Translations under genes and position numbers: made by a program | Part shown: positions 1 through 64,000 of the stretch, in pieces | Layout of the letters: each line of letters opens with the position of its first letter | Position numbering within the stretch: position 1 is the stretch's first letter | The notes under the pieces: model-generated | Told to the model about the DNA's origin: nothing | Databases searched by the model: none | The model's input: only the letters and a program-made list of their open reading frames with translations | Assembly: GCA_025457915.1 (NCBI GenBank) | Contig: JALOTL010000001.1 | Coordinates: 62,001-126,000, forward strand | Reading direction: 5' to 3' | From: Spirochaetota bacterium | Lineage (GTDB): Bacteria > Spirochaetota > UBA4802 > UBA5550 | DNA length: 64,000 nt

Positions 1-19
1 AGACAAAATAGTCCGTTTT

Positions 20-409
20 TTATCGTTTTGAGAACTGGAATCTCTTCCTTGCTTTTTTCTGTCCGTATTTCTTTCTCTCGACCTGTCTTGAATCCCTGGT
101 AAGGAATCCCCCCTCTCTCAGCTTCTTCTTGTTCCTCTCGTCCGCGGAAACGAGGCACCTGGCGATCCCCATCTTGACCGCGCCGGCCTGTCCGGACCAT
201 CCCCCGCCGCAGACGGTCGCCATCACGTCAAAATTTTCCAGCTGCCCGATATGCTCGAGAGGCTGTCTCACTATCAGTTCGAGAGTCTGCCTTCTGAAAT
301 AATCATTGATCGGCTGCTTGTTGATCACTATTTTCCCGGAGCCCGGCTTTATCCACACCCTGGCTACCGATGTCTTCCTTCTGCCTGTTGCGTAATAGCT
401 GTCAGCCAT
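20..409 (-). CDS. rpsI: 30S ribosomal protein S9
   Basis: Small-subunit ribosomal protein S9, 129 residues, the usual bacterial length. The N-terminus (YYATGRRKTSVARV) and the basic C-terminus (KKYGQKKARKRFQFSKR) are family hallmarks; the C-terminal tail of S9 reaches the P-site tRNA. It lies 12 bp downstream of rplM on the same strand, the standard rplM-rpsI operon order. No terminator is visible in the 19 bases left before the window edge. The call is secure. Confidence 0.98.
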   Translation of the reverse strand: MADSYYATGRRKTSVARVWIKPGSGKIVINKQPINDYFRRQTLELIVRQPLEHIGQLENFDVMATVCGGGWSGQAGAVKMGIARCLVSADERNKKKLREGGFLTRDSRQVERKKYGQKKARKRFQFSKR

Positions 410-421
410 ATATATCTCCTG

Positions 422-871
422 TTATTTTTGTCCCAGTTTGATCACTTCCGGCATCTGCGCCTTGTGGGGATGTTCGCTGCCGGCGTATATTTTCAGGTTA
501 TTGAACTGCTGCCTTCCGAGCTTGGTCTTGGGAAGCATTCCCTTTACCGCGTGGGAAATTACGAATTCCGGCTTTTCTTTCATTATTTTCTTGATGTTCG
601 TGAATTTAATTCCGCCGGGATAATGTGAATGGGAAAAATAGTCTTTGTCTTCGGATTTATTGCCCGTAAGCATGACCTTCTCGGCATTGATCACTATTAC
701 ATGGTCGCCCATGTCGAGATGAGGGGTGAATCCTGGTTTGTTCTTTCCCCTGAGTATGACCGCGATTTCCGACGCCAGCCTTCCCAGCACCGCGTCCTGG
801 GCATCGACGAGAAACCACTTTTTATCGATTTCTCCCGCCTTCATCGAATATGTCTTCTGAACATCGCTCAT
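422..871 (-). CDS. rplM: 50S ribosomal protein L13
   Basis: Large-subunit ribosomal protein L13, 149 residues. Visible family features are the N-terminal KKWFLVDAQDAVLGRLAS, the region around HLDMGDHVIVINAEK, and KGMLPKTKLGRQQ followed by LKIYAGSEHPHKAQ. It is the first gene of the rplM-rpsI operon. The roughly 400 bp upstream hold a conserved repeat element (1012-1100) in the same orientation and an AT-rich promoter-like stretch. Confidence 0.98.
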   Translation of the reverse strand: MSDVQKTYSMKAGEIDKKWFLVDAQDAVLGRLASEIAVILRGKNKPGFTPHLDMGDHVIVINAEKVMLTGNKSEDKDYFSHSHYPGGIKFTNIKKIMKEKPEFVISHAVKGMLPKTKLGRQQFNNLKIYAGSEHPHKAQMPEVIKLGQK

Positions 872-945
872 TTAACTATCCTCGTAAAAATAATACTGTA
901 TAATAACATAAATCACCGATTGACAACGTAAAAGCAGAGGTTTAA

Positions 946-971
946 ATTATATAGACCCATTTTTCTGTCAA
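946..971 (-). promoter_or_regulatory. Possible promoter of rplM-rpsI
   Basis: Read on the minus strand, TTGACA (966-971) is followed by a TATAAT hexamer (946-951). The spacing is only 14 bp; at standard spacing the -10 would be the weaker TAATTT. The surrounding DNA is very AT-rich. Position about 75-100 bp before rplM fits, but the short spacer lowers confidence. Confidence 0.4.
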
Positions 972-1011
972 TAAAAAATATTTATTTTTTGCTATTAAAG
1001 AAAAAACTGTT

Positions 1012-1100
1012 TTATGAGCACATTTATAAATTGGATTTTTCATTATAATAAAACCAATGAAAGTGCCCGCAAGGGAATATCCTGATTCGATCATTAGAGG
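1012..1100 (-). repeat. Conserved intergenic element, copy A (upstream of rplM)
   Basis: On the minus strand this stretch matches 10170-10277 on the plus strand. Block 1 (1058-1100) is 43 bases with 6 differences, all transitions; its core is TTCCCTTGCGGGC. Block 2 (1012-1055) shares the core AATGAAAAATC and ATTTATA. Both copies point toward a ribosomal-protein gene downstream. Differences fall at all codon positions, so the overlapping reading frame (942-1136) is not under coding constraint. Function unknown. Confidence 0.75.
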
Positions 1101-1240
1101 TCCACTTAACAGGGAAATATAAAAAACATGGGACATAATAATGGTTATTTATTGATATTTTCGTGACGGCCCGTCACGATTTTTTCATCGTATGATGTTA
1201 TATTTTACAGGGAAATTGTTTTAAATATTATTAAAACAAT

Positions 1241-1270
1241 TTGACTTAATTTGGATCAAAATGATATAAT
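1241..1270 (+). promoter_or_regulatory. Sigma70-type promoter for the envelope lipoprotein operon
   Basis: TTGACT (1241-1246), an 18-bp spacer, and a perfect TATAAT (1265-1270). It lies 35 bp before the ATG at 1306, with an AAAGGAG ribosome binding site between. This placement supports the ATG at 1306 over an upstream in-frame start. Confidence 0.75.
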
Positions 1271-1305
1271 TGTTCATGAAAATAAAAAATATAAAGGAGC
1301 TCATC

Positions 1306-2586
1306 ATGATAAAAAAAGGCCTGGTTCTTGCTTTCACCCTTATCATAGCTGGCGGCCTTTTTTCCTGCAGCAGCCAGAAGGGTGCGGATAAATCCGGCGA
1401 CGGAAAAAAAACGATAGGAGAAGCTCCGAAGAAGGGCAGGGCAATAGGCAAGGCGACCATATTCGACGATGACCTGGCCCTCGCGAGGGACAGGGCCCTG
1501 GATGACGCGAGAAACAAACTCGTGGAAAAGGTCCTGGGCTCAACGGTTTCCGGAAACAGCATAGTTGAAAATTTCAGGCTCGTGTCGAACGTGATAGAGT
1601 CTAAATCATACGGCCTTGTTAAGAACGAGGAGGTAATCGAAGAAGGCTCTACCGGCAACCTGTACTCGATAACGATCGAGGGCACGGTGGACCCGGCCGT
1701 CGTATCGGACGCCATCAAGGACGCCCTTGAAAGATACGGCAAGCCGAGATTCATGGTACTCATAGATGAAACGATAGCCGGCAAAAAAAACGAGCCCGGC
1801 TTCACTATTACCGAGGTGAACATACAGAAGATAATGGGTCAGGCGGGATTCAAGTTCGTCGATGCCGAAAGGACCCAGCAGCTCATGCAGACCGAGAGAA
1901 GGAACATGACCAACGCCATGTACGGCAACATCAGCAACGACATGCTCCAGCTCCTCCTCAACGACGTCGGAGCCGACATACTCATCGTGGGAAAGGCAAA
2001 ACTTGTCAACCAGACGGCACAGATGAAAAAAATCCTCCAGGAGTACAACGCGGGCAACACGCAGATGAAGTCGATCGCGGCCTCCATCGATCTGAAGGCC
2101 ATTGACGTGTATACCGGCGTCACTCTTTCGACGGTAACTCCGAACAGCCCTGGCATCGGCAACTTCATCAATATCGAGAACGCGTCGAGGCTTGCGATAC
2201 AGAAGGCCCTCGAGAGGAGGGAGATGCTCGGCGTTAACAACAGCACGACCCAGAAATTCGATACCGGCAATTTCATCAACCAGATCATCGATAAATTCGT
2301 CGAGGCAGCAACAAAAAGGCAGATCAACCTCACGGTCATGGGCCTTGATTATACGGGAATGATGAAATTCAGAAACCAGATAGCCCAGAGGATAAGGGGG
2401 GTCAAGGACGTGGCCCTCAAGGGGCAGATGGGAAACGCGGCGAAGGTCGAGGTTTATTTCGCGGGGAAAACAAACGCCTTCCTCGATGAACTCATGTCGA
2501 AATCCGAAAAGCTCGGATTCAAGATCGAAATCAAGGAAAACTTTGTAAACAGGGCGGTATTGAACGTTTCAAAAATCGCCAAGTAG
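1306..2586 (+). CDS. FlgT/LPP20-like lipoprotein
   Basis: Predicted lipoprotein of 426 residues. The start at 1306 is chosen because AAAGGAG precedes it and a signal peptide follows at once, ending in lipobox LFSC with Cys at about residue 22. Residues about 45-130 (AIGKATIFDDDLALARDRAL, then the V-GNSIVENF region and ITIEGTV) resemble the N-terminal domain of FlgT and LPP20 lipoproteins, whose signature is a helix rich in A-DA pairs. The middle part resembles CsgG/FlgT-M folds. No flagellar genes are adjacent, so a flagellar role is not implied. It likely faces the periplasm and heads a run of envelope genes. Confidence 0.75.
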   Translation: MIKKGLVLAFTLIIAGGLFSCSSQKGADKSGDGKKTIGEAPKKGRAIGKATIFDDDLALARDRALDDARNKLVEKVLGSTVSGNSIVENFRLVSNVIESKSYGLVKNEEVIEEGSTGNLYSITIEGTVDPAVVSDAIKDALERYGKPRFMVLIDETIAGKKNEPGFTITEVNIQKIMGQAGFKFVDAERTQQLMQTERRNMTNAMYGNISNDMLQLLLNDVGADILIVGKAKLVNQTAQMKKILQEYNAGNTQMKSIAASIDLKAIDVYTGVTLSTVTPNSPGIGNFINIENASRLAIQKALERREMLGVNNSTTQKFDTGNFINQIIDKFVEAATKRQINLTVMGLDYTGMMKFRNQIAQRIRGVKDVALKGQMGNAAKVEVYFAGKTNAFLDELMSKSEKLGFKIEIKENFVNRAVLNVSKIAK

Positions 2587-2671
2587 ATTGATCAGGCAAA
2601 CGGGCCCTCCTTTTGACGGTGTCTGAAGGAGAGCTTATCTTTTTTATATTTTAAAATCTGTGAGGATAAAC

Positions 2672-4102
2672 ATGAAAAAAAAGGGTGCCCTTGCACTTGT
2701 AATCATTCTTTCAATTTTTATATCCTGCCGGCTCGAGGTGCCCATCAAGGAAATGATCGCGGCGAGGATCGCGATCAGGAAGGCCTACCAGGTCAAGGCG
2801 GACAAGTACGATCCCGACACGCTCACGCAGGCGGTCCAGAGCCTGAACAATTCGCACAGCATGCTCGAGAAGGAGGATGACGCGAAATCAAAGGAAGAGG
2901 CCGAAAAAGCGCTGAGCCTCGCCAACGCGGCGATTGAAAAAACCATGCCCCTCCTGGCCGGCGATGCGCTCACCGAGGCGAAAAAGGTGTTCGAAGAGGC
3001 CGGCAACCTCAACGCCAAAAACTTCGCCCCGACTGAATACCAGAACGCCGACGGCGCCATCAAGGAAGCGGAGGGCCTGAATACCGAAAAGAAATATCTC
3101 GAATCCTACGAGAAATCAAAATCGGCCATAGACTCCGGGAACGCTGCGAAGAATATCGCCCAGGCGAAAATACCCGCGATGAAGGACGAGATCAAAAAAC
3201 TCGACGCGGAGAGGGCCGACCTGGCCGCAAAACAGCTTCCCGAACCGGCAAAGGCCGACCTGAACCTCGCGAAGACGAACATCGATGCCGCGTATAAAAA
3301 CCTCGACGCGAAAAACATCAAGTCGGCCGGGGCCGCCATGGAAGAGGCCTCGACCAATTTAAAGAACGCGAAGATGAAGTACTATAAAACCGGCCTCAAG
3401 GACAGGATCGCCTCCCTCAGGAAGGAAGCCGATACGCTGAAAAAACAGAGGGGTTCGGAAGCGGCGAACGACGATATCGACGTCGTCGTATCGACCCTTA
3501 ACGAAGCCGACACCCTGCTCGAGCAGGGAAAAACGGAGGAGGCCGGGAAGAAGGTCGGCGACGCGGAGACATCGCTTAAAATCGCCAGGCAGAACAGCAT
3601 GAAGGCGATCGCCTCCAGGAAGATATCCTCGGTTGAAAAGCAGCTCGATAAGGCCAGGAAAGGCGAAACCGCGGAAAAATACAAAGACAAGATAGACAAC
3701 GCGGCGGCCCTGCTCGGCGACAGCAAGAAGCTTTTCGACAGGGATTCTTACGATGAATCGCTGAAAAAATCCGGGGACGCGGAATCCGTCCTGAATTCAA
3801 TCGGAATCGCGGGCGAAAAGGACGATCTGAAAAAACTGGACTCCGATTCCGACAGGGGGCCGAAAACCGTGTACGTGGTCCAGTATCATAAAAAGAACAA
3901 GGACTGCCTGTGGAAAATCGCGCACAAGGTGTATAAAAACGCGAGACTCTGGCCGGTTATCTATATGGCCAACAAGGAACAGATCAAGGACCCTGACCTG
4001 ATATTCCCGGGACAGAAGTTCGTCATTCCCCAGCTCAAGGAAAAGACCCCTCCTGAGAAAAAAGAAGGCGCCGAAAGAACGAGCCCCAAAGAAAAAAAAT
4101 AA
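2672..4102 (+). CDS. Lipoprotein with helical repeats and C-terminal LysM domain
   Basis: Predicted lipoprotein, 476 residues. The ATG at 2672 follows GTGAGG at good spacing; an in-frame GTG at 2660 is less likely. The signal peptide ends at lipobox ISC (FISCRLEVP). Residues about 25-385 are almost entirely alpha-helical and rich in Ala, Lys, Glu and Asp, with repeated A-K-A and N-A-A patterns similar to DUF4398-type proteins. Residues about 400-450 (WKIAHKVYKNARLWPVIY, then DPDLIFPGQKFVIP) form a LysM domain, which binds peptidoglycan. The tail is Lys/Glu/Pro-rich. Together this suggests a lipid-anchored tether between membrane and cell wall. Confidence 0.82.
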   Translation: MKKKGALALVIILSIFISCRLEVPIKEMIAARIAIRKAYQVKADKYDPDTLTQAVQSLNNSHSMLEKEDDAKSKEEAEKALSLANAAIEKTMPLLAGDALTEAKKVFEEAGNLNAKNFAPTEYQNADGAIKEAEGLNTEKKYLESYEKSKSAIDSGNAAKNIAQAKIPAMKDEIKKLDAERADLAAKQLPEPAKADLNLAKTNIDAAYKNLDAKNIKSAGAAMEEASTNLKNAKMKYYKTGLKDRIASLRKEADTLKKQRGSEAANDDIDVVVSTLNEADTLLEQGKTEEAGKKVGDAETSLKIARQNSMKAIASRKISSVEKQLDKARKGETAEKYKDKIDNAAALLGDSKKLFDRDSYDESLKKSGDAESVLNSIGIAGEKDDLKKLDSDSDRGPKTVYVVQYHKKNKDCLWKIAHKVYKNARLWPVIYMANKEQIKDPDLIFPGQKFVIPQLKEKTPPEKKEGAERTSPKEKK

Positions 4103-4131
4103 GCGACAGACAGTACATTTGCGCATTTTAT

Positions 4132-4163
4132 GATTTCTGCCCTGCACCAGCAGGGCAGAAATC
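4132..4163 (+). other. Perfect 14-bp stem, 4-base loop between envelope genes
   Basis: The arms at 4132-4145 and 4150-4163 are exact reverse complements with loop ACCA. No T-run follows on either strand, so it is not a typical intrinsic terminator. It may protect the 3' end of the upstream transcript, act as a processing site, or be a protein-binding palindrome. Confidence 0.7.
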
Positions 4164-4185
4164 TATGATATAACCCGGTTATCCA

Positions 4186-5379
4186 ATGAAAAAAATATTA
4201 TTCATCTTACTCATGTTCTCCGTCTTCATTTCTGAATCATATTCCAGGGACATCAACCTGGACAAGATATACATCAAAACATCATCCCCTTCCTACATCC
4301 CCCTGCTCGAAAAAAAGCTTGGCGCGTACGAAGCCGTCGGCTCCCGGTTCATAGACAGGGACGTGGTCTTCGCCGACTGGGTTGACGGATTTGAAATCAT
4401 ATACGTAAGGGAATACCCTTCGATCAATATAATATATATCCACAACAGAAAGTCATCCTCGACGAGGGAGGTTTCCAGGATCAGGGGAGTCGTCACCTCG
4501 GCAAAAAAAAGCGCCGGGGGCGGATATCTCTTCCTCAAGACTATCGACATGAAGCAGGACGTCCCCGAAGGAAAGACCTGCCAGGTCAACATCCGGAGCG
4601 GCAGGACGACCTATATCGATTCCAGGAACCCCTTCATGGACTTTTCGATTTCTCCCGAGGGTAATTCAATAATAACGGAAGCAAGGGACGGCCTGATGGA
4701 ATTCTATCCGGAGTCCGGATCCAAAAGCGTCATCGTCAAAAAAAGCTCCTACGCCGACCTGTCGAGGGGTGACAACCCGGTCCTGGCCTACCTTTCCCCG
4801 AACAAGAAAAACTTCTTCATCATGAGCGGAAGCGGTGGGTCCTATTCATCGAAAATCCTTTCCGAAGCCGGGATCATAAACCTGAAAGGCATCAGTTCAT
4901 CGTCGGAAATTTTCTGGCTGACGAACACGCAGGTGATATACAGGAAGGGCGGAATAGGAAACTACTCGGTCAGGCTTTTCGATATCAAAAGCAGGACCGA
5001 AAAGACCATACTGAATAATTCACTTAATACGAATATAACCTATTCCATGCACCCGAGAATAATCTCGGCCCTCAGGGACCAGGTGATTAATATCTATGAC
5101 GTCAGAAACGGCAGGCTTTTCAATACGGGGATAGAGGGTGAAGACGTTTATTTCTCCCCGGACGGAACCAGGTTCGTTTCGCTCTACCTTAAAAAGCTGT
5201 TCATATCAAACATCAACAACATAAAATCTAAAAACCTGGAGCTGAAAAAAATATCGTCCCAGATCGCGGAACTGTATTCCGGCCTTGTCAAATCGCAGGA
5301 ATCATGGAACAACGATTACAGCATGACCTATATTTCCAGGAAGCTCGATCTTTACAGAAAGCTTGCCGGATCGGAATAA
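4186..5379 (+). CDS. Secreted beta-propeller-like protein of unknown function
   Basis: 397 residues with a cleavable signal peptide (MKKILFILLMFSVFISESYS). The body contains several strands of the type FSISPEGNSI and VYFSPDGTRFV, the S-P-D/E-G turns typical of WD40/TolB-like propellers, so a partial beta-propeller is likely. The last 50 residues look helical. I do not recognise a named family. It follows the LysM lipoprotein after a hairpin and may belong to the same envelope unit. Confidence 0.65.
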   Translation: MKKILFILLMFSVFISESYSRDINLDKIYIKTSSPSYIPLLEKKLGAYEAVGSRFIDRDVVFADWVDGFEIIYVREYPSINIIYIHNRKSSSTREVSRIRGVVTSAKKSAGGGYLFLKTIDMKQDVPEGKTCQVNIRSGRTTYIDSRNPFMDFSISPEGNSIITEARDGLMEFYPESGSKSVIVKKSSYADLSRGDNPVLAYLSPNKKNFFIMSGSGGSYSSKILSEAGIINLKGISSSSEIFWLTNTQVIYRKGGIGNYSVRLFDIKSRTEKTILNNSLNTNITYSMHPRIISALRDQVINIYDVRNGRLFNTGIEGEDVYFSPDGTRFVSLYLKKLFISNINNIKSKNLELKKISSQIAELYSGLVKSQESWNNDYSMTYISRKLDLYRKLAGSE

Positions 5380-5407
5380 TTTTTTACATTACAAATATTT
5401 CAATGTT

Positions 5408-5590
5408 ATGGAGAAGCCCATGGAAGCCTTGATAGATATGATCATGAAAAAAACGGGTGAGGACAAGAAGATATCCTGCAGGGACGCCCTGGAAATATCC
5501 AGGGTGCTTGAAATAAGCCCCGCACAGGTTGGAAAAGAACTCAACAGGCTGAAAATCAAGATTAAATCCTGCCAGCTCGGGTGTTTTTAA
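5408..5590 (+). CDS. Small HTH-like protein ending in a CxxxC motif
   Basis: 60 residues from the ATG at 5408; the open frame extends 15 codons further upstream without a better start. The middle (CRDALEISRVLEISPAQVGK) has the spacing of a helix-turn-helix, and the protein ends KSCQLGCF, two Cys separated by three residues. It may be a small winged-helix or metal-sensing protein; the function is unknown. It sits 10 bp before the M50 protease gene and is probably cotranscribed with it. Confidence 0.6.
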   Translation: MEKPMEALIDMIMKKTGEDKKISCRDALEISRVLEISPAQVGKELNRLKIKIKSCQLGCF

Positions 5591-5600
5591 AAGCGTCTCT

Positions 5601-6527
5601 ATGAATCTCAAGGAAAGGTTCGATAAATATCTCGACAGGCTCAATACCGGGAACGTTCCCAGGCCGCCGTTTTTCAAAATCCCGGGTGACCGCGCCGCCT
5701 TCAGGGAAAGGCCCGCGGTAAACGTCATTCTTTTCCTCATAACCCTCGGGACCACGACAGTCGCCGGAAGCACGGGCGGCGAGAACGTTTTTGATTACGT
5801 CGTCAACGGCCTGCCCTATTCGCTCACGTTGATGGCCATACTCCTTTCCCACGAGTTCGGCCACTATTTCGCGGCCAGGCGTTTCGGCATAAGGGCAAGC
5901 CTTCCGTACTTCATACCCTTCCCGTCGCTCATCGGAACCATGGGCGCGGTTATAAAAACAAGGACCCCGATACCGGACAGGAGGGCCCTTCTCTACGTCG
6001 GCGTGATGGGCCCCATCCCGGGGTTCGTTGTCAGCCTTGCGGCGGTTATCGCAGGCGTATTCCTTTCCGATATAAAACCCATCCCCGTTCCTCTCGGCGA
6101 CGAGGTTGTCCCGATTTTCGGAGACTCGCTCCTGTTTGCGGCCATCGTGAATCTGGTTCACGGAAGCATCCCAGCCGGCAAGGACATCTTTCTTTCTCCA
6201 TACGCGTGGGCTGGCTGGATAGGATTTCTCATAACCAGCCTCAATCTAATGCCCATAGGCCAGCTTGACGGCGGACATATACTCTACGCGCTAATCGGTA
6301 AAAAACAGCGTCTTTTCGGATGGTCCGCTTTTCTCGGGCTCATCATTTTGTCTTTTTTCTGGTACGGATGGATAGTCTGGGTGGTAATGACGCTGGCGTT
6401 TCTGATGATAGCGCATCCGCCCGTGCCCGAGGGCGAGGATCTTTCGCTTCCGGAAAAGATCCTCGGGTGGACGGGAATGGCCGTCCTCCTGCTTACCTTC
6501 ATCCCGGTTCCCGTTAAAATACTTTAA
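5601..6527 (+). CDS. M50 (site-2 protease) family membrane metalloprotease
   Basis: Polytopic membrane protein, 308 residues. The zinc motif HEFGH (in LLSHEFGHYFAARRFG, about residues 85-100) and the second motif NLMPIGQLDGGH (about residues 216-227) supply the three zinc ligands of site-2 proteases. It lacks the PDZ domain of RseP, and resembles the short S2P homologues similar to EGY1-type proteins. Substrate unknown; such enzymes cut within transmembrane helices, often to release anti-sigma or transcription factors. It follows the small HTH-like gene by 10 bp. Confidence 0.88.
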   Translation: MNLKERFDKYLDRLNTGNVPRPPFFKIPGDRAAFRERPAVNVILFLITLGTTTVAGSTGGENVFDYVVNGLPYSLTLMAILLSHEFGHYFAARRFGIRASLPYFIPFPSLIGTMGAVIKTRTPIPDRRALLYVGVMGPIPGFVVSLAAVIAGVFLSDIKPIPVPLGDEVVPIFGDSLLFAAIVNLVHGSIPAGKDIFLSPYAWAGWIGFLITSLNLMPIGQLDGGHILYALIGKKQRLFGWSAFLGLIILSFFWYGWIVWVVMTLAFLMIAHPPVPEGEDLSLPEKILGWTGMAVLLLTFIPVPVKIL

Positions 6528-6548
6528 GGTCCATGCCCACGGGAGTCA

Positions 6549-6842
6549 TTACTTCCTGTTTACCTTTCTGTATTCCAGGAAATTCCTAATGATTATGGCG
6601 ATGCACCCGGCATCAACCGCATACCAGACGGCGATCATGTGGAGAAACCCCCTTTCCGGTATCTCGTCGTTGAAAAAAACAATTGAATTTGTCCGGGTGT
6701 AAAACCACAGCCCGAACATCAAAACCGCCGTCGTCGTTCCAAGGATGCCGCCCGCGGAAAGCGCGACTGAATAAATCCTCCTGTATTTTAAGAGAGAAAT
6801 GAAAAGCAGGACAGCTATAAGGACCAGTATGAAAAAGCTCAT
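6549..6842 (-). CDS. Small membrane protein, three predicted TM helices
   Basis: 97 residues with hydrophobic segments at about 2-18, 25-46 and 66-84, and a basic C-terminus (EYRKVNRK). No family recognised. It is convergent with the M50 protease gene with a 21-bp gap. The hydrophobic pattern and clean frame support a real gene. Confidence 0.6.
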   Translation of the reverse strand: MSFFILVLIAVLLFISLLKYRRIYSVALSAGGILGTTTAVLMFGLWFYTRTNSIVFFNDEIPERGFLHMIAVWYAVDAGCIAIIIRNFLEYRKVNRK

Positions 6843-6971
6843 TGAAGCACCTCTATTTCATATGAAATCAGATTAATGATGATTTCAAGTTTTTTACTCC
6901 GCAAAAAGTCATTATTCCCCCGATATTTCAACCCGCAACAAAAATGCGGCAGGATCCGTATTAAAATTTTC

Positions 6972-7000
6972 TTGATTTGTTGATGATCGGTTGTTATATT
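6972..7000 (+). promoter_or_regulatory. Sigma70-type promoter upstream of the 7031 lipoprotein
   Basis: TTGATT (6972-6977), 17-bp spacer, TATATT (6995-7000). It leaves a short leader of about 24 bases containing AAGGTGG as the ribosome binding site before the ATG at 7031. Confidence 0.7.
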
Positions 7001-7030
7001 TTGCAAATCAGTGGATGAAGGTGGATTTGG

Positions 7031-7570
7031 ATGAAAAAAATCATGACAGTGGCATTAATGGCGGCGGCGGTTTTTTTATTGCCGTCCTGCGCAATATTTA
7101 AGACAGATCCGGAGAAGCAACTCAGGGCCGATAATGAAAAATTCTTAAGGCAGAAGGATAACCCGGCGGAGGTATTCAAGATATTGATCACATCCGAAAG
7201 TTACATAGTTTCCCAGGTAAACAACGCGGAAACGATAAAAAGGCAGGAAGATCCGGGCGGTGACAAATACATATGCGATGAAATAAGAAAATTCGATATC
7301 ATGAACGAGGCCTTTGAAGGGGTTTTTTCCGTTGATCTCTATCCGGACCTGCCCGGCAGGATAATGAAGATAAGGCCCAAACAGCTCTTCAGGCTGATGG
7401 AGCTTCAAAAGCTCATAACAGACGATGTCCAGAGATGGAATTTCGACTTCCCCAAAAAGGTCGTTATTCCGAACAAGATGGAAATCCGATACAGGATCGT
7501 CCTCAGGAAAAAGCTGACTGACGACGAGATAATCAAGCAGATCCAGAGTAAAATGAAGGAAACCCAGTAG
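7031..7570 (+). CDS. Predicted lipoprotein of unknown function
   Basis: 179 residues. The signal peptide (MKKIMTVALMAAAVFLLPSC) ends in lipobox LPSC. The mature part is charged and mostly helical at the C-terminus. I recognise no domain. It has its own promoter (6972-7000) and ends 6 bp from the stop of the convergent SpiroCoCo gene. Confidence 0.75.
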   Translation: MKKIMTVALMAAAVFLLPSCAIFKTDPEKQLRADNEKFLRQKDNPAEVFKILITSESYIVSQVNNAETIKRQEDPGGDKYICDEIRKFDIMNEAFEGVFSVDLYPDLPGRIMKIRPKQLFRLMELQKLITDDVQRWNFDFPKKVVIPNKMEIRYRIVLRKKLTDDEIIKQIQSKMKETQ

Positions 7571-7576
7571 CCTGAT

Positions 7577-9823
7577 TTATAATGATGATGTATTAATAAT
7601 AAACCTTATCGAGCTTTCATCTATCAAAAGCTTTCTGGAAATTTCGTCCGAAGACCAGCCCTTGGTCGACAGCTCCCTTACCGTCTTTATGACATTGGGG
7701 TTTATATTCTTGTTTAACGGCAATCCTTCCTTTACCTGCCTTGTAATGGGGCTGTTGCCGTCAACGGCCTGAAGAAAATCGGCGAACTGCTTCATCTTCT
7801 TATCGGTTTCGTCGAACATCACCTGGAGCCTGCTGTCCGTGTCGTCTATGTCCTTCCTCAGGGATTCCACCCTGCCGAACATGGCGTTTATCTGGTCGAT
7901 CCTCTTCTCGATATGGCTTGAAAGGCCGTCAAGCTCGTTGAACTTGTCCTTGACTTCCTGTATCTCGCTTTCCCGGGTCTTCAATATGAGCGTGTTCTCC
8001 TCGACCTCATGGAGGTTCTGCGTGAGCTTTTCCACCCTCTTCTCGGACCTCTCCATGACTTTCTGGAAGGCCTTGACCTTGCCGTCGATCGCCTGGATGA
8101 TGATATCCGACTTGCCGACCGATTCGAGGTTCTTCGAGATCATACCCTCGTATTCATGAAGCTCGTCTATACTCGCCTGGAGGTCCGAATAGGATTCGGT
8201 CATGGCGTCTATCCTCGAATTGATCAGGTCGATCTTGGATGAATTCTCGTACAGGCTCTCGGTCTTTGTTTCCACGAGGTCCCTCAGCTCCATAAGGTTC
8301 TTTAATTCGGATTCAATCTCGATCATCCTTTCCTTCTTGGCCTGGTATGTCTTTATCTCCCTCTCCAGGGTTTTCCTTATCTCCTTGATCTGCTCGACTT
8401 CGTCGAAGAACTTTTCAATGTTCTTGGCTTCGTCCCTGGATTCATCCAGCATCCTGTTCAGGTTCATGATGGACGATTCCACCTTCTGCACCATTTCGTC
8501 GGTCTTGGAGAATACCTTGCTGCGCTCCTCGTAGTCCATGATCTCGTTTTTGATATCTGAAAGCCTCTGTTCCATAGATGTGAACTCGCGCTTCACCCTT
8601 TCCATCTGATCGTCTATGCTTCCGCCTATCTCTCTTTCGTAGCTGTTGAACCTCTCGTTGAAGCTTTCAAACCTCGCCTCTATCGAACTGTACTCCGAGT
8701 CAAGGTGCTCCATCTTTTCCTCTGCGGTGGTTATTATCCTGTTCTCAAGTTCGTTGAACTTTTCCTCGAAGTCCTCGACCCTCTTCATCATGTCCTCGGC
8801 CTCTTTTCTCGTGGCCTTGATGATTTCATCCTTCTTCGATATCGCGTGGATGCTGAGGTTGTCCATGTCGGTCCTGATGCTTTCCGCCTCTTCCTGGAAA
8901 GACTTGATGAGCTTGCTCTTGGATTCGTCGATGTTTTTCTCCACGCCCTCAAGCTTGGAATAGAGATTCTGGATATTGAATTCAAGCTCGTTCCTGACGA
9001 ACTCGGCCCTGTTCTTGATGTCGGAAAAAACATTGGACTCCATGCCGGCAACCGATGACTTGATGACGTCGACCCTGGAGCCGATGTTTTCCAGGTCCTC
9101 CTCGATCCATTTCTCGAGGTCATCCTTAACCGCCACTGTCTTTTCCTTTATATCCGCGAATACCCTGCCCTCCATTTCCGCGACCGTAGACTTCAGTATG
9201 TCGATCTGGGAATTCAGCGCCGATACCCCGTCAAGGGATTTCACGACGGAATCAACCCTGGTCTTAAGAGTGTCCATTATCAATTCCGCGGATGCGTCAA
9301 CCCTTCCCCTCATGTCTTCGGAAAGCTCCTGGTAGCTCTCCCTTGACCTGTTGTTGAAGTCGTGTATTATATTCGCGCTTTCCTTCTTCAAGTTCGCTGC
9401 GGTCTCGGTCAGGGAGGCCATCCTGTTGGAAAGACCGGTGAATTCCTGCCTCGCTCCCGAGATGAATTCAATCTGCTTGTTGACGTCCTTGGCGGCAAGA
9501 GCCAGCACCTTGAGGTCCTCTTCGATTTTCTTGAGGTTTGTTTTCTCGATATTAAGCCCCTGGAGCCTGTTTTCAATTTCCTTGAGGGAGCTTGTCAGAT
9601 TCCCCGTAAGGGCATTGGATTTTTTAATGAGGATGTCCATCTCGATGGTGGCGTCCCTGAATTTTCTGTTTTCATCCTCGGCCATCTTCTTGAACTCGTC
9701 AAACATCCTTGACGAATATCTTCTGAGCTTGGCCATCCTCATATTTGACTTGTCCAGCTTCCTGAAGACAATAAGAAGCGCCAGACATACGAATACGGTC
9801 GCTATATTAAGTATCATTTCCAT
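7577..9823 (-). CDS. SpiroCoCo-type coiled-coil membrane-anchored protein
   Basis: 748 residues. A single N-terminal transmembrane segment (about 3-20, NIATVFVCLALLIVF) is followed by a basic stretch and then about 650 residues of nearly unbroken coiled coil with heptads of Leu/Ile/Met and charged residues. The last 50 residues (TVRELSTKGWSSDEISRKLL onward) look like a small helix-turn-helix. This architecture matches the spirochaete-restricted SpiroCoCo family, probably a cytoplasmic filament-like or scaffolding protein; its function is not known to me. Many long antisense frames inside it are composition artefacts of the coiled coil. Confidence 0.85.
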   Translation of the reverse strand: MEMILNIATVFVCLALLIVFRKLDKSNMRMAKLRRYSSRMFDEFKKMAEDENRKFRDATIEMDILIKKSNALTGNLTSSLKEIENRLQGLNIEKTNLKKIEEDLKVLALAAKDVNKQIEFISGARQEFTGLSNRMASLTETAANLKKESANIIHDFNNRSRESYQELSEDMRGRVDASAELIMDTLKTRVDSVVKSLDGVSALNSQIDILKSTVAEMEGRVFADIKEKTVAVKDDLEKWIEEDLENIGSRVDVIKSSVAGMESNVFSDIKNRAEFVRNELEFNIQNLYSKLEGVEKNIDESKSKLIKSFQEEAESIRTDMDNLSIHAISKKDEIIKATRKEAEDMMKRVEDFEEKFNELENRIITTAEEKMEHLDSEYSSIEARFESFNERFNSYEREIGGSIDDQMERVKREFTSMEQRLSDIKNEIMDYEERSKVFSKTDEMVQKVESSIMNLNRMLDESRDEAKNIEKFFDEVEQIKEIRKTLEREIKTYQAKKERMIEIESELKNLMELRDLVETKTESLYENSSKIDLINSRIDAMTESYSDLQASIDELHEYEGMISKNLESVGKSDIIIQAIDGKVKAFQKVMERSEKRVEKLTQNLHEVEENTLILKTRESEIQEVKDKFNELDGLSSHIEKRIDQINAMFGRVESLRKDIDDTDSRLQVMFDETDKKMKQFADFLQAVDGNSPITRQVKEGLPLNKNINPNVIKTVRELSTKGWSSDEISRKLLIDESSIRFIINTSSL

Positions 9824-10324
9824 AACTCCAGCGATGGAATAACTATTCAGTTGCTATTATAATCCTGATGATCCCTGCTAAAATAAGCCGGATCCGGACA
9901 ACCTTCGAGATATTTGTTTTTTCGGGCTATGTCTGTCCATCTACCAGCCGGTATTTACCGGTAATATGTTCACAGGGATTTCCCATTAAGAATAAAAGAT
10001 AAACAATGGAAATAATATGTCAATTCAAATTTTATGTCACATTAGAAACTGGTATATTTTTATTAATTTTTTTAATCCCATTAAAAAATCCTTGAAATCA
10101 GGATTTAATTTAAAAAAACTGTCAATTTCACATAGTCACTTCTTCGAAGTGATGATTTTATACAGGGAACCTCCAATAATCAAATCGGGATGTTCCCTTG
10201 CGGGCGCTTTCAATATATAGATAAGATTTTTTCAGCGGTTTTAGAATGAAAAATCTGATTTATAGAGGTGCCGATAATTCTGTACAAAATGAAAAATTTG
10301 TTTTTTATATAGAGGTGAACCGCA
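9824..10324. other. 500-bp divergent intergenic region before rpmH
   Basis: No gene seen. It holds a CCGGTA-TT-TACCGG palindrome near 9950-9965, a TATAAT-like -10 for the minus-strand SpiroCoCo gene near 9857-9862, and copy B of the conserved element (10170-10277). I looked for dnaA boxes because rpmH-rnpA often lies near the origin, and saw no convincing TTATCCACA cluster. Confidence 0.6.
10170..10277 (+). repeat. Conserved intergenic element, copy B (upstream of rpmH)
   Basis: Block 1 (10170-10212) aligns with 1058-1100 of the minus strand: 37 of 43 bases identical, all differences transitions. Block 2 (10237-10277) aligns with 1012-1055, after a 24-base insertion relative to copy A. It ends 47 bp before the rpmH start, in the same orientation relative to the gene as copy A is to rplM. 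Confidence 0.75.
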
Positions 10325-10483
10325 ATGAAAAGAACATACCAGCCAAGTGTTATCAAAAAAAATAGAACCCATGGCTTCATGGAAAGGATGAGTACTCCCG
10401 AAGGCAGGGAAATTTTGAAAAGGAGAAGGAGAAAGGGCAGGCACAAACTGACCGTCTCTGACGAAAAACGAAGGCCCAAGTAA
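10325..10483 (+). CDS. rpmH: 50S ribosomal protein L34
   Basis: 52 residues beginning [18 protein letters not shown], then [17 protein letters not shown], the near-universal L34 signature. The start follows AGAGGTGAACCGCA. It is slightly longer than the usual 44-47 residues, with a C-terminal extension after HKLTVSD. It begins the rpmH-rnpA-yidD-yidC-jag-mnmE cluster. Confidence 0.97.
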
Positions 10484-10511
10484 TATTCAGCAATGAGTCA
10501 ATAGTATTGAT

Positions 10512-10892
10512 TTGAAGAGAATTTATTCATTAAAAGGAAGGAGTTTATTTAAAGAAGTCTATAACAGGGGATCGAGATTACAGGAAAAAGGGATAAGGGT
10601 TTACTTCCTGAGATGCAGTGAAAATGCGAAACCTGGGGAAAGCGGCAATAAGTCATATTTAATAACAGAAGCAATAAAAATTGGTATATCGATAAACAGG
10701 AAATTCGGCAATGCGTGTGAAAGAAACAGGGCCAAAAGGAAAACAAGGGCAGTTTGTTTTGAATTATTAAAGGAAATGAATAAAGGGTTTTGCATCATTA
10801 TCAGTTTAAATGAAGATATAAAAGAGGCGAATTTCGAAAAACAGAAAAAAATCATCAAAACGCTTTTCAAAAAAGCGGGAATTATTCAATGA
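10512..10892 (+). CDS. rnpA: Ribonuclease P protein component
   Basis: Protein subunit of RNase P, which helps the catalytic RNA mature tRNA 5' ends. 126 residues. The start is TTG at 10512, because the only nearby ATG hits a stop. The N-terminus [15 protein letters not shown] and the RNR box ([12 protein letters not shown], about residues 73-84) are diagnostic. It lies 28 bp after rpmH and overlaps yidD by 4 bp, the usual gene order. Confidence 0.96.
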
Positions 10893-11155
10893 GCCTCTTT
10901 TTGAAAATTACAAACAGTCTTATTAAAATCATCACATTCATCCTGGTGGTTTTCATAAGAATATATCAGTACTTAATATCACCGTTGTTTCCTGCATCAT
11001 GCAGGTTTTATCCCTCCTGTTCAAATTATTCAATAGAAGCCCTGCGAAGGCACGGCCCGATTAAAGGCACGGTGCTGACAATAAGCAGGATTTTAAAATG
11101 CAATCCGCTGAGTGAAGGCGGATTCGATCCAGTTCCAGAGAAATTCACCCTTTAA
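10889..11155 (+). CDS. yidD: Membrane protein insertion efficiency factor YidD
   Basis: 88 residues. An N-terminal hydrophobic or amphipathic segment (about 8-35) is followed by the family core with conserved cysteines: [16 protein letters not shown], then [16 protein letters not shown]. YidD aids insertion of proteins by YidC. The ATG overlaps the rnpA stop (ATGA), so translation is likely coupled. Confidence 0.97.
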
Positions 11156-11188
11156 AAGATCCCCATCAAGCGTTTGTTCCGGTCTCTG

Positions 11189-11234
11189 CAATAAAAGCTT
11201 TGTTTTCAATTATTTGTGAAACCTGCTTTTATTG
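11189..11234 (+). terminator. Inverted repeat between yidD and yidC, possible weak terminator
   Basis: CAATAAAAGC (11189-11198) and GCTTTTATTG (11225-11234) are exact 10-bp inverted arms with a 26-base loop, followed by ATTTTTCCC. The long loop and low GC make it a weak terminator at best; it could modulate read-through into yidC. Confidence 0.35.
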
Positions 11235-11294
11235 ATTTTTCCCAATAATCACAAGTCTTTGCAGTTATTTACTTTTATAATTAAGGAATATAAA

Positions 11295-12947
11295 ATGGAA
11301 AAAAGGACCCTTATCGCTATCGTTTTAACCGCGTTGATATGGCTTGGCTGGTTTATTATATTCAAGCCCGAGCAGGAAGTAAAAAAACAGCCCGAGGCCC
11401 AGGCAACAAAGGAGGCTGAAAGCAAGGAAAAACCCAGAGTTGATAAAGCCGGACCTGAAGCGGCGGTAAAAATCGCCCGGGTCGCTGGAGCAAAAGAGAC
11501 CGAGCTTAAAATACTGACCGATATTTACGATATCACCCTCTCCAGCAAGGGCGGATCCATAAAAAGCATGGTATACAGGGAAAGGAACATACAGCTTGTT
11601 GTTAACAAAAACGGCAGCAAGACGAGGCCCGAGTTTGATTTTCCCGTCAGCTTCAATGAAGACGATTTCATGAAGGGAAACGGGCTTGAAGACGCTGTCT
11701 GGACCATGGCGCAGACCGGGCCCCTGACGGTTAAATTTTCCACGAGGGTGAACGTCGACGCTATCCCGGTTGAGCTGTCGAAAATATACGAGTTTAATAA
11801 AAAGGGCCATGACATCAGGCTGAGTTATGTCTTCAGGAACCTCGGAAACAGGGAAATACCGCTCGGCAGAAAACCGGTGATCATCTCCCCGGCAGACATG
11901 CTCGGGCCCGAGCTTGATTACACCAATACCTACAACAGGCTCACGAGCATATTCTCTCTGGATGGCAGCTACAAGCAAAGTGAAAAAGGAGAGGGATTCT
12001 TTTCGAAATATGGACCGATAAAAAGGGAAGCCGGCAAGATAGAATGGAGCGGAATCATGAGCAGGTATTTCCTGATCATCATGATCCCGCAGGGTTTTAC
12101 CGGAACCGAGGCCATCCACGACAACAGGGAAGGCACCGGGCTGAGGACAGGCATGAAGGTCGAAATCGGATTGCTCAAGCCGAACCAGGAAGTAAAAAAA
12201 CCTTTCAGGGTATATATAGGCGAAAAGAACAAGGATATGCTCGCGGCCGTGGACAAATCGATCGTCGATGCGTCTGATGTAAGCAAATGGATTGAGCCCA
12301 TCAGGTTTGTGCTGATGTGGTGCCTGCTCCATATAAACAAACTGATCGGGAACCTCGGATGGTCGCTGGTGATCTTCTCCCTCATAACAAAAATCATTTT
12401 CATGCCGCTTACGATGAAATCGAATGAATCGATGAAAAAAATGCAGCAGCTCACGCCGAAGCTGAACGCAATTAAAGAAAAATACAAGGACAAGCCCGAG
12501 GTACTCCAGAGGGAAATGATGAAGGTCTACAAGGAAAACAAGGTCAACCCTATGGGCGGCTGCTTTCCGATGCTTCTGCAAATGCCCTTCTTTTTCGCCC
12601 TTTACAGCGCATTGATCAATTCAATAGACCTCTGGAACGCCCCGTTCATATTCTGGATGAAAGACCTTTCCATGCCTGACACGGTCGCAAGGATGTTCGG
12701 ATACAATCTAAATATCCTTCCATTGTTAATGACGGCGACGACCTTTCTGCAGCAAAAGCTCTCCACGGTCGATACCGGGACACAGCAGCAGAAAATGATG
12801 CTCTATACCATGCCCCTGGTGTTCATATTCATATTCTGGAACATGCCGTCGGGCCTCGTTCTTTACTGGGCCCTGCAGAACGTTTTCCAGATAATGCATC
12901 AGTTGTATATCAACAAGAGGGCCAAGCAGAAGGAAGCCACATCATAA
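11295..12947 (+). CDS. yidC: Membrane protein insertase YidC
   Basis: 550 residues from the ATG at 11295, chosen because the N-terminal TM (TLIAIVLTALIWLGWFIIF) follows directly and AAGGAATA precedes; the frame is open 21 codons upstream without support. A large periplasmic domain (about 60-340) is typical of diderm YidC. The C-terminal core has the five-helix insertase: LGWSLVIFSLITKIIFMPLT, KMQQLTPKLNAIKEKYKDK, NPMGGCFPMLLQMPFFFALY, and MPSGLVLYW. It inserts proteins into the inner membrane with or without SecYEG. Confidence 0.97.
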   Translation: MEKRTLIAIVLTALIWLGWFIIFKPEQEVKKQPEAQATKEAESKEKPRVDKAGPEAAVKIARVAGAKETELKILTDIYDITLSSKGGSIKSMVYRERNIQLVVNKNGSKTRPEFDFPVSFNEDDFMKGNGLEDAVWTMAQTGPLTVKFSTRVNVDAIPVELSKIYEFNKKGHDIRLSYVFRNLGNREIPLGRKPVIISPADMLGPELDYTNTYNRLTSIFSLDGSYKQSEKGEGFFSKYGPIKREAGKIEWSGIMSRYFLIIMIPQGFTGTEAIHDNREGTGLRTGMKVEIGLLKPNQEVKKPFRVYIGEKNKDMLAAVDKSIVDASDVSKWIEPIRFVLMWCLLHINKLIGNLGWSLVIFSLITKIIFMPLTMKSNESMKKMQQLTPKLNAIKEKYKDKPEVLQREMMKVYKENKVNPMGGCFPMLLQMPFFFALYSALINSIDLWNAPFIFWMKDLSMPDTVARMFGYNLNILPLLMTATTFLQQKLSTVDTGTQQQKMMLYTMPLVFIFIFWNMPSGLVLYWALQNVFQIMHQLYINKRAKQKEATS

Positions 12948-12985
12948 ATATTCACAAATCATAATTAAATAAAAAAGGGAGGCGC

Positions 12986-13627
12986 ATGATGAAAGTTATT
13001 GAAGTTGAAGGAAGAACGGCCGATGACGCGACGAAAAAAGCGCTTGCTGAGCTCGGACTTAGGGATGCCTCGAAAGTTAATGTTGAAATACTGGACCAGG
13101 GAAAAAGCGGCATTTTCGGTTTCGGCGTTTCCAGGCCAGCCAAGGTTAGAATATACTATAACACGGATACGGAAGACATAGGTAGCAGGACAAGGGAGCT
13201 GATCCTTGAGATATTGAAAAAAATGGAAATTGAAGGCACTGTCGTTGATGTAAAGGAAGGGGAAGCCAAGGTCTACATAGAGCTTGAAAGCAGTAAAAAT
13301 TCCGGCCTGATCATTGGGCGAAAAGGAAAAACCCTTGAAGCCCTGCAGTTCATAGTCAATCTTATCATCAACCATAACACCGGCAGCGAGAAAAAAATCA
13401 TCCTCGATATCGAATCATACAGGGCGAAAAGGGAAAAGGCGCTGAAAAAGCTTTCAAGAGAAATAGCATACAAGGTCATAAAAACAGGCAAGCCCTGGAC
13501 GCTTGAGCCCATGAATCCCTTCGAGAGAAGGCTTATCCATCTTACCCTCCAGAACGATTCGAGGGTCACAACTAAAAGCGAGGGACAGGGAATCTACAGA
13601 AAGGTAACCATCCTGCCCAAGAATTAA
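12986..13627 (+). CDS. jag: Jag/KhpB RNA-binding protein
   Basis: 213 residues. A Jag N-terminal domain (about 1-50, with SGIFGFGVSRPAKV), a type II KH domain (about 65-140, LIIGRKGKTLEALQFIVN carries the GxxG loop) and a C-terminal R3H domain (about 150-210, MNPFERRLIHLTLQND). GGGAGG precedes the start. The family binds RNA and affects cell-wall growth and division in other bacteria. It follows yidC by 38 bp and precedes mnmE by 9 bp. Confidence 0.96.
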   Translation: MMKVIEVEGRTADDATKKALAELGLRDASKVNVEILDQGKSGIFGFGVSRPAKVRIYYNTDTEDIGSRTRELILEILKKMEIEGTVVDVKEGEAKVYIELESSKNSGLIIGRKGKTLEALQFIVNLIINHNTGSEKKIILDIESYRAKREKALKKLSREIAYKVIKTGKPWTLEPMNPFERRLIHLTLQNDSRVTTKSEGQGIYRKVTILPKN

Positions 13628-13636
13628 AGGGCGTTC

Positions 13637-14992
13637 ATGCTGGAGGATACGATATGCGCCCCGGCGACTCCGCCCATCAACTCGACGCTCGCCATAATCA
13701 GGATAAGCGGTCCCGATACGCTCGGGACCGTGAATAGAATCTTCACCAGACCGGAAAAAATCCTCCCGAGATCGGCATGCTACGGGTCCATCATTGATCG
13801 CGATTCAATACTGGATGACGTGATACTGGTTTATTATCCTGCGCCGGGAAGCTTTACCGGCGAAGAGATGGCGGAAATTTTCTGCCACGGAAACCAGATC
13901 ATAGTGCGCGGCATACTGAACCTGCTGTGCGGTATCGGCATCAGGATGGCGGAACCCGGGGAATTCAGCAAAAGGGCTTTCCTTTCGGGAAAAATAGATC
14001 TGACGGAGGCGGAGGCGATCAACCATATCATAACCGCCAGGAGTGAATGGGAGATCCACACCGCGATCAGCCAGATGCATGGGTCCATGAAAAAGGCCGT
14101 CGGCGACATCCGGGACAGGCTTCTGCTGTTCAAATCCGATATCGAGGCCTGCATTGATTTTTCCGACCAGGACTTAGAATTCATTAACCGCTCCGATGCC
14201 GTAAAAGCAGCCGTCGAAATCAAAGGCATGCTTACATCCCTTCTTAAAAAATGCAGGATCGGTGAAAAACTTTCCCATGGTATAGACATCACCATAACAG
14301 GCAAGCCGAACGTGGGAAAATCCAGCATCCTCAACCTGATCCTTAACCAGGAAAGGGCGATTGTATCGGATATCCCCGGGACGACGAGGGACGTCATACG
14401 GGAGCCGATCCAGATCGCGGGCTTCCATGTGAATCTGCTCGACACAGCGGGCATTGCGAAACCCTCCGATGATATTGAAAAAATAGGCGTGGGGCTGAGC
14501 AGAAAAAAAATAAATTCGGCGGCAATCGTTCTCATGGTGCTGGATTCGACGACGGGGATCGAGGGCTACGACTCGGACCTGATAAAGATAATATCCGGGA
14601 AGCAAAGTGTTTTCATTATAAATAAAACCGACCTGACGGATGAATCAAGGGTCAGGGGGATAATCGCGGAGCTCGGCCGGAATGCGATAGCGTTTTCCGC
14701 GAAAACAGGCGCCGGCCTTGAAGAGCTTGAGGCGGCCATTGCGAATATCCTGAAAGCCGAATTTGTAGGCCATGAAAATTCATTCATCGCAGATACGAGG
14801 ATCATAACTCTCCTGGAAAAATCCAGGGACGGCATATCTAAAATTGAAACGCTGCTCGGGGACGGGGAACCGGATGAAATTACCGCCTTTGAAATCCAGG
14901 CCCTCCTCAACACCCTGGGCGACATAACAGGGGAAATCACCCCTGACGAAATACTGGACTCCATCTTCAGCAGGTTTTGCATCGGGAAATAA
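13637..14992 (+). CDS. mnmE: tRNA uridine-5-carboxymethylaminomethyl GTPase MnmE
   Basis: 451 residues. The N-terminal folate-binding domain starts EDTICAPATPP; the G domain has P-loop GKPNVGKSS, switch II DTAGI and NKTD (about residues 215-340); the C-terminus ends in the essential FCIGK. With MnmG it modifies U34 of certain tRNAs. MnmG is not in the window. An MnmC-type methyltransferase for the next step lies 2 kb downstream on the other strand. Confidence 0.97.
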   Translation: MLEDTICAPATPPINSTLAIIRISGPDTLGTVNRIFTRPEKILPRSACYGSIIDRDSILDDVILVYYPAPGSFTGEEMAEIFCHGNQIIVRGILNLLCGIGIRMAEPGEFSKRAFLSGKIDLTEAEAINHIITARSEWEIHTAISQMHGSMKKAVGDIRDRLLLFKSDIEACIDFSDQDLEFINRSDAVKAAVEIKGMLTSLLKKCRIGEKLSHGIDITITGKPNVGKSSILNLILNQERAIVSDIPGTTRDVIREPIQIAGFHVNLLDTAGIAKPSDDIEKIGVGLSRKKINSAAIVLMVLDSTTGIEGYDSDLIKIISGKQSVFIINKTDLTDESRVRGIIAELGRNAIAFSAKTGAGLEELEAAIANILKAEFVGHENSFIADTRIITLLEKSRDGISKIETLLGDGEPDEITAFEIQALLNTLGDITGEITPDEILDSIFSRFCIGK

Positions 14993-15226
14993 TTGAGGCC
15001 GCCCGCCCGGCATGAGAATAAAATGACCGCCGCCCCAAATTAATGCTTGCGTATTTTGTTTTACTGAAAAAAAATTCAACCTTGAACCGTGTCTGTGGAA
15101 TTTATAAATAAATATAAACCCTGCTTGAAACACTTTGGTTTTTTTCTTATATTATTGGCGCTATGCCTGATAATAGATTTGCTTGATTGGAAAAGGATCG
15201 ATAAAAAATAACATCCGATAGCTGTC

Positions 15227-16984
15227 ATGGGAAAACTGGATAAAACAAAAGACAACCTCAAGATTACCAATCTGGACGACAGGTTAAAAAAAGAACTGCT
15301 CGATAAATTTCTTAAGGCCGGCGGCAAGGTTCTCGATGAAAAGCAGATGAGAAGAATGGACGCCATCGACAAGAATAAAAAGTCACGGGACAAAAAAAAG
15401 AGACTGGAAGAATTTAACAGGAGGGAAAAGTCCGGCAAAAAGAACGCTGAAGCCCAGAAGACCAGCCAGCAGCCAAAAACGCTGAAGCCGGCTTACGTTC
15501 CATCGGAATCTTTTTTTGAAATTTTCAAGCTTAAGCTGAAGCTGAAATTCTATCGAATAACAGATTGGGGCGGAAAATCCTTCAACGTAAAGTTTTTCGA
15601 GACCTTCAATAATCTATACGTCCCTTCGCTTCTCGAGGTGCAGATGCTTTATCTCGAACTGTTCAAGAAAAACCTCATGAACGGATACAAGATAATTGAC
15701 CGGCTTGATAAAATTAAGCCCATATATTATGAATTGATAGAAAAGGCCGGGAACCTCTACGATAAAATGAATACGGACCACATATTGGAGCATTTTTTAT
15801 TTTACAGAAATGTCCCGAAAAGGACTATCGAACTCAAGGATGAAATAGTATCATTATATAAAAAGCTTGTCGTCCTTGTGCAATTTGAAAACACCCTTTA
15901 TGACGGAATTAATTTCGCTATAAGCATCTATTCAAAGTCGGATAAGGAAACCGCTTCAGAATCCTCCCTGAGAAGAAAGGCCAGGAATAATTTTTATATC
16001 ATCTTCAGGAAGCTCTATCCCAGACTGCACCTCCTGTTCTGCATTTATAACGGAAAATTTTATTATCCATATGATTTCGACAATATCATCAGGGCCCTTT
16101 CAATACCGGAATCTGAAAAACCCGGGAGAAGAAGAGCGGGCCAGGCGCTCATCGACCGCGAGGAGGAGCTTGCCAAAGACGATGCTGCTAAAATAGCCGA
16201 AGATAATTCCGGCGAGATCCCCCTGCCGATAAGAATCGGCCTGTCGATGATGCACAAGCTCGACCTGGAAAAAATGAGAAGGGAATACGATAAATCAAAG
16301 CTTTTCGAATTTGTAGGACTCAATGACAAGGTCCTGATAACCTTCCTTCTCTTCAACGAATTCGACAAGGAATACTCCGTTATCCTGACGACGAATAAAA
16401 TAAAATACAATGTCGATTTCGGGGCCCAGGGAAAGTCGGATTACAGGATAAGGCTCCAGGACCTCTATGACGAAATGAGAAAACCGTCAGAAACGTTGAG
16501 GGCTTATTCCGAAGAGCTTGAAAGCTATGAAAAATTCAGAAGGGAGAGACCGGCTGATAATACCCAGTATATGGATTATACCAAGAGGCTTGAGGCCGTT
16601 GAAAAAAACAGGCTCATCTCCGGCAGAAACGCGAGAGGCTCCGTTAAGGGTTACATGGACAGACTGACCGCTGAGCTAAAAGTCCTCATTGACGACATGG
16701 ATGGAGTCCAGAAAATCATCGCGAATCCGCAGGATATCCTTGAATTCGACGTACACATAGAGGGAGACAAAAAAATCAACGGCAGAAAAATATACGAGGC
16801 CTTCCTGTTCGCTTTCAATTTCGCCGCCGCCCTGTCGTACAGGCTTCAGAGCGGCGGAGACCTTTCGGGAAGCATTGAATTTTCTGAACCGGATCAAAAA
16901 CCGCCGGCAGATATTCCACAGAATGAAACAAAAACTGAAACCGAGAGCGAGTCCGTACTGGACGAGCTTAATGACCTTTTATAA
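15227..16984 (+). CDS. Large conserved-type hypothetical cytoplasmic protein
   Basis: 585 residues, no signal peptide or membrane segment. Residues 1-90 are highly charged and lysine-rich with a possible coiled coil (EEFNRREKSGKKN). The middle is helical and aromatic-rich (KFFETFNNLYVPSLLEVQML, LFYRNVPKRTIELKD). The C-terminus is acidic (TETESESVLDELNDLL). I do not recognise a domain; it may be one of the spirochaete-specific families of unknown function. Its stop overlaps the convergent methyltransferase gene by 6 bp. Confidence 0.75.
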   Translation: MGKLDKTKDNLKITNLDDRLKKELLDKFLKAGGKVLDEKQMRRMDAIDKNKKSRDKKKRLEEFNRREKSGKKNAEAQKTSQQPKTLKPAYVPSESFFEIFKLKLKLKFYRITDWGGKSFNVKFFETFNNLYVPSLLEVQMLYLELFKKNLMNGYKIIDRLDKIKPIYYELIEKAGNLYDKMNTDHILEHFLFYRNVPKRTIELKDEIVSLYKKLVVLVQFENTLYDGINFAISIYSKSDKETASESSLRRKARNNFYIIFRKLYPRLHLLFCIYNGKFYYPYDFDNIIRALSIPESEKPGRRRAGQALIDREEELAKDDAAKIAEDNSGEIPLPIRIGLSMMHKLDLEKMRREYDKSKLFEFVGLNDKVLITFLLFNEFDKEYSVILTTNKIKYNVDFGAQGKSDYRIRLQDLYDEMRKPSETLRAYSEELESYEKFRRERPADNTQYMDYTKRLEAVEKNRLISGRNARGSVKGYMDRLTAELKVLIDDMDGVQKIIANPQDILEFDVHIEGDKKINGRKIYEAFLFAFNFAAALSYRLQSGGDLSGSIEFSEPDQKPPADIPQNETKTETESESVLDELNDLL

Positions 16985-17794
16985 TCCCTTCCTTTTTGCT
17001 ATTTCCACCGACCTTCCTGTAATGATAGTTCCCCTGTCGTCCGACAGAAAGGGATCCCTGTATGGCACAGCCCTTTTATCCCCGGTAATTGACAGACTGT
17101 CTATCATTTCATATCCATGCAATGACCTCCCCTTTGAGGCCAGTGTGCCTTCCCTCTTGCCTCCTACTGAAGGGCCCTTCCAGAGATTGAAGCCCGCTTC
17201 AATCATGGCAGCCCGCGCCTGGATGGCGCTGGAATATGTCGTCAGGACCGCGTCATCCTCCATCGTGTGAAAAAGACGCGAAAAAAAATCCATCGTCCAG
17301 AGCTCCGGATTTTTCGCGGGTGAAAACGGATCATGGAATACCGCGTTGAATTTTTTCCCGCGATATTCAAGCAGGTATTTCCTGGCGTCCCCGAAAATTA
17401 TCTCGATGTCAATCCTGTCGCTGATGAATCGGCCTGTTTCAAAGGCTTTTTTTATTATCCCGCTCCATTCATCACGCCCGTCGCTGAAGCTGATTGAATT
17501 CAGATACTCCGCGTATCCCCTGTCTTTCTCCAGGGCCGTTATCTCCAGGCGGCCTTCTTTCCGTTTGAAGTATTCATACGCCAGGGCAAGCGAGTTGTAT
17601 CCGAGGCCGAAACCGACATCAAGCACCGAATGCGTCAATCCGCCGGAATTCAGTATTCCTGAGGGAAAAACATGCTTGAGAACGGCTTCCTCGTAGGCGC
17701 CGGATACCGAATGCATCGCCTCGCCGTATTCCAGGCAACTGAGAGTCATGCTCCCGTCGCCCGTTAATAAAATATCATACCCGTTTGCCGTCAT
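16979..17794 (-). CDS. MnmC1-type tRNA U34 methyltransferase
   Basis: 271 residues, class I SAM-dependent methyltransferase of the MnmC N-terminal type. Family marks: GEAMHSVSGAYEEA near residue 26, motif I VLDVGFGLGYNSLALAY (about 58-74), an acidic residue in ITALEKDRGY, and HDPFSPAKNPELWT (about 150), the counterpart of DGFAPAKNPEMW in MnmC. MnmC1 methylates nm5U34 to mnm5U34. It has no fused FAD oxidase domain (MnmC2). Location near mnmE supports this role. Convergent overlap with the 585-residue gene. Confidence 0.85.
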   Translation of the reverse strand: MTANGYDILLTGDGSMTLSCLEYGEAMHSVSGAYEEAVLKHVFPSGILNSGGLTHSVLDVGFGLGYNSLALAYEYFKRKEGRLEITALEKDRGYAEYLNSISFSDGRDEWSGIIKKAFETGRFISDRIDIEIIFGDARKYLLEYRGKKFNAVFHDPFSPAKNPELWTMDFFSRLFHTMEDDAVLTTYSSAIQARAAMIEAGFNLWKGPSVGGKREGTLASKGRSLHGYEMIDSLSITGDKRAVPYRDPFLSDDRGTIITGRSVEIAKRKGL

Positions 17795-17875
17795 GATTCC
17801 ATCCGGGAAAAAATTTATACTTGAATTAAATCATATATGGGGAAGATTTGATAAAAAAATCCCCCCGGACAGATA

Positions 17876-18814
17876 ATGAAAATATACCATAATATACCGG
17901 ACAACAAGAATTTATTTAAAAATCCGGTTGTTACCATCGGAAATTTCGACGGTGTGCACCTGGGCCACATAAAAATTTTTTCTACGATGCTGGACATCGC
18001 CAAAAAAAAATCAGGCGACCCCCTTGTGATTACCTTTTCCGCCCACCCGAGAAAAATACTGTCCCCCGAAATTAATATTAAAATATTGACCACCACCGAA
18101 GAAAAGGTGAACGCGATATTCAGGCTTGGAATAACCAACATCATACTCCTTCACTTTACGCGCGAAATGGCGGACATGACCGCCTATGATTTCTACAATG
18201 ATGTTCTTCTCACCAGGCTCGACATCAAGGACCTGGTGATAGGATACGACCACGCCTTCGGAAAAAACAGGGAGGGAAACCTGGATTTCCTGAGCCGGAT
18301 CGCGGCCAGGACCGGGATCGGCATAACCCGTGTTGAAGAGGAATTATTTGAATCCAGGCCCGTCTCCTCGACATGGCTGCGGAGCGAGATAGAAAAAGGC
18401 GACATGGCCACGGCGGCCGAACTCATGGGCAGAAATTACTCCATCAAGGGCACTGTCGTAAAGGGAGTCGGAAGGGGAAGGAACCTCGGCTTTCCGACCG
18501 CTAACATACAGGCAGACAGCCCGGATAAAATATTGCCGCGGGACGGGGTATACGCGGTCATCGTCATCCTCGACGATCGTTCGAGATACGGGGGCATGAT
18601 GAACATCGGAAAAAACCCCACCTTCTCCGGACAGGAAAGGAGCCTGGAGGTCAATGTATTCGAATTCAACGGGGACCTCTACGACAGGGAGATCACCGTG
18701 GAGTTCCTGGCCAGGATACGCGACGAAAAAAAATTCGGCTCGGCCGACGAGCTCGCAGGCCAGATGAGGCTTGACATGCTCACCGCGCAGAACATTATCA
18801 GCTGCAATGCATAA
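17876..18814 (+). CDS. ribF: Bifunctional riboflavin kinase/FAD synthetase
   Basis: 312 residues. N-terminal FAD synthetase with nucleotidyltransferase motif GNFDGVHLGH (about 22-31) and later STWLRSEIEKGD; C-terminal flavokinase with GTVVKGVGRGRNLGFPTANI (about 197-216) and GVYAV. It converts riboflavin to FMN and FAD, consistent with several flavoenzymes nearby. The 3' end overlaps the ogt start by 8 bp. Confidence 0.96.
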   Translation: MKIYHNIPDNKNLFKNPVVTIGNFDGVHLGHIKIFSTMLDIAKKKSGDPLVITFSAHPRKILSPEINIKILTTTEEKVNAIFRLGITNIILLHFTREMADMTAYDFYNDVLLTRLDIKDLVIGYDHAFGKNREGNLDFLSRIAARTGIGITRVEEELFESRPVSSTWLRSEIEKGDMATAAELMGRNYSIKGTVVKGVGRGRNLGFPTANIQADSPDKILPRDGVYAVIVILDDRSRYGGMMNIGKNPTFSGQERSLEVNVFEFNGDLYDREITVEFLARIRDEKKFGSADELAGQMRLDMLTAQNIISCNA

Positions 18815-19409
18815 ATATAAAAACATCGATCAATTCATCAATGAAGGATGTTCGGCTGAAAGCTACAATTCGCCTGTCGGCCTGATAAAACTCGTCGGGG
18901 ATGACGCCTCTCTGAAAGCTGTATTTTTCGAAGAGGAAACCGGGAAAAAAGCTTCTGAAAATAAACATGCTGGATCCGTCATGATATTGAATCAGGCAAG
19001 GAAATACCTGGACATCTATTTCAGCCCGCGGCCGAAAATAGAAATAAAAAAAATACGGGCCGCCGGAAACGGGTGTCTCCACTGCTCCTTTCTTTGCGGA
19101 AACGAAGGATTTGATATTGAGCTGGTTTTCGACCTTCTCTCTTTCACATCCAACGAGATCAGGGTATATTCAGCCCTGCTGAAAGTACCTGCAGGTAAAA
19201 CGGTCTCCTATAATGACCTGTCAAAAAAATCCGGGTTTCCTGGCGGAAGCAGGTTCATCGGGAATACAATGGCCAAAAATCCTTTTCCAGTTTTCATTCC
19301 ATGTCACAGGGTGATTAAATCAGACGGTTCCATCGGCGACTATACCGGCGGCGTGGATATTAAGCGTAAACTGCTTGAGCTTGAGGTCCCTGCTATTCCC
19401 ATTCAATAG
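18807..19409 (+). CDS. ogt: Methylated-DNA--protein-cysteine methyltransferase
   Basis: 200 residues from the ATG at 18807, which overlaps the ribF end; an earlier in-frame start at 18771 would run deeper into ribF. The active-site motif PCHRV (in VFIPCHRVIKSDGSIGDY) accepts alkyl groups from O6-alkylguanine in DNA. The helix-turn-helix region AGKTVSYNDLSKKSG is present. Residues 1-90 form the variable N-terminal domain. The gene ends inside the 3' end of the convergent guaA (17-bp overlap). Confidence 0.94.
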   Translation: MHKYKNIDQFINEGCSAESYNSPVGLIKLVGDDASLKAVFFEEETGKKASENKHAGSVMILNQARKYLDIYFSPRPKIEIKKIRAAGNGCLHCSFLCGNEGFDIELVFDLLSFTSNEIRVYSALLKVPAGKTVSYNDLSKKSGFPGGSRFIGNTMAKNPFPVFIPCHRVIKSDGSIGDYTGGVDIKRKLLELEVPAIPIQ

Positions 19410-20958
19410 TGCTGGGCGGTTTGGAGGATATGTCGTAAACCACCCTGTTGATTCCCTTGACTTCGTTTATGATCCTGTTTGATATTTTCCTGAGGAGATC
19501 CTCGGGAAGATATGCCCAGTCCGCAGTCATCGCGTCAACAGAAGTAACGCCCCTGATGGCGATGACGTTTTCATATGTCCGTTTGTCACCCATGACTCCT
19601 ACAGATTTTACCGGCAGGAAAACGGCGAATATCTGCCACAGCTTATCGTACAACCCGGCCTTTTTAATTTCCTCGATCAGTATGTCATCCGCCTCCTGGA
19701 GAATACGTATCCTCTCAGAGGTCACCTCGCCGATTATCCTGATTGCGAGACCCGGGCCCGGGAAGGGCTGCCTGTATACAAGCTCATCCGGAAGGCCGAG
19801 TGCCTTTCCGACCTCCCTTACCTCGTCCTTGAAAAGCTCCTTCAGCGGCTCGATCACCTTTCCGGATTTTATAAGCTTCAGGACCTCTGGAACCCTGTTA
19901 TGATGGCTCTTTATCGTATCGGAAGGGCCCTTGGTCGAAACGGATTCGATGACATCGGGATAGAGCGTACCCTGCGCGAGAAAATCGAATTTTCCTATCT
20001 TTTTCGCTTCCTCCATGAATACGCTGATGAACTCCCTTCCGATTATCTTTCTCTTCTGCTCGGGATTTTCCACCCCTTTAAGTTTTGAAATAAACCGTTT
20101 CGCAGAGTCAGCGTAAATGAGATTGAGATCCAGGTGCTTTTTAAACCGTTCAATGACCTTTACGTGTTCGTCCTTTCTTAAAACGCCGTTGTTGACAAAA
20201 ACGCAATAAAGCCTGTCGCCGATCGCCTTCTGAAGCAAAACGGCCGTCACCGAAGAATCGACCCCGCCCGACAGGCCCAGAAGCACCGTACCCTCCCCGA
20301 CCTGCCGCCTGATCGATTCTATCTCGGTTTTAATGAAGGACTTCATGTTCCACGTGGCTTCTATCCCGCATATCTCGAAGAGAAAATTTTTAAGCATCTT
20401 CATCCCGTTCCTGGTGTGGTACACCTCCGGATGGAACTGTACGCCGAAAATCTTTCTGTTGATATCCTGGACAGAGGCGATTTCGGAATTGTTTGAAGAG
20501 GCTATGACGTCGAAACCCTCCGGGGCATGGATCACCTTGTCGCCGTGGCTCATCCATACCTGCTCCCTGCTGGAAAGCCCCTTGAAGAGGGGCGAGGACC
20601 CCTTGATGTCGATGAACGCCCTTCCGTATTCCTTTGATGAGGCGCCCTCGCTCTTTCCCCTGAAGGCGTCGACCACGAGATACATCCCGTAGCAGATTCC
20701 CAGCACCGGCAATCCAAGTTCAAATATCTCCCGGGATATCCTCGGCGCCCCCTGTTCATAAAGCGAAGAGGGACCTCCCGAAAGAACCAGGGCCGCGGGT
20801 TTTCCTTTTTTTATTTCATCTATGGAATAATGATAAGGGATTATTTCTGCATAGACCTTCAGTTCCCTGATCCTTCGGGCAATCAGCTGTGTATACTGGG
20901 AGCCGAAGTCAAGGATGAACACCCTTTCCTTCGGAATTTCAATCTCGTGCCGTATCAT
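19393..20958 (-). CDS. guaA: GMP synthase (glutamine-hydrolysing)
   Basis: 521 residues. The class I glutamine amidotransferase domain has Cys in LGICYGMYLV and His/Glu in FHPEVYHT; the ATP pyrophosphatase domain has LGLSGGVDSSV (about residue 225); the C-terminal dimer domain contains RQPFPGPGLAIRI and ends SKPPSTIEWE. It converts XMP to GMP. It overlaps the upstream purE by 4 bp in a purine operon. Confidence 0.98.
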   Translation of the reverse strand: MIRHEIEIPKERVFILDFGSQYTQLIARRIRELKVYAEIIPYHYSIDEIKKGKPAALVLSGGPSSLYEQGAPRISREIFELGLPVLGICYGMYLVVDAFRGKSEGASSKEYGRAFIDIKGSSPLFKGLSSREQVWMSHGDKVIHAPEGFDVIASSNNSEIASVQDINRKIFGVQFHPEVYHTRNGMKMLKNFLFEICGIEATWNMKSFIKTEIESIRRQVGEGTVLLGLSGGVDSSVTAVLLQKAIGDRLYCVFVNNGVLRKDEHVKVIERFKKHLDLNLIYADSAKRFISKLKGVENPEQKRKIIGREFISVFMEEAKKIGKFDFLAQGTLYPDVIESVSTKGPSDTIKSHHNRVPEVLKLIKSGKVIEPLKELFKDEVREVGKALGLPDELVYRQPFPGPGLAIRIIGEVTSERIRILQEADDILIEEIKKAGLYDKLWQIFAVFLPVKSVGVMGDKRTYENVIAIRGVTSVDAMTADWAYLPEDLLRKISNRIINEVKGINRVVYDISSKPPSTIEWE

Positions 20959-21485
20959 TTCTGTTTTTCCAGATCCTTGATGTATTGCTTGTATCCGGAT
21001 GCATTGAGCTTCTGGTTTCTTGATTTGATCTTTTCCGAAACATTCTTCCTGAAATCCGAGAGTTTCTTTTCAATGGACGGATCTGCCAGCGAAAGTATTT
21101 CCAGGGCAAAAAGCGCCGCGTTCGAGCCGCCGGATTTTCCAGCAGGCATTGCTGCAACCGGCACGCCGGACGGCATCTGGATGATCGACAGTATGGAATC
21201 AAGCCCTCCCGCCACCTGCGTTTCGATCGGTATGCCGATTACGGGAAGGGTGGTATGCGCCGCCACAACGCCCGGAAGATGGGCAGCTCCGCCTGCCGCT
21301 GCGATTATTAACCTGATCCCCCTGTCCCTGGCAGTCGAGGCCCATTCCCTTGTCGCATCAGGCGACCTGTGAGCGGAAGATACTATTATCTCGAAATCCA
21401 CCCCGAAATCCTCGAGAATGCCGAAACAATCCTGTATTTTTGGAAGATCCGAGTCGCTGCCCAGAATTATACCGACTAAAGCCAT
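20955..21485 (-). CDS. purE: 5-(carboxyamino)imidazole ribonucleotide mutase PurE
   Basis: 176 residues, class I PurE. It starts VGIILGSDSDLPKIQ and contains the active-site SAHRSPDAT and the AGGAAHLPGVVAAHTTLPVI loop. It moves the carboxylate from N5-CAIR to CAIR in purine synthesis. No purK is beside it. AAGGGGG precedes the ATG. Overlaps guaA by 4 bp. The last 30 residues are a lysine-rich extension beyond the core. Confidence 0.96.
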   Translation of the reverse strand: MALVGIILGSDSDLPKIQDCFGILEDFGVDFEIIVSSAHRSPDATREWASTARDRGIRLIIAAAGGAAHLPGVVAAHTTLPVIGIPIETQVAGGLDSILSIIQMPSGVPVAAMPAGKSGGSNAALFALEILSLADPSIEKKLSDFRKNVSEKIKSRNQKLNASGYKQYIKDLEKQK

Positions 21486-21509
21486 CGATTCCCCCTTTTT
21501 TGAGAATCT

Positions 21510-21539
21510 TTATCAGACCTTCGTTTATTTATTTGTCAA
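21510..21539 (-). promoter_or_regulatory. Possible purE-guaA promoter
   Basis: On the minus strand, TTGACA (21534-21539), an 18-bp spacer, and TGATAA (21510-21515), 25 bp before the purE start. The -35 is perfect and the -10 moderate. Confidence 0.5.
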
Positions 21540-21829
21540 TAATGAATTGAATCGGACCGAATTATTTTACATGGGGTACATAAGTGACCCCTGCATAAAA
21601 ATGGATCCATAATCCTCCGGGATTGCAACCGGTAAAAACAGCTGCTGAATATAATTTAAGATGTTTATGATTTATAAACGATGTTTACATATAATATATT
21701 CTTGACTTGGCGACAAGCTTCTGACTCTATAGGAGAAACCGGATAGGCTGTCTCCTGCATGGATTCGGATTTATTTGCGGAAAAGTTTCATTTGCCTTTT
21801 TCCATAATTAAAGTAAAAACAGAAAGCTT
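21540..21829. promoter_or_regulatory. Divergent intergenic region with hairpin
   Basis: No gene seen. On the plus strand there is TTGACT at about 21702 followed by TCTATA 18 bp later, then a hairpin AGGAGA (21731-21736) / TCTCCT (21751-21756) about 75 bp before the TPR gene. It could be that gene's promoter and structured leader. No purine riboswitch signature was found toward purE. Confidence 0.35.
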
Positions 21830-23179
21830 ATGAATTATTTGTTAATAATCATTCTTACCGTCTTTCTTCTGATATTCCTGTTTTTTATTAAGTCTCTATC
21901 GCTGCCCTCTCAGATAAAAAAAGCCGAGGAATATTTCGACGCCGGGGACATTACGAAAGCCGGCGAAATAGTCAAAAAAATTCTGGACAGGAAAAAGGAT
22001 TATGTCCCCGCCTGCTATCTCAGGGCGAAAATCCTCATGAACCGGGGACAGTTCCTTCATGCCATTTCAGAGTTCAACGGGGTCCTGGCGCTTCAAAATT
22101 TTGCAAAGTACATCAACGAGCTTGAGATCCATAATTTCCTTGCGCAGCTTTACAACGATACCCAGAATTACCAGAAGGAGATCGAGGAATACAGGATCAT
22201 TCTCACATTCAACCCCGATGACCTGAACGCGAACTACAGGCTCGGCCACGCGTTATATAAAAAAAAGGAATATAAAAAAGCAAAAGAGCATCTTACGAAG
22301 GTCATTCTGCTCGATTCCGGAAAGGTCGACTGCTATACTCCGCTGGGCATATCATGTTTTAATATTTCGGACTACGAAAAAGCCGAGGAATACCTTCTCA
22401 CTGCAATGAAGCAGGAAGGGGACCATTCTGAAATAGAGTACCACCTTGGAATAATCTATAAAATGAAAAAGGACTATGATAGCGCGACTTCCATGTTTGA
22501 CAATTCAAGGAAAAGCAAGAAATACCTGACGAAAAGCCTCTTTGCCCTTGGAGAAATATTTTACGACAGGGAACAATACGATGATGCAATTTCGCTGCTT
22601 GAACAGGGACTCGGCGGTCTCAAGGAAAAAACCGAGGAATCCTATGCATACCGCTACCTTCTCGCGGAATGCTACGAGCTTGAAAACAAGATAAAGGAAG
22701 CGGTCCATCACTGGGAAAAAATATTCCTTGATAACCCGGGATTCAGGAGCACAAAAATGAAGCTGGAATCCTACAAGGACATCCTGAGCAACAGCAACCT
22801 GATGACCCTTTTCCAGTCTTCAATCGAGGAGCTTCAGCCGCTGATAGTGGAGCTCATCTCAAACCTTAATTTCAACATCATATCAAAAGAAAAAGTCAAC
22901 GCCAATGAATTCCAATACAAGGCCTACAATATCAAGAGGATAAACGATCCGCCCATACTGATTTATTTCAACAGGACCACCAGGGAAATAACCGAGGGGC
23001 AGATAATAGAATTCGATAAAAGGATGGCCGATGAAAAATGCAAAAACGGCATCTATATAACCTCTTCCAGGTTCAGCATCAGGGCAAAGTCGAGCGCCCA
23101 GTCAAAATTGATCGACATTTACGATTCTGAATACGTTAATAAAATCGTAGAAAAAATTCAGGCCAGAAAAAGAAAATAG
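21830..23179 (+). CDS. Membrane-anchored TPR protein with Mrr-like C-terminal domain
   Basis: 449 residues. An N-terminal TM (about 2-18, LLIIILTVFLLIFLFFI) is followed by about 8 tetratricopeptide-type repeats (about 28-320; for example DDLNANYRLGHALYKKKEYK). The last 115 residues (LNFNIISKEKVNANEFQYKA through YITSSRFSIRAKSSAQSKLI) have the layout of an Mrr/restriction-endonuclease-like fold, where the last part resembles the usual fVTTs-F--A---A------L-D pattern. The expected D...QxK catalytic set is not evident (YFNR stands where QxK is expected), so nuclease activity is unlikely. No restriction-modification genes are nearby. Confidence 0.72.
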   Translation: MNYLLIIILTVFLLIFLFFIKSLSLPSQIKKAEEYFDAGDITKAGEIVKKILDRKKDYVPACYLRAKILMNRGQFLHAISEFNGVLALQNFAKYINELEIHNFLAQLYNDTQNYQKEIEEYRIILTFNPDDLNANYRLGHALYKKKEYKKAKEHLTKVILLDSGKVDCYTPLGISCFNISDYEKAEEYLLTAMKQEGDHSEIEYHLGIIYKMKKDYDSATSMFDNSRKSKKYLTKSLFALGEIFYDREQYDDAISLLEQGLGGLKEKTEESYAYRYLLAECYELENKIKEAVHHWEKIFLDNPGFRSTKMKLESYKDILSNSNLMTLFQSSIEELQPLIVELISNLNFNIISKEKVNANEFQYKAYNIKRINDPPILIYFNRTTREITEGQIIEFDKRMADEKCKNGIYITSSRFSIRAKSSAQSKLIDIYDSEYVNKIVEKIQARKRK

Positions 23180-23187
23180 GTTCCCCA

Positions 23188-24204
23188 ATGCCATCGATGA
23201 GATTCTTCTCCCTTCTCGCAATCACTTGCGTTATCACCTCATGCGGCAACCCGGAAAAAAAGCTGCAGTCCCTTGCGGAAAAATACGCCGCGGGCGACAA
23301 ATCAGCCGCGGAAAAAATTTCCGGCGCCTTCATCAACGCTGTAAGCGAAGTCGGATTTTCATCAGACGGGCTGATTTCCAATGAAAGGATCCTCTACTAC
23401 AGGTCCGACACGAACATGAGCGTTGTTTATCCCGAAAAGAAAAAACTTGTAATGGACAACATAGACTCTTCAGCGTTTGAGTATGAAAATGGCGTGTTCG
23501 CTGAAAATTCAGGCCGCTTCCTGATGATAAACGATTTGAACAGGAGCATCAAAAAAGAAATAGAGGCCGAAAACGATAAAACGCCGATAAGATCCATGCT
23601 GATAGCCGGGGACACGGTAATCTATTACTCGGGTGCAAGGCTGTACTCCGTTGATCTGGCGTCCGGCAAAAAGGATCTGTACTTGAAAAATGATTTTCCG
23701 GCTCCCTATCCAAAATACTACTCGGTCAAATTGACGCGGTCAGAAAAAAAAATCTGCCTGCTTGCAGGTTCGGCCGGATCGTATAACCTGAGCGTGATCG
23801 ATACGGATTCGAAATCCGCGCCGATAAAAAACATCCCGGCGTCATCATCAAAAATGCTTCTCCAGGGAAAATATCTGTATTATATCGCCGGTGGGACCGC
23901 CGCATGGGAGCTGGTCAAGATGGACACCTCTGCCAGGACAAAAACCGTGGTGTCCAGGTTCAATGATCTTTCAGACATCGAACTTTACGGCGGCTGTTGC
24001 CTGTTCGAAAACACCAGGGGCCTGTGGTCATGCAATTACGAGGGGAAAAAAATCATTATCCCCTTCGGCTATCAGCTGTTTGGAAAAGTCAACGGGAAGG
24101 CGCTGCTTAAATACGGGTCGCGCGTTTATATTGCAGACGCCGGCCAGGTTTTTGAAAAAGCGGTACAGCTGAAGGAAAAAGTCCCCGGGCTTTTCTCCGA
24201 ATAA
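23188..24204 (+). CDS. Predicted lipoprotein, beta-propeller-like
   Basis: 338 residues (335 if the in-frame ATG at 23197 is used, which gives a more typical MRFF signal start). Lipobox ITSC is followed by GNPEKK. The mature protein has repeated YY/SVDL-type strands (ARLYSVDLASGKKDLY, KYLYYIAGGTAAWELVKMDT) similar to DUF5050/propeller-like repeats. No catalytic motif is evident. It starts 8 bp after the TPR gene and is likely cotranscribed. Confidence 0.7.
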   Translation: MPSMRFFSLLAITCVITSCGNPEKKLQSLAEKYAAGDKSAAEKISGAFINAVSEVGFSSDGLISNERILYYRSDTNMSVVYPEKKKLVMDNIDSSAFEYENGVFAENSGRFLMINDLNRSIKKEIEAENDKTPIRSMLIAGDTVIYYSGARLYSVDLASGKKDLYLKNDFPAPYPKYYSVKLTRSEKKICLLAGSAGSYNLSVIDTDSKSAPIKNIPASSSKMLLQGKYLYYIAGGTAAWELVKMDTSARTKTVVSRFNDLSDIELYGGCCLFENTRGLWSCNYEGKKIIIPFGYQLFGKVNGKALLKYGSRVYIADAGQVFEKAVQLKEKVPGLFSE

Positions 24205-24213
24205 CGGAACGGC

Positions 24214-24756
24214 TCATTCCCGGTTTGTAAATCCGATTCTTATTACCCCGTTTTTTTTCAAAATGGTTTTTTCTTTACCGTCGGATATCTCGGCGATTAC
24301 CGTAAAAGGAATATCTCCGGACACCGGTTCCGGATTGAATCTTTTCGCAAGGATGGCGCCATGAAAGAATTCAAGAAGGCTTCCCAGAAGCGAAAAACCG
24401 CTGATGCGGGATCCATGGTTCATCAGGCAGACTGAAATATTATTTATATCGATCCTCTCGGCGGGAATTTTCTTTCCTCCGGAAGCGGCGAACCACACCC
24501 TGATACAGCTTCGTTCAACCCGGCGGTTTATTTCAAGGCTGAAGCATACCGTGTCGCCGGAAAAGTATATGCTGTTGAAAACATCCTTGAACCTGTTGTT
24601 CCCGTTCGTTAATTTAAAAGAAAAATCGGTCTTTTTTTCCAATACAACGCCGTCTTCATCAAGGCTTGATCCGGTTTCGAATGATTTAACTTCTGTCCTG
24701 TCTGAGCAGCCGGTAATTAATATGATTATGACAAAAATAAACTTACGCCTCATCAA
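24214..24756 (-). CDS. Predicted lipoprotein of unknown function
   Basis: 180 residues with signal peptide MMRRKFIFVIIILITGC and lipobox ITGC. The mature part looks beta-rich, an immunoglobulin-like layout (FSLEINRRVERSCIRVWFAA). No family recognised. It overlaps the upstream gene on the same strand by 14 bp and ends 9 bp from the convergent lipoprotein. Confidence 0.7.
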   Translation of the reverse strand: MMRRKFIFVIIILITGCSDRTEVKSFETGSSLDEDGVVLEKKTDFSFKLTNGNNRFKDVFNSIYFSGDTVCFSLEINRRVERSCIRVWFAASGGKKIPAERIDINNISVCLMNHGSRISGFSLLGSLLEFFHGAILAKRFNPEPVSGDIPFTVIAEISDGKEKTILKKNGVIRIGFTNRE

Positions 24757-25693
24757 TGATAAACCTCCGCCAGCCCTTCAGCGCCAGATCATCGTCCTGG
24801 TACAGCGCATACCGGCTGAAATATTTTCTCAGTCGCTCTCTATATGATGGCGTTAATACAAGACCCTGGTCCGTGTATTCAAGCTCATCAGAAAAAATCT
24901 CCCCGATAGAACCTGGACCAAGAATCCCATCCACGTTTTTATAAAATGAATAAATATAGAGGAAAGCCGGCTCAAAAACGGATACGGCTTCCTCAATCTG
25001 ATCATATGAGGGACAGGGTATATTCAGACATCCGGTGAAATAATCATAAACCACGAAGGGATAGATGTCCGTGGAAATTTTAAACATGTCGCTTCCCAGA
25101 AAATCGGACAGTTTTTTAGATGTTTCGCGGGCCTTAATGTCTTCGAATACGGCGAATGAATAAAAAAAACCCTCCGAATCAACCCTGTTCGCGTCCATCA
25201 GCCTTAAAGTGTTGAGCTCGCTCCTGCCTGGATGCTGCGTAACGGTACCGGGTATCAACCGTGATTTAAAATAAATTCTGTCGGTAAAATATGAAGGATA
25301 AAATTCGGTACCTCCCTTTTCTATTATGGTTGAAGAATCGCCTCCGAACTTTATATCTATTTTAAACATGTGCGTAAATTCCAAGGCCCTTCCTCTGACG
25401 GATTTAATGAACTGAAAAAAATGCTGGTCAGACGGGGGGATCCTTCGCTCAAGCAGTTTTGATTTGAAAAGGAATTCAGGGATAAATGGGGACATTTTTT
25501 CGACTATGCCGGCAGATGACCGGTAATCGAGCTCGTTTACCGAAATCTTCGGGATGTCGATTCTTCCGTCAATTTTAATGAATTCATTTTGTATGATATT
25601 AAGATATATATCGCCCGTTTTATTTTTTTCCCGGGGAGATATTGAATCCAGGATTTTCTGAATCTTGCTGACAGCGTCCAATTCGCGCACCAT
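24743..25693 (-). CDS. Hypothetical protein, 316 residues
   Basis: No signal peptide or membrane helix. Mixed alpha/beta composition with aromatic-rich segments (GTEFYPSYFTDRIYFKSRL; FVVYDYFTGCLNIPCPSYDQ). I do not recognise a family. It has a strong promoter of its own (25711-25739, minus) and is divergent from cheD, with a 14-bp perfect palindrome between the two promoters. Downstream it overlaps a lipoprotein gene by 14 bp. Confidence 0.7.
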   Translation of the reverse strand: MVRELDAVSKIQKILDSISPREKNKTGDIYLNIIQNEFIKIDGRIDIPKISVNELDYRSSAGIVEKMSPFIPEFLFKSKLLERRIPPSDQHFFQFIKSVRGRALEFTHMFKIDIKFGGDSSTIIEKGGTEFYPSYFTDRIYFKSRLIPGTVTQHPGRSELNTLRLMDANRVDSEGFFYSFAVFEDIKARETSKKLSDFLGSDMFKISTDIYPFVVYDYFTGCLNIPCPSYDQIEEAVSVFEPAFLYIYSFYKNVDGILGPGSIGEIFSDELEYTDQGLVLTPSYRERLRKYFSRYALYQDDDLALKGWRRFIIDEA

Positions 25694-25710
25694 GATGAAT
25701 TTTTCTATGA

Positions 25711-25739
25711 ATAATATTATTAAAACACGGACGGGTCAA
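25711..25739 (-). promoter_or_regulatory. Promoter of the 316-residue unknown gene
   Basis: Minus strand: TTGACC (25734-25739), 17-bp spacer, TATTAT (25711-25716), 18 bp before the gene start at 25693. Confidence 0.7.
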
Positions 25740-25808
25740 GAAATTTTAAAGAGACGTAAATCATCTTCAAGGCAGGAATTGCTGCACATTATTCCCGGGC
25801 TTTATTCA

Positions 25809-25822
25809 AGTACGGCCGTACT
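25809..25822. promoter_or_regulatory. Perfect palindrome between divergent promoters (candidate operator)
   Basis: AGTACGGCCGTACT is an exact 14-bp palindrome. It sits 17 bp upstream of the cheD -35 and about 70 bp upstream of the opposing promoter, a position suited to one regulator controlling both. Palindromes of this GC content stand out in an AT-rich gap. Confidence 0.5.
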
Positions 25823-25839
25823 GCAATGTTCTATTAGCC

Positions 25840-25869
25840 TTGACAAAGAAGCTTACGCGATATTATATT
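25840..25869 (+). promoter_or_regulatory. Promoter of cheD
   Basis: Perfect TTGACA (25840-25845), an 18-bp spacer, and TATATT (25864-25869), 27 bp before the cheD ATG. The leader is short and no strong Shine-Dalgarno is seen. Confidence 0.7.
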
Positions 25870-25896
25870 GTTTAACTACAATATTAATAATTTTCT

Positions 25897-26382
25897 ATGA
25901 CGAATCTTCTGACCAACATAGGCGTTGCACAGATTAAAACCGCATCAAGCCCCGGCATCCTGAGGACGATCCTGGGCAGCTGCGTCGGCGTATGCATATA
26001 CGACAGGATGAAAAAAATCGGCGGCATGGCCCACATTCTGCTCCCATCCAATCTGTCGGATTCAACCAGGCCTGAAAAATTCGCTGATACGGCCGTTCCG
26101 ATGCTGGTTAAACAGCTGATCGGCGAAGGAGCGAGAAAAGAGTTTCTCTCCGCAAAAATCGCCGGGGGAGCGTCGATGTTCAAATTCGGCGCCAATACGA
26201 TGCTTGGCCAGATAGGAGATAAAAATGTCGAAATGGTTAAAAACGTGCTCTCCAGACTCGGGATACCGATCGTAGCGGAAGATACCGGCGGCAACTCCGG
26301 AAGGGTTATAGACTTTTTCCTGGAAGACGGCCGCATGAGGGTCAAGACCATGGGCCAGGAAAAATATTATTATAAGATTTAA
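25897..26382 (+). CDS. cheD: Chemoreceptor glutamine deamidase CheD
   Basis: 161 residues. The catalytic Cys is in LGSCVGVCIYD (about residue 29) and the catalytic His in GGMAHILLP (about 48); the later GGASMF and IVAEDTGGNSGR segments are conserved in the family. CheD deamidates glutamines on chemoreceptors and in some bacteria interacts with CheC. The HDOD gene follows by 17 bp. A chemoreceptor is 28 kb away in this window; cheA/W/Y are absent. Confidence 0.95.
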   Translation: MTNLLTNIGVAQIKTASSPGILRTILGSCVGVCIYDRMKKIGGMAHILLPSNLSDSTRPEKFADTAVPMLVKQLIGEGARKEFLSAKIAGGASMFKFGANTMLGQIGDKNVEMVKNVLSRLGIPIVAEDTGGNSGRVIDFFLEDGRMRVKTMGQEKYYYKI

Positions 26383-26399
26383 AAATCCGGAGCCGGCGG

Positions 26400-27257
26400 A
26401 TGATGGACATCAAGCAGAAAATAGAATCAGTAATAAACAATCTGAATGAGCTGCCCTCGATTCCGGAGGTAACAAGCAAGATCATTAATATGGTCAATGA
26501 TCCGGAGGTTTCATTTAAAAAGGTAGCGGATGAGATATCAAAAAACCAGTCCATCACGACCAACCTGCTCAAGCTGAGCAATTCCGCGTTCTTCAGCAAG
26601 GGCAAAGAGATAACATCGATCGACAGGGCCATTGTGACCCTCGGCCTCAAAGAGGTAAAAAACATCGTTCTCCTGGTAACCGCCAAGCCCATCCTTGAGA
26701 AAGAGGTCATCGGGTATGACCTGGAAAAAGGCGCCCTCTGGGAACACGGGCTTGCGGTAGCCACGGCTTCAAGAAGAATCTCGCTCTTAATAAAGAGAAA
26801 GGACATTTCGGACGTGGTCTTCACCGGAGGACTGATTCACAACGTCGGGAAGGTTGTCCTCGCGATCTATGTCCAGAGCTTGTTCAAGGAGATACTGAAT
26901 GCCGTTGAAACGAAAAAAATCCCTTTTTACATGGCGGAGCGGGAAATCATGGGATATGACCACCAGGAGGTGGGCGAGAGGATACTTGCAAAATGGAACT
27001 TTCCGCCGGTTCTGAAATCCATAGTAAAGTATTATCTGGAACCCGAACTCGCGCCTGCGGAACATGCGCTCGAGGTTTCCATCGTGCATATTTCAAACGC
27101 CCTATGCCTGATGGCCGGGGTCGGGATAGGCAGCGACGGCCTCTATCAGGAATACAGCAGGTTCGCGATGGGCAAGGTTAAACTGTCGGACCAGGACATA
27201 GTCACCCTGTACTCCGAAGTACCAGAAATTTTAAATGAAATAAAAAACCTTAAATAA
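26400..27257 (+). CDS. HDOD domain signalling protein
   Basis: 285 residues, a stand-alone HDOD domain (about 13-210). Family patterns include LPSIPEVTSKIINMV, then LLKLSNSAFFS, DRAIVTLGL and GGLIHNVGKVVL. The HD dyad is replaced by HN, as expected of HDOD proteins that lack phosphohydrolase activity. No receiver, GGDEF or EAL domain is attached. Such proteins act in signalling, often with chemotaxis or stress circuits; here cheD precedes it by 17 bp. The two ATGs at 26400 and 26403 cannot be separated. Confidence 0.92.
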   Translation: MMDIKQKIESVINNLNELPSIPEVTSKIINMVNDPEVSFKKVADEISKNQSITTNLLKLSNSAFFSKGKEITSIDRAIVTLGLKEVKNIVLLVTAKPILEKEVIGYDLEKGALWEHGLAVATASRRISLLIKRKDISDVVFTGGLIHNVGKVVLAIYVQSLFKEILNAVETKKIPFYMAEREIMGYDHQEVGERILAKWNFPPVLKSIVKYYLEPELAPAEHALEVSIVHISNALCLMAGVGIGSDGLYQEYSRFAMGKVKLSDQDIVTLYSEVPEILNEIKNLK

Positions 27258-27261
27258 TATC

Positions 27262-27441
27262 GTGCACCTGATAAAAAAATGCCCCTCGTGTGAAAGCATG
27301 CTGCGATTCCCCATCGATAAGGGAAAACTCAGAATAAAATGCAGGTGCGGCGCCTCTTTCACGGCCGACCCTGACGACCCTTCATTGTACAGGGACTCGG
27401 AATTCGACATAAAACCGGAAAAAAAAAAAGAAAGGCCGTGA
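27262..27441 (+). CDS. Zinc-ribbon protein, frame interrupted at an A11 run
   Basis: GTG-started frame of 59 residues beginning 4 bp after the HDOD stop. It has two Cys pairs, KKCPSCESM and IKCRCGASF, a zinc-ribbon arrangement with a 16-residue loop. An 11-A run (27419-27429) precedes an early TGA. In the +1 frame the sequence continues without a start codon for about 54 codons to 27604, giving YKIKYDLQNFW and then a transmembrane helix (IAASFILAGAAAAGYILWLL). Removing one A, or adding two, would fuse both parts into one zinc-ribbon plus C-terminal TM protein of about 113 residues. Slippage, phase variation or sequence error are all possible. Confidence 0.65.
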   Translation: MHLIKKCPSCESMLRFPIDKGKLRIKCRCGASFTADPDDPSLYRDSEFDIKPEKKKERP

Positions 27442-27604
27442 AAAAATCTTTCCTTCTGCCATCAGCTTCCTGTATAAAATCAAATACGACCTGCAGAATT
27501 TCTGGATCCTTCCGTCGTCTCAAAAAAGGACCATCCTGAAAATCGCGGCTTCATTTATCCTCGCGGGGGCCGCGGCTGCAGGTTATATTTTATGGTTGTT
27601 ATAA
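27442..27604 (+). pseudogene. C-terminal TM segment of the zinc-ribbon gene in the +1 frame
   Basis: An open stretch without its own good start codon, ending at TAA 27602-27604. It encodes an amphipathic part followed by a single TM helix of about 20 residues and stops 4 bp before the methyltransferase gene. It is best read as the distal half of the zinc-ribbon gene, reached only by frameshifting. Confidence 0.55.
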
Positions 27605-27608
27605 AATC

Positions 27609-28553
27609 ATGCCATTCAAAATCAACGACACGAGCCTGTACCATATTAACTGCCTGGAGACGCTGGGATGGGAAGTCACGGTGTGCAATATGCTGGAACC
27701 GGAAGATTCACCCTGCAGGAATGTTCTGAAGACAAAATCCAGCTTCGGCTCGAACCTTATAGGCTTTCTGAACCGATATATACCTTTTAATAAACTCGGT
27801 TCTTTCATAGAAATCGGCGGGGGATACGGATACATTTCAAGGGACCTTTTACGGTTGTATCCGCATCTCAAAGCCACACTTCTTGATATTTCCCCTTATC
27901 TGATCGAAAGGCAGAGGGAAACGCTGGGAAAGGATTCGGCTTCATTTATAAACATGGATTTTTTCGAAACCGTCGGAGATTTTCTCTCCGGTTTCGATGC
28001 CGCCATTCTAAATGAAAACCTGGGGGATTTTCCCTGCGCCTGCGGCCTGGACCGGGAAATGCTTCGCGGCGGCAGTACAGCGACGGAAGATTGCGGCGCT
28101 CGACTTGACGAAACGAAAAGACTTATTAACAAATACGGCCTTAAGCTCCCGGAAGGCGACGCGGTTAATTTCAATACGGGTGCGGTTCTCGCAGTTGAAA
28201 AGCTTTGCCGGTCCGGCATCAAATATATTTACCTGGGCGAGCATAGCTGCGAATCCGAAGCCCCTGGCTGGATAGCGGACAGGATAAAAATCAAGCCATC
28301 CGGAAATCCCGAAAAAATTTCCCTGAACGGGCATGATGAATATACGGTAAAATTCTCGCACATGGTCAGTGTTGCGGAGAGCTATTCGTACGTTATAAAA
28401 AGGGGCCTGTTCAGCGATTTTATTGAATTCATTTATGACGGAAGGATGAATTTTATCCTTACATCGAACTCGCAAAAGGATGAGCATGAGACGATCAGGC
28501 AATTCATTGAAGATATCTTCAAGTACGAGTACCTGATACTCTGCAGGCAGTAA
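27609..28553 (+). CDS. Predicted SAM-dependent methyltransferase-like protein
   Basis: 314 residues. Motif I of class I methyltransferases is clear (SFIEIGGGYGYISRDLL, about 65-81), followed by an acidic residue in ATLLDISPYL; FDAAILNENLGDFPCACGLD (about 134) corresponds to the post-motif region. The C-terminal half (about 170-314) resembles no domain I recognise. Substrate unknown. It is tightly packed behind the zinc-ribbon gene and abuts the convergent small gene with no gap. Confidence 0.75.
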   Translation: MPFKINDTSLYHINCLETLGWEVTVCNMLEPEDSPCRNVLKTKSSFGSNLIGFLNRYIPFNKLGSFIEIGGGYGYISRDLLRLYPHLKATLLDISPYLIERQRETLGKDSASFINMDFFETVGDFLSGFDAAILNENLGDFPCACGLDREMLRGGSTATEDCGARLDETKRLINKYGLKLPEGDAVNFNTGAVLAVEKLCRSGIKYIYLGEHSCESEAPGWIADRIKIKPSGNPEKISLNGHDEYTVKFSHMVSVAESYSYVIKRGLFSDFIEFIYDGRMNFILTSNSQKDEHETIRQFIEDIFKYEYLILCRQ

Positions 28554-28751
28554 TCAGGCGCCGAGCTGTTTCTTTCTTTCAACCAGGTGCATATAATACC
28601 TGGAATGGATCATACCGCTTTTTTCAAACTCTTCTATCTTCGAGCCAATTTCGCTCGCCACAAGCCTGTTGACCTTTTTATTTTTTTTTGGTCCTGCCGG
28701 GGCCTGGGTCTCGGCCTGCGGCTGCTGTTCGTTTTTTACTTCTTCCGACAT
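28554..28751 (-). CDS. Small charged hypothetical protein
   Basis: 65 residues. The first 28 are disordered and Glu/Gln/Pro/Ala-rich (QQPQAETQAPAGPKKNKK); the rest is a helical hairpin (VNRLVASEIGSKIEEFEKSG, then YYMHLVERKKQL). Unknown function. AGGAAAG precedes the ATG. It lies downstream of smpB on the same strand. Confidence 0.6.
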   Translation of the reverse strand: MSEEVKNEQQPQAETQAPAGPKKNKKVNRLVASEIGSKIEEFEKSGMIHSRYYMHLVERKKQLGA

Positions 28752-28837
28752 CTTTCCTCCGGTTTATTACCCATTAATGGTCTTTTGATTTGATGATAAA
28801 TAAAAATTGCCAGAGACATCCCCTGTCAAGGATTTTA

Positions 28838-29296
28838 TCATTTATAATTCTTCATTTCTCTCTGTATCTCCCTGTCCGCATCCCTCTTCTGAATGGTCTT
28901 TCTTTTATCGTACATGGCCTTGCCCTTTCCAAGTCCAAGGAGAATCTTGACCTTTCCGTTTTTGAAATAAAGCGAGAGCGGAACAAGCGTGAGGCCTTTT
29001 TCCTGCAGCTTGCCTGTAAGTCTTTTTATCTCGTGACCGTGCAGAAGGAGCTTCCTCTCCCGCGTCGGCTCATGATTGAACCTGTTTCCCATTTCATAAA
29101 CGCTGATGTTCATCCCGACTATATAGGCCTCGCCGTTTTTTATCCTCGCGTAGGCCTCCTGGATGCTCACCTTTTTCTGCCGGATTGACTTCACTTCCGT
29201 CCCGTGCAGAACAATTCCCGCCTCGAAGGTGTCCAGGATTTCATATTCGAACCTGGCCTTTTTATTTTTTACTATGTCGGTTATCTGATCAGTCAT
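28838..29296 (-). CDS. smpB: SsrA-binding protein SmpB
   Basis: 152 residues from the ATG at 29296; the frame extends 16 codons upstream, but the family normally begins near KNKKARFEYEILD. Conserved elements are GIVLHGTEVKSIRQKKVS, NISVYEMGNRFNHEP and ERKLLLHGHEI, with the basic tail (AMYDKRKTIQKRDADREIQR). SmpB delivers tmRNA to stalled ribosomes. No tmRNA gene was seen beside it. Confidence 0.96.
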   Translation of the reverse strand: MTDQITDIVKNKKARFEYEILDTFEAGIVLHGTEVKSIRQKKVSIQEAYARIKNGEAYIVGMNISVYEMGNRFNHEPTRERKLLLHGHEIKRLTGKLQEKGLTLVPLSLYFKNGKVKILLGLGKGKAMYDKRKTIQKRDADREIQREMKNYK

Positions 29297-29356
29297 ATGC
29301 AGCTTTCCGGGATTTATTTCATCCAGTCGTAATGCGACCGGCATCTCCCCCCAAAG

Positions 29357-30988
29357 TCAAGTTATTTCTGCCGGCAGGCCCGATTTGCCGATACGTTCAG
29401 CCGCCGCAACTATTCCCGACCCGGGACGCAGGGCTATGGCATCAGCTATCCTGATGCCGTCAACGGCGGAGCTGACTATTCCGCCGGAATAACCGGATCC
29501 TTCCCCGGCCGGGTACAGGCCGCCGACCGATACGGATTGAAAAGAATCGTCCCTCAGTATCCTCACCGGCGACGAGGTCCTCGTTTCAGCCCCGATAAGC
29601 ACGGCTTCCGGAAAAGCGAAGCCCTTCATCCGCCTCTCGAAATACTTCATGGCGGACTTGATTTCATCGATGATCCATGCAGGAAGATATTCCGCCGCGG
29701 CTGAAGGCGTTACGCCGGGAAGATACGAGACTTCGGGAAGGGCGGAATCGACCGTATCCTTCATGAATGCCTTCAGCGTCTGGGCCGGTGCGAAAAATCC
29801 TCCCCCTCCGGCCCTGAACGCCATGTCTTCGATTTTCCTCTGAAACTCGATCCCCGAAAGCGCGTCGTCGTTGAAAACCCCGGGTTCAACCGTTGCCACT
29901 ATGGCTGAATTTGAAAAAGCACCGTCCCTTGTTGAATAGCTCATGCCGTTGGTGCAAAGCATGTTTTTTTCCGAGGAGGAATTTATAACCTTCCCTCCCG
30001 GGCACATGCAGAAACTGTAAATACCGACGCCGGATTTTTTATTGTTGTAAGCGAGCCTGTAATCCGCCGGCGGCAGGACAGGCGCAAATTTCGACCTGCC
30101 GTATTGTATCGAATTTATAAGCTCCTTCGGGTGCTCTATCCTCAATCCGACCGCAAACCCCTTCTTTTCCATGACAACCGCTTTTTTCCTGAGAAGACCA
30201 TACATGTCTCTCGCTGAATGCCCTGTAGCAAGGACGAAAACCGAACAGCCGACCTCTCTGCCCCTTGACGTGACGATGCCCTTCACGGCCCCGTCGACGA
30301 TCAGGATATCCTGTACCCTTTCGCTGAAATGAATACGCGATCCTGAATCCAGAATGGTTTTTCTTATGGATCTTACAAGGCCCCTGAGCCTGTCGGTCCC
30401 TATATGCGGCCTGGCATCGTACAGTACTTCATCGCTCACGCCTAAATCATAAAGCTTCCCGTAAAACCAGGCCGTTTCGGGTCTCGAGGTCCTTGTCATG
30501 AGTTTTCCGTCTGAATAGGTTCCCGCCCCTCCTTCACCGAAAAGTACATTGCTCTCTGCGTCAAGGTCGCCCGCTGCCTCCAGCCGCTGTATGTCATCAA
30601 CCCTTTCATCCACGGCCTTTCCCCTTTCGAAGATATCAACATCGGCGCCGTATTCAATGAGCCTCAAGGCGCAGAAAAGGCCGGCCGGTCCGCTTCCGGC
30701 GATGCATATTTTTTCGCCCTTCAGCCGCTGGGAGGCCGTGAATCCGTTTTCGTGATAGGTTTTAATTTCAGGTCTGCTCTTTAAAAGGCTTTCCGAAACA
30801 TCATCGGGCAAATCGGCAAGGATCCTGTACCTGAATACTATTTTAGACTTGTTCCTGGCGTCCAGGGACTTTCTGATTATTTTCCACCTGAATTGAAAAT
30901 CAAGTCCGTATCTGTCCCTTAATATCTTTTCTATGCTTTCTTCATTCTGATCAGGGCTGAGGGTTATCCCGTCAATGGCAAGCTTCAT
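29357..30988 (-). CDS. FAD-dependent dehydrogenase (COG2509 family)
   Basis: 543 residues. The N-terminal about 90 residues form the small alpha/beta domain typical of this family; the Rossmann FAD motif is ICIAGSGPAGLFCALRLIEYG (about 93-112) with the acceptor acidic residue in VDIFERG. NVLFGEGGAGTYSDGKL and the late YPAGEGSGYSGGI are also family features. Substrate unknown; members are annotated as uncharacterised FAD-dependent dehydrogenases. It is the gene upstream of smpB with a 60-bp gap. Confidence 0.88.
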   Translation of the reverse strand: MKLAIDGITLSPDQNEESIEKILRDRYGLDFQFRWKIIRKSLDARNKSKIVFRYRILADLPDDVSESLLKSRPEIKTYHENGFTASQRLKGEKICIAGSGPAGLFCALRLIEYGADVDIFERGKAVDERVDDIQRLEAAGDLDAESNVLFGEGGAGTYSDGKLMTRTSRPETAWFYGKLYDLGVSDEVLYDARPHIGTDRLRGLVRSIRKTILDSGSRIHFSERVQDILIVDGAVKGIVTSRGREVGCSVFVLATGHSARDMYGLLRKKAVVMEKKGFAVGLRIEHPKELINSIQYGRSKFAPVLPPADYRLAYNNKKSGVGIYSFCMCPGGKVINSSSEKNMLCTNGMSYSTRDGAFSNSAIVATVEPGVFNDDALSGIEFQRKIEDMAFRAGGGGFFAPAQTLKAFMKDTVDSALPEVSYLPGVTPSAAAEYLPAWIIDEIKSAMKYFERRMKGFAFPEAVLIGAETRTSSPVRILRDDSFQSVSVGGLYPAGEGSGYSGGIVSSAVDGIRIADAIALRPGSGIVAAAERIGKSGLPAEIT

Positions 30989-31199
30989 CCGGGCGCTCCT
31001 TTCAATCGAGGGGCGTGACAGGTTTTTCTAAAAATAAACCTGCTTTTCCCGCCCGTTTTTCATGTTTAAAATTTGATTATGCCTCCAGGTTAATGGCTGT
31101 CAAGATTAAAGCATTAAACTCACCTAAAATTGCTTCCTGAATAAAAATCACTTGTCAAATTATAAGAAATGATGGATAATAAAACCCTGGAAAAACACC

Positions 31200-31436
31200 A
31201 TGAAAATTATAAAAGCCGCATTCCTCTTGAATATTTTTATCATTTCCTGCACGGGAACCTGGGTGGAAATGCCGTACAGTTCAGGTGTCAAATGCACCGA
31301 AAAGGAACTGGATAAAATGAAGCTCGTCAATCCATACCAGTACTGGCAGGACGTATGCGACGGCGAGAAAAAAAAGTATTCAGGAAAAACCAGGTGCAAA
31401 TCTGAAGGAAAGGGAATCGAGGTCTACTGCGAATAA
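31200..31436 (+). CDS. Small Cys-containing lipoprotein
   Basis: 78 residues. The signal peptide MKIIKAAFLLNIFIISC gives lipobox IISC, followed by TGTWVEMPYSSG. Four more cysteines (VKCTEK, DVCDG, RCKSE, VYCE) occur in a 45-residue mature part, suggesting two disulfides. No family recognised. It stands alone between the COG2509 flavoprotein (divergent) and cimA. Confidence 0.65.
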   Translation: MKIIKAAFLLNIFIISCTGTWVEMPYSSGVKCTEKELDKMKLVNPYQYWQDVCDGEKKKYSGKTRCKSEGKGIEVYCE

Positions 31437-31629
31437 CGTCCATCCGGAAAGCCGTCCTGCAGCCAAGCCGTTCCCCCTCTCGGACGCGTAAAAAATTTCT
31501 TGCAATAGATCGATGTATTCAAACATGCTGATAAATTCCGATATCCGCAGTGGAATCAGCCGGTGCGTCTCCAGGGGTACGATTCATCGACGCTCCCCCG
31601 GAACGGTAAAATAAATCTGGAATGATATA

Positions 31630-33213
31630 ATGAGCGCCAGGCGAATAACAATCTACGACACGACCCTCAGAGACGGAGCCCAGACCGTCGGGATCTCTTT
31701 TTCCCTGGCTGACAAGATCGGCATAGCCAGGGCACTCGACAGGCTGAGGGTGGATTATATCGAAGGCGGATGGCCCGGATCAAATCCCAAAGACGATTTA
31801 TTCTTCAAGGAAATAAAAAAAGCCGACCTCGCCAATTCCAGGATTGCGGCCTTCGGTTCAACGAAAAGACCGAATACCGGGATCAGGGAGGATCCATTCA
31901 TACGGTCGCTCGTGGATTCCGGCGCGGACGTCATCACCGTAGTCGCCAAGACATGGGATTTCCACGTTACAACCGCGCTCGATATCGGTCTCGATGATAA
32001 CCTCGTTCTAATCCGGGAAACGGTTTCATACCTCAAGGACAGCGGCTTCGAGGTCTTTCTTGACGCCGAGCATTTTTTCGATGCGTACAAAAACAACCGG
32101 GAATATGCCCTTAAAACGCTTGAAAGCGCGATCGGAGCTGGTGCGGATATGATCGTTCTCTGCGATACCAACGGAGGCACCCTTCCCCATGATGCCCAGT
32201 CAATAACAGATGCCGTCGTTAAAAAAATAAAGACACCGGTAGGCGTTCATTTTCACAACGACGCCGGCACTGCGGAGGCAAATTCAATGGCCTCCGTCCT
32301 TGCGGGGGCGGTCTCAGTGCAGGGAACGATCAACGGGTACGGCGAGAGATGCGGCAACTGCAACCTTATCACCATCATACCGAACCTGGCGCTCAAGATG
32401 GGTTATTCCTGCAGCGCCGCTGATTCCCTGGGACATTTAACCGAGATAAGCAGGTACGTAAGCGAAACAGCCAATCTTTCGCACAATGAAAGGGCGCCTT
32501 ATGTAGGGGACAACTCCTTCGCGCATAAAGGCGGTATTCACGTATCGGCCATGCAGAAGGATACGAGAAGCTACGAACACATATCCCCTGAAATGGTAGG
32601 CAACCGCAGGAAGGTGCTTATATCCGAGCTCTCCGGTAAAAGCAATATAGAATTCAAGGCAAAGGAACTCGGCATAGACCTGAAAGACAGCGTCGTGCTG
32701 CCGAAAGATATTTTGAAAAAAATTAAAATGCTTGAGGACCAGGGCTTTCAGTTCGAGGCAGCGGAGGGTTCTTTCGAACTGCTAATCAGGGAGGCTACCG
32801 GGGAATATGTCCCGTTTTTCAACCTCAAGGGCTTCAGGGTCATAACAGAGATGAGCGAAACCGAGGAGCTTTACTGCGAGGCCACCATAAAGGTCGAAGT
32901 TGACGGCAGGATTGAACACACCGCAGCGAACGGAAACGGACCGGTCGCGGCGCTCGACAACGCCCTGAGGAAAGCCCTCGAAAAATTCTATCCGGAAATT
33001 AAAGAGATGCACCTCTCCGACTACAAGGTAAGGGTCCTCAACGAAAAGGGCGGAACCGGCGCCATGGTAAGGGTCCTGGTGGACCAGAAAAACAACACAG
33101 ATCACTGGGGAACGGTGGGCGTATCTACGAATATCATCGAGGCATCGTGGCAGGCGATGGTGGACGGCATAGAGTACATGCTTTTCAAACGCAAGGCGAG
33201 AAATGATGGATAA
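31630..33213 (+). CDS. cimA: (R)-citramalate synthase
   Basis: 527 residues, DRE-TIM family. The start has DTTLRDGAQTVGISFSL; metal ligands are in GVHFHNDAG; QGTINGYGERCGNCNL is the CimA-type variant, distinct from LeuA. The C-terminal about 140 residues form the LeuA dimer/regulatory domain (TGAMVRVLVD). It condenses pyruvate and acetyl-CoA to citramalate for isoleucine synthesis, the route known in Leptospira. The stop overlaps the murI start by 11 bp. Confidence 0.93.
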   Translation: MSARRITIYDTTLRDGAQTVGISFSLADKIGIARALDRLRVDYIEGGWPGSNPKDDLFFKEIKKADLANSRIAAFGSTKRPNTGIREDPFIRSLVDSGADVITVVAKTWDFHVTTALDIGLDDNLVLIRETVSYLKDSGFEVFLDAEHFFDAYKNNREYALKTLESAIGAGADMIVLCDTNGGTLPHDAQSITDAVVKKIKTPVGVHFHNDAGTAEANSMASVLAGAVSVQGTINGYGERCGNCNLITIIPNLALKMGYSCSAADSLGHLTEISRYVSETANLSHNERAPYVGDNSFAHKGGIHVSAMQKDTRSYEHISPEMVGNRRKVLISELSGKSNIEFKAKELGIDLKDSVVLPKDILKKIKMLEDQGFQFEAAEGSFELLIREATGEYVPFFNLKGFRVITEMSETEELYCEATIKVEVDGRIEHTAANGNGPVAALDNALRKALEKFYPEIKEMHLSDYKVRVLNEKGGTGAMVRVLVDQKNNTDHWGTVGVSTNIIEASWQAMVDGIEYMLFKRKARNDG

Positions 33214-34009
33214 GCCCATAGGAATATTCGATTCCGGCATCGGAGGCCTTACCGTCTGCAAGGCCATACACGATATTCTTCCCTCGGAAAGCATAATTTA
33301 CTTCGGCGACACGGCAAGGTTCCCCTACGGGACAAGGTCCAGGGAGACAATTATAAGGTATTCAAAGGAAATAGCTGCATATCTCTATTCCAGAAAAGTC
33401 AAGATGATCGTCATAGCATGCAACACCTCTTCCGCCGCGGCACTGGACACCCTCCGTTCTGAATTCAGCATCCCTGTAATAGGCGTAATCGATGCGGGAG
33501 CAAGGGCCGCCTGCAACAGGCTGAAGGGGAACTCGATAGGCGTTATTGGAACGAGGGCGACCGTAAGCAGCGGCTCTTATGTCAGGGCCATTCATTCCAT
33601 CAGGCCCGGAATAAAGGTTCACCAGCAGCACGCCACGCTGTTCGTTTCACTGACCGAGGAGGGCATGACCGACAATGAAATAGCCCGTCTGGCCTCGAGG
33701 GAATATATCCAGGGACTTTACGATGAAGGCGTCAGGACGCTGATACTGGGGTGCACGCATTTCCCGATGCTCAAAATGGCGATCAGCAGCGTCTACCCGG
33801 ACATGGAGCTTATCGATACCGGGATAGAAATCGCCCTTGAAGTAAAAGACATACTCAGGGAAAAAAACCTTGAAAATAAAACAAGCGGTGACTATAAGGG
33901 GAAAATCGAACTGTATGCCTCTGACATCACCGATACCCTCCAGAGGCTCAAGGACATGTTTTTCGGGCGAAACGGGACAACGATAGAAAAGCTGATAATA
34001 AATGGATAA
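33203..34009 (+). CDS. murI: Glutamate racemase
   Basis: 268 residues. IGIFDSGIGGLTV at the N-terminus and the two catalytic cysteines in IACNTSSAAALD (about 75) and LGCTHFPML (about 185) identify the family. It makes D-glutamate for peptidoglycan. Two ATGs in tandem (33203, 33206) are equally possible. It overlaps both cimA and the following isomerase gene frame, so translation is probably coupled. Confidence 0.96.
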   Translation: MMDKPIGIFDSGIGGLTVCKAIHDILPSESIIYFGDTARFPYGTRSRETIIRYSKEIAAYLYSRKVKMIVIACNTSSAAALDTLRSEFSIPVIGVIDAGARAACNRLKGNSIGVIGTRATVSSGSYVRAIHSIRPGIKVHQQHATLFVSLTEEGMTDNEIARLASREYIQGLYDEGVRTLILGCTHFPMLKMAISSVYPDMELIDTGIEIALEVKDILREKNLENKTSGDYKGKIELYASDITDTLQRLKDMFFGRNGTTIEKLIING

Positions 34010-34013
34010 TATA

Positions 34014-35087
34014 ATGAAAAAAATACGGCGTGCCGCTCTGTCATTAATTCTCATTCTGACTCTTTCACCTGCCTATACCTGGGAGATTTATGACCAGGTA
34101 ATAGCAGTCGTCAACAGCCAGTGCATAATCGAAAGCGAAGTAAACAACAAACTGTCGTATCTTCAGAAAAGCAAAAACATACCGCAGAAAAAGATACCTT
34201 TCGAAAAAAGCAGGGTCCTTGATAAGTTCATCGAAGACGCCCTGGTGTATGAAGCCGCGTCCGATGAAGCAATCGTTATAAGCGACGCCAGGGTCGTAGA
34301 TTATATGAAAAGGATGATGAAGGATTTTTTTATCACAAAGATTAAAAATGCCGAGGAACTCGACGAAATGCTTCCAAAGCTCGCGGCAAGACTTGAAAAA
34401 ATCCGCAAGGATAAAAACATTTCAGAGGATGTAAGCCTCGATCCTTATATCCACAGGTTCATCAGCTTCATTGAATCGACGCAAAAAATCGCTTTCGATG
34501 ATTTCTTCGAGGAAATAAGAATACAGATGAGGCGGGAACAGGTCATGTCCATAGCAATCGGCGTAACGCCACCGTCCCAGGAAGAATGCAAAAAATGGTA
34601 TAAACTGAATAAAAACAAGCTGGGCTATGAAATCAACCTGAAACACATCCTCATCAGGCCGGTCAACAATTCCCTTACCAAGGAAAAGGAGGCCAACCAG
34701 AAGCTCGTTGAAATCAGGAGCAGGATAATGGCCGGGGAGCAATTCGAAAAACTCGCGGCCCTCAATTCCCATGACATGGATACAGCCCAGAAGGGCGGAG
34801 ATATGGGATGGAGCCTCATGGTCGAGCTTGACCCTTACTTCGCCGGATATGTCGACAGGATGAGAAAGCCGGGTGAAGTATCGGAAGTATTCAAATCCGG
34901 ACTCGGTTATCACGTAGTCAAGTATCTTGGAAAAAGACCGGTTACTTTCGACAAGGTTGAAAGGCTTATAATGTTCAAGCTTTACAACGAAAAGATCTTC
35001 ACCCAGTTCCAGAAATGGGTCCAGAAAAAAAAGAACGAATCCGACATACAAATATACATGAAGGACTACGTAAAAGGCGGAGCCTGA
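34014..35087 (+). CDS. SurA/PpiC-type periplasmic peptidyl-prolyl isomerase
   Basis: 357 residues from the ATG at 34014 (an in-frame ATG at 34002 is also possible and overlaps murI). Signal peptide KKIRRAALSLILILTLSPAYTW. The N-terminal SurA-like region starts IYDQVIAVVNSQCIIESEV; a parvulin domain (about 195-300) includes EINLKHILIR and DMDTAQKGGDMGW, then GLGYHVVKYL. Likely a chaperone for outer membrane proteins. It has a single parvulin domain, unlike E. coli SurA with two. Confidence 0.9.
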   Translation: MKKIRRAALSLILILTLSPAYTWEIYDQVIAVVNSQCIIESEVNNKLSYLQKSKNIPQKKIPFEKSRVLDKFIEDALVYEAASDEAIVISDARVVDYMKRMMKDFFITKIKNAEELDEMLPKLAARLEKIRKDKNISEDVSLDPYIHRFISFIESTQKIAFDDFFEEIRIQMRREQVMSIAIGVTPPSQEECKKWYKLNKNKLGYEINLKHILIRPVNNSLTKEKEANQKLVEIRSRIMAGEQFEKLAALNSHDMDTAQKGGDMGWSLMVELDPYFAGYVDRMRKPGEVSEVFKSGLGYHVVKYLGKRPVTFDKVERLIMFKLYNEKIFTQFQKWVQKKKNESDIQIYMKDYVKGGA

Positions 35088-35088
35088 T

Positions 35089-36570
35089 TTGAAAACCGAC
35101 ATCCTCCTATACGTCGACGGCGCAACAACTGACGAGTCACTGATATTCAAAACGGAATTTCTGCCCGACAAATTGACAGAATCCCTCAAAATAAACGGCA
35201 TCAATGATATTTATTTTTCAATCCCGGAAAATTATTCTGGCAGGCTTTCTGGAAGGGAAAAAACAATCCAGAGAAAACAGGACAACGAAATTGAATCCTG
35301 GAAAAGCGTTTTCTCCGCCACGGGATCCGACCATCTGGTAAAGATATTCGCGGACTCGCCCTTCACGGATCCTACCGTGATAACCGAAATGCTTGATCTT
35401 CATTTAAAATACATGTCGGAATTCACCTACTCTGAAAATCTTCCTGAAGGCGTAACATGCGAGATTTTTTCCAGGGAACTCATCGAAGCGCTCCCGGAAA
35501 TCAAGGACAGGGTTCTTCCCCTCGGGCAGGTCATCAGATCAAACATCAACCAGTTTGATGTTGAACTTTTCTATAAGGATCCGGACATAAGGGATAAAAG
35601 GATCTCCTTCAGGTCGGGGATCGCCAGGGACAGAATGATTATGGAACGCATAATCGACCGCCATGGCCGAGTACCATCTTATTCTGAAATCAAAGATATA
35701 ATCGATTCCAATCCCCAGGTGCTCTATACGGGACCGTCCTACCTGGAGTTGGAACTGACCGGGCGCTGCGATCTTGACTGCGTATTCTGCTACAGAAATA
35801 CCCTGAAAAAAGTCCATGGAGACATGGATATCGGGATGTTAAATAAAATAATCGCCGGCATGACGGATTTCGGCCTTCCCTATTCCCTGTGCCTCGGCGG
35901 CTCGGGAGAGCCGATGATGCACACAGGTTTTTACGAGGCGCTTGAATCAATACTTTCCGACACGCTTCTTAAATCCCTGTTCATAGAAACCAACGGACTT
36001 TACGCTGATTCAGGATACGCCGCGTTCATAAAGGGGAAAGCCGATCCCAGGATAAAAACAATATTCAACATGAACGCCCATGATTCAGAAACATACAGGG
36101 CCCTTCACCGAGGGGATCATTTTGAAACCGTTTACAAAAACGCCATGGGACTGTACGACGCGGTCGTAGATAAGGATACGGTATTCATCCAGATCATGAA
36201 GATTAACGAAACCGAACCATATCTCGACAAATACTACGATTTCTGGGAACCCCTCAAGATCCAGATCATTCTTCAGAAACAGAGCACCTGCCTGGGCAGG
36301 ATACCGGACAGGCGATACTCGGACCTCTCTCCCCTTGACAGGATACCATGCTGGCACCTCCAGAGAGACGCCTATATTTTATCAGACGGCAGAGTTGCGT
36401 TCTGCAAGCAGGACGTTGACTGCGTAAATCAGAAAGGCGATTTGAAAACCGAGAGCCTTAAGGAAATCTGGGACCGCAGAATTGACGACTTTATCAGCGA
36501 CTACAGAAAAAAATACCCGGCAAACCCCGATTGCATGTCTTGCGATGAATGGTACACGTTTAATTATTGA
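35089..36570 (+). CDS. Spiro-SPASM radical SAM protein
   Basis: 493 residues, TTG start 1 bp after the isomerase stop. Residues about 1-190 look like a degenerate cytidylyltransferase-like domain (LVKIFADSPFTDPTVI, then ENLPEGVTCEIFSRELIEAL), matching the pattern of the next gene. The radical SAM cluster motif CDLDCVFC lies at about residue 222, followed by LGGSGEPMMH. The C-terminal SPASM region has cysteines in IPCWHLQRD, VAFCKQDVDC and DCMSCDEW for auxiliary clusters. This fits the spirochaete-restricted spiro-SPASM family. Substrate unknown. Confidence 0.9.
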   Translation: MKTDILLYVDGATTDESLIFKTEFLPDKLTESLKINGINDIYFSIPENYSGRLSGREKTIQRKQDNEIESWKSVFSATGSDHLVKIFADSPFTDPTVITEMLDLHLKYMSEFTYSENLPEGVTCEIFSRELIEALPEIKDRVLPLGQVIRSNINQFDVELFYKDPDIRDKRISFRSGIARDRMIMERIIDRHGRVPSYSEIKDIIDSNPQVLYTGPSYLELELTGRCDLDCVFCYRNTLKKVHGDMDIGMLNKIIAGMTDFGLPYSLCLGGSGEPMMHTGFYEALESILSDTLLKSLFIETNGLYADSGYAAFIKGKADPRIKTIFNMNAHDSETYRALHRGDHFETVYKNAMGLYDAVVDKDTVFIQIMKINETEPYLDKYYDFWEPLKIQIILQKQSTCLGRIPDRRYSDLSPLDRIPCWHLQRDAYILSDGRVAFCKQDVDCVNQKGDLKTESLKEIWDRRIDDFISDYRKKYPANPDCMSCDEWYTFNY

Positions 36571-37340
36571 AGGACGCCGTGTCCCGCGACAGTAAAAACC
36601 CGAAAATCCTTGCAGTCATCCAGTCCAGGATGGGGTCATCCAGGCTTCCCGGAAAGGCCGGCGTTGAACTCGCCGGAAAATCCCTCACATGGCATGTGAT
36701 CGAAAGGGCAAAACGGGTTGACGGGATTGACCTGGTGGTTCTTGCCACTAGCACGGAAAAGATAGACGAAGCTCTCCTGGAACTGGCAAAACGATCCGGC
36801 GCAGAAGCTTTTGCGGGCCCGCTTGACGATGTCCTTGAGAGATTCGTCCTGGCCGGCAGAAAATTCGGGGGAGACTACATCATGAGGATTACCGGCGATA
36901 ACCCATTTACCGATCCCCATTACGCTTCTCTTACCCTGAGAACAGCGCTTTCCGAATCGGCGGACCTGTGTTCGCTGTCGGGCCTTCCCCTTGGCACTGC
37001 CGTGGAGGTAGTCAGCATGCGGGCCCTGGAAACAACGTATGTCGAATCCAGCATGCCCCACCAGAGGGAACACGTAACGCCCTACATCAAGGAGCATCCT
37101 GAAAAATTTAAAATCGTCAAAAATGATTCCGGATTCAGGTGCCCGATAGAAAACCTGAGACTGACGGTCGATACGGCAGAGGACTACGCTCTGGCCAGGG
37201 CGGTTTATGAAGAGTTGTACAGGGGCGCTCCCTTCCGCCTTGAAGATGCGGTCGAATTTCTTGAAAAACACCGGGAATTAGTTTCAATAAATTCACAAGT
37301 AATACAGCGCCCCATGACGCATTCCTCCGGCAATGACTAG
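36567..37340 (+). CDS. SpsF-type cytidylyltransferase family protein
   Basis: 257 residues, TTG start overlapping the spiro-SPASM stop by 4 bp. The nucleotidyltransferase signature is AVIQSRMGSSRLPGKAG (about 16-32); later come IMRITGDNPFTDPH and ENLRLTVDTAEDY. The family (SpsF/PseF/NeuA-like) makes CMP-activated sugars used in spore coat, flagellin or surface glycans. Position beside a PseG-like gene fits nonulosonic-acid-type chemistry, but the true sugar cannot be told. Confidence 0.85.
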   Translation: MKDAVSRDSKNPKILAVIQSRMGSSRLPGKAGVELAGKSLTWHVIERAKRVDGIDLVVLATSTEKIDEALLELAKRSGAEAFAGPLDDVLERFVLAGRKFGGDYIMRITGDNPFTDPHYASLTLRTALSESADLCSLSGLPLGTAVEVVSMRALETTYVESSMPHQREHVTPYIKEHPEKFKIVKNDSGFRCPIENLRLTVDTAEDYALARAVYEELYRGAPFRLEDAVEFLEKHRELVSINSQVIQRPMTHSSGND

Positions 37341-38241
37341 AAAAAAAATATCAATAATAACGGGATGGGGAGACGGCCTGGGAAACGGCCACCTTCAGAG
37401 AATGGCAAACCTGGCCTCATACCTGAACAGCCGCGGATTTCATGCATCGATAGTAAGCGAGAATCGGCCTGAATTGTTCCCCGGGGACGCGTTGCAGTTC
37501 TTTTCCGGAAAAATCCTTCCGGGAACGGACCTGATAATAAGAGACATGAGGGACTCGGAAACCGGCGAAATCGAGTCGCTGAAAAAATACGCGCCGGTTC
37601 TCGCTGTCGATGATTCCGGTCCCGGAAGAAAATCAGCGGACTTCAATCTCACCCTGCTGCCGAATCCTCCAGGAAGCGGCATGGGGCAGCCCTCTTACAA
37701 TATGTTCATTTACGGGTACAATATCACCCGCGAGATAAAAATGATGGGGAAGGAAAAAATTCATAAATCCATGGATGTTTCGTTTTATCTTCCTCACGAC
37801 ATTATTGAAAACCCGGATTCGATACTTAAAATTCTGCCTGACGGAATGAATGTTGCGATTATATCTCATAGAGGCCACGTGATATTAAAAAACGGATCAA
37901 CCATGCCTTTAAATAAAAACCATGCCGAAATCCTCCTATCGTCCAGGCTGCTTATATGCCATTTCGGCATCACCCTTTTCGAGGGTCATCTTTCAGGCTG
38001 CCGCCTTGCTACGATTAATCCCACCGGGTATCACTCGAGCCTGTCAGATGCAGTTAAACCGGAACTTGGTCTTGAAAACCTTGGTATCTATCCGGGAATT
38101 AAACCTGATTCAAAAAAAATTATTTCAGGGCTCGTCGCTTCCAGTATATCCGAATCGGCCGATCCATCAAAAATAAATGACAGGATACAGGAAAACCTTG
38201 ATAGGTTGCATGGATTTCTCTTGAATGATTGTTTAAATTGA
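37333..38241 (+). CDS. PseG/SpsG-like glycosyltransferase-fold protein
   Basis: 302 residues, overlapping the SpsF gene by 8 bp. The N-terminus SIITGWGDGLGNGHLQRMANLA carries the G-x-GH motif of PseG/SpsG (GT-B fold, nucleotide-sugar hydrolase or transferase). ADFNLTLLPNPP and the late LLICHFGITLFEGHLSGC resemble the nucleotide-binding second domain. It is the last gene of the cimA-to-pseG operon. Homologues act on UDP-linked diacetamido sugars; the substrate here is open. Confidence 0.75.
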   Translation: MTRKKISIITGWGDGLGNGHLQRMANLASYLNSRGFHASIVSENRPELFPGDALQFFSGKILPGTDLIIRDMRDSETGEIESLKKYAPVLAVDDSGPGRKSADFNLTLLPNPPGSGMGQPSYNMFIYGYNITREIKMMGKEKIHKSMDVSFYLPHDIIENPDSILKILPDGMNVAIISHRGHVILKNGSTMPLNKNHAEILLSSRLLICHFGITLFEGHLSGCRLATINPTGYHSSLSDAVKPELGLENLGIYPGIKPDSKKIISGLVASSISESADPSKINDRIQENLDRLHGFLLNDCLN

Positions 38242-38358
38242 TTGTACGAAGCCTTGAAAATATATTTTTAAAATAATCATTATTCATGCATTATTTTTTC
38301 GTTCGTATTCGATAATTCCCGCCAGCTAATACTATCTGTTAATTTTTTGAAAATAATA

Positions 38359-38416
38359 TTGACAAAAAAACACATTGCGGTTAAATTACTACTAATTTGA
38401 TAGAAATGATAGTAAT
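38359..38416 (+). promoter_or_regulatory. metY-cysK promoter with inverted-repeat operator
   Basis: TTGACA (38359-38364), 17-bp spacer, TAAATT (38382-38387). Overlapping the -10 and start region is an inverted repeat ATTACTA (38385-38391) / TAGTAAT (38410-38416) with an 18-bp spacer. Its position suits a repressor of sulfur assimilation. I saw no SAM riboswitch (S-box) between promoter and start codon. Confidence 0.6.
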
Positions 38417-38453
38417 TCATTAACGGCCTAAATTAATTATTCAAGGTATCCCT

Positions 38454-39749
38454 ATGAGTAAAATTGATAAAAAATTAAAAATTGAAAGCATCGCCCTTCA
38501 TGGAGGGCAGGATCCGGATCCATCGACCGGGTCAAGGGCCGTTCCCATATACCAGACCACGTCTTATCAATTTAAAAACATGGAGCATGCCGCGAATCTT
38601 TTCGGTCTGAAGGAATTCGGCAATATTTATACAAGGCTGATGAATCCCACGACGGACGTCTTTGAAAAGAGGGCCGCTCTTCTGGACGGCGGGATCGGCG
38701 CGCTTGCCCTTTCAAGCGGCCAGTCCGCCATAGCCCTGTCGATTTTAAATATCGCGCAGGCGGGAGATGAAGTCGTTTCCGCCGACAACCTTTACGGGGG
38801 AACATACACTCTTTTTCATTATACACTAAAAAAGATGGGAATCACCGTAAGGTTCGTAAAATCCAACGATTTTGACGCCATACGCGGCGCAATAAACGAA
38901 AAAACCAAGGCGGTATACGCAGAATCAATAGGAAACCCCAAGCTTGACGTCGCAGACCTTGAGATCATATCAGATATAGCCCATAAAAAATGCATCCCGT
39001 TCATCCTGGATAATACCGTATCGCCCTACCTGCTCAGGCCGTTCGATTTCGGGGTGGATATAGCGGTGTATTCCGCCACGAAATTTCTGGGCGGACATGG
39101 AACATCCCTGGGCGGATTGATCGTGGATTCTGGAAAATTCAACTGGGGAAACGGCAGGTTTCCCCTCATATCCGAACCGGATCCCAGCTACCATGGACTT
39201 AATTTCATCCAGGCGCTCGCGCCGATGGGAAATATCGCGTACATAACCAAGGCAAGGGTTTCACTGCTGAGAGACCTGGGCGCTGCGATATCTCCATTCA
39301 ACTCCTTTCTCATCCTCCAGGGAATCGAGACCCTCCACCTGAGGATGCCCAGGCATTCAGAGAACGCCCTTGCGACGGCGGAATTCCTCCAAAAACATCC
39401 GATGGTAAAAAAGGTAATATATCCGGGATTAAAATCAAGCCCGGACTACGACAGGGCATGTAAATATTTCAGGAACGGGACCGGGGCCATTGTAGGATTT
39501 GAAATAAAGGGCGGAATCGAAGCCGGGAAAAAATTCATAGATTCTCTCGAACTGATATCGCATCTTGCCAACATAGGCGACGCAAAAACGCTTGCCATTC
39601 ATCCGGCAAGCACAACCCATCAGCAGCTTACGCCCGATGAACAGATCGCTACCGGAGTAACCCCGGATTTCATCAGGCTGTCTGTAGGCATAGAACACAT
39701 CGACGATATCATAGCCGATATCGAACAGGCCCTGAATAAATCCGCTTGA
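38454..39749 (+). CDS. metY: O-acetylhomoserine sulfhydrylase
   Basis: 431 residues of the Cys/Met metabolism PLP family. The PLP lysine is in [16 protein letters not shown] (about residue 208). The N-terminus [12 protein letters not shown]-type (here [20 protein letters not shown]) and length of about 430 fit O-acetylhomoserine aminocarboxypropyltransferase rather than shorter cystathionine enzymes; [10 protein letters not shown] is also characteristic. It makes homocysteine from O-acetylhomoserine and sulfide. cysK follows 14 bp later. Confidence 0.94.
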
Positions 39750-39763
39750 TGAAGGAGAAGGCA

Positions 39764-40690
39764 ATGCCAAAAATATACGACACCATAACGGGAACCATAG
39801 GGAACACTCCCCTTGTACGGATAAACAGGCTGTCAAAAAACAGCAGGGCAGTGATACTCGCCAAACTGGAATCCTTTAATCCCCTCTCCAGCGTTAAGGA
39901 CAGGATTGGAATCGCCATGATTGAAGCCGCGGAAAAAGAGGGCAAAATAAAAAAAGGCGCTGTTCTTATCGAACCGACAAGCGGAAACACCGGGATAGCA
40001 CTGGCCTTTGCCTGCGCGGCAAAGGGCTACAGGCTTATCCTGACGATGCCGGATACGATGAGCATTGAAAGACGTCAGCTGCTGAAAATTCTCGGGGCCG
40101 AGCTTGTCCTTACGGAGGGAAAATCCGGAATGACCGGGGCGATAAAAAAAGCGGAGGAGCTCCTTAAAAGCATCCCTGACAGCTTCATGCCCCAGCAGTT
40201 CAAAAATCCCGCCAACCCCTCCGTGCATGAAGCCACAACGGGCCCGGAGATCTGGAAAGACACGGAGGGATCCGTCGATATATTCGTTGCCGGAGTCGGA
40301 ACGGGCGGCACCATTACAGGCGTCGGCAGGTATTTAAAAAAACAAAAATCTTCCGTAAAGATCGTTGCAGTAGAGCCGGAGGATTCACCGGTCCTTTCAG
40401 GCGGCGAACCGGGACAGCACAAGATACAGGGTATAGGCGCGGGATTTATACCTGAGATCCTCGACAGAAAGCTGATTGACGAAGTAATCAGGGCTTCGCA
40501 TGCCGATGCCGGGACCATGGCTGGGAGGCTCGCGAAAGAAGAAGGAATATTAACTGGTATCTCCGGCGGAGCGGCAATGTGGACCGCCCTTCAGATCGGG
40601 GAACGGACGGAATCAAAAGGAAAGACCATAGTGGTTCTTCTACCGGATACCGGGGAAAGATATCTGTCCACCTGGCTTTTCAACGAATAA
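39764..40690 (+). CDS. cysK: Cysteine synthase
   Basis: 308 residues from the ATG at 39764, which has GAAGGAGAAGGC before it; the longer frame overlaps metY. PLP lysine in [13 protein letters not shown] (about 43), [13 protein letters not shown] (about 70) and the phosphate loop [10 protein letters not shown]. It makes cysteine from O-acetylserine and sulfide. Paired with metY as a sulfide-assimilating operon. Confidence 0.96.
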
Positions 40691-40941
40691 CAAACAGCCT
40701 GATTCAATCGGTTTACTTTTCATCATTTCGGTTACGAAAAGCCGTTAAATCCGATTTTACCAATTTTTTTGTTAATACCGGACGATTTTTATCCTCATCC
40801 GCTGCCGCTCTCAAAAAAAATACTTGTCATGGCCTGAATTTAATTTATTATACCTTAATAATCAATATCCTGACAAAGCCGGTTACTTACTGATGATTCC
40901 GGTTTAATAACATCAGGACACTCCTAAAAAAAAGAAAAATC
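40691..40941. other. AT-rich intergenic region after cysK
   Basis: 250 bp, no gene seen. TTGTCA at about 40826 with TTATAC 18 bp later is a plausible promoter for the 40942 gene. No terminator with a T-run was found after cysK. Confidence 0.4.
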
Positions 40942-41739
40942 ATGAGAATAATCAGAAACATCACCTCGACGGGTAAAAACACAATGAAGACCCTCAGCTC
41001 GGACATGGAGGACGCAATCTACTCCAATGTTAAGGAACACTATCCTGACAGCTGGTACGAGCCGATCATCACCAAATCCCTTTTAAAGGAACTGTCGGAT
41101 ATACTCAATCAGCGCACCATACAGATACCGGGCGGAACAATCCGTACGGCCAGCATGCTTAACATACTCGCGGAGGACCCCGAGCACGAACTCGGCGATT
41201 TCGGCATACTCGCAAAAATAAGGTATCACGACGGGCAGCTCATCGAGGGCGCGGCAATTTTCGAATCCGTGAAAAAGGATCACGAAAAAAACATTTTTTC
41301 CAACCTGAAGAAAGACGTCACAAAAAGAATAAGGGCCATCTCGCATCATTCCATGCTCCTCATGTACGACTACGACTGCATTACCGGAATGGCGTTTCCG
41401 ACAAGCGCCGAGGCGATAATCGGCGGACAGCCCCATGGCTGGGACACCTGGGCCCCGTACACTCATGCCGCAGCTGTTCAGTCCAACATCGCCCTCGAAC
41501 TGGGCGTCAAGCACACCGGGCTCTACAAGACGTCGCAGCCTTTTTCCTACCAGCTGTGCTACAGGTACCTGTTCGGGCTGGATCTCGATTTCCAGAAAAC
41601 CGCGGTGGACACGGTCAAGGGCTTTAAATCCGACAAGGGCAACCCAAAATTCCTTTTTATCATCTCCGCTTCCCACGGCGGATATGAGCCTGACCTCAAT
41701 ATCGAATACGACTCTACCAAGTATCTCGAAATAAAATGA
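40942..41739 (+). CDS. Hypothetical protein, 265 residues
   Basis: No signal peptide or membrane segment. An in-frame ATG at 40984 (MKTLSSDMEDAIYSN) may be the real start; neither start has a strong ribosome binding site. Notable segments are the AISHHSMLLMYDYDC region, GWDTWAPYTHAAAVQSN and LFIISASHGGYEPDL, rich in His, Asp and Tyr. I do not recognise a family. It overlaps the following YkgJ-type gene by 4 bp, which suggests a common unit. Confidence 0.65.
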   Translation: MRIIRNITSTGKNTMKTLSSDMEDAIYSNVKEHYPDSWYEPIITKSLLKELSDILNQRTIQIPGGTIRTASMLNILAEDPEHELGDFGILAKIRYHDGQLIEGAAIFESVKKDHEKNIFSNLKKDVTKRIRAISHHSMLLMYDYDCITGMAFPTSAEAIIGGQPHGWDTWAPYTHAAAVQSNIALELGVKHTGLYKTSQPFSYQLCYRYLFGLDLDFQKTAVDTVKGFKSDKGNPKFLFIISASHGGYEPDLNIEYDSTKYLEIK

Positions 41740-42080
41740 ATCCCGATCTTGGCCGTGCAACGATCCCGTCGCGTGAATGCGCCAGGTGCGGTAATTGCTG
41801 CCGCTCGGACATGATAGCGTACGTCACGGACGGCGACATGAAAAGATGGACCGGAGAAAACAGGCTCGACATACTTCAGTCGATAGAGAATTCGGAAAGG
41901 ATCTGGGCGGGAGACAGAATAATTGATTCTAGGGGAAGGAGGCTGGAAACATGCTCCTTCCTCCGCGCCGGCGATTCAGGCCATTACTGCGGGATATACG
42001 GGACCAGGCCGGACATATGCAGGAATTTCATGCCTGCATCGTCCGAACTATGTCCGCTTTACGGCAAAACCGCGATTTAA
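41736..42080 (+). CDS. YkgJ-family cysteine cluster protein
   Basis: 114 residues. The cysteine pattern CARCGNCCRSD near the N-terminus, then TCSFLRAGDSGHYCGIYGTRPDICRNF, is typical of the YkgJ/UPF0153 family, which binds a metal, probably zinc or an Fe-S cluster. The function is unknown. Its ATG overlaps the stop of the 265-residue unknown gene. Confidence 0.88.
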   Translation: MNPDLGRATIPSRECARCGNCCRSDMIAYVTDGDMKRWTGENRLDILQSIENSERIWAGDRIIDSRGRRLETCSFLRAGDSGHYCGIYGTRPDICRNFMPASSELCPLYGKTAI

Positions 42081-42089
42081 ACCGGCGGA

Positions 42090-43910
42090 TCAATCCTCGG
42101 CGTACATACCTTCGATGAGATCGCAGTATTTCGTCAGTACGGCCTTTCTTTTTACTTTAAGGGTGGGAGTGAGTTCCCCGGTCTCCTGGGTGAACTGGCT
42201 GGAAAGAAGCGTGAACTTCTTGATCTGCTCCACACGGCCCAGCGGTCTGTTCAATTCATCAACCACTTCGCCGTATTTTTTTATGACCTCCGGCATATTA
42301 ACGAGCTTTACCGGGTCCGTTTCCGATATGCCGTTATCCCGTGCCCATCTCTGAAGTTCCGGGAAGCTGGGAACCAGCAGCGCCACCAGGAATTTTTTCT
42401 GGTCCCCTATGATCGCCATCTGCTCGATCATCGGATGGTTGAGGAACATCCCCTCGATCACCTGCGGAGCGACATTTTTACCCCCGGCGGTGATTATCAG
42501 GTCTTTCTTGCGGTCGGTTATTTTCAGGTAGCCGTCCGCGTCAACAATCCCTATGTCACCGGTGCTGAACCATCCCTCCTTCGAAAGGACCTCGGCGGTA
42601 TCCCCGGGACGGTTGTAATATCCCTTCATCACCTGCGGACCGCGGATAAGAATCTCTCCGTCGTCAGCTATCCTGTGCTCGGTCCGGGGAAGGGCGGGAC
42701 CGCAGCTCCCTATCTTTATCCTTTTGATTGTACTGAAGGTATTCAGGTGCGTGATCGGCGATGTTTCTGTCAGCCCGTAGCCGAGATGGACCTCGACCCC
42801 GATTGCGATAAAAAATTCATAAATCTCGTCGGAAAGCGGCGCGCCGCCGATCCCGATCACCTTTATCCTGCCGAGGCCAAGAGCGTCCCTCAACTTTGAA
42901 AAAATGATCTTCTCTGCGATCCTGTATTTCATTCCGAGTGGAAATGGAATTCTATCGTTCCTGCAGATATAGGGAACTGATTTTCTGCCGACCCCGACCG
43001 CCCAGCCGAACAGGGCTTTTTTACCTGAAGGGGCGTCCTTGAGCTTGCTCATCACGCCTTCATAAATCTTTTCAAGGACCCTCGGGACATATATGCAGGC
43101 CGTCGGCCTGACGCTCTGCAGGTCTTCAATCAATGTTTCGGTGCCTTTAGCATAGGCCACGGTGGCGCCCCTGAATATCAGGGAATTCAAGCCGACTGTC
43201 CTTTCCAGCGAATGGGAAAGGGGCAGTATCGAAACCGCCACCAGCGGTTCGAAATCCAGGGGGTGGTGCTCGAGAAACTGCTTGGCGTTGCTGACCATGT
43301 TCCCGTGCGTGAGCATGACCCCCTTCGGGTTCCCGGTGGTTCCGGATGTATAAATCAGGGTCATGAGATCGCCCTGCTTCAGGCTCCTGATTCTGCAGTC
43401 TATTTCAGCCTCCTTGAGGCTCCTGGATCCATCGGCGATCACATCCTTGAATTTCACAACCATCGGATCGGAATACTCAAGGTCATCAAAAACTATAATC
43501 TTTTTCAGGGATTCAAGTCCCGCCTTTTCCTTGAGCAGGTTGTCTGCCTGAAATTTCCCCGCGCACAGGCAGTACCTGGAGCCTGAATCGTTTATTATGT
43601 ACGAAGCCTCCTGTGCCGAGTTGGTCGGATAGATCGTGACGTCAGCCGCACCGGCGGAAAGCGATGCCAGGTCCGCGATACCCCACTCGGGCCGGTTGTT
43701 TGAATAAATGGCGATCCTGTCGCCGGGTTTTATCCCGTCTCCGATCATGTATGAAGCAAGCGCGTCAACGCATTCCTTCACGGCCCTGTAGGTCATTTCC
43801 TTCCATGAAGAACCCTCGCGATTCATGAACAGCACGTTGTCGCCGTATTTTTCGACGCTGTTTCTGAAAATCCCAGGGATTGTGGTTTCATCATACATTG
43901 TAAAAGCCAT
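42090..43910 (-). CDS. Long-chain acyl-CoA synthetase (AMP-forming)
   Basis: 606 residues of the ANL superfamily. The ATP motif is LIYTSGTTGNPKGVMLTHGN (about 186-205); GYGLTETSPIT (about 378) and the D-x-K hinge near DGYLKITDRKKDLIITAGGKN follow. Length and motifs fit FadD15/long-chain fatty-acid ligases of actinobacterial and spirochaete type. It activates fatty acids with CoA at the membrane. Convergent with the YkgJ gene, 9-bp gap. Confidence 0.92.
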   Translation of the reverse strand: MAFTMYDETTIPGIFRNSVEKYGDNVLFMNREGSSWKEMTYRAVKECVDALASYMIGDGIKPGDRIAIYSNNRPEWGIADLASLSAGAADVTIYPTNSAQEASYIINDSGSRYCLCAGKFQADNLLKEKAGLESLKKIIVFDDLEYSDPMVVKFKDVIADGSRSLKEAEIDCRIRSLKQGDLMTLIYTSGTTGNPKGVMLTHGNMVSNAKQFLEHHPLDFEPLVAVSILPLSHSLERTVGLNSLIFRGATVAYAKGTETLIEDLQSVRPTACIYVPRVLEKIYEGVMSKLKDAPSGKKALFGWAVGVGRKSVPYICRNDRIPFPLGMKYRIAEKIIFSKLRDALGLGRIKVIGIGGAPLSDEIYEFFIAIGVEVHLGYGLTETSPITHLNTFSTIKRIKIGSCGPALPRTEHRIADDGEILIRGPQVMKGYYNRPGDTAEVLSKEGWFSTGDIGIVDADGYLKITDRKKDLIITAGGKNVAPQVIEGMFLNHPMIEQMAIIGDQKKFLVALLVPSFPELQRWARDNGISETDPVKLVNMPEVIKKYGEVVDELNRPLGRVEQIKKFTLLSSQFTQETGELTPTLKVKRKAVLTKYCDLIEGMYAED

Positions 43911-44559
43911 CTGGATGCCTCCTGAAAAAAATGTTTTTGAAAAGAGTGAAGTTTGTATCAGGATTAAAGGGGGTAATTATATGACGGGAAAGATCAATAT
44001 GATCATTCTGATTTAAAAAGTATATAATATTTTTTCTATCAATAATCATATTCAATGTTCATCTTATCCAATCCTTACATCATGTCATATAAATTCAAGA
44101 ATTAATTGAAATGAAGAGAATAATAAAAAAACACATGCACTAAAATAGTAATATCATTTTTTAATTATATTCAAAGTATAGATACCTGAAGAATTGAAAA
44201 ATATTGATTTAAGAATCAGTCGAGTTCAATGAAATTTCAAAAACCCAATAATAAGATCATGCGATATTATTAAAAATTGAGCCTTCATTTTCATTTCCCG
44301 GGTATTACCTGACATCAGGTTTTTTCATCAAATAATATAGTAATAATTCTCAAGACCGGTCCAATCGTATATATTACAAACAAATTCTGCATACCGGAAA
44401 AAAATAATTTCCCGTGTTTTCATCAATGTTCAATCACTGCCTCAATTCAAATTCAACAGGGCGATGATTAAAATATTGTTTACTTCACCGGTTGAATATT
44501 AATAAGTTGTAACGGACTCAAATCCACTGTTTTTTAAACGATCAAGGGGACACTGAATT
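43911..44559. other. Long AT-rich divergent intergenic region
   Basis: 650 bp without a supported gene; stop codons are dense in all frames. It must contain promoters for the acyl-CoA synthetase (minus) and rhomboid (plus) genes, but no strong match stands out. A terminator-like hairpin lies at 44307-44325. Confidence 0.55.
44307..44325 (+). terminator. Short terminator-like hairpin in divergent region
   Basis: ACCTG-ACAT-CAGGT with the T-run TTTTTT immediately after, on the plus strand. No annotated plus-strand gene ends upstream, so it may terminate a small RNA or protect rhomboid from read-through. The stem is only 5 bp. Confidence 0.4.
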
Positions 44560-45525
44560 ATGAACGGCCAGGAATCATATTTTAAAAGCTGGGTCATCAA
44601 GCTTATCATACTCAACGTAATAGTTTTTTTCATACAGATGCTGCTCGAATACTACCAGGTCTTCTATACGATCTCGAGGGGAGACATTCTTGTAAAAAAC
44701 AGCGCGCCGTTCATGACCTTCTACCTGGGCCTCACGCCCGCGCTGGTTATTGAAAAACTCTTCATCTGGCAGATTTTCACATACATGTTTCTCCACGGCG
44801 GATTTCTTCACCTTTTTCTCAACATGTACGCCCTGCTGATCTTCGGTATGCCCGTAGAAGAGGTATGGGGATCGAAGAGGTTCCTGATTTATTATTTTGT
44901 CACGGGAGTCGGCGCGGGAATATGCATTTTTACGATAAACCTGATGCTCGGCGAGGGATCATATAATATTCCAACCATAGGAGCGTCAGGCGCCGTATTC
45001 GGGCTCCTTCTCGCTTTCGGCATGCTTTATCCCGACGCGGAAATACTTATTTTCTTCTTCATCCCGATGAAGGCGAAATACCTGGTAGTGGTTTACGGCG
45101 CGATAGAGCTTTATTCGCTCATTTCATCGGGGGGCCAGAGCCCGGTCTCCCATGTGGGTCATCTGGGCGGACTTCTTACCGGCATAATATATTTCCTGTT
45201 TACGAGAAAAAGCGGAATTAAATTCAAATCCAAAATCATAAAGTCCAGGCTTGAGAAGGAGCTTTCAGGAAAAGTGCCGGAAGATCGCTTCAAATCCTCC
45301 GGCTCAGCTATTTCCCTGATATCTATCCTGGAAAAAGTTAAAATTCAGGGTCCGTCTTCAATTACGGATGATGAATACCAGTACCTTAAATATAAGCAGA
45401 TAATGTCCGGCGATGTCGATGGGATGTGCATAGACGCTGATTTCGACCAGGATGACCAGTACTGCAGAAATTGTGAAAACATCGACGCCTGCCTTCTCAG
45501 GGAAATCAAAAAATACACCCTTTGA
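44560..45525 (+). CDS. Rhomboid family intramembrane serine protease
   Basis: 321 residues with about six TM segments in residues 12-215. Catalytic Ser143 in TIGASGAVFG and His201 in SHVGHLGGLLTG; HLFLNMY (H84, N88) supplies the oxyanion side. The cytoplasmic C-terminal about 105 residues are unusual: MCIDADFDQ, then YCRNCENIDACLL, four Cys that could bind zinc or an Fe-S cluster. AAGGGGACACT precedes the ATG. Substrate unknown. Confidence 0.93.
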   Translation: MNGQESYFKSWVIKLIILNVIVFFIQMLLEYYQVFYTISRGDILVKNSAPFMTFYLGLTPALVIEKLFIWQIFTYMFLHGGFLHLFLNMYALLIFGMPVEEVWGSKRFLIYYFVTGVGAGICIFTINLMLGEGSYNIPTIGASGAVFGLLLAFGMLYPDAEILIFFFIPMKAKYLVVVYGAIELYSLISSGGQSPVSHVGHLGGLLTGIIYFLFTRKSGIKFKSKIIKSRLEKELSGKVPEDRFKSSGSAISLISILEKVKIQGPSSITDDEYQYLKYKQIMSGDVDGMCIDADFDQDDQYCRNCENIDACLLREIKKYTL

Positions 45526-45566
45526 TCCCCCGCTTTGCGGCGTTTACCCTGTTAAAAGGGCTGTTC

Positions 45567-45716
45567 ATGAGCTTCTTTACCGGCACCGGGATAAGCCGTC
45601 CAGGGGATGCTTTCGTAAAACACGGCGCCTCAACACTAACCGCAGCCGGACCTGTATCCTTTTTTCAGGATATCCTGAACCGGATCAATGATTCAACGGA
45701 AGAAATCAATATTTAA
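45567..45716 (+). CDS. Possible small protein between rhomboid and ppdK
   Basis: 49 residues (MSFFTGTGISRPGDAFVKHG at the start) ending INDSTEEINI. The frame also runs upstream to a TTG at 45522 overlapping the rhomboid stop. No family recognised and no strong ribosome binding site. Codon use looks similar to neighbours; kept as a tentative gene. Confidence 0.35.
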   Translation: MSFFTGTGISRPGDAFVKHGASTLTAAGPVSFFQDILNRINDSTEEINI

Positions 45717-45754
45717 TCCCATGATTAATTGCTGAACGCCATTCAGAAAAAAAC

Positions 45755-45784
45755 TTTACAATACAAGCACGATATCTGTAGAAT
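45755..45784 (+). promoter_or_regulatory. ppdK promoter
   Basis: TTTACA (45755-45760), 18-bp spacer, TAGAAT (45779-45784). It gives a leader of about 100 bases before the ATG at 45891. Confidence 0.6.
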
Positions 45785-45793
45785 ATACAACGG

Positions 45794-45857
45794 TCGGGAA
45801 GCAGCGTCCCGAAAATTTAAAGAAATCGGGAATCTCCAAATAAGGCCTTATTGCGTA
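45794..45857 (+). promoter_or_regulatory. Structured ppdK leader with competing hairpins
   Basis: TCGGGA (45794-45799) / TCCCGA (45807-45812) forms one hairpin. Then AATAAGGCCTTATT (45839-45852) is a perfect 14-bp palindrome, and its right half also pairs as GCCTTA-TTGCG-TAAGGC (45845-45861). The two pairings exclude each other. The 3' part lies close to the ribosome binding site AAGAGGAGAA. Confidence 0.45.
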
Positions 45858-45890
45858 AGGCACCCGAAAAAATCAAGAGGAGAATTTTAT

Positions 45891-48788
45891 ATGGCAAAAA
45901 GGGTTTACACGTTTGGAAAGGGAATAAACGAGGGCAAGGCAGAAATGAAGAATCTCCTCGGCGGAAAAGGCGCGAATCTCGCCGAAATGGCGGGCCTGGG
46001 AATACCGGTTCCCGCCGGTTTTACCATTACCGCCGAGGTTTGCATCGAATACTATAAAAGCGGGAAACAGCTGCCGAAGGGACTTCAGGACGAAGTGAAA
46101 ACCGCCCTTAAAAAGGCGGAAAAAGCGATGGGCGCGGTTTTCGGCGATGTGGGGAATCCCCTTCTCCTGTCAGTAAGGTCCGGCGCCAGGGTTTCCATGC
46201 CCGGCATGATGGATACAGTCCTCAACCTGGGCCTCAACGATGAAACCATCAACGGACTGATAAAAAAAACCGGTAATGAGCGTTTCGGATGGGATTCATA
46301 CAGAAGGTTCGTCAACATGTACGGCGATGTGGTCATGGGACTCAAACCGGTAAACAAGGAAGACCACGACCCGTTCGAGGAGATCATGGACGGCCTTAAA
46401 AGGGAAAAGGGAATAAAATCCGACCTTGACCTGACCGTGGCGGACCTCAAGGAGCTGGTTAAAAGATACAAGGACATCATATACAGAAGGCTCAACAGGA
46501 ATTTCCCTACAGATCCATGGGAGCAGCTCTGGGGCGCCATAGGGGCAGTCTTTGAATCCTGGAATACGGAAAGGGCGGTTCTATACAGAAAGATGAACGG
46601 GATCGACGACAGCTGGGGCACGGCCGTCAACGTACAGGCCATGGTATTCGGCAACATGGGCAGCGACTGCGCGACCGGTGTAGCATTCACAAGAGATCCG
46701 GCCACCGGGGAGAAAATATTCTACGGCGAATACCTGATTAACGCACAGGGTGAAGACGTGGTGGCAGGGATCAGAACACCGCAGCAAGTCACAGTCGAAG
46801 GCTCGCAAAGATGGGCCGGCGATAATGCCGTACCCGAAGCGGAAAGAAAAGGTAAATTCCCGTCTCTCGAGGAATGTATGCCGGAAGCCTATAACGACCT
46901 GGTGAATGTTTATTCAAAGCTCGAAAAGCACTATACCGACATGCAGGACATCGAATTCACCATCCAGAACAGGAAACTGTGGATGCTGCAGACCAGGAAC
47001 GGTAAAAGGACCGCGGCCGCGGCAGTGAGGATAGCCGTTGACATGGTCAAGGAAGGATTGATCGACAAAAAAAAGGCCCTGCTGAGAATTGATCCTGCGG
47101 CTCTCGATCAGCTTCTCCATCCCACTTTCGACCCAAAGGCACCCAAAAATAAAATCGCAAAAGGACTGCCGGCCTCGCCAGGCGCGGCGACCGGAAAAGT
47201 CGTGTTCCATGCGGATGAAGCGGAAGAATGGAACAAAAGGGGAGAAAGGGTTGTGCTGGTCAGGATAGAGACCTCTCCTGAAGATCTGAAGGGAATGAAC
47301 GCCGCGCAGGGTATTCTCACACAGAGGGGAGGCATGACGTCACACGCAGCTGTCGTGGCGCGCGGAATGGGTAAATGCTGCGTTTCCGGCTGCGGAGAGC
47401 TGGAAATAAATTATTCCACCAAGGAAATCAGGGTGAAAGGCAATGTAATTAAAGAAGGTGATTACATATCACTGGACGGTTCAACCGGCGATGTCATGCT
47501 AGGAGAGGTCAAAACCATCGAGGCTAAACTCTCAGGCACTTTCGGGATCATAATGCAATGGGCGGATGAAGTAAAAAAACTCGGCGTCAGGACCAACGCG
47601 GACACGCCGTACGATGCCAGGGTCGCGAGGGATTTCGGCGCACAGGGTATAGGCCTCTGCAGAACGGAGCATATGTTCTTCGAGGGCGACAGGATCAAAG
47701 CCGTGAGGGAGATGATACTCGCCGATACCCTTGACGGAAGGAAAAGGGCGCTTGCCAAGCTTCTCCCGATGCAGAGAGATGATTTCACAGGGATCCTCGA
47801 GGCAATGCAGGGATACGGCGTTACCATACGGCTGCTGGACCCGCCCCTTCACGAATTTGTCCCACACGAAGACGCAAACCAGATGGAGATGGCCCAGGAA
47901 ATGGGGATATCCCTCGAACAGGTCAAGGCCAAGGTGGCCTCGCTTCATGAATTCAACCCCATGCTGGGACACAGGGGATGCAGGCTCGGCGTAACCTATC
48001 CGGAGATAACCGAAATGCAGTCCAGGGCCGTTTTCGAAGCCGCATGCATTCTCAAGAAAAGGGGCGTCGATGCCAAACCAGAAGTAATGGTTCCCCTTGT
48101 CGGAACTGTCAAAGAACTCAAGATGCAGAAGGACATCATAGTCGAAACGGCTGAAAAGGTGATGAAAGAACATGGGATAAAGGTTGATTACAAGGTAGGC
48201 ACCATGATCGAAATCCCGAGGGCGGCCCTCACCGCGGACGAGATCGCGGGAGAGGCTGAATTCTTTTCTTTCGGCACCAACGACCTTACCCAGATGACAT
48301 TCGGCTACAGCAGGGATGATTCCGGATCGTTTCTTCCGGAGTATATAGAGAAAAAAATACTTCCGCACGATCCTTTCAGAGTACTCGACAGGGACGGTGT
48401 TGGACAACTAATCAGGATGGCCGTTCAAAAAGGAAGGGAAAGACGTCCCGACCTGAAGGTAGGAATATGCGGTGAACACGGCGGGGATCCGAGCTCTGTT
48501 GAATTCTGCCATATGGTCGGTCTCAATTACGTAAGCTGTTCGCCGTTCAGGGTCCCTATAGCGAGGCTGGCCGCGGCACAGGCCGCAATAAGGCACGGCC
48601 AGGAAAAATCCGGGGCCGTAAAACCGGCCAGGGTTAAAAAGACCAAGCCTGCTCCAAAAAAAGCCAAACCGAAAAAGGCGGCTGTAAAAAAGGCACCCGC
48701 AAAAAAAGCAGCGGCAAAAAAGAAGCCTGCGCCGAAAAAAACGGTAGCAAAAAAATCAGTAAAAAAAACAGTTAAAAAGAAAAAGTAA
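45891..48788 (+). CDS. ppdK: Pyruvate, phosphate dikinase with lysine-rich C-terminal tail
   Basis: 965 residues from the ATG at 45891, preceded by AAGAGGAG; the longer upstream frame is not supported. ATP-grasp domain starts near [20 protein letters not shown]; catalytic phospho-His485 in [18 protein letters not shown]/pyruvate domain ends with [14 protein letters not shown] and [14 protein letters not shown]. It interconverts pyruvate/ATP/Pi and PEP/AMP/PPi. The core ends near residue 905, as usual; then comes a 54-residue tail (48624-48785) of only Lys, Ala, Pro, Val, Thr, Ser, Arg, resembling histone H1 tails ([18 protein letters not shown]). Such a tail is not part of the normal enzyme. 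Confidence 0.95.
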
Positions 48789-48801
48789 CATGTATATTAA
48801 T

Positions 48802-48830
48802 GGCGGGGCGCTCGTCATGAGCGTCCCGCC
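48802..48830 (+). other. GC-rich hairpin between ppdK and TPR gene
   Basis: A 12-bp stem GGCGGGGCGCTC / GAGCGTCCCGCC with one G-U pair and a 5-base loop. No T-run follows, and the next gene starts 17 bp later, so it may attenuate or stabilise rather than terminate. Confidence 0.6.
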
Positions 48831-48847
48831 AAATCGAAGAGGACCCG

Positions 48848-49573
48848 ATGAAAAAAATTGCCGTAATAATATTCCTGTTATCTTCCGCAGCGGCTTACTG
48901 CGCTTCATATGACGAGGCGCTCAAGCTCTTTACGGAAAAAAAATACCAGGAATCCCTGAAAATAATAGCCGAAGATCTGGTAAGCGGCGAAGACCTTAAA
49001 CGCGGATCTCCGAATTACAAGCTGAGGATGCTGGCCGGGTATAACCACTGGAAGCTTGGCAGCCTGAAAAACGCGGCCGACCATTTTTCAAAATGCATGG
49101 AAATCGAAACAAAAAAAATCGATCCCTATATCAGCCTTGCGCTTTGCCAGATGGATATGAAAAAATACGGGGAAGCGGAAAAAACGGTCCGTGCCGGATT
49201 GAAAATTGAAGAATCGGCCTTTCTGTACTATATCTCCGGTAAAATTTCATTGAAAAACCAGAACTACTGGAGAGCAAAGGAACTCTTCGAAAAGGCGAAT
49301 TCGATGAATCCGGAACTCTATGTGTCTTATAACTCGCTCGGGATTGTACTGATGAACCTGAAAAAATACAGCCAGGCAAATACGGCATTTTCAGTAGCGC
49401 TCGCCTTAAAGCCTGATTCGGCTGAAATATTGAATAATTACGGAATGTCTCTGGAAAAAACAGGAAAAACCAAGGATGCCGCCGCTTACTTTAAAAGGGC
49501 TTCAGATGCTGACCCTGAAAATAAGACTATAAGGGACAATCTTTCGAGAATCAAGGAAAAATCTCAGGAATAG
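48848..49573 (+). CDS. Secreted TPR-repeat protein
   Basis: 241 residues with signal peptide (MKKIAVIIFLLSSAAAYCAS) and about five tetratricopeptide repeats (about 22-235; YISLALCQMDMKKYGEAEKT, YNSLGIVLMNLKKYSQANTA, NNYGMSLEKTGKTKDAAAYF). Likely a periplasmic protein-interaction scaffold. GAGGACCCG precedes the ATG. It overlaps the convergent aminotransferase gene by 10 bp. Confidence 0.85.
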   Translation: MKKIAVIIFLLSSAAAYCASYDEALKLFTEKKYQESLKIIAEDLVSGEDLKRGSPNYKLRMLAGYNHWKLGSLKNAADHFSKCMEIETKKIDPYISLALCQMDMKKYGEAEKTVRAGLKIEESAFLYYISGKISLKNQNYWRAKELFEKANSMNPELYVSYNSLGIVLMNLKKYSQANTAFSVALALKPDSAEILNNYGMSLEKTGKTKDAAAYFKRASDADPENKTIRDNLSRIKEKSQE

Positions 49574-50742
49574 GAATCCAGTCCCTCCTTGAATTTCTGG
49601 ATGGATCTTTTTATTACATCTTCCGGCACGCAATAGGCTATCCTGAAATGTCCGGGGCCGTCAAATCCCGCGCCGGGTACAACCAGTATGTTGTACTTCT
49701 GAAGATGCTGTACGAACCTGATATCGTCGCCGCCAGGGGCCCTGCAGAAAAGATAAAAAGCTCCATCAGGTCTGGCGAACTCATATCCGGCAGATCCCAG
49801 CCCTTCCATCAGCATGTTTCTTCTTTTTTCGTACGGACCTACATCGACCCTTACATCGCCCAAAAACGACACTATACGCTGAAGAAATGCGGGCGCGTTG
49901 ACGAATCCTATTATCCTGTTGCAAAGAATCATCCCCGCGATAATGCTCTCAGCATCTTCGCAGGAGGGATTCAGAGCTATGTATCCGATCCTCTCCCCTG
50001 GTACGGAAAGAGACTTCGAATACGATGTAACCACGAAACATTCGCTGTAAAAATCAAAAAGCCACGGGACGCTGATTTTATTATAAACTATCTCCCTGTA
50101 TGGCTCGTCGGATATGAGATATATGGTCCTCCCGGCGGATTTATAGTTCCTAAGCAGTCCGGCGAGTGCGCCAACCTCTTCGCCGGCATAGACCCTCCCT
50201 GTCGGATTGTTGGGAGAATTGATCAGGACGGCTTTCGTTTTTTCAGTGACCGCTTTTTTTATATTATCAATGTTCAACGAAAAATCATCGTTAGTCTTCA
50301 CCGGAACCAGTTTGCCATTATGATTCCCGACATAAAAACCATACTCGACAAAATATGGTTTCGGTACTATTACCTCGTCGCCCGGATCGAGAATGGTTTT
50401 CAGGACGACGTTAAGCCCTCCCGCCGCCCCGCATGTCATGATTATATTGCCGCCTCCTATTTTTGTACCGTGTTTTTTTTCCAGTCCCTCGGCGATAGCC
50501 TTTCTTACCTCGTCATAACCGGCGTTCGGCATGTAGCCGTGGATCCCGGGCTTTCTGCCTGCGGCCAGGTCCTTAAGTTTCATAAAAAATTCTTCAGGCG
50601 GCTCAACGTCCGGATTGCCGAGACTGAAATCAAACACGTTTTGCTCTCCGTGAACAGATTTAAGCCTTGTTCCCTCCTCGAACATCTTCCTTATCCAGGA
50701 GGACCTTTCCATTGATTGCCTGATCCCAGTTGCTATCGCCAT
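49564..50742 (-). CDS. PLP-dependent aminotransferase, class I/II
   Basis: 392 residues. The PLP lysine is in TSYSKSLSVPGERIGY (about 238-253), with SPNNPTGRV and ISDEPYREI before it and the conserved GYMPNAGYDEVRKAIAE at the N-terminal side. This is the aspartate aminotransferase-like fold type I; substrate cannot be assigned from sequence alone. AGAGGTGGAACC precedes the start. Confidence 0.9.
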   Translation of the reverse strand: MAIATGIRQSMERSSWIRKMFEEGTRLKSVHGEQNVFDFSLGNPDVEPPEEFFMKLKDLAAGRKPGIHGYMPNAGYDEVRKAIAEGLEKKHGTKIGGGNIIMTCGAAGGLNVVLKTILDPGDEVIVPKPYFVEYGFYVGNHNGKLVPVKTNDDFSLNIDNIKKAVTEKTKAVLINSPNNPTGRVYAGEEVGALAGLLRNYKSAGRTIYLISDEPYREIVYNKISVPWLFDFYSECFVVTSYSKSLSVPGERIGYIALNPSCEDAESIIAGMILCNRIIGFVNAPAFLQRIVSFLGDVRVDVGPYEKRRNMLMEGLGSAGYEFARPDGAFYLFCRAPGGDDIRFVQHLQKYNILVVPGAGFDGPGHFRIAYCVPEDVIKRSIQKFKEGLDSYS

Positions 50743-51004
50743 GGTTCCACCTCTTTCCCGGGTTGAAAAATTATTAAATCTTTACCGTTTCATATTGCAA
50801 TAAAAAAAATTCAGAACTCATTAAATCTTTGAAATACCCATATGATCCAGCCACGCATTCGATCATGATAAACTGGGAACTAATCATCAACGATTGACAT
50901 AAACTACTATATTTATTTTTTTATTAAATGCTTGTCATGCATCGGGCTGGTGATAATTTGACGTTTGAACGAAACGGTATGTCATTCAATAAAAGGGTAC
51001 TGAT

Positions 51005-52150
51005 ATGCACTCTGAAAAAAAACTCAACATTGCCATGGTAATAGACGTATACGACGATACAAAAAACGGAGGCGCGATTTCCCTTAAAAGATTTGCAGAT
51101 CATATAGGGAAAAACCATAATATAACCATCGTTTCAACCGGAGACGCAAGGGAAGGAAAGGTGTCTGTTCCTAACTTTTATCTTCCTCTGGTAAAAAACA
51201 TAATGGTCAGGATGAAATTCACTTTCGGCAGGCCCAATGATAAAATTTTAACGGAGACCTTTAAAAACAAAGACCTGGTTCATGTGCAGTTTCCTTTTTT
51301 TCTCGGCTATAAATCCATCATGCTGGCAAAAAAGGCAGGCATTCCCGTTGTTTCCGGCTTTCACGTACAGCCTGAAAACATCCTCTATAACATAGGAATA
51401 CGATCAAAATTTATTGTGAAATTCCTTTACAAAATGTTTGTAAAGTATATTTATAACAATACTGATGCAGTCATATGCCCGAGCAGATTTGCTGAAAACA
51501 AACTTAAAAAATACGGCCTCAAATCGCCCTCGTTTGTGGTTTCCAACGGCATTCCCCATCATTTCAGTCCGATAAACACACGCCGGGACCCTGAATATGA
51601 CGATAAATTCGTGATACTCACAGTCGGCAGAATGGCCAAAGACAAAAGACACGACGTGCTGATAAAAGCGATATTGAAATCAAAACACAGGAAAAGCATA
51701 CAATTAATCGCAACCGGAGACGGTCCAAGAAAAAACGCACTGATACAAATGGGTAAATCGCTCCCAAATAAGCCGGTTTTCGATTTTGTTCCTTTTGATG
51801 AATTGATCAGGCTGTACAACACGGCAGATCTTTATGTTCATCCATCCGAGGTGGAGCTCGAAAGCATGTCGGTTCTCGAAGCCATAGGCTGCGGACTACC
51901 TGCACTGATTTCCGACGCTCCCGCCAGCGCTGCTGGACAATTCGCCATTAACCGGAAATTTCTCTTCAGGCATAATGATGTTAAAGACCTCGCGGAAAAA
52001 ATAGATTACTGGATAGATAATAAAAACAATCTGGCCATATACCGGGAAAAATATCTCGCCCTGTCCAGGGAATTCAAATTTGAAAATTCCCTGAGGAAAA
52101 TGGAAGAAATGTATCTTGAATACTCCGGAAAGCGAAATACCAACTTATAA
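51005..52150 (+). CDS. Glycosyltransferase family 4 protein
   Basis: 381 residues, GT-B fold without TM. N-terminal glycine-rich KNGGAISLKRFADHI; the C-terminal nucleotide-sugar domain has ILTVGRMAKDKRHDVLIKA and the E-x7-E motif in YVHPSEVELESMSVLEAIGCG (about 280-300). Similar to family 4 enzymes that glucosylate diacylglycerol or surface glycans. It stands alone, upstream of the GGDEF gene by 85 bp. Confidence 0.85.
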   Translation: MHSEKKLNIAMVIDVYDDTKNGGAISLKRFADHIGKNHNITIVSTGDAREGKVSVPNFYLPLVKNIMVRMKFTFGRPNDKILTETFKNKDLVHVQFPFFLGYKSIMLAKKAGIPVVSGFHVQPENILYNIGIRSKFIVKFLYKMFVKYIYNNTDAVICPSRFAENKLKKYGLKSPSFVVSNGIPHHFSPINTRRDPEYDDKFVILTVGRMAKDKRHDVLIKAILKSKHRKSIQLIATGDGPRKNALIQMGKSLPNKPVFDFVPFDELIRLYNTADLYVHPSEVELESMSVLEAIGCGLPALISDAPASAAGQFAINRKFLFRHNDVKDLAEKIDYWIDNKNNLAIYREKYLALSREFKFENSLRKMEEMYLEYSGKRNTNL

Positions 52151-52235
52151 AATTTTCATATCATCCATAAATATGGCTTGAAAATATCCATCAATTCTAC
52201 AAACTTTCAATAATTTACAAGTTTAACCCCATGAG

Positions 52236-52991
52236 ATGAAGAAAGAATTAAATCCATTTCAGTTCAGGAACATTAACCTTCTTACGCACCTTCTTGAGCA
52301 AGACGCAATAACGGACGAAATTGTCGAGTTTATCCGGCAGTCGGAACTCGATTATTTTTCGCTTTTCGACAAGTACAGGCTTCTCGAAAAAAACATAAAT
52401 ATTGATGAAAAAACAAATATCCTTAAGTTCAAAAAAGATTATCTGACGAACATACTTAAAACCGCCCTTCGGATATATTATGGCATGCACAACATGAATT
52501 ATTTCGTCTCCCTGGTCCGCTTCGATATAGACGATTTTTCAATTTTCAACAATAAATACGGACACGAGGTAGGCGACAAGGTCCTGATCGCAGTCGCCAA
52601 TATTCTGAAACTCAACTCGCGGCCCACAGATTACGTGATCCGCTTCGGCGGCGAAGAATTTGACGTGATTCTTCCCGGGACAGATATGGACGGAGCCGCT
52701 GTATACGTCGAAAAGATATATAAAAAATTAAAAAAAACCCATGTGTCCTATAAAAAAGAAAAACTCGCCGTGACTATGAGTGCGGGCATTTCCTATTTTT
52801 CTTATAACTTTAAAAATTCGAAAACCATCATCGACCAGAAAATTGAAAAAAGCTTCAAAAACCTTCAGAAGGAAGCGGATGATGCCCTGTATGAAGCGAA
52901 ATACCTCGGCAAAAACAGGTACAGTATATATTCTAAAAATAAATCGGATGAATACCCTAAAATACGAAGAATGTATATAAAATTGAAGTGA
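52236..52991 (+). CDS. GGDEF-domain diguanylate cyclase
   Basis: 251 residues. Residues about 1-85 are a helical N-terminal region without recognised sensor domain. The GGDEF domain (about 90-235) has RFDIDDFSIFNNKYGHEVGD and an active-site loop GGEEF; RPTD, five residues before it, is a product-inhibition I-site. It should be able to make c-di-GMP and be feedback-inhibited. Upstream 85 bp is AT-rich. A 42-residue membrane peptide follows by 9 bp. Confidence 0.93.
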   Translation: MKKELNPFQFRNINLLTHLLEQDAITDEIVEFIRQSELDYFSLFDKYRLLEKNINIDEKTNILKFKKDYLTNILKTALRIYYGMHNMNYFVSLVRFDIDDFSIFNNKYGHEVGDKVLIAVANILKLNSRPTDYVIRFGGEEFDVILPGTDMDGAAVYVEKIYKKLKKTHVSYKKEKLAVTMSAGISYFSYNFKNSKTIIDQKIEKSFKNLQKEADDALYEAKYLGKNRYSIYSKNKSDEYPKIRRMYIKLK

Positions 52992-53000
52992 TCCTGTTTA

Positions 53001-53129
53001 ATGAAAAGGCCCGATAGAATAAAAAAAATAATCATAGTTATATCGGTCCTGTTACCTTTTACCGCGCTGTCCTTTTTTTTTTCAAACTTCATCAGATTCC
53101 AATCGATCGTCCTTCGCCGGAGTGGATAA
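53001..53129 (+). CDS. Small membrane peptide, 42 residues
   Basis: Begins MKRPDRIKKIIIVISVLLPF, with one TM helix (about 9-30), and ends RFQSIVLRRSG. It contains a 10-T run (Phe codons). It starts 9 bp after the GGDEF stop and its stop falls just before the ATG of the hydrolase (53131), so it lies within an apparent operon. Conservation is unknown; the frame placement makes a real small gene plausible. Confidence 0.5.
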   Translation: MKRPDRIKKIIIVISVLLPFTALSFFFSNFIRFQSIVLRRSG

Positions 53130-53130
53130 A

Positions 53131-53931
53131 ATGAAAAACGAGAAAAAACTTACACAGTTCGACAATCCCCTGATTCTTCAGATCCTTTTCCATCCGCGTC
53201 CCGAACAACCGGGATTTTCCTCGAAAAATGAATTTACCGATCTCACTATTCCAGTTGAAGACGGGGTATCAATAGGCGGACGATTTTACAGCGCGGGCAA
53301 AGACAAACCAGTAATATTGTTTTTTCACGGGAACGGTGAAATAGTCCAGGATTACGACGACCTCGCGCCGTTTTTTATCAAGCTGGGCGCGAATTTCCTT
53401 CCCGTGGATTACAGGGGCTATGGAAGATCAACAGGACGGCCGACGGTTTCCGGCATGCTTGAAGACAGCCATAAAATATTTTCATTCGCATTAAAATGGC
53501 TCAGGCAAAACGGGCATACCGGTCCTATGGTTGTCATGGGCAGATCTCTGGGCAGCGCTTCAGCCCTGGAACTGGCTGCCGGAGAGCATGATCAGATAGA
53601 TGGACTTATAATCGAAAGCGGTTTCGCAAACGCGCTTTTTCTGCTGAAAACGCTTGGAATTGATCCAAAAAGCCTTGGGATTAACAACGATAGCTTTTTT
53701 AACAACACTGAAAAAATAAAAAAATTTAACGGGCCCTCTCTCGTTATCCATGCCGAGTACGATCATATTATTCCATTTTCGGACGGGAAAGCCCTGTTTG
53801 AATCATCCCCGGCAAAAAGTAAGCGTTTTCTGAAAATACCGAACGCCGATCACAACACGATATTTTATTACGGAATGGACGATTACCTGGCTGAAATCAG
53901 CATTCTCATTAAAACTCTTAAGACGCCATAA
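53131..53931 (+). CDS. Alpha/beta hydrolase
   Basis: 266 residues from the ATG at 53131; a GTG at 53122 overlaps the small peptide gene. The oxyanion loop is FFHGNGEIVQDY, the nucleophile Ser in VVMGRSLGSASALE (about 145), Asp in IHAEYDHIIPF and His in IPNADHNTIFY. No lid or signal peptide. Similar to ABHD13/ABHD17-like or esterase/thioesterase-type hydrolases (BEM46 group). Substrate unknown. Follows the small membrane peptide. Confidence 0.88.
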   Translation: MKNEKKLTQFDNPLILQILFHPRPEQPGFSSKNEFTDLTIPVEDGVSIGGRFYSAGKDKPVILFFHGNGEIVQDYDDLAPFFIKLGANFLPVDYRGYGRSTGRPTVSGMLEDSHKIFSFALKWLRQNGHTGPMVVMGRSLGSASALELAAGEHDQIDGLIIESGFANALFLLKTLGIDPKSLGINNDSFFNNTEKIKKFNGPSLVIHAEYDHIIPFSDGKALFESSPAKSKRFLKIPNADHNTIFYYGMDDYLAEISILIKTLKTP

Positions 53932-54075
53932 TTCATTAACAAATACCCCAGAAAACAGCAATATATTTAATAAAACAGCATGATTTTCTTTTTACACATT
54001 AAACCTTAAATTTTGATTTACAAATTCAGGTTTTAATGTCATCAATCAATCATTACAGCCCGGCTGACATAAAAC

Positions 54076-55644
54076 ATGTTAAAATTCTTAAAAAAGATAT
54101 TTTTTCCTGAAAGGGATTTTTACCCGGACAACTACACCGACGAGCTTCATTATCAATCCGGCAGAATCATCCTTCCCGCATCCCTGATCTGCGTTTTTGT
54201 CTGGCTGAATTACATCAATGTCGACACCAAGCTTTATCCGGATGAGCCGTTGATCATTTATTGCAGGTATGGCCTTACTATAATTTCAGCAATACTGCTT
54301 GTTCTTCAATTCATTCCTTTATTTAAAAGAAAAAGCATGTGGCTCATTTCCATCCTTGGTCTTTATCTTGAATGCGCAACCGGTTTCCTGACCGGATTAT
54401 CAAAGGCCGATCCCGTTTACATGGGCGGCTATCTATTCGTTCTCGTCATACCGGTAGTTGCTCCGGTCAGAAAATCCATATTATGGGGAATTATCGCGGT
54501 CTCACTCACTATATTTTTTTCAGTCGGTTTTTATAAAGGCATGGAATTTACCACCATCCGTGACCAGTACAAACTGAACGACCTCATGGCCACATCGCTC
54601 TTCGTTTTTCTTTTCGTATACGTGCTCGACAGGATGAGATATAAAAACTGGCAGACCTCCAGGCAAATCGACAGCCAGAAAGTTGATCTGCAGAAGGAAA
54701 GGGACAAGATAGCGAGCATAGTCGCCGAGGCGAAAAGGCTTTCAAATTATGTCGTTGAGGCTTCCGAGGTTTTCGGCGGATTTTCACAGAACATACATAC
54801 CACGGTCTCCGAGCAATCGGCAAGCTTCCAGAGCAGCAATGAAAAAAGCCGCCAGCTCATAGAATCCATCGAGAAGCTGAAAACCGAAACCAAGAAGCAG
54901 CTGGACATGAACACGCAGAGCACGACCCTTACGCAGAGCCTCAGGGAGGAACTTAACCAGACAGCCGATTCGGGAAGGACCGCGAGCCAGGACGCCACGA
55001 AAATCAAAAGCCTTTCAGATGAATGCGACAAAAAACTGCAGAACGCGAGGGGCGTAATCGAAAAACTAAAGGACGAGTCTTCGAGGATTGCGGAGATATC
55101 GAACACCATAAACGACATTGCAGATAAAACAAACCTTCTTTCGCTAAACGCGTCCATCGAATCAGCCCGCGCGGGTGAGCATGGAAAGGGTTTCGCTGTC
55201 GTCGCCGATGAGATATCCAAGCTGGCCGACATAAGCATATCTTCAGCGAAAGAGATCGGCGAAATAATCAGGATGTCCGTAAACAGGATCGGCGAGGCTT
55301 CTTTCCAGATACAGGAGACGTCGCAGGCGCTCAGGGACATCATAACCTTTCTAGAGGACAACAGGCAGTTCCTTCTCGTCCTGGAAAAATTCATCAAATC
55401 CCAGGATGACGACGTGCAGACCCTTATATCCCATTTTGAAAATTTCCTTAACTTTACGGACACCATTGCGGAAACAACCGATAAGGCAATCACCGACATC
55501 AGCGAGTCCCAGGACATGTTGCGGCAGATTGAGGTTTTTTATATAAACCTGAGCGACATGTCAAATACCCTTCTCCAGCTTACAGACAAACTGAGCTCAA
55601 ATATCGAAAGCCTGCAGAAGACACTCCTTCAAACGGGATCCTGA
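54076..55644 (+). CDS. Methyl-accepting chemotaxis protein with six-TM sensor
   Basis: 522 residues. Six predicted TM helices in residues about 32-195 (such as [17 protein letters not shown] and [19 protein letters not shown]) replace the usual periplasmic ligand domain, and no HAMP domain is visible. The cytoplasmic signalling domain includes the hairpin tip [20 protein letters not shown] then [16 protein letters not shown] (about 348-380). It may sense membrane, energetic or small-molecule cues. A possible CheD substrate, although cheD is 28 kb away. Confidence 0.93.
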
Positions 55645-55704
55645 TCCCCGGATTCTAATTCACATCAAAGCGCGGCCTGCGAATGATATAAAATTATTTC
55701 CATC

Positions 55705-55733
55705 TTGCACGCCGGTTTTATATTGATTATATT
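55705..55733 (+). promoter_or_regulatory. Promoter of rtcB-archease
   Basis: TTGCAC (55705-55710), 17-bp spacer, TATATT (55728-55733), 48 bp before the rtcB ATG. A -12/-24 sigma54 promoter, as known for E. coli rtc, was looked for and not found. Confidence 0.65.
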
Positions 55734-55781
55734 TTAACTATTCCATTAAATTCAACAAACTGATCCCGTGGTATAATTTCA

Positions 55782-57233
55782 ATGCTGCATCAGCTGAAAA
55801 AAATATCGGATTATCTATTCGAAATTCCAAAAAGCTATAAGCCAGGAATGAGGGTACCGGCGCGCATATACGCCGGAGAAGATCTTATGGACGGCATGGA
55901 CAGCGCTGTTTTTGAACAACTGTCCAATGTCGCAATGCTGCCGGGTATTGTAAAATACGCCCTTTGCATGCCAGACGGGCATTCGGGCTACGGTTTCCCC
56001 ATAGGCGGCGTGGCTGCGATCGACCCGGAAACAGGGGTAATTTCACCGGGCGGAATCGGTTTCGACATAAATTGCGGCGTCCGGCTGATTGCCACGAACC
56101 TGGTATTCGATGAAATAAAAAACAATGTTAAAAGACTAGTGGACACGATGTTCACGAGGATCAATTCCGGTGTTGGAAAGGGAGGGATACTCTCGCTCAC
56201 GTCCCCGGCTCTTGACGATGCAGTAATCGGCGGCGCGGAATGGGCAGTCGAAAAAGGCTACGGAACCGCAAGAGACCTTGAGTATATCGAAGAAAAAGGG
56301 AGGATGAAAGACGCCGATCCGTCAGCCGTTTCTCCACGCGCAAAAGAACGCGGCAGGGGACAGGCGGGGAGCCTCGGATCCGGCAACCATTATCTAGAGA
56401 TCCAGGTGGTAAGGAAGGAAAACATATTCGACCCGGCAGCTGCGGAAAAATTCGGCATCTTCAGGGACGGACAGGTCATGATAATGATCCATACCGGCAG
56501 CAGGGGATACGGCCACGAGATTGCGTCTGAATACCTCAGGAGATTCGTGACTGCAATGCAGGGCAGATACCACATCAACCTGCCGGACAGGGAGCTTGCC
56601 TGCGCGCCGTTTAATTCAAAAGACGGCCAGGACTATTTCAAAGCCATGAACTGCGCGATTAATTTTGCCTTCATGAACAGGCAGCTCATCATGCACGCGG
56701 CAAGGGAGGTATTCAGCGATATATTGAAAAAAAGCCCTGATGAACTCGGAATGAACCTCGTATATGACGTCTGCCATAACACTGCTAAGATCGAAACACA
56801 TCAGATAGACGGGAAAAAAATGAAACTCCTTGTGCACAGGAAAGGCGCCACCAGGTCATTCACGGCCGAAATGAAGGGCGTGCCTGAAGCATACAGGGAA
56901 GTAGGCCAGCCTGTACTCATAGGAGGAAGCATGGAGACCGGGTCTTATCTGATGGCGGCGGCGGAAGGCAGTTCAAAGACATTTTATTCCACTGTCCATG
57001 GAAGCGGAAGAGTGATGTCCCGAAGCCAGGCAAAAAAAATATTCAGGGGTATAGAGCTTCAAAAAAAGATGATGGGTAAAGGTATATACGTGCAGACATC
57101 CTCCATGTCCGGGCTTGCAGAGGAATCCGGCGCCGCCTATAAAAACGTCGATCGGGTTGTGCAGTGTTCCGAAGCGGCGGGATTGAGCAGGCCGATAGCA
57201 AAACTTATTCCGATAGGAAACATAAAAGGATAA
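55782..57233 (+). CDS. rtcB: RNA-splicing ligase RtcB
   Basis: 483 residues, GTP- and Mn-dependent RNA 3'-phosphate/5'-OH ligase. Metal ligands: Cys in GFDINCGVRLI, His in GSLGSGNHYLEIQ, HTGSRGYGHE and DVCHNTAKIE; the guanylylated His is in STVHGSGRVMSRSQA (about 404). All catalytic elements are present. Archease follows 41 bp downstream, the usual partner that speeds guanylylation. The biological substrate (tRNA halves, rRNA fragments) is unknown here. Confidence 0.97.
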   Translation: MLHQLKKISDYLFEIPKSYKPGMRVPARIYAGEDLMDGMDSAVFEQLSNVAMLPGIVKYALCMPDGHSGYGFPIGGVAAIDPETGVISPGGIGFDINCGVRLIATNLVFDEIKNNVKRLVDTMFTRINSGVGKGGILSLTSPALDDAVIGGAEWAVEKGYGTARDLEYIEEKGRMKDADPSAVSPRAKERGRGQAGSLGSGNHYLEIQVVRKENIFDPAAAEKFGIFRDGQVMIMIHTGSRGYGHEIASEYLRRFVTAMQGRYHINLPDRELACAPFNSKDGQDYFKAMNCAINFAFMNRQLIMHAAREVFSDILKKSPDELGMNLVYDVCHNTAKIETHQIDGKKMKLLVHRKGATRSFTAEMKGVPEAYREVGQPVLIGGSMETGSYLMAAAEGSSKTFYSTVHGSGRVMSRSQAKKIFRGIELQKKMMGKGIYVQTSSMSGLAEESGAAYKNVDRVVQCSEAAGLSRPIAKLIPIGNIKG

Positions 57234-57274
57234 ACCTTAAAAACAGATATCCTTCTTAATGGTATAACGGTATA

Positions 57275-57715
57275 ATGAAACGATACAGTTATAAAATCGA
57301 TAAAAACGCAACAATGGCGGACGTTTTTATCAGGATAAATGAAAAAACGCTGGAAGACCTTTTCAGCGCGGCAGCATATGCCCTGTTTTCCGTCATGCTC
57401 GAGAACCCGGATTCTATCGAAGAAAAAGAAACCATCAGGATTGATTTACATGGAGATGAAATGGACATTCTACTTTACGATTTTCTCGGAGAGCTTGTAT
57501 ACAGAAAAGACGCTGATGGAACAATCCTTCTCCCTGCCTCCATTTCATTTACCAGCAGGGACCGGCCGTTTGCCCTTTCAGCCGAACTATCAGGCGAAAA
57601 AATTAATAAACAAAAACACATGTTCAGGGTGGACGTCAAGGCTGTTACCATGCACAGGCTTGAAGTTAAAAGGATAAACGGGGGCTGGTCCTGCTCTTTC
57701 GTGCTGGATGTTTAG
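57275..57715 (+). CDS. Archease
   Basis: 146 residues. The N-terminal Asp-rich loop (KIDKNATMADVFIRI) corresponds to the DHTAD motif, with the usual His replaced; the C-terminal VKAVTMHRLEVKR and the end FVLDV match the family and retain the metal-binding Asp. It is a cofactor for RtcB guanylylation. The stop overlaps the convergent DUF4416 gene by 4 bp. Confidence 0.92.
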   Translation: MKRYSYKIDKNATMADVFIRINEKTLEDLFSAAAYALFSVMLENPDSIEEKETIRIDLHGDEMDILLYDFLGELVYRKDADGTILLPASISFTSRDRPFALSAELSGEKINKQKHMFRVDVKAVTMHRLEVKRINGGWSCSFVLDV

Positions 57716-58236
57716 CCTTTTATCTGGTCCTGATAAATCTTTCTTATCTGATAAAAAAAATGCAGATATTCGTGCTGCCTGTAGTCGGGATATGTCCAGT
57801 CCCAGGGTTGAAAATTTCTCGCTACATACTTGTATTCATTCTCCAGGTATACCCCCATCCCCAGGTACACCCTGTGAAAATAATCCTTGCAGGTCGCCAG
57901 AAAAACATTGGAGAGGGTAAGATAACCGGGATCAATATTTATCTTCCTCCCTTTTTTACCGGAAATCTTATTTTCCATGAGATTGGTGAAAAGTTTAATT
58001 TTTGCAATATCCTCTCTTCTAATCAGCTTTTTAAAAGAATAGAAGACCTTGAAAAGATTTTTACCGAGGTCACTGTAATAATCGGTGTGTGAAAAATGAA
58101 TTTTTTTCGTCTGAAAATCGATATCACCGAATTTTTTCTTAAAAACCTCTTCCGCCTGCACGAGCATTTCGTCTGATCCGCATATAACACCCATGAAAAG
58201 CTTCGCTTTTAGCGGGATCAACGGTTCTGCCATCAT
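57712..58236 (-). CDS. DUF4416 family protein
   Basis: 174 residues. GRKINIDPGYLTLSNVFLAT and the late WDWTYPDYRQHEYLHFF are the DUF4416 signature. Function unknown. It overlaps the upstream rluA by 4 bp on the same strand and archease by 4 bp in convergent orientation. Confidence 0.9.
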   Translation of the reverse strand: MMAEPLIPLKAKLFMGVICGSDEMLVQAEEVFKKKFGDIDFQTKKIHFSHTDYYSDLGKNLFKVFYSFKKLIRREDIAKIKLFTNLMENKISGKKGRKINIDPGYLTLSNVFLATCKDYFHRVYLGMGVYLENEYKYVARNFQPWDWTYPDYRQHEYLHFFYQIRKIYQDQIKG

Positions 58237-59165
58237 TCGCCGCCGTTACTGATGTATTCAATGAAACATTCAGGCAGAGGAGATTCAATTTCAATTTCCC
58301 TGCTGAGAGCGGGGTGCATGAAGATTATCGACTTCGAATGTAGCGCGGTCCTGAAGAATCCGGCTCTTTTTATAATGTCCTCCGTATTCCCCTTCCTTAT
58401 GAAATCCAGGTAAAGTTTCTCGTCTGGTCCGTACAGCTTGTCTCCCAGTACCGGCAGACCGACATGGCTGAGATGAGCCCTTATCTGATGCTGCCTGCCC
58501 GTCACGGGAGCGGCCTCGACAAGCGTATGGCTACCGAATATTTTAATTTTTTTCAGATGGGTTACGGCTGCAAGCTCCGCCCCACTGTAACAGGCCATCT
58601 TGCTTTTTATCTCTGAATTCGTTGCCGGGCCCATCGGCATATCTATGGTAAAACCGTCATTTTTCATTATCCCGGAAACTATGGCCATGTATTTTTTTCT
58701 GACCTTCTTGAAGTTCTTCTGGATTGCCGATGCAGTCTCAAAATCCTTGGCGAAGAGTATCACGCCGGATGTCTCCCTGTCCAGCCTGTGGAGGGTGTAG
58801 AGTTTTATATTCAGGTCATTCTGTAAAATCACGAGGAGGGTATGGTTGAAGAACCTCCCTACAGGATGGACCGGAATATTTCCCGGCTTGTCGACCGCCA
58901 GGATATGAGCGTCCTCGTAGAGGATGGAATAGTTCCTGTCTATCTCGGGCTCGATAATGTCAACGCCGTCATATTCAATCAGGTCCCCTTCCTTGATTCT
59001 CCTGTCGTGCTTCAAAACCTTTTCCCCGTTCTGAAGCACCTTCCCCAGAAGGATTTCCTCCTTCCACTTCTCCCTGCTCAGGTAGCAGAACCTCTTTGCG
59101 AGATAGCTGTCAAGCCTCAGGTCTGAATAATGACGGGGCACTATCGATTGATTGATCCTCTTCAT
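58233..59165 (-). CDS. RluA-family RNA pseudouridine synthase
   Basis: 310 residues from the ATG at 59165 (MKRINQSIVPRHYSD). The frame runs 11 codons further into the preceding gene but this start leaves a 4-bp gap to the upstream stop. N-terminal S4 domain (about 15-75), then the RluA core with active-site HRLDRETSGVILFAKDFETA (about 128-147), VTGRQHQIRAHLSHVGLPVLGD. It isomerises uridines in rRNA or tRNA; the target is not assigned. Confidence 0.94.
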   Translation of the reverse strand: MKRINQSIVPRHYSDLRLDSYLAKRFCYLSREKWKEEILLGKVLQNGEKVLKHDRRIKEGDLIEYDGVDIIEPEIDRNYSILYEDAHILAVDKPGNIPVHPVGRFFNHTLLVILQNDLNIKLYTLHRLDRETSGVILFAKDFETASAIQKNFKKVRKKYMAIVSGIMKNDGFTIDMPMGPATNSEIKSKMACYSGAELAAVTHLKKIKIFGSHTLVEAAPVTGRQHQIRAHLSHVGLPVLGDKLYGPDEKLYLDFIRKGNTEDIIKRAGFFRTALHSKSIIFMHPALSREIEIESPLPECFIEYISNGGE

Positions 59166-59169
59166 AAGG

Positions 59170-60876
59170 CTATTTCTTCCTCTTCCGCGGAAGATCAAGG
59201 CCGAGCTGGCCGCCAGGGTTCATAATGTTTTTCGGGTCGAAGTGCCTCTTTAAAGCGCGCAGCACGTCCATCTGGGCGCTGCCGATATGATCCTCCAGAA
59301 ATGGGGCTATCATTTTCCCGACCCCGTGGTGGTGGCTTAACGAGCCCCCGTTTTTCGATATGGCCGCAATCACGCCCCTCTGGAATTTTCTGTATTCTTT
59401 TATACTGTCCGTTTTAAATATAAAAATGAAATACAGGTTTGTGCCCTGGGGATAAAAATGCGACCCGTGGGTCATGCAGACAATGTCCGGCCTGGATTTT
59501 ATGTATTTTCTAACCCCTTCGTGCAGCTTCATCAGCCCGTCCCATGTCACTCCTGATTCAAGCGTATCTATCACTATCCCGAAGTCCTGGAGATCTTCCC
59601 TCATGTACGGGTCCGTAAACCGCCCGTGCTCCCAGTTTTTCACGGGGAGGCCGGTTATATACATTGCCCCGTGCTTTTTGCAGATTTTTTTTACCTGTTT
59701 CTTTACATTGGCAGTAAAATTTTTCTCGCCCTCGGACTGTCCCAGAAAAAGGCACCGTTCCATGGGCTTGTAGCCTTTCAATGAAATCAGACTGTCTATT
59801 ATAGTTCCCTCGATTCCGTAAAGCTTCAGGGCGATGTCGGTCTCTTCAGGATCGGACATCCGGAATACAGACGGGCTTCCGAATTCCCCCTGGGATATTT
59901 CCCTTGCGGCGTCAACCGTTGCCTCCCAGGAGGGGAAGACAAAGGCGAAGCTCCTCCTGTTTTCAGGCATGTGTCTGAATATCTTCATCGTGACCTCAAC
60001 GAGGACCCCGAAGGAACCCTCGCTGCCCTTCATTATGTCGTTGAGCTTCGGTCCGGTTGCAGTGGCGGGATACTCCAGCGTTTTAAACGTGGCCGCAGGG
60101 GTTACGTATTCCTGGCTTACGACAAGATCGTATGCGTCGCCGTAATAAGAAGAAGTCTGCCCTGAGCCCAGTGTAACCACCCAGCCTCCCACAGACGAGT
60201 ATTCGAAGGACTGGGGAAAGTGTCCGCAGGTATAGCGTCTATTGGCGCCTAATCTTTCAGGTGCGTTGTTCAGAGCGTCTTCGAATCCCGGGCCCATCAT
60301 GCCGGGCTGAACTGTGACTGTTTGATTCCGCTCGTTCAGCGAAATGATTTTATTCATGTGGGTCCCCATGACGAGCATAATGCCCCCCTTCGAAGGAGAC
60401 AGCCCGAGCGTGACCGAGGATCCTCCACCGTATACGCAGACGGGGATCCTGTTTTCGCCGCAGTATTTCACTAATTTTTTTATATCGTCCTTGTTCCTCG
60501 GGTGTACCACCAGGTCGGCAACGTTGCCCGGCACCCCTTTCCTGAGTTCCATCGCTTCTTCAATGGTTTTTCCGTATGAATACCTGACCCTGGAGTAATC
60601 GTCCACAGCTGTGTTTTCACGGCCGACGATGGAGCAGATCCGGTCAATATGCCGCCTGGGAATCCTGGATTTCTTCCTGCACAAAACGGTTTCGTTTCCC
60701 TCCATGCGCTTTTTCAGAAAATCCGAATCTGTCAGGCGGAACTTTTCTTTCATCATTTTGAAAAGGCGTACGTTAGGATGCTTGAAACTGTCCATCGCCC
60801 CCCATTTAAAAATGGACCTGTATGATTTTTCACCTGGCGGCTGTTCCGTCCAGTCCGGAAAGAATTCACTTTTCAT
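59170..60876 (-). CDS. FAD-linked oxidase, alkyldihydroxyacetonephosphate synthase-like
   Basis: 568 residues. The PCMH-type FAD domain includes VCVYGGGSSVTLGLSPSKGG (about 149-168) and the C-terminal FAD-oxidase domain ends with SLSHHHGVGKMIAPFLEDHI then LKRHFDPKNIMNPGGQLGL; the HHH-containing loop is typical of alkylglycerone-phosphate synthases (AGPS) that swap acyl for alkyl in ether-lipid synthesis. The N-terminal KWGAMDSFKHPN also aligns with this group. It overlaps the upstream glpD stop by 11 bp. Confidence 0.82.
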   Translation of the reverse strand: MKSEFFPDWTEQPPGEKSYRSIFKWGAMDSFKHPNVRLFKMMKEKFRLTDSDFLKKRMEGNETVLCRKKSRIPRRHIDRICSIVGRENTAVDDYSRVRYSYGKTIEEAMELRKGVPGNVADLVVHPRNKDDIKKLVKYCGENRIPVCVYGGGSSVTLGLSPSKGGIMLVMGTHMNKIISLNERNQTVTVQPGMMGPGFEDALNNAPERLGANRRYTCGHFPQSFEYSSVGGWVVTLGSGQTSSYYGDAYDLVVSQEYVTPAATFKTLEYPATATGPKLNDIMKGSEGSFGVLVEVTMKIFRHMPENRRSFAFVFPSWEATVDAAREISQGEFGSPSVFRMSDPEETDIALKLYGIEGTIIDSLISLKGYKPMERCLFLGQSEGEKNFTANVKKQVKKICKKHGAMYITGLPVKNWEHGRFTDPYMREDLQDFGIVIDTLESGVTWDGLMKLHEGVRKYIKSRPDIVCMTHGSHFYPQGTNLYFIFIFKTDSIKEYRKFQRGVIAAISKNGGSLSHHHGVGKMIAPFLEDHIGSAQMDVLRALKRHFDPKNIMNPGGQLGLDLPRKRKK

Positions 60877-62542
60877 TTTTTTTTCCCTTGTTTTTCTGCC
60901 CTGAACCGGCAGGAATGATAAAGGCCTCTTTTGCTGAAGCGACCTCCCTGATCGTTCTGGCTGAAGTCCATTTCAATTCCCTGGCCGCCGTGGATGCGAC
61001 CTTCTTCAATATTTTATCTCCAGAATTTCCGAGGGTGCCGATCCCGGTCCTCCTGAAAAGCATGTCCCGCAGGGTCCTGGCCATCTCATTTCTCGCAGCG
61101 TAAGCGACCTGAGCCAGAATCTCACCGTCCTCATTGACGACCATGGAATATTCCTTGTCCCCCCTTGCGATATCGATCACCGCCTGGGCTTCAGTCCCGT
61201 AGTTTTTTGAAAGATACTCTACGGTCTTTTCGCTGAAATCAGGATTGTCCCTCTTCATTTTTTCCAGAAATCCATCCATGTCTTTGATTTCACTTCCGCT
61301 GAGATATTCTTTATCCGTCAAGGTTCTGCCGGTCTTCCTGCCCAGCTTCCTGGCCGCCATGTTTATTACTTTTTCCGCAAGGTTCCTGCTTGTTGTATAT
61401 TTTCCGCCCTCTACGGTGATCAGTCCATCAAAGCCCTCGGTTGAATTATCGTAAATTTCATATTTCCTGGAGGATTCATATACGTCCTCGGTCTGATCTT
61501 CGACCAGGGGCCTCAGACCCCCGTAAGCAAACTTGACGTCCTTATAATTTAAAAGTTCCTTGTTGCCGAATGAGCTGTTGACGTCGTCGATAAGTTCCTC
61601 TATGCTTTCCCTGGTGACACTCCATTCATCAGGGCTGCCGATGTACTCCTTATCGGTAGTCCCGATGAGCGAGTGCCCTCTCCATGGGATCAAAAAAAAA
61701 TGTTTACCTGCCGGAGTCATTGATGTGACTATATGCTCGTTGATGAGCTTTTTTGTTATTATATGTATTCCTTCAGATCTCCTGATTTTCTGATCTTCAG
61801 ACACCCTTCTCGCAAGACCCAGGACTATATCAGCCCACGGTCCGCCGCAGTTTATCGTCAGCCTGCCTGAAATTTCGACCGTTTTGTCTTTTAGAAGGTC
61901 CCTAACCCTGATCCCTTTAACCTTCCCGCCTTCCGTCAGGAACCCCTCGACCTTTGCATAGTTTGCAACCCTGGCTCCGTATTTAACCGCGGATTTTATA
62001 AAGGCCAGAGTGAGCCTTTCCGGAAAAATGCTGATGCAGTCGTAATAAACCGCTGCGCCGCTGAGGTTCTCTCTCTTGACGTTCGGCTCGACGCTCATCA
62101 CCTTTTTCGCGGATATGGAACTGTGCAGGGGTATTTTCTTGCTTTTATCCCATGTGAATTTTTTATCATAAGACAGGATATCATAAAGGATCATCCCCAT
62201 CTTGATGATCCACTTATTGTTCTTCAGGTTTTTCCTGTTCGTAACTACCATGTTGGCTATCGGGTAAACGAAATTAGGGGCGATATTTTCAAGCGTCTTG
62301 CGCTCCCTGAGTGATTCCCTTACAAGACCAAGCTCCAGGTTCACAAGGTATCTCAGCCCGCCATGTATCAGTTTGGACGTTGCGGACGATGTCGCGCCTC
62401 CGAAATCAGATTTTTCCACCAGCGCCACGCTGAAACCCCTGCTCGCGGCATCATATGCCACAGCGGCGCCCGTGATCCCGCCACCGATTATCAACACATC
62501 AAACTCGCCCTCGATCTTCTTTTCAATAAATCTTTCCATCAT
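60866..62542 (-). CDS. glpD: Glycerol-3-phosphate dehydrogenase, FAD-dependent
   Basis: 558 residues from the ATG at 62542, preceded by AAGGACCT; the upstream extension has no support. FAD Rossmann motif VLIIGGGITGAAVAYDAASRG (about 14-33), then SSATSKLIHGGLRYL and EGGKYTTSRNLAEKV. It oxidises glycerol-3-phosphate to DHAP at the membrane. Two ATGs at 62542 and 62539. It overlaps the AGPS-like gene, a pairing that suggests DHAP feeds ether-lipid synthesis. Confidence 0.92.
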   Translation of the reverse strand: MMERFIEKKIEGEFDVLIIGGGITGAAVAYDAASRGFSVALVEKSDFGGATSSATSKLIHGGLRYLVNLELGLVRESLRERKTLENIAPNFVYPIANMVVTNRKNLKNNKWIIKMGMILYDILSYDKKFTWDKSKKIPLHSSISAKKVMSVEPNVKRENLSGAAVYYDCISIFPERLTLAFIKSAVKYGARVANYAKVEGFLTEGGKVKGIRVRDLLKDKTVEISGRLTINCGGPWADIVLGLARRVSEDQKIRRSEGIHIITKKLINEHIVTSMTPAGKHFFLIPWRGHSLIGTTDKEYIGSPDEWSVTRESIEELIDDVNSSFGNKELLNYKDVKFAYGGLRPLVEDQTEDVYESSRKYEIYDNSTEGFDGLITVEGGKYTTSRNLAEKVINMAARKLGRKTGRTLTDKEYLSGSEIKDMDGFLEKMKRDNPDFSEKTVEYLSKNYGTEAQAVIDIARGDKEYSMVVNEDGEILAQVAYAARNEMARTLRDMLFRRTGIGTLGNSGDKILKKVASTAARELKWTSARTIREVASAKEAFIIPAGSGQKNKGKKNEK

Positions 62543-62712
62543 AGGTCCTTTTTGTCCGCAGCATTCAATATTAAAATTACAAACAGGTAAATACCAGAGA
62601 TGTCCGGTTTCTGCAACTAGATAAATTGCCTGTACCGTTTTTTTCAATAGTTTTTCAGGATTTGGATAATCAAATGCATGCTGAAATTTCGGAGTGAATC
62701 CGATTGCGTGCG

Positions 62713-62726
62713 GCCGGGATCCCGGC
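62713..62726. other. GC-rich palindrome downstream of the lipoprotein pair
   Basis: GCCGGGATCCCGGC is an exact 14-bp palindrome within an AT-rich gap, 57 bp beyond the 3' end of the minus-strand lipoprotein gene. No T-run follows, so terminator status is doubtful. Confidence 0.4.
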
Positions 62727-62782
62727 GTGGAAAGATTAATAAAAACAGGAAGTCGCAGGTGAAAGAGGCATGTACTGCCGTT

Positions 62783-63133
62783 CTATCTCCTGTACCTGAT
62801 CACGATTCCCTTAACATGCAGAACCTCGATCATGCCAACAACCCAGTAATCTTTTTTTATCGAGTATTTAACATTTATGAGATTGTCGCCGCCCTTGTCG
62901 CTTATGGCTTCGTCAATAGCCTTGTCAAAACTGGTTATCGGCGTGACCGGAAACAGGCCGATCAGCCTGAAGCTGCTGCTCTGCCCTTCCGCCGGTCCGA
63001 GCACCTCGTAATCATCGCTCTCCATGACCCTGGCGTTCGGTTCAAGCCCCCTGTAATGCTCTCCGAAGCTGATACAACCCGACAGGCAGACCGTGAAAAA
63101 CAAAGCCGCTGTTATGATTGTTTTCCCTGTCAT
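62783..63133 (-). CDS. Small lipoprotein, paralogue of the next gene
   Basis: 116 residues. Signal peptide TGKTIITAALFFTVCLSGC with lipobox LSGC. The mature part shares the layout GLFPVTPITSFDKAIDEAI...GGDNLINVKY with the upstream gene, followed by three strands (YWVVGMIEVLHVKGIVIRYR). Similar to small TRL-like lipoproteins. It overlaps the upstream gene by 4 bp. Confidence 0.75.
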   Translation of the reverse strand: MTGKTIITAALFFTVCLSGCISFGEHYRGLEPNARVMESDDYEVLGPAEGQSSSFRLIGLFPVTPITSFDKAIDEAISDKGGDNLINVKYSIKKDYWVVGMIEVLHVKGIVIRYRR

Positions 63134-63513
63134 TTTTTCTTTTCCTTCTCTTTTTCTTTCACTTCCGCAAGTATGACAGCCTCTCCCTCAACGGTAACGG
63201 AGTTTATGGTGAAAAGAATGAACCATTTTGTCGTTTCATAGCACTTCACATTGATAAGCGCGGTGCTTCCCTCCTTGTTCTTAAGCGCCTCTTTTATTGC
63301 CTCATCAATATCCGGCTTGTCTATCATGACAAGCCCGAGAATGACGGTAGCGCTGCTGCTCCCGGAGGTTTTACCCAGGTTCTCTGTGATTTTTTTACCT
63401 GCTATGGGCGTATTGGAGGACGTCATGCAGACAGGTGCCGTTATGCATGAAGTAAGCAACGCTGCCGCTAATATTGCCGGGATTATCGCGATTCTGATTT
63501 TTTTCATCATCAA
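63130..63513 (-). CDS. TRL-like small lipoprotein
   Basis: 127 residues. Signal peptide ends in lipobox LTSC. Early mature sequence SSNTPIAGKKITENLGKTSG, then LGLVMIDKPDIDEAIKEALK and ALINVKCYE, matches the TRL-like lipoprotein pattern; a charged tail (KEKEKEKKK) follows. Function unknown. It lies 12 bp downstream of the TonB receptor gene, so may be cotranscribed with it. Confidence 0.75.
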   Translation of the reverse strand: MMMKKIRIAIIPAILAAALLTSCITAPVCMTSSNTPIAGKKITENLGKTSGSSSATVILGLVMIDKPDIDEAIKEALKNKEGSTALINVKCYETTKWFILFTINSVTVEGEAVILAEVKEKEKEKKK

Positions 63514-63525
63514 CTCCTTGTATGA

Positions 63526-64000
63526 TTAAAATTTAACTTCAACACCGAAATTCGGAAATATCGCAAGGGTGTTCTTCGATCGCTTGATCGAAGGATTGCG
63601 CCCTGGGACAAATGGAGCGTAGGATTTCCAGTTCTGACGATATCGCCTGTAGTTCAGCGCATTGATTATTTCGACATACCAGGTCAGGTAGCCCCAGCTG
63701 TAGTTCGTCTTTCTGCTGTACCTCAGGTCGAGCCTGTGGTACAGCGGAAGCTGTTTTGAATTGGGTTTGCCGTATACGGGCGTGAACCTCGGATAATTCC
63801 CGGTAGAATACTGGTTCCACCAGTCCACGGGGCTGTAGAAAACTATCGGCGTGTAAGGCTGCGGAGTGTATAGCATGAATTTTGCCGTGATGGTATGGGC
63901 TTCAATCTGGTAGCCCGCAATCAACTTGAAGCAGTGGTTCATGCTGAAATCGTAATTGTGCCAGGCCCTTCCCCACACATCGCCGATCTGGTTTTCATAC
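63526..64000 (-). CDS. TonB-dependent receptor, C-terminal part (cut by window edge)
   Basis: At least 157 residues; the frame is open to the window end. The sequence YENQIGD (just outside a GTG at 63978), then alternating beta strands rich in Tyr/Trp (WGYLTWYVEIINALNY) and a final aromatic residue in FGVEVKF, are typical of an outer-membrane TonB-dependent receptor barrel. Ligand cannot be told from this end. Confidence 0.8.
   Translation of the reverse strand, partial: YENQIGDVWGRAWHNYDFSMNHCFKLIAGYQIEAHTITAKFMLYTPQPYTPIVFYSPVDWWNQYSTGNYPRFTPVYGKPNSKQLPLYHRLDLRYSRKTNYSWGYLTWYVEIINALNYRRYRQNWKSYAPFVPGRNPSIKRSKNTLAIFPNFGVEVKF

Follow-up and report, generated by a model that had tools for sequence, protein, structure and literature searches.

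The described systems closest to the locus studied here are those of Campylobacter, Helicobacter and Clostridium, in which flagellin is glycosylated with pseudaminic or legionaminic acid by a pathway that includes Maf. The spirochete gene set shares with them NeuB/PseI, a PseG-like protein, a CMP-sugar synthetase, PseB/PseC-like enzymes and Maf-type (PF01973) proteins, but all spirochete PseB/PseC matches fall under the curated cut-offs and the CMP-sugar enzyme is of the SpsF type. Added in spirochetes are the spiro-SPASM protein, an ATP-grasp ligase and fusions of PseG with a methyltransferase. A system of the same phylum and with the target that we propose below is the FlaB glycan of Treponema denticola, which, according to work by Kurniyati et al. 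in 2017, is reportedly a pseudaminic-type nonulosonic acid carrying a methoxy polyhydroxy acyl group. We know of no gene assignment for these enzymes in the T. denticola FlaB glycan. This glycan has a mass of 450.2 Da and is essential for filament assembly and needed for motility (PMC9481697), and putative FlaB1 glycans have been placed between the core and sheath of Leptospira flagella (PMC13144727). The literature that we searched does not tie the genes described here to the FlaB glycan pathway, nor did we find in it any mention of spiro-SPASM; the functional placement of spiro-SPASM and the losses of its radical motif come from the present analysis.

For spiro-SPASM itself, the closest counterpart is BtrN, a twitch radical S-adenosylmethionine (SAM) dehydrogenase of butirosin biosynthesis. 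BtrN likewise has a single auxiliary cluster, but it lacks a cytidylyltransferase domain and depends on its radical cluster, whereas many spiro-SPASM proteins lack the radical cluster motif. By its name, the haloarchaeal pseudo-SAM/SPASM family TIGR04347 offers a precedent for a SPASM protein without a working radical SAM site, but it is a different family that matches the protein studied here weakly. The spiro-SPASM family model TIGR04321 was likewise compared by name only, and its curators may already know of members without the motif.

Results

The window is the whole stretch of spirochete DNA that was analyzed (64,000 nucleotides). The three genes considered here, and the features within the first of them, are as follows.

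35089..36570, + strand: spiro-SPASM protein (P0001), 493 aa, TTG start
35089..35733, + strand: pseudo-cytidylyltransferase N-terminal domain of spiro-SPASM, from profile, fold and lost SpsF catalytic residues
35767..35790, + strand: radical SAM motif codons, C227-D-L-D-C231-V-F-C234, intact in the window's spiro-SPASM
36349..36543, + strand: auxiliary-cluster region, spiro-SPASM codons 421-485, with four invariant cysteines; aligns with BtrN
36567..37340, + strand: SpsF-type cytidylyltransferase (P0002) with intact QSRMGSSRLPGK loop, probable CMP-nonulosonate synthetase
37333..38241, + strand: PseG-like GT-B-fold protein (P0003), probable nucleotide-sugar hydrolase; GxGHxxR (H20) conserved

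As the initial annotation had described, the three genes overlap, by 4 bp and then by 8 bp. P0001 scores 367 bits against TIGR04321 (curated cut-off, 250) and matches both Radical_SAM and SPASM of Pfam. Its layout comprises a dead cytidylyltransferase domain (residues ~1-215), a radical SAM barrel and a twitch-type auxiliary-cluster domain. P0002 matches CTP_transf_3 (Pfam, E 2e-27) and has a complete QxRxxSxRLPxK loop, the combination by which we recognized SpsF/CMP-sugar synthetases; its closest structure is PDB 6oew (E 9e-30), a Leptospira cytidylyltransferase, and it is probably a CMP-nonulosonate synthetase. P0003 alone matched no family in family-profile and Pfam searches, including TIGR03590 (PseG). 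A profile built from 47 of its relatives matched the PseG structure 3hbm (E 1e-7), its predicted structure (pLDDT 95) has a GT-B fold, and H20 of the GxGHxxR motif, at the position of the PseG catalytic histidine, is nearly invariant among the relatives. One PseG-methyltransferase relative matched TIGR03590 with an E value of 4e-13, under the cut-off, and a structural search with P0003 returned general GT-B enzymes, with no PseG among the best 50 matches. P0003 is probably a PseG-like nucleotide-sugar hydrolase. Elsewhere in the window, positions 21830-23179 encode a TPR protein that ends in a domain resembling restriction endonucleases (Mrr_cat / NA-iREase1).

Spiro-SPASM was detected in 303 of 393 spirochete genomes and in none of 14 control genomes. 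The linkage survey covered 84 loci, representing about 50 families, and the counts of SpsF and PseG-like genes are confined to these loci. The linkage seen in the window is conserved across the phylum, as the initial annotation had expected: SpsF or the PseG-like gene adjoins spiro-SPASM in 68 of the 84 loci (SpsF in 63, PseG-like in 63, both in 58), with neither adjoining in 16. The next gene overlaps or lies <20 bp away in 59 of 76 cases, several lineages have an SpsF-PseG fusion (loci L095 and L091 among them), and FlaA is found on the same stretch and strand as spiro-SPASM in 27 of the 84 loci. Another conserved neighbor, upstream of spiro-SPASM, encodes a SurA/PrsA-like peptidyl-prolyl isomerase (window 34002-35087); it lies near spiro-SPASM in 28 of the 84 loci.

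A Treponema-type operon holds, in order, spiro-SPASM, a gene termed c3, SpsF, PseG-methyltransferase, the ATP-grasp ligase, an amidase, a GerMN-like gene and FlaA. Two of the genomes surveyed match known treponemes in size: G056 (1,139,633 bp) matches T. pallidum Nichols, and G165 (2,843,201 bp) matches T. denticola ATCC 35405. The published T. pallidum annotation lists a SPASM protein (TPASS_0285), a methyltransferase (0289) and an FMN dehydrogenase (0291) (PMC4403809), the same gene order as in L095, which backs our reading of G056. The c3 gene, GT2-like by eye, was rejected as a core part: it also occurs in Borreliaceae and unflagellated genomes and is absent from most other genomes with spiro-SPASM. 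The c3 protein (A1 family, e.g., L088:8436-9389) has no significant Pfam match.

The N-terminal domain of spiro-SPASM resembles its neighbor SpsF. BLASTP aligned P0001 with P0002 (E 3e-7), a profile of 35 N-terminal domains matched 6oew over the whole domain (E 1.7e-8), and the domain in the predicted structure (pLDDT 94.5) superimposed on 6oew with a TM score of 0.71-0.72. Because sequence, profile and predicted fold agree, the likeness is not due to chance. We then compared the positions that at least 85% of 62 SpsF proteins share. At the nucleotide-binding loop and at most catalytic positions, 0-12% of spiro-SPASM domains retain the SpsF residue; the aspartate at SpsF position 202 is kept in 36%, and a few turn residues also persist. 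P0001 itself lacks the QxRxxSxRLPxK loop and nearly every catalytic residue of a cytidylyltransferase. Judged by these residues, the domain is a pseudo-transferase across the whole spiro-SPASM family. The degenerate transferase domain and the missing LPGK loop that the initial annotation had noted are both borne out, and the predicted fold is that of a cytidylyltransferase rather than an unrelated one.

The best solved relative of the radical SAM body is BtrN (profile E 1.4e-21), and the match includes the C-terminal cluster stretch. All 83 aligned orthologs carry cysteines C421, C439, C482 and C485 (83 of 83); the ortholog row that is gapped at these positions is a shortened open reading frame. 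This pattern, C-x17-C followed by CxxC, is that of a twitch domain with one auxiliary cluster. A full SPASM domain has seven cysteines and two clusters, and P0001 has four conserved C-terminal cysteines, despite a PF13186 score above the cut-off. This corrects the SPASM clusters of the initial annotation: the C-terminus holds one predicted twitch-type cluster, as in BtrN, not two.

The radical SAM motif behaves differently from the auxiliary cysteines. C227, C231 and C234 are intact in P0001, giving the CxxxCxxC signature expected of an active radical SAM enzyme. Judged by alignment columns, 45 of 84 orthologs carry this signature and 39 lack it; one ortholog (L077) with three cysteines in slightly different spacing was counted as motif-bearing. 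The orthologs of the T. pallidum- and T. denticola-matching genomes (G056 and G165) are among those without it. On a tree of the quick kind, built without the motif columns and counting changes rather than their direction, the motif state changes about 14 times, with 7 changes forced by well-supported branches. Three spaced cysteines are unlikely to have been gained at the right place, and we therefore read the changes as repeated losses. The SAM-binding GE(P) region is only partly decayed in motif-less orthologs, and all those tested score, like P0001, far above the TIGR04321 cut-off. A second spiro-SPASM copy does not make up for the loss, there being as a rule one match per genome (E 1e-20), and no clear pattern ties motif loss to the PseG-methyltransferase fusion. 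Because the motif is so often missing and appears to have been lost repeatedly, the conserved function of spiro-SPASM would thus not be radical chemistry. Even where the cluster is missing, the barrel fold, if intact, might still accommodate a nucleotide or another cofactor.

We then examined co-occurrence with flagellin and glycosylation genes. Flagellin was found in all 80 spiro-SPASM-positive genomes tested. Among 79 near-complete negatives, 38 had flagellin: 36 genomes of family f39, which we read as Borreliaceae with gene content among our grounds, plus G316 and G320. Families f45 and f50 hold both states, and in each the presence of flagellin and spiro-SPASM coincides. In an 80-genome panel, a strong NeuB match, Maf-type PF01973 and an ATP-grasp ortholog (E<1e-90) were each found in 46 of 46 positives and in 0 of 12 Borreliaceae, and PF01973 gave 1 weak match among 19 unflagellated genomes. 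PseB/PseC-like genes were found in 16 of 16 positives and 0 of 4 Borreliaceae. Apart from that one weak Maf match, Borreliaceae and the unflagellated lineages lack both spiro-SPASM and Maf. Strong NeuB also occurs in three unflagellated genomes (G226, G249 and G371), and NeuB, PseB-like and PseC-like genes are found in many bacteria and may serve other glycans. One unflagellated genome without spiro-SPASM has a strong relative of the ATP-grasp ligase in an apparent surface-polysaccharide cluster (L140, G386:C1:1810595-1811785). Flagellin, Maf and NeuB were found without a detected spiro-SPASM in G316 and G320 (93 and 96% complete, fragmented) and in G198 (81%); many of the sampled genomes are metagenome assemblies, and these three cases may be assembly gaps. 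The genomes are related, so the co-occurrence reflects a small number of independent events, perhaps four rather than dozens.

The window's genome encodes NeuB 6 kb from FliD, adjacent PseC- and PseB-like genes and four Maf-type proteins. Together, NeuB, the CMP-sugar synthetase, Maf and flagellin make up the gene content expected for glycosylation of flagellin with nonulosonic acid. In this genome, the ATP-grasp ligase is fused to an FMN-dependent dehydrogenase domain (L122:8496-10733, G000:C32). That domain was rejected as a core part: the fusion occurs in many genomes, but it is not universal. The T. pallidum-matching genome has a separate FMN-dehydrogenase-like gene two genes past SpsF-PseG-methyltransferase (L095:15341-16222). 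At another locus of the window's genome, the flagellin gene precedes genes for an MBOAT O-acyltransferase and an AlgX-like SGNH protein (L146:6855-10515, G000:C19). NeuB in L124 likewise has MBOAT and DUF459/SGNH genes nearby, and these arrangements suggest O-acylation of the flagellin glycan. The T. pallidum- and T. denticola-matching genomes both have, directly 3' of NeuB, a gene for a small conserved PPP-rich protein of 137 aa with a weak DnaJ-like match (L124:8232-8645 and L126:8660-9073).

Discussion

On the basis of linkage and of co-occurrence with flagellin, NeuB, Maf and the ATP-grasp ligase, we assign the three genes to a phylum-wide pathway that places nonulosonic acid on flagellin (FlaB), and we propose that spiro-SPASM docks on SpsF; we put the probability of this reading at about 0.72. 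The pathway placement, drawn from genome sequence, is well supported by both kinds of evidence. The coupling to CMP-sugar metabolism that the initial annotation had suggested holds up, given the partners NeuB, Maf and PseB/PseC-like enzymes. Its statement that no described pathway has this gene set went too far: glycosylation of flagellin with nonulosonic acid, a pathway of known kind, uses the same partners, here with additions.

In the proposed pathway, PseB-like and PseC-like enzymes would make an amino sugar nucleotide, from which the PseG-like protein would release the sugar. NeuB would condense the sugar with phosphoenolpyruvate, SpsF would activate the resulting nonulosonic acid with CTP, and Maf-type transferases would attach it to serines and threonines of FlaB. 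An unusual acyl side chain would probably come from the ATP-grasp ligase and, in many species, the methyltransferase fused to PseG. This part leans on the glycan structure reported for T. denticola, whose methoxy polyhydroxy acyl group would fit a methyltransferase and an amide-forming ligase. We infer an accessory role for spiro-SPASM, whose dead domain would serve SpsF as an inactive partner, docking on it and keeping the cluster domain there. Where CxxxCxxC is present, as in the window, spiro-SPASM probably also oxidizes or epimerizes a sugar; where it is lost, a scaffold or accessory role alone would be left.

The initial annotation had seen the point of the system in radical chemistry on an activated sugar, or on a peptide. 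Spiro-SPASM could be an essential radical SAM enzyme that performs the same reaction on an activated sugar in all species, as its closest profile relative, the aminocyclitol dehydrogenase BtrN, fold matches to the sugar enzymes DesII, BlsE and SpeY, and the intact motif in the window and 45 of 84 orthologs would suggest. We regard this as quite unlikely, and a system centered on radical chemistry is not supported, with the motif missing from 39 of 84 orthologs and about 14 changes on the tree; most genomes hold a single family member (E 1e-20), so that no close paralog takes over the radical step. That spiro-SPASM is instead a RiPP-type maturase of a small peptide encoded nearby is very improbable. 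SPASM and twitch proteins often act on peptides, and its best structural matches include the peptide modifiers SuiB and SkfB, but its partners are sugar enzymes, the radical motif is often missing, and among open reading frames of at least 80 aa in the loci inspected, no short conserved one adjoins the genes; the suggested peptide substrate is not supported.

Two further readings concern the pathway. The nonulosonic acid might decorate a surface polysaccharide or lipid rather than flagellin: the nonulosonic-acid clusters of Leptospira have been studied as a source of surface sugars (PMC3438082), and SpsF, PseG and NeuB are common to such pathways. We consider this unlikely, given that unflagellated families lack both spiro-SPASM and Maf while flagellated sister genera in the same families (f45 and f50) have them, that the T. 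pallidum-matching genome retains the set in 1.1 Mb, and that the genes are linked to flaA. An arrangement inherited by chance, with no joint function of the three genes, would be in keeping with the 16 of 84 loci that have neither neighbor, but is hardly credible when 68 of 84 loci, in a sample of about 50 families, keep the linkage and spacing is tight in 59 of 76; the conserved gene order and the SpsF-PseG fusions in several lineages refute it in the main.

Assignment of the three genes to glycosylation of FlaB provides a testable gene set for a glycan that T. denticola motility needs and that may act as sheath-core glue in Leptospira. It also proposes a function for a family of unknown role that is conserved down to the T. 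pallidum-matching genome. The family is a natural experiment on the radical SAM fold, in which the radical site has apparently been lost repeatedly and the auxiliary-cluster site never. A more specific and doubtful idea is that spiro-SPASM is doubly degenerate, with a dead transferase and a dispensable radical SAM core, and that its conserved role is to position a [4Fe-4S] cluster at the CMP-nonulosonate synthetase. If this is true, spirochete flagellar glycosylation would depend on, and may sense, iron-sulfur status.
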